Shown piece by piece: positions 1 to 10,472 of a stretch of DNA of 10,472 nt. The first letter of the stretch is position 1. Each line of letters begins with the position of its first letter. Location: assembly GCA_015663215.1 (NCBI GenBank), contig DQSP01000071.1:1-10472 (forward strand), read 5' to 3'. The DNA comes from Sulfurimonas sp. Lineage in GTDB: Bacteria; Campylobacterota; Campylobacteria; Campylobacterales; Sulfurimonadaceae. The notes beneath the pieces are model-generated. The model did not search any database and had not been told where the DNA came from. It was given only the letters and a program-made list of their open reading frames with translations. Position numbers and translations under genes: made by a program.

Positions 1-83
1 TTAAAATTTTTACTAAACACCCCTTAAGCACAAGCATAGGTAATCTTTAGAAATCTCTATTGCAAAATTTGGGTTAAACTCGA
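1..83. other. Region downstream of selO, nothing identified
   Basis: AT-rich sequence after the selO stop. I see no GC-rich hairpin with a T tract that would serve as an operon terminator. A plus-strand frame is open from base 3 to a TAG at 48-50 and could be the tail of a converging gene, but 15 codons are too few to judge. Confidence 0.3.
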
Positions 84-1871
84 CTAAGACGAACAGCTAA
101 TATGAGATACTCCCGCAACATTAAAGAGCTCAGAGGGTTTTAGCTTATAGTATTTTTCCTCGACATTTTTTGACTGTTCATCATATGGTGCAGTCATGAC
201 CTTTTGCAACTCTTTTACTGATAAGTACTCTCCTTGCTCTGCCCTTTTATAAGCAGGCACAAGTAAACATTCTCTTAAAATGTACTTTGGATTAATTCGC
301 TTCATCTTATTTTTGAGTGCTTCTTGTGATTTTAAATCATTAACATCTATGAGTATATGCCACATTTTAAGCCATGTAGACCAACTCTTTAAAGTTGCTT
401 CACTTAGCTCTTTTTTATAAAAGCTTTTTTTGAGTGGAGTGATATCTTCTGGTAGTTCTGAGAGTTCCCTAAAGAAGATAGTATAATCAACTGAAGTTTG
501 TTGCATAAGTTGATGCAGCTCTTTGAGCAGTCCTCCATCTAAAGTTTCAAGTCCTAGCTTATCTGACCACATTTTTTGTAATTTTTCTTGCATTACTTTA
601 GGAAAATCATTTTGAATCTCTTCTAGTTTTGCTAAAGACTCTTTATCTGATGTAAGTAAAGGTGCTAAAGAGATACAAAACCCATTAAAATTCTTTTGAG
701 CTGCTTGTGGTTGGTTGAAAAATGAGAAGTGTTTTCCTCCACCTGTCCAAGGCTGATAGGAGGGGTCAAAATTGTCCATAAAACCAAAAGGACCATAATC
801 AAGGGTAAAACCTCCTGCCGCACAGTTGTCACTGTTAAAGTTTCCTTGGCAGTAGCCAACACGAATCCAGTTTGCTACAAGTGAAGTAAGACGAGATCTA
901 AACTCTTGTGCTAGTAAGAGAATTTTTTCTTCTAAAGGTAATTCTTTATCTATATCATTACTGTATTCACGCTCAACGAGATGCAAAACAATCATCTCTA
1001 ACTCTTTGGTCGCGTTTGGATGTTCACTCTTACGTGCACGACGAGCAAAAAGTTCGAGTTGTCCCACACGAATAAACGAAGGAGCAACCCGTGTCGAGAT
1101 AGCAACAGCTTCTTCTATCATAACTTCAGGGTCTTTTGAGTAGGAGTTGTCTCTAAACCATGGACGTCTCACTTTTTCTAAATTTGAAGTATAGAGAGTT
1201 AATGAACGTGATGTAGGAATGCCAAGTGCATGCATATGCTCTTGAGCTAAAAATTCACGAACACTTGAGCGCAAAACTGCACGACCATCTGCCCCACGAC
1301 AGTATGGCGTTTGACCACCACCTTTGAGTTGCATCTCGATGCGTTTACCCTTAAGAACACCCTCATAAACAGACATAGCACGACCATCACCATAAGCATT
1401 TCCAGTTCCAAAAGGACACTGCTGATAGTACTCAGTGCCATAGATAGAAAGAGCATATCCACATGCCCAACCAAGCTTATTCATAGGCTCTGGTAACTGT
1501 GACATATCTCCTGAAAACATACGAATAAAGTCCGGCGACTCTGCTAGAGCTTCAGCGAAACCAAGTTCCTTAAACAAGGTTTTAGAGTGTGCGATATACT
1601 GTGGCTCTTTAATAGGTGTAGATTTTACGGGAACATAATGTCCACTAAAGACTTCTCGTGGTGAGTAATCAATACCATCTTCAGTGGTGTTTGGATCAGA
1701 GTTAAGTGTGTCCATTAGCGAGTAGTCTACTGTTTTTGCAAGGTCCTCAAGTGTTGTTATGGCTCTGTCAGCTTTTGAGATATAAGGTGCTTTGGAAGAA
1801 GTCTTTAACTTCGAACGGGCACGTTTTAGGTGTTTGTCATATAGCTTTTGAATTTTCGCATTTCTGTTCAT
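84..1871 (-). CDS. selO: Protein adenylyltransferase SelO (YdiU family)
   Basis: SelO has a pseudokinase fold and transfers AMP from ATP to Ser/Thr/Tyr of target proteins; in E. coli it is linked to the oxidative stress response. Family landmarks visible in the 595 residues are GDGRA (161-165), LKGGGQTPY with the nucleotide-binding Lys183, [14 protein letters not shown] (194-207), the catalytic loop NSDN with Asp348/Asn349, and DYGPFGF with metal-binding Asp358. The protein ends in SCSS, so a Cys sits third from the end, where eukaryotic SelO carries selenocysteine. It is longer than E. coli SelO (about 478 aa) and the catalytic loop reads [10 protein letters not shown] where E. coli has AHGVMNTDNM, so this is a divergent clade. 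The ATG has AAGGA seven bases upstream. It is the last gene of the operon, 20 bases after the HAD gene, and has no obvious part in the sugar pathway. Confidence 0.95.
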
Positions 1872-1878
1872 ATGTTTT

Positions 1879-1883
1879 TCCTT
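1879..1883 (-). promoter_or_regulatory. Ribosome binding site of selO
   Basis: AAGGA on the minus strand ends seven bases before the selO ATG at 1871, in the 20-base gap after the HAD gene. It suggests selO is translated independently rather than by coupling. Confidence 0.7.
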
Positions 1884-1891
1884 GAATTCGT

Positions 1892-2473
1892 CTATTTTAC
1901 TCTAACCTTAACATCAGCAATAGCTAAAATAGCATCATCCCCACCACTATCACCATAGGTATAGATTTTATCATAGTCGTCTAGGTTTAGATGGGCTTGT
2001 ACTCGTCTGAGCTTTTCTTGACCATGACAGTTTTTTGTTTTGAAGTGTCCGGTGAATTTCCCATCTTTAAACGCTAGTTCTGTACAGAGAAGTTCTACCT
2101 TGTGTTTGTTTGCCCATGGCTCTAACCATGAACGTAATGATGCCGATACTATGAGGACTCTATCACCATTTTTTATATGCTCTTGAAACTTCTCATAGAT
2201 GTGCTCTCTTGTAATATCGTTGATTTTTGTTTCGCCATATTTTTGAGCTAGTCTTTTAAATTCATCTTCGTTTATTTTATGAAAGTAAAGTCTAAAGAGT
2301 AGCTCTTTGGCATAAGAGTTGTCCATTAGTTTTGTTTTGTAGAGAAAAAATATGGGGGAGAATATGGCTAATTTGAAGTAGTAAGTTGGTTTTCCTACGG
2401 CAAACTTGATGAACTCTCCAAGAGAGTCCTTTGTTGTGAGTGTCCCATCAAAATCAAAGAGTGCTAGAGTCAC
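1892..2473 (-). CDS. HAD-IB family phosphatase, candidate polyprenyl-phosphoribose 5-phosphatase
   Basis: Haloacid dehalogenase superfamily, subclass IB (SerB-like). Motif I is DFDGTL with nucleophile Asp7 and acid/base Asp9, motif II is VSAS with Ser110, Lys154 is the likely motif III lysine, and motif IV is GDSGGDD with Asp175 and Asp179. Residues about 13-100 form the helical cap; a hydrophobic, basic stretch at about 33-48 could touch the membrane. The start is GTG, overlapping the TGA of the upstream glycosyltransferase by four bases (GTGA); no later start would keep motif I. Family membership is certain and the substrate is inferred: beside UbiA, DprE1 and DprE2 homologues, the missing activity is removal of the 5-phosphate from polyprenyl-phosphoryl-5-phosphoribose. 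M. tuberculosis is thought to use an unrelated PAP2 protein for this step. A general phosphatase such as phosphoserine phosphatase is less likely given the context. Confidence 0.9.
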
Positions 2474-3975
2474 TTGAGTTGCTCATCTTTATAGTATCTA
2501 TCGTTGAAGTAACATTTGCCTTGTGGTAGCCATTTTGGTATGTCATAAAACTTCTTTTGTTGTATATCTAAGTAGTGTGTTTTGTATTTATCGTAATCAA
2601 AACCTTTGCACTCAGCTACATAAAACACAGCATCTTCGACTTTAAATGTATCTATCTTTACATCATCGCAAACATTTGCATATTCACTTATCTTTATCTC
2701 ACGGTTGTTAAAGATATATAAGTCTCTGTCTTTAAGAGTGCGAATATCTACTAGTTTATCATCCATTCGACCAAAAACAGAGTTGCTAAATATCATCGGC
2801 ATATCTTTTTTACAGTAGTAGTTAAACATGGCTGCGTTTGTGTAACCTGTGGAGAAAAGTTTTTTATCTGTGTACTCTTTGTCTAAAATAGTACAAGTCT
2901 CTTTCATATTTGAGCTAAGAACTGCATCCTCGTAGAAGTAACTCGATTTAAAAACAGAGTTAGGTAGTAGATGAAGAGCTGCTAAAACACAAAGTAATAT
3001 AACTATATGTATAGCTGTAAAGATAGCATTGTACTTGAAGAGTTTATGCAGGTACTTCTCATCTAAAAATGCAAAGAGTAAAAATATATAAGGTATAAAG
3101 AGTATAAACCAGTGTATGCCCATTAAGTTTTTAAGTGAAACCATAAAGAATACTACAAACATTACACCGAGTATAAGTGAGACAAGTATAAGTAGCTCAC
3201 TTTTTACAAAGTTTTTTCTACTCTTGTAAAGAAACCAAAATGCCCATGGTGTTACGACATAAACAAGGTTTAAAACAAAGTTTGAAAATGTCTCGAAGTT
3301 ATAGTGACTCTCTGTTCGAGCGAAGAAGTTAAACATGATGTTGTTCCAACAGCAGTTGTAGTTGAAGTAGATGTTTTGGGCTATGGCGAGTAGGACTATT
3401 GGCATGGCTATAAGTAGTGTTTTTATGGCTTTTGTTTTGTACACAGATATGGCAAAAACAAAGAGTGAGAAAAACAAAAACAGAGAGAAGTACTTACTTA
3501 AAAATGCAGCCCCTAAAAAGAGTCCTGCGAGTAGGGCATATTTGATAGTCTGCTCTTTTTTGAGTGAGTAGACAAAGAACTGTGTCCCGAGTGTTCCAAA
3601 AAGAACGAGGGGAATATCGTTTGTAAAAAGTGACATTAAAATATCTACAGGAGAGACTAAAAAGAGTAAAAAAAGTAGGTATGCCTTGTTTTCATCAATA
3701 TAAAGCTGGGCTATTTTATAGATACTAAACGCCACCGTAATAGCCGCCATAAATGAGAAAAGTCTAAAAAATATGATGCTATCATTTACAAAACTCATAA
3801 GCCATATGAGCCACCCAATCATTGGAGGGTGGTCATAGTAACCGCTACTAAGGTGTGTTGCCCACTTTATGAAGTAAGCTTCATCACCTGTGAGTGGTAC
3901 AAGTGCTAGAATGAAGAGCTTACAAAAAAGAACAATCCCGACTATCTTTATCTCTTTTTCGTAGGTTTTTGTCAT
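2470..3975 (-). CDS. GT39/PMT-type integral membrane glycosyltransferase (second copy)
   Basis: GT-C fold polyprenyl-phosphate-sugar-dependent glycosyltransferase, related to ArnT and protein mannosyltransferases, acting on the periplasmic face. The signature first loop is TGDEAY (29-34) followed by YYDHPPMIGW (46-55), with Asp31/Glu32 the expected catalytic/metal acids; a second acidic motif TNDIPLVLF has Asp120. About ten hydrophobic helices span residues 10-345, followed by a soluble C-terminal domain of roughly 150 residues with several cysteines. It differs clearly from the other GT39 gene at the operon head outside these motifs. It starts four bases after the SDR stop, has only a weak Shine-Dalgarno, and overlaps the HAD start by four bases, so it is probably translationally coupled. 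Given the neighbours, the donor is likely a polyprenyl-phosphoryl pentofuranose. The acceptor is unknown. Confidence 0.9.
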   Translation of the reverse strand: MTKTYEKEIKIVGIVLFCKLFILALVPLTGDEAYFIKWATHLSSGYYDHPPMIGWLIWLMSFVNDSIIFFRLFSFMAAITVAFSIYKIAQLYIDENKAYLLFLLFLVSPVDILMSLFTNDIPLVLFGTLGTQFFVYSLKKEQTIKYALLAGLFLGAAFLSKYFSLFLFFSLFVFAISVYKTKAIKTLLIAMPIVLLAIAQNIYFNYNCCWNNIMFNFFARTESHYNFETFSNFVLNLVYVVTPWAFWFLYKSRKNFVKSELLILVSLILGVMFVVFFMVSLKNLMGIHWFILFIPYIFLLFAFLDEKYLHKLFKYNAIFTAIHIVILLCVLAALHLLPNSVFKSSYFYEDAVLSSNMKETCTILDKEYTDKKLFSTGYTNAAMFNYYCKKDMPMIFSNSVFGRMDDKLVDIRTLKDRDLYIFNNREIKISEYANVCDDVKIDTFKVEDAVFYVAECKGFDYDKYKTHYLDIQQKKFYDIPKWLPQGKCYFNDRYYKDEQLK

Positions 3976-3979
3976 AGTT

Positions 3980-4711
3980 TTAGATGCTCAGTTTTTTGAA
4001 GATGAACTCAGGGATAGTTGTGATGATAAGCATGATGTAACGCCATACCCATTTAGTATAAAGAGTATTTTTTCCTGTTTGTTGTGCTTTGAAAATATCT
4101 TCTGCTACTTCACTTGGCTGGGCTGTGAGTTTCTGGGGAAGTACTAATCCTTCTGTCATTTTTGTGTTTACAAACCCGGGTTTAACTGTTAATACTGAAA
4201 CGCCACTCTCAAAGAGTCTATTTCTTAGCCCTGAGAGGTAAGCACTAAACGCAGCTTTTGCACTACCGTAGATATAATTTGTTTTTCTTCCGCGATCTCC
4301 TGCAACAGAACTAACTCCGACTATAAAGCCGCGTTTATCTTCTTCAAAGTCGTTTGCTATTATGTTTAAAAGACTTACGGCTCCTGTGTAGTTTACATTG
4401 ATAGTGTTAAGGGATTCGCTCCACTCTTTTTGAGCCTTGTGTTGTTCTGTCATATACCCTGAAACAACTATAACACCAAAAGGTTTCTCCGCTAGTGAGT
4501 TATATATCTCCTTATGCGTATTAAACGCAGTGATATCAAGTTCTACTAACTCCACTTTTACAGAAGAACGAACTTCTAGGTCTGTTTTAAACTCTTCTAA
4601 CTCAGCTATATCTCTAGCACCAAGGTATAAGTTATAACCATTTTTTGCATAAACACGAGCTGTCTCTTTTGCTATATCACTCTTTGCACCAACTATTAAA
4701 ACATAACTCAT
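3980..4711 (-). CDS. dprE2: DprE2-like SDR: decaprenylphospho-2-keto-ribose (erythro-pentofuranosid-2-ulose) reductase
   Basis: Short-chain dehydrogenase predicted to reduce the 2-keto intermediate made by DprE1 to the arabino configuration with NAD(P)H. The N-terminal nucleotide loop is VGAKSDIA (7-14), as in DprE2 proteins, which use a variant of TGxxxGIG. The catalytic set is Ser135 in VSSVAGDRGR, Tyr148 and Lys152 (YGSAK), with Asn107 in NVNYTGAVS. PGFVNTKMT (178-186) is the usual loop after the sheet. The C-terminus WRYIMLIITTIPEFIFKKLSI-like helix (223-243) closely resembles, from memory, the hydrophobic amphipathic tail of M. tuberculosis Rv3791, which is unusual for SDRs and suits a membrane lipid substrate. 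The ATG overlaps the DprE1 stop as ATGA and has AAAAGG eight bases upstream. Length of 243 aa is normal. Confidence 0.93.
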   Translation of the reverse strand: MSYVLIVGAKSDIAKETARVYAKNGYNLYLGARDIAELEEFKTDLEVRSSVKVELVELDITAFNTHKEIYNSLAEKPFGVIVVSGYMTEQHKAQKEWSESLNTINVNYTGAVSLLNIIANDFEEDKRGFIVGVSSVAGDRGRKTNYIYGSAKAAFSAYLSGLRNRLFESGVSVLTVKPGFVNTKMTEGLVLPQKLTAQPSEVAEDIFKAQQTGKNTLYTKWVWRYIMLIITTIPEFIFKKLSI

Positions 4712-6000
4712 AATCCCAACCTTTTACTTTGTAGTGAATTAAATTTTTCACTCATATTATTTTCTTTTCTAAACTTTCTAAATGTTTCTATCTTCTCATA
4801 ACCTTGCTCAAAAGTCTCTTTGCTTACACGGACATCCTTTGTGAGGTATATACGACCACCACACTCAACTACTATTGCATCAAGTTCATCTAAGAGCTCA
4901 AATAGTCCCTTTTCTATTTTAAAGTCAAGTGCTAGAGAGTAACCCTCTATAGGAAAAGAGAGATAATTTTCATTTTTCTTGCCGTAGAGTTTGAGTACTG
5001 CAAGAAATGAGCCTTTGCCACTCTGCGAAATTTTATCTAAAATTCTCTCTAAACCATCAAAACTACTCTCTTTTGGTAAAATGAATTGATATTGAGTAAA
5101 ACCATTTTTACCATAAATACGGTTCCAGTTACGAATGCTATCAAGTGGATAAAAAAAGCTATCAAAATGTACTCTCTGCTTGGAAACACCATCTTGAGAT
5201 TTCCAATAATAAAGCCAGTTAAAAGCTTTTACACTTAGAGTATTGAGGGCAAAAGATGGAAAGTTAAAAGGGATGTTGAGTTTTGACTTTGGCTTGTACC
5301 TAAGATCTCCATCATCTGCAAACTCACCAACCATAAGTAGAGACTTTCCTATATTCTCATCTTTTGCGAGGCAGTCTACCCATGCCACACTATATGGTAG
5401 GTGTTTATACTCTTCAAACGCTGCAAAAGTCTCTTTAAGATTTCTTGTTTTTATAGTGGTTTGATTTATGAACTGTGAGTTTATTTTTTTAAGTGATAGT
5501 TTTGCTGTGAGGATGACTCCTGTGAGACCCATCCCTCCACAAGTAGCAAGAAAAAGCTCTTCATCTTTTTTAACAGTGACAATTTTTCCATCTGCTAACA
5601 TAAGAGTAAACTCTTGGACACATTCACTAAAGCAACCTTCTATATGGTGGTTTTTACCATGAATGTCTGAGGCGATAGCACCGCCTACTGTAATGAGTTT
5701 TGTTCCAGGTGTGATTTTTAAAAACCATCCGTGTTTGACTACTCCCTCTAGTATCTCAGAGAGTAAAACACCTGCTTGAACCTCTAATATACCATTAGTT
5801 ACATCAAAGTCTAAGAAGTAGTCATAGGGTTTTGTATGGACTAACGTGTCAGCTAGCGCACTATCTCCATAACTTCGACCATTTCCATAAGCTACTAACT
5901 CATCAGCCGTGTCAAGTTTCTCTTGAAGCTCTTTTTCACTACTAAATTTAATAACTTCATTTTCAACAAGAGGGTACATTCCCCAGCTTTGTAAACTCAA
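4708..6000 (-). CDS. dprE1: DprE1-like FAD oxidoreductase: decaprenylphosphoryl-ribose 2'-oxidase
   Basis: VAO-family flavoenzyme predicted to oxidise the 2'-OH of polyprenyl-phosphoryl-ribose, the first half of its epimerisation to arabinose. FAD-binding motifs are GNGRSYGDSAL (39-49) and PGTKLITVGGAIASDIHGKNHH in two parts (98-119), with His114 and Lys116 matching His132/Lys134 of M. tuberculosis DprE1. SVAWVD (204-209), QYQFILP (303-309), SFPIEGY (348-354) and LTKD with Lys388 (matching Lys418) all align. At the position of Cys387, the target of covalent benzothiazinones, this protein has Ala357. Length is 430 aa against 461. The start is TTG: it has AAGGA seven bases upstream and keeps the N-terminal SWG motif; the next ATG (codon 8) would lose it. 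It follows gtrA by three bases and overlaps the SDR start by four. Confidence 0.95.
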   Translation of the reverse strand: MSLQSWGMYPLVENEVIKFSSEKELQEKLDTADELVAYGNGRSYGDSALADTLVHTKPYDYFLDFDVTNGILEVQAGVLLSEILEGVVKHGWFLKITPGTKLITVGGAIASDIHGKNHHIEGCFSECVQEFTLMLADGKIVTVKKDEELFLATCGGMGLTGVILTAKLSLKKINSQFINQTTIKTRNLKETFAAFEEYKHLPYSVAWVDCLAKDENIGKSLLMVGEFADDGDLRYKPKSKLNIPFNFPSFALNTLSVKAFNWLYYWKSQDGVSKQRVHFDSFFYPLDSIRNWNRIYGKNGFTQYQFILPKESSFDGLERILDKISQSGKGSFLAVLKLYGKKNENYLSFPIEGYSLALDFKIEKGLFELLDELDAIVVECGGRIYLTKDVRVSKETFEQGYEKIETFRKFRKENNMSEKFNSLQSKRLGL

Positions 6001-6003
6001 ACT

Positions 6004-6393
6004 TTAGTCCTTAAAAACAAATTTTTTATCTAAATTATACTTGATTACATAACCTATACTTAAGCCAATTACAGCACCTAAATACTTCGCATTTTCATCT
6101 GCAAAAGCATAATCAAAGCCAGTCTCAAAACCCCAAAAAATAAAGGTCGTAAAAACTCCCATGAGAGAGTAAAGTAAAAACTTCTTGCCATTATCTTTAG
6201 CACCTGAAGTTTCATGGAAAAAAATGTACTTTTTATCTAAGATATATTTTAATACTAAACCAGCTAATGTCCCGATAAACATAGCGAGATAAAGAGATAA
6301 AAAACCACTATAAACAAAAAAGCTCAGCCACTGAAAAAAAAGATTTACTATGGTTGATATAATAGCAAAAATGATGTAACGAATGGCTATCAT
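6004..6393 (-). CDS. GtrA-family membrane protein, candidate lipid-linked pentose flippase
   Basis: Small four-helix inner-membrane protein of the GtrA family, whose members are proposed to move polyprenyl-phosphate-linked sugars across the membrane or assist their transferases. Two family signatures are visible, one after each helix pair: KYILDKKYIF and IKYNLDKKFVF, the second almost at the C-terminus. I chose the ATG at 6393, giving 129 aa: it overlaps the UbiA stop as ATGA, the same coupling seen elsewhere in this operon, and the hydrophobic helix begins at once. The longer reading from 6429 (141 aa) overlaps UbiA by 40 bases, has no Shine-Dalgarno and adds a polar stretch unlike the family. 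It lies directly before dprE1 and dprE2, as the GtrA-type Rv3789 does in M. tuberculosis, where it was proposed to reorient decaprenyl-phospho-arabinose. Flippase activity here is inferred. Confidence 0.9.
   Translation of the reverse strand: MIAIRYIIFAIISTIVNLFFQWLSFFVYSGFLSLYLAMFIGTLAGLVLKYILDKKYIFFHETSGAKDNGKKFLLYSLMGVFTTFIFWGFETGFDYAFADENAKYLGAVIGLSIGYVIKYNLDKKFVFKD
6008..6012 (-). promoter_or_regulatory. Ribosome binding site that decides the TTG start of dprE1
   Basis: AAGGA on the minus strand ends seven bases before the TTG at 6000-5998. It lies within the last codons of gtrA. Its spacing is ideal for the TTG and too long (28 bases) for the next in-frame ATG, so the TTG start is preferred. 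Confidence 0.7.
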
Positions 6394-7253
6394 ATAAACT
6401 TTACTATCCCTACAAAACTGATAAGCCATAAAATAAGAGTGATTTTAATGAAAGTATCTTTGAGGACTATTTTACTAGGGCTACCACTTTGCTGTTCTAC
6501 AAAAGTTATCTGCATATAACGAAGGATGGCGAGGATGACGAATATAGTTGTGAGGTAGAGATACTCACTCCCTATGCGAGCTATGACTTCAGGTGAGACA
6601 GTGTACTGTAAGTAACTCACTATCACAACTCCACTCATAAGTACCATAGCCGCGTTTACGAACTCTAGGTTATAGCCATCTATGTTTTTTCGTGTCTCTT
6701 TACCTTCAAGGGAGAGCAGTACATCATCACGGCGTTTAGCAAGTGCTAAGAAAATAGCAAGTAAAAAAGTAATGATGATGATCCACATTGAAAGAGGTGT
6801 ATCTGTTACCTGTGCCCCTGCAAATAAACGCAGCACAAAACCCGTAGCAATGATGAAAATGTCAACAATGGCAATGTGTTTGAGTCGGTAAGAGTATAAG
6901 ATATTTAGCACAAAATACATAACTAATACAGCGAAAAGTTCATGTGAAAAGAGAAATGTTGCCACTAAAGTAGTTGATGAAAGCCCTAAAAAAAGAAAGT
7001 TCGCAGTTGTTAAAGAGATAGCACCTGAAGCGAGAGGACGGTTCTTCTTTGTGGGGTGTTTTTTGTCTTCTTCTATGTCCATGAAATCGTTCAAAACATA
7101 TATGCTACTAGCTAATAGAGAGAAAAGTACAAACGCAACAGTGGCGTTTAAAACACTCTCTTGATTAAAGTTAAACGCGAAGATAAGTGGTGCAAATATG
7201 AAGAGATTTTTTACATACTGGTGTGGGCGTAGAAGCATTAGTAAGTTATTCAT
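6390..7253 (-). CDS. UbiA-family prenyltransferase, decaprenyl-phosphate phosphoribosyltransferase-like
   Basis: Polytopic UbiA-superfamily enzyme predicted to transfer 5-phosphoribose from PRPP to a polyprenyl phosphate on the cytoplasmic side, the committed step to lipid-linked ribose and arabinose. The first Asp-rich motif is NDFMDIEEDKKHPTKKNRP (55-73), containing the DxxxD metal site followed by HPTKxxRP, which is characteristic of the Rv3806c/phosphoribosyltransferase branch and not of quinone UbiA or heme-O synthase. The second motif is YSYRLKHIAIVD (120-131), followed by a helix ending LRLFAGA, and a cytosolic KRRDD/KNIDGYN loop (173-194). There are about eight or nine hydrophobic helices, and 287 aa is typical. 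The ATG overlaps the upstream glycosyltransferase stop as ATGA, with a weak GAG ribosome binding site. The presence of DprE1 and DprE2 homologues downstream supports the substrate assignment. Confidence 0.92.
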   Translation of the reverse strand: MNNLLMLLRPHQYVKNLFIFAPLIFAFNFNQESVLNATVAFVLFSLLASSIYVLNDFMDIEEDKKHPTKKNRPLASGAISLTTANFLFLGLSSTTLVATFLFSHELFAVLVMYFVLNILYSYRLKHIAIVDIFIIATGFVLRLFAGAQVTDTPLSMWIIIITFLLAIFLALAKRRDDVLLSLEGKETRKNIDGYNLEFVNAAMVLMSGVVIVSYLQYTVSPEVIARIGSEYLYLTTIFVILAILRYMQITFVEQQSGSPSKIVLKDTFIKITLILWLISFVGIVKFI

Positions 7254-8653
7254 TTTTTCTCAATTTGTTTTGGATTAGAGACTCTATAGGTGTAAAATGT
7301 ACGTTTATTACATACCTTATAAGTGTCTATGAGTTCTACATTTTCGTAGTATTTGCGGAGCTCTGCCTCGCGTTTGTCATTTCTACAAAGAACTAAACCG
7401 TTTTGATGCCAAGTGTTTTCATCTCTAACCATATCGTAGTAAGAGTAGCGTGAGTCTATGGCAACATCAGTGTCAGGGTGGTCTGGAAGATAAAACTTTA
7501 TGTATGCGGCAGTTGTTAAGTGTGCCCCATAAAACTTATCTCCCTCTTGTGCATATGTGTACATTCTAGCTACTATATCTTCAGTTTTATACATAAAACG
7601 CTGGAGTTCTGGTAGGTGAGTGATAAGTGCAGTTCTGATTAAAAGAGTGAAAAATATCGCAATAGATAAACCAATAGCAAAACTCTTTTTAAGCTCATAT
7701 TTTTTTATGATGATAGAAAGTAAAATAGCCCCACCAATGTATGCGGGGGCTGAGTAGCTCGGTGCCATACTCACATAAAAGCTTTTGTAGAGAAAAAAGA
7801 GCAGAATAACAACAACACTCAGAGCAATAAAGTAGAGTTTTTCATCTTTAATAAAGAGCTTCTCTTTGATGAGATAGTAAAAAAGTATCCATGCAAAAAC
7901 AGGAGTAAAAACACCAAATTGCGAAGAGACAAACTCTAAAATAAGCCAAGGCTGTATGGTGAAAGAGTCACTAGAACCATGGTCTATTTGAAAAAGAAAA
8001 CTGATCCATTCGTGTTCATAGTTCCAGTAGAGCATAGGAGCGACTACGAGAATAGCGATAATTGTAGTGAGATAAAGCTTGGGGTTTAAAAGTAAGTCTC
8101 TGCGTTTAGTAAGTATAAAGATGATTAAACTCAGTGGAAGCATGATAGCCGAATATTTACTAATCATCATCGCACCTAAAAAAATACCTGTTAAAATAAA
8201 GTCAAGAAGTTTACCCTCAAATATAGCCCTGCAACTATAATAAAGTGAGAGTGTCCAAAAAAGAATAAGCGGTGCATCAGGTGTCGCAAAAATATACCCA
8301 GCATGTGTTAAAAGAACAGAGGAGATGATGACTACTGCGTTTAGAGCAGTTTTTTCATCGCTTATAAGTGCTGTAAGTTTGTAAACATACAGTGAAGAGA
8401 TACTCATAGCGATAACAGGAACAAGCCGTATACCCCACTCACTTTCAGAGATAAAGTTACTAAAGTAGATAAGATAAGCTATCATGGGAGGATGGTCAAA
8501 ATAGCTCAATTGTAAGTCATGACTCCACATCCAGTAGTAAGCTTCATCTCCATGTAGTGGTAAGATTCCATTATAAAGTGTTGCAAAAATAGCTAGAATT
8601 AAAATGAGTAAATAAGCACTTTTTTTCGGTGTTTTATAAAATGTATCTAGCAT
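7250..8653 (-). CDS. GT39/PMT-type integral membrane glycosyltransferase (operon head)
   Basis: GT-C glycosyltransferase of the ArnT/PMT_2 type, expected to use a polyprenyl-phosphoryl sugar at the periplasmic face. The first periplasmic loop has HGDEAYYWMW (34-43) and YFDHPPMIAY (51-60), with Asp36/Glu37 as catalytic/metal acids, and ATPDAPLILF (123-132) carries the second conserved Asp126. Around ten hydrophobic helices run to about residue 350; the last 110 residues form a soluble domain. Length of 467 aa is normal for bacterial GT39/GT83-like enzymes. It is the first gene of the operon: TATAAT lies about 32 bases upstream and AGGA about 12 bases before the ATG. Its stop overlaps the UbiA start by four bases. 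With no arn genes nearby, L-Ara4N transfer to lipid A is not supported; a pentofuranose donor made by the downstream genes is the simplest reading, and the acceptor is unknown. Confidence 0.9.
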   Translation of the reverse strand: MLDTFYKTPKKSAYLLILILAIFATLYNGILPLHGDEAYYWMWSHDLQLSYFDHPPMIAYLIYFSNFISESEWGIRLVPVIAMSISSLYVYKLTALISDEKTALNAVVIISSVLLTHAGYIFATPDAPLILFWTLSLYYSCRAIFEGKLLDFILTGIFLGAMMISKYSAIMLPLSLIIFILTKRRDLLLNPKLYLTTIIAILVVAPMLYWNYEHEWISFLFQIDHGSSDSFTIQPWLILEFVSSQFGVFTPVFAWILFYYLIKEKLFIKDEKLYFIALSVVVILLFFLYKSFYVSMAPSYSAPAYIGGAILLSIIIKKYELKKSFAIGLSIAIFFTLLIRTALITHLPELQRFMYKTEDIVARMYTYAQEGDKFYGAHLTTAAYIKFYLPDHPDTDVAIDSRYSYYDMVRDENTWHQNGLVLCRNDKREAELRKYYENVELIDTYKVCNKRTFYTYRVSNPKQIEKK

Positions 8654-8684
8654 ATAAGAGTATTATCCTAAAATTGTTTCTCTT

Positions 8685-8690
8685 ATTATA
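8685..8690 (-). promoter_or_regulatory. -10 element for the minus-strand operon
   Basis: A perfect TATAAT reads on the minus strand, 31 bases before the ATG of the operon-head glycosyltransferase. No convincing -35 hexamer is seen, which is usual for sigma-70 promoters in Campylobacterota. It is the only good promoter candidate for the eight-gene operon in the window. Confidence 0.55.
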
Positions 8691-8721
8691 CACTATAAAC
8701 GATTTAAAATATTTTTTATAT

Positions 8722-8727
8722 TATAAT
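8722..8727 (+). promoter_or_regulatory. -10 element for the LTA-synthase-like gene
   Basis: A perfect TATAAT reads on the plus strand, 36 bases before the ATG at 8764, with T/A-rich sequence upstream and no consensus -35. It lies inside a 12-base perfect palindrome (8718-8729); in such AT-rich DNA this may be chance. Confidence 0.5.
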
Positions 8728-8748
8728 ATCGACATAATTTATATCTAT

Positions 8749-8753
8749 AAAGG
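8749..8753 (+). promoter_or_regulatory. Ribosome binding site of the LTA-synthase-like gene
   Basis: AAAGG lies ten bases before the ATG at 8764 and is the only Shine-Dalgarno-like run upstream of this reading frame, which supports that start. Confidence 0.55.
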
Positions 8754-8763
8754 TTCCAAGTAT

Positions 8764-10472
8764 ATGCAAAATAGCCTCTCTTTTTTACTCAAACAGTTTT
8801 TTCTTTTTTTCTTTTTTATAGAAGTTTTTCGAACGATTTTTGTAGTTTATTACTGGGATAAACTTCAAGTCGTAGCCACACCCTTCAAAGAGACTGCTTT
8901 AGCATATATAAATGCAGTTAGTTTAGATGTAGCGACTGCTTCGATTCTTATAGTTATTCCGTGGGTACTACTTAATATAAACACACTTTTTAAGTCTACA
9001 ATCATTAAAGTCATTCTCTTTATTTATACCTTTGGTGTTATCATTTTTTCTACATTTATTTATATCGCGGAACTTGGTATATATAATGAATGGGAAGAAA
9101 AACCTACATTTAAAATTTTTAACTATTTAAAACACCCCGATGAGGCAATAGTCTCAAATCCGATAATTCTTACAATAATTCTTACGATAATCTTAGTGAG
9201 TGTTTTAGCACTTTTTTACACTCTAACAAAAAAACTTTTTGCTACTTATGATGTAAAAGCAAAACGAAACTATAAAGTAGTAATTTTTTCTCTTTTTGTT
9301 CTACCAATTATTATATTTCTCGGAGCACGTGGTGGTTGGGCGGAAATACCCATCTCTCAAAGTACGGTTTATTTCTCTAAGCATAAGGTTTATAATGACA
9401 TCGCTATAAGTACGGTGTATAACTTTATACATAGTATTACAGAAAATCAGTCTATTATAAATGGAGAAAACCCATATAAAATAACTTTAGATGATGAAAA
9501 AAGAGAGAAAATCTTAGCAGAGTTTATGGCAACACCAAAAGGATGTGAGAGAGAGTCAATCCTTACAACAGATAGACCAAATATAGTTTTGGTTATATGG
9601 GAATCTCTCTCAGGTGATTTTATAAAAAATGATAAATACAGAGCAGTTATACCAAACATAATGAAGATGTCTAAAAAAGGAATTTTATTTACTCAAACTT
9701 ATGCAAGTTCTACACTTTCTCACGAAGGACTACCTTCTATTTTCTCGGGTTGGCCAGCAATTGCAGGTACTTATGTGACAAATCTTCCTTCAAAATTTTA
9801 TAAGATGCCATTTTTAACACAAAAACTTAAAGCAAATGGTTATGAAACTGCTTTTTACTTTGGTGGACAACTCCGGTATGGAAACCTTACATCTTACATG
9901 TATGGAAATGGCTTTGATACTATAGAGGAGCATAGTGACATAGAGATGGACTCTTCTAAAGCAGGAGTTTTAGGCTATCACGATGGATATATGCTTGAGT
10001 ACTTAAAAGATAAGTCATCACAAATGAAAGAACCATTTTTTAGCTCACTCTTTACTGTAAGTTCACACTCTCCTTACGATCAACCTATGGAAGATGTTAT
10101 AGAGTGGGGTGATGGTGATAAGGGATACTTAAACTCTATATACTATACAGATAAGTCTATTGGTGAGTTTATTCAAAATGCAAAAAAAGAATCATGGTAT
10201 GAAAATACACTCTTTATTTTTGTTGCAGATCATTCACACCATACACCACTAGCTTGGAGCAGAGCAGATAAAAGATGGCACCATATTCCTATGCTTTTTT
10301 ATGGTGAAGTGATTAAAAAAGAGTATCGTGGTAAAAGCATAGACAAAATAGTTTCTCAAAGAGATATAGCAGCAACACTACTCTCACAGTTAAATATTTC
10401 TCACAGTGAATTTGAGTGGAGCAGAGATGTTTTTTGTAACGAGTATAAGGAAAATGCTTATATAATGAATAA
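8764..10472 (+). CDS. LTA-synthase-like / sulfatase-fold membrane transferase (3' end cut by window)
   Basis: Membrane-anchored alkaline-phosphatase-fold enzyme of the LtaS/phosphoglycerol-transferase group, which moves phosphoglycerol or phosphoethanolamine from lipids to periplasmic acceptors. The frame is open for 569 codons from ATG 8764 to the window end, so the C-terminus is missing. Five hydrophobic helices (about 6-31, 52-74, 80-104, 134-157, 170-188) precede a periplasmic sulfatase domain from about residue 272. Likely metal and active-site residues are Glu280 (VIWESLSG), the nucleophile region STLSHEGLPSIFSG (316-329), His435 (SSHSPY), Asp489/His490 (VADHSHH) and His506/His507 (RWHHIP). 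Aligning on the following Gly puts Ser319 at the usual Thr nucleophile, though Thr317 is close. The gene is divergent from the sugar operon. The donor group and acceptor are not shown by the sequence; phosphoethanolamine transfer or glucan phosphoglycerol transfer are both possible. Confidence 0.88.
   Translation, partial: MQNSLSFLLKQFFLFFFFIEVFRTIFVVYYWDKLQVVATPFKETALAYINAVSLDVATASILIVIPWVLLNINTLFKSTIIKVILFIYTFGVIIFSTFIYIAELGIYNEWEEKPTFKIFNYLKHPDEAIVSNPIILTIILTIILVSVLALFYTLTKKLFATYDVKAKRNYKVVIFSLFVLPIIIFLGARGGWAEIPISQSTVYFSKHKVYNDIAISTVYNFIHSITENQSIINGENPYKITLDDEKREKILAEFMATPKGCERESILTTDRPNIVLVIWESLSGDFIKNDKYRAVIPNIMKMSKKGILFTQTYASSTLSHEGLPSIFSGWPAIAGTYVTNLPSKFYKMPFLTQKLKANGYETAFYFGGQLRYGNLTSYMYGNGFDTIEEHSDIEMDSSKAGVLGYHDGYMLEYLKDKSSQMKEPFFSSLFTVSSHSPYDQPMEDVIEWGDGDKGYLNSIYYTDKSIGEFIQNAKKESWYENTLFIFVADHSHHTPLAWSRADKRWHHIPMLFYGEVIKKEYRGKSIDKIVSQRDIAATLLSQLNISHSEFEWSRDVFCNEYKENAYIMN

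Follow-up and report, generated by a model that had tools for sequence, protein, structure and literature searches.

The stretch of DNA that was analyzed (the window, 10,472 nucleotides) belongs to a Gram-negative bacterium, probably related to the sulfur-oxidizing Sulfurimonas. It carries a self-contained cassette that probably adds D-arabinofuranose, or at least a C2-epimerized pentofuranose, outside the cytoplasmic membrane and that was inserted in the lineage of the window. The locus fits the "three-component" extracytoplasmic pentofuranose systems, which are an already known kind; here, relatives make visible how the operon was inserted into an older gene cluster. The features of the window are the following.

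84..1871, minus strand, SelO (YdiU) protein adenylyltransferase (PF02696, 245 bits)
1892..2473, minus strand, HAD-IB phosphatase, 193 aa, GTG start, last gene of the cassette (TIGR01490, 114.7 bits, cut-off 98.3)
2470..3975, minus strand, GTC1, PMT_2 GT-C and proposed pentofuranosyltransferase, 501 aa (PF13231, 74.4 bits)
3980..4711, minus strand, DprE2-like SDR reductase, 243 aa (21gq_C, E 5.8e-25)
4708..6000, minus strand, DprE1-like FAD oxidase, 430 aa, TTG start (NF053785, 379.1 bits)
6004..6393, minus strand, GtrA-family membrane protein, about 129 aa (NF037976, 170.3 bits, cut-off 50)
6390..7253, minus strand, UbiA-type polyprenyl-phosphate phosphoribosyltransferase (PPPRS/DPPRS homologue), 287 aa, first gene of the cassette
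7250..8653, minus strand, GTC2, PMT_2 GT-C, 467 aa, first gene of the operon (PF13231, 117.8 bits)
8764..10470, plus strand, divergent LtaS/OpgB-like sulfatase-family membrane protein, running past the end of the window (PF00884, 143.2 bits)

The UbiA, GtrA, DprE1, DprE2 and HAD genes are intact reading frames on the minus strand, all inside 1892-7253, just as an earlier note on this DNA had described them as an operon. The gene list of that note overlooked GTC1, which fills the gap between DprE2 and HAD, and GTC2 at the head of the operon. Junctions read from the sequence include 4-base overlaps between GTC2 and UbiA, UbiA and GtrA (with a revised start), DprE1 and DprE2, and GTC1 and HAD, while GtrA and DprE1 are separated by 3 bases, DprE2 and GTC1 by 4 bases, and HAD and SelO by 20 bases. 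The GtrA start is probably 6393 and not 6429, from where the frame is open, because most relatives' frames start at the methionine equivalent to 6393 and the UbiA/GtrA junction then reads ATGA. The start of the LtaS-like gene at 8764 was also set from relatives' frames. The comparison covered the genome of the window and 59 relatives (60 genomes, 37 of them of the same genus), together with 14 control genomes. The identical gene set is found in relatives and chance adjacency is therefore untenable. SelO is absent from the equivalent site in G009, G028, G010 and G029 and is a bystander outside the pentose system.

The predicted identities of the enzymes are borne out by homology and by active-site residues. 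UbiA scores 234.2 bits against NF008977 ("decaprenyl-phosphate phosphoribosyltransferase", cut-off 234) and matches the solved DPPRS 8j8j with E 1.6e-39. The motif given in the earlier note as NDxxD...HPTKxxRP is read in the sequence as NDFMDIEEDKKHPTKKNRP, and N73, D74, D77, D81, H84 and K87 (8j8j numbering) are each retained in 87 of 87 compared sequences, window included; the first four constitute the N/D/D/D motif of Kelly-type UbiA proteins, found here together with an NF008977 score at the cut-off. DprE1 matches PDB DprE1 with E 4.4e-71 and aligns to NF053785 across nearly the full model length, with 379.1 bits compared with a curated equivalog score of 500, which is reached in none of the 60 genomes and in one of the 14 control genomes. 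Among the residues that we take to form the substrate and FAD pocket, the equivalents of Y60, H132, K134, W230, Q334, Q336, K367, Y415 and K418 are identical in all 98 sequences, window included, and L363 is kept in 97 of 98. At positions 228, 385 and 387 all 98 sequences depart from mycobacterial DprE1, and 97 do so at position 314. The best solved relative of DprE2 is 21gq_C ("decaprenylphosphoryl-2-keto-beta-D-erythro-pentose reductase", E 5.8e-25), whose YGSTK aligns with YGSAK. DprE2 scores 173 bits against NF053786 (curated equivalog score 250) and 352.2 bits against NF005489, an unnamed SDR model with a cut-off of 267. As DprE1 and DprE2 both fall under their equivalog cut-offs, the substrate or product could differ, and the four deviating DprE1 positions point the same way. 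Nevertheless, it is quite improbable that the pair makes another C2-modified lipid-phosphate sugar, or that ribose is kept, instead of D-arabinofuranose being the product: the remaining tested pocket positions are invariant except for L363, in the 60 genomes DprE1 is never found without the PRPP-type UbiA or the reverse (both occur in the same 17), and the available text of Kelly et al. (PMC11127046) ties DprE1/E2 to Araf glycans.

The GtrA-family protein is the proposed flippase for the lipid-linked pentose. The HAD sequence contains DFDGT and GDSGGDD stretches, presumably the HAD motifs. It resembles the HAD portion of HAD-UbiA fusions weakly at best (best E 4.7e-5 among 10 long UbiA reading frames searched), so that its proposed role as 5'-phosphatase of polyprenyl-phospho-phosphoribose rests on family and position. 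GTC1 and GTC2 have Pfam matches limited to PMT/PMT_2 models. The profile of GTC1 itself found no GT-C match in the PDB; a GTC2-family profile (15 GTC2-like sequences) had ArnT 5EZM as its sole match there (E 0.0028), and GTC1 aligns to this profile with an hhalign probability of 100, which marks the two proteins as homologous. Of the 60 genomes, 11 have a GTC1 orthologue (>500 bits); they coincide exactly with the DprE1 carriers among the 37 same-genus genomes, and GTC1 adjoins DprE2 in all ten same-genus relatives with DprE1. This co-occurrence, strict within the genus, singles out GTC1 as the candidate for the dedicated GT-C that is a feature of Kelly-type systems. GTC1, the probable transferase of the cassette, is without a characterized relative. 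Six cassette genomes of other families are without GTC1 (no match above 51 bits), and GTC1 is therefore not general.

By analogy with characterized relatives, UbiA would transfer phosphoribose from PRPP to polyprenyl phosphate (probably undecaprenyl) and the HAD protein would remove the 5'-phosphate from the resulting polyprenyl-phospho-phosphoribose. DprE1 would then oxidize C2 and DprE2 would reduce it to the arabino configuration, GtrA would move the lipid-linked sugar to the periplasm, and GTC1 would transfer it from the lipid carrier to the acceptor. The earlier proposal of a lipid-linked D-Araf (or 2-epimer) donor is supported by homology, active-site residues, strict co-occurrence and Gram-negative precedents, and the same homology, co-occurrence and precedents speak for its second part, that the sugar is put on an extracytoplasmic molecule, given the predicted export by GtrA and use outside the cytoplasm. 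Free-living Campylobacterota thus join the bacteria that probably make lipid-linked arabinofuranose. A scan of named genomes gave at least 590 matched stretches (583 confirmed), of which 80 loci of other bacteria were analyzed. In 76 of these 80 a same-strand DprE2 gene is found within 6 kb, in 69 UbiA is within 6 kb on either strand (in the other 11 it was not found within 6 kb), and 53 have HAD, either as a separate protein or fused to UbiA. Among the matches listed (80 loci), the record titles span many phyla; together with the Gram-negative precedents in the available text of Kelly et al. (PMC11127046), this removes the emphasis that had been placed on a Gram-negative host.

The history of the locus can be followed in relatives. 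GTC2 orthologues (>500 bits) were found in nine of 60 genomes, and because four of these are without DprE1, GTC2 is probably outside the pentose pathway and a member of an older cluster of the GT9/GT-C/PAP2 type (GTC2, LPG_synthase_TM, GT9, second GT-C, PAP2, metallophosphatase). These four genomes (G014, G016, G025, G030) and the outgroup G052 show the empty site. In G009 and G028 the site is filled, with the UbiA-to-HAD cassette between GTC2 and the next gene of the older cluster and the LtaS-like gene on the other side of GTC2. In the tree, the five genomes whose cassette adjoins GTC2 group together as a clade with support 100, which favors a single gain in the window's lineage. In the DprE1 gene tree the five do not form one clade, G028 standing apart at node supports of 34 and 58. 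Most simply, the cassette would have been inserted once, between GTC2 and a flippase-like gene. The LtaS-like gene has orthologues (>900 bits) in the same five of 60 genomes and was gained on the same branch; its solved relatives are VP1736 (E 8.3e-40) and LtaS (E 3.1e-8), and it may encode a phosphoglycerol-type transferase. One route of spread is shown here: a whole donor-plus-transferase cassette entered an existing operon, and close relatives still have the site without it.

As a tentative best guess, the acceptor is the lipooligosaccharide core or lipid A. The choice is narrowed by the small related genome G010 (99% complete; operon proteins 85-93% identical to those of the window), in which no match to flagellin, STT3 or Wzy_C was detected. 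PF04413, which we take to be of the Kdo-transferase type, is present in 16 of 17 cassette genomes. Export genes beside one cassette weaken this guess slightly. A protein acceptor is unlikely; the best candidate would be a type IV pilin or pseudopilin, with GTC1 as a TfpW-like protein arabinosyltransferase. D-Araf is documented on the pilin of Pseudomonas paraeruginosa in the available text of PMC12369383 and N_methyl matches (pilin-type leader) occur in 17 of 17 cassette genomes, but G010 has a single one, of 24 bits (cut-off 21.2) in a 169-aa frame, and in the 17 genomes, where many contigs are short, none of those listed shares a contig with DprE1 at a distance of up to 40 kb. It is likewise doubtful that the product of the older cluster is the acceptor, with GTC2 also using the donor or extending the chain. 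Insertion at gene boundaries, the ATGA coupling of GTC2 to UbiA and the gain of the LtaS-like gene on the same branch would agree with this. However, six same-genus cassette genomes have GTC1 without a GTC2 or GT9 orthologue (E <= 1e-40 for GT9), so that GTC1 occurs apart from the older cluster, GTC2 occurs in the four genomes without DprE1, and in G010 about 13 kb separate the cassette from the remainder of the cluster, which is on another contig in the window's genome and G029. A broader reading, speculative and not expected to hold, is that one Campylobacterota lineage gained two envelope modifications on the same branch and at the same locus, a lipid-linked D-Araf cassette that brings a GT-C and is coupled to GTC2 of an older glycolipid-assembly cluster, and a divergent LtaS-like phosphoglycerol-type transferase. 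The two would jointly add arabinofuranose and a phosphate substituent to a single outer-membrane glycolipid. If true, this would be a Gram-negative envelope with mycobacterium-like arabinosylation of neither O antigen, pilin nor flagellin.

An exported polysaccharide (capsule, exopolysaccharide or ABC-exported O antigen) is a rather improbable acceptor. The next genes after the cassette in G012 are Poly_export, Wzz/GNVR and CpsB/CapC, the locus of a second cassette in G009 has a Wzt_C ABC transporter and a Bac_transf gene, and the Citrobacter prototype modifies an ABC-exported O antigen in the available text of PMC11127046. Yet this second G009 cassette is without GTC1, a Pfam scan of neighbors placed the GTC1 cassettes of G005 and G032 beside DJ-1/PfpI and dihydroorotate dehydrogenase genes, and no Wzy_C match was found in G010. 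Flagellin, a PglB-type glycan or a WaaL/Wzy-dependent O antigen as the general acceptor is highly improbable. In its favor are two flagellin matches and a single STT3 match in the genome of the window itself, but the lack of flagellin, STT3 and Wzy_C matches in G010 contradicts it unless genes were missed there, no flagellin was found in G012, and the five flagellin-less genomes of the 60 all carry DprE1.

D-arabinose is a sugar known from tuberculosis cell walls, and Rv3789 of the mycobacterial DPA pathway (Rv3806c, Rv3807c, DprE1, DprE2, Rv3789) is a GtrA-family protein. The "mycobacterial-type" label of the earlier note is apt for UbiA and DprE1, whose tested active-site residues match, and the window also has a DprE2 homologue. 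It does not extend to the HAD protein, which is not an Rv3807c-type phosphatase, or to the PMT_2 GT-Cs, which are not of the Emb/Aft type, and DprE1 and DprE2 are under the NCBI cut-offs. The available text of Kelly et al. (PMC11127046) calls Rv3789 SMR-family and describes the HAD phosphatase as unrelated to Rv3807c. ArnT, an Ara4N transferase, may be related to GTC1 through the GTC2 family, whereas the profile of GTC1 itself falls short of ArnT and the linked donor genes are predicted for a pentofuranose and not for Ara4N. Likened by description, Pseudomonas paraeruginosa PA7/Pa5196 (PSPA7_6245-6251, TfpW) makes a D-Araf glycan with a Gram-negative gene set that includes ubiA and uses an extracytoplasmic GT-C; according to the available text (PMC12369383), TfpW is encoded with the pilin gene, apart from the donor genes, whereas GTC1 lies inside the operon with no N_methyl match nearby. 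In the Citrobacter youngae O1/O2 systems, a PRPP-dependent UbiA, HAD and GT-C were tested (Kelly et al. 2024, available text of PMC11127046). The window differs from this prototype in that HAD and UbiA are separate proteins, GTC1 has a PMT_2 match (the GT-C there is of CAZy GT136, of which GTC1 may also be a member), and the putative flippase is GtrA and not MATE-family, although the MATE flippase is putative there too and other systems use other flippases (PMC11127046). As far as the same text describes them, Kelly-type systems consist of a UbiA-type synthase, a HAD phosphatase, a flippase, a GT-C and an optional epimerase, with DprE1/E2 homologues in the Araf-containing examples examined, and the window has genes for UbiA, a HAD protein as candidate phosphatase, a putative flippase, a GT-C and a predicted epimerase pair.

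The window is an entire contig from a draft genome of 1.70 Mb (297 contigs, completeness estimated at 73.3%). Open reading frames in the window sequence verified the genes and coordinates on which the earlier note had based its claim of a mycobacterial-type arabinofuranose pathway. The genes it named stand, but its list lacked two GT-C genes, termed GTC1 and GTC2 here. The minus-strand genes, in order of transcription, and their divergent neighbour are as follows.

8653-7250, minus strand, GTC2, first gene
7253-6390, minus strand, UbiA, second
6393-6004, minus strand, GtrA, third
6000-4708, minus strand, DprE1, fourth
4711-3980, minus strand, DprE2, fifth
3975-2470, minus strand, GTC1, sixth
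2473-1892, minus strand, HAD, seventh
1871-84, minus strand, SelO adenylyltransferase with an N-terminal DUF2986, eighth, 20 bases past HAD
about 8764 (start) to 10470, plus strand, divergent, LtaS/OpgB-like sulfatase-family membrane protein, running off the window

Four junctions of this gene run are 4-base overlaps and the remaining gaps measure 3, 4 and 20 bases. With a G+C content of 35.6% for the cassette (UbiA to HAD) versus 35.9% for GTC2, a reading of recent transfer from base composition was dropped. A phage origin was dropped too, as viral contigs gave 32 pattern matches and none encoded a DprE1 relative; a PHROGs scan of four window proteins yielded UbiA as the sole match (E 5.1e-5).

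UbiA scored 234.2 bits against NF008977, the decaprenyl-phosphate phosphoribosyltransferase model with a curated cut-off of 234, and its metal-binding motif is intact (N73, D74, D77, D81, H84 and K87, each conserved in 87 of 87 sequences). Its best PDB match is the solved mycobacterial DPPRS 8j8j (E 1.6e-39), the M. tuberculosis enzyme according to PMC11127046. The best solved relatives of DprE1 and DprE2 are chains of those names (E 4.4e-71 and 5.8e-25). As both proteins fell below the NCBI equivalog cut-offs (379.1 of 500 bits and 173 of 250, respectively), they are best named DprE1-like and DprE2-like. A different FAD oxidoreductase in place of DprE1 was dismissed, since the next family model reached 53.2 bits. 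The remaining matches to the DprE1 model did not exceed 62 bits in 60 genomes, which comprised the window's own and 59 relatives (37 of one genus, the window's included, and 23 of the same order). For the residue comparison, 98 DprE1 sequences (the window's, 17 from relatives and 80 from loci in named genomes) were aligned with the solved DprE1 chain, which we take to be the M. tuberculosis protein; the choice of positions that matter is likewise our assumption. All 98 share the residues of the solved chain at Y60, G117, T118, H132, K134, H136, H137, W230, Q334, Q336, V365, K367, Y415 and K418, and 97 do so at L363. Positions 228, 385 and 387 differ from the solved chain in all 98 sequences and position 314 in 97; the cysteine at position 387 of solved DprE1 is an alanine in the window gene (4708-6000) and in all 97 homologues. 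In the gene tree, the neighbours of the window DprE1 come from drafts of Campylobacterota under the titles Sulfurospirillum, Aliarcobacter, Sulfurimonas and Sulfurovum, which suggests that the window stems from Campylobacterota, probably from Sulfurimonas or a close neighbour. Some records carried other titles (the group of DNA stretches L055, L059, L064 and L108): those titled Desulfamplus, Cyclobacteriaceae and Deltaproteobacteria have a DprE1 inside a clade otherwise Campylobacterota-titled or of this order (support 98), and a draft titled Klebsiella pneumoniae has a distant one. Either mis-binning or transfer would account for them.

A strong DprE1 match (>360 bits) was detected in 17 of the 60 genomes, and UbiA (E <= 1e-15) in the same 17 and in 0 of the 43 others. 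GtrA adjoins DprE1 in all 17 stretches obtained from 16 relatives (genome G009 contributed two), and UbiA and DprE2 are present in 16 each; the missing UbiA (G054) and DprE2 (G056) both fall at contig ends. GTC1 and GTC2 are both PMT_2 proteins of homologous families (hhalign probability 100, E 7e-44). When searched against the PDB, a profile of 15 GTC2-like sequences matched ArnT alone (E 0.0028), and a profile of 13 GTC1 sequences found no GT-C. GTC1 exceeded 500 bits in 11 of the 60 genomes, exactly the same-genus genomes with DprE1, and therefore goes with the pathway; in the six genomes from other families that have DprE1, no match passed 51 bits. GTC2 exceeded 500 bits in nine of the 60, including four same-genus genomes without DprE1, so it was dropped as a dedicated transferase and is probably not of the pathway. 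The LtaS-like gene (>900 bits; next relative 175.7 bits) was confined to five of the 60, exactly those with the cassette beside GTC2, which ties it to that arrangement.

The record of cassette movement is unusually clear. At the empty sites of four relatives without DprE1 (G014, G016, G025 and G030), an interval of approximately 50-60 bases separates GTC2 from LPG_synthase_TM, behind which come GT9 and a second GT-C. The three with longer stretches continue with PAP2 and GlmU, between which G016 and G025 have a metallophosphatase, and GTC2's other flank is a divergent MotA-MotB-FliP-TrmA. These names come from Pfam and NCBIfam scans of the copies in G010 and G009 and from BLAST likeness for other copies. 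In the outgroup G052, of another family, the order from GTC2 to PAP2 is unbroken. Filled sites were observed in G009 and G028, where the UbiA-to-HAD cassette separates GTC2 from LPG_synthase_TM and the LtaS-like gene separates GTC2 from MotA. Approximately 13 kb separates the cassette from the remainder of this older cluster in G010, and the two are on different contigs in G029 and the window's genome. Only in the window does SelO come after HAD, and at that place it is a later arrival; the SelO of G029 immediately precedes LPG_synthase_TM on the contig with the older cluster. A common order of HAD, SelO and older cluster in these two genomes was dropped because another ORF follows HAD in G029. 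Eleven flanking proteins, each taken from the genomes holding it (five of the eleven in the window), gave a tree that was rooted on the distant G052. It united the window, G010, G029, G009 and G028 at support 100; outside this clade, G014 (100), G016 (61) and G025 with G030 follow in turn. A single gain of the cassette in this five-genome clade is preferred, being simpler than at least three losses. The DprE1 gene tree, in which weak nodes (supports 34 and 58) separate G028 from the rest of the five, counts against a wholly simple history. Before LPG_synthase_TM, a TTTTxGATAAAAT-like stretch that we read as a putative promoter is retained, slightly altered, at four empty sites and two filled ones; its retention at the latter suggests that the cassette joined the GTC2 transcript, seemingly without disturbing the next promoter. 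The conserved older cluster (stretches L132-L139), with a heptosyltransferase-like GT9 and in several cases the metallophosphatase, is near GlmU and motA-motB-fliP in several of these genomes.

Six same-genus genomes have the cassette and no GTC2 or GT9 orthologues. In G005, G012 and G032 it is bracketed by a divergent DJ-1/PfpI gene and a gene for dihydroorotate dehydrogenase, and first residues indicated the same flanks in G006 and G021. A 332-aa ORF past HAD in the G021 stretch L047 has a start resembling a Wzz protein. The second G009 cassette (L043 7642-13470) shares its locus with genes for a Wzt_C ABC transporter and a Bac_transf sugar transferase; its HAD ORF has just 138 aa, and a 649-aa membrane protein precedes UbiA, in GTC2's position in the window. 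Pfam scans covered parts of this copy and of the G012, G005 and G032 neighbourhoods, and the remaining neighbours were assigned by first residues or BLAST to stretch L042. Pfam gave no match for 7 of 7 large membrane proteins (the 649-aa protein and six near named cassettes). The donor genes stay the same from locus to locus and the membrane proteins around them vary. The scan of named genomes yielded at least 590 matched stretches, at least 583 of them confirmed. The best 80 of these 583 loci were examined for neighbours; 14 of the 80 offer under 3 kb of sequence on one flank, which makes the neighbour counts lower bounds. DprE2 lies no more than 6 kb away and in the same orientation in at least 76. 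UbiA was within that distance on either strand in at least 69 and on the same strand in at least 61. GtrA accompanies at least 25 loci and a separate HAD at least 44, a number that rises to at least 53 once long UbiA proteins are included. All nine long UbiA proteins among these 80 have a DLDGT stretch at the front; a fused HAD-UbiA as proof of the HAD role was dropped since the similarity was too weak.

With no flagellin, STT3 or Wzy_C match in G010 (99% complete, sharing 85-93% identity with the window in its operon proteins), and with PF04413, presumably of the Kdo-transferase type, in 16 of the 17 cassette genomes (G010 included; not found in the 79% complete G029), our best guess is that the GTC1 acceptor would be a lipooligosaccharide core or lipid A. 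An exported polysaccharide is a rival acceptor; in G012 (L048 2537-6452), Poly_export, Wzz/GNVR and CpsB/CapC genes lie directly past the cassette, before the dehydrogenase. Pilin-like proteins are another, and G010 gave one N_methyl match, barely above the cut-off. Flagellin, a PglB-type glycan and a Wzy/WaaL-dependent O antigen were dropped as general acceptors because their matches are absent from G010. Of the 60 genomes, 5 gave no match to flagellin, 13 none to STT3 and 20 none to Wzy_C. Unexpectedly, all five flagellin-less genomes (G010, G012, G038, G041 and G047) have the DprE1 cassette: flagellin is missing from 5/17 genomes with DprE1 versus 0/43 without it (Fisher P = 0.0011), or from 5/15 versus 0/32 when the comparison is limited to the 47 genomes of 90% completeness or more (P = 0.002), both uncorrected for relatedness or for three tests. 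STT3 (P = 0.31) and Wzy_C (P = 0.77) showed no association with DprE1 in the 60 genomes, likewise uncorrected. The coincidence of cassette and missing flagellin may reflect a life without motility or an attached one, or else common ancestry. Beside the LtaS-like gene of G010 (L044 14442-18323), FliP and TrmA were found and MotA and MotB were not, which together with the missing flagellin suggests decaying motility genes.

By analogy, UbiA would convert PRPP to polyprenyl-phospho-phosphoribose, HAD would dephosphorylate it, DprE1 and DprE2 would carry out the C2 epimerisation, GtrA would export the lipid-linked sugar and GTC1 would transfer the pentofuranose to its acceptor; the pathway probably proceeds as sketched. 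Among the papers listed by literature searches, no account of such a cassette for Campylobacterota was found. The predicted chemistry is already known and not new: PMC11127046 describes tests by Kelly et al. of the first two steps and of GT-C transfer for Citrobacter, and PMC12369383 a P. paraeruginosa gene set with ubiA that supplies D-Araf for pilin. The new part would be the acceptor, along with any action of the LtaS-like enzyme on it.
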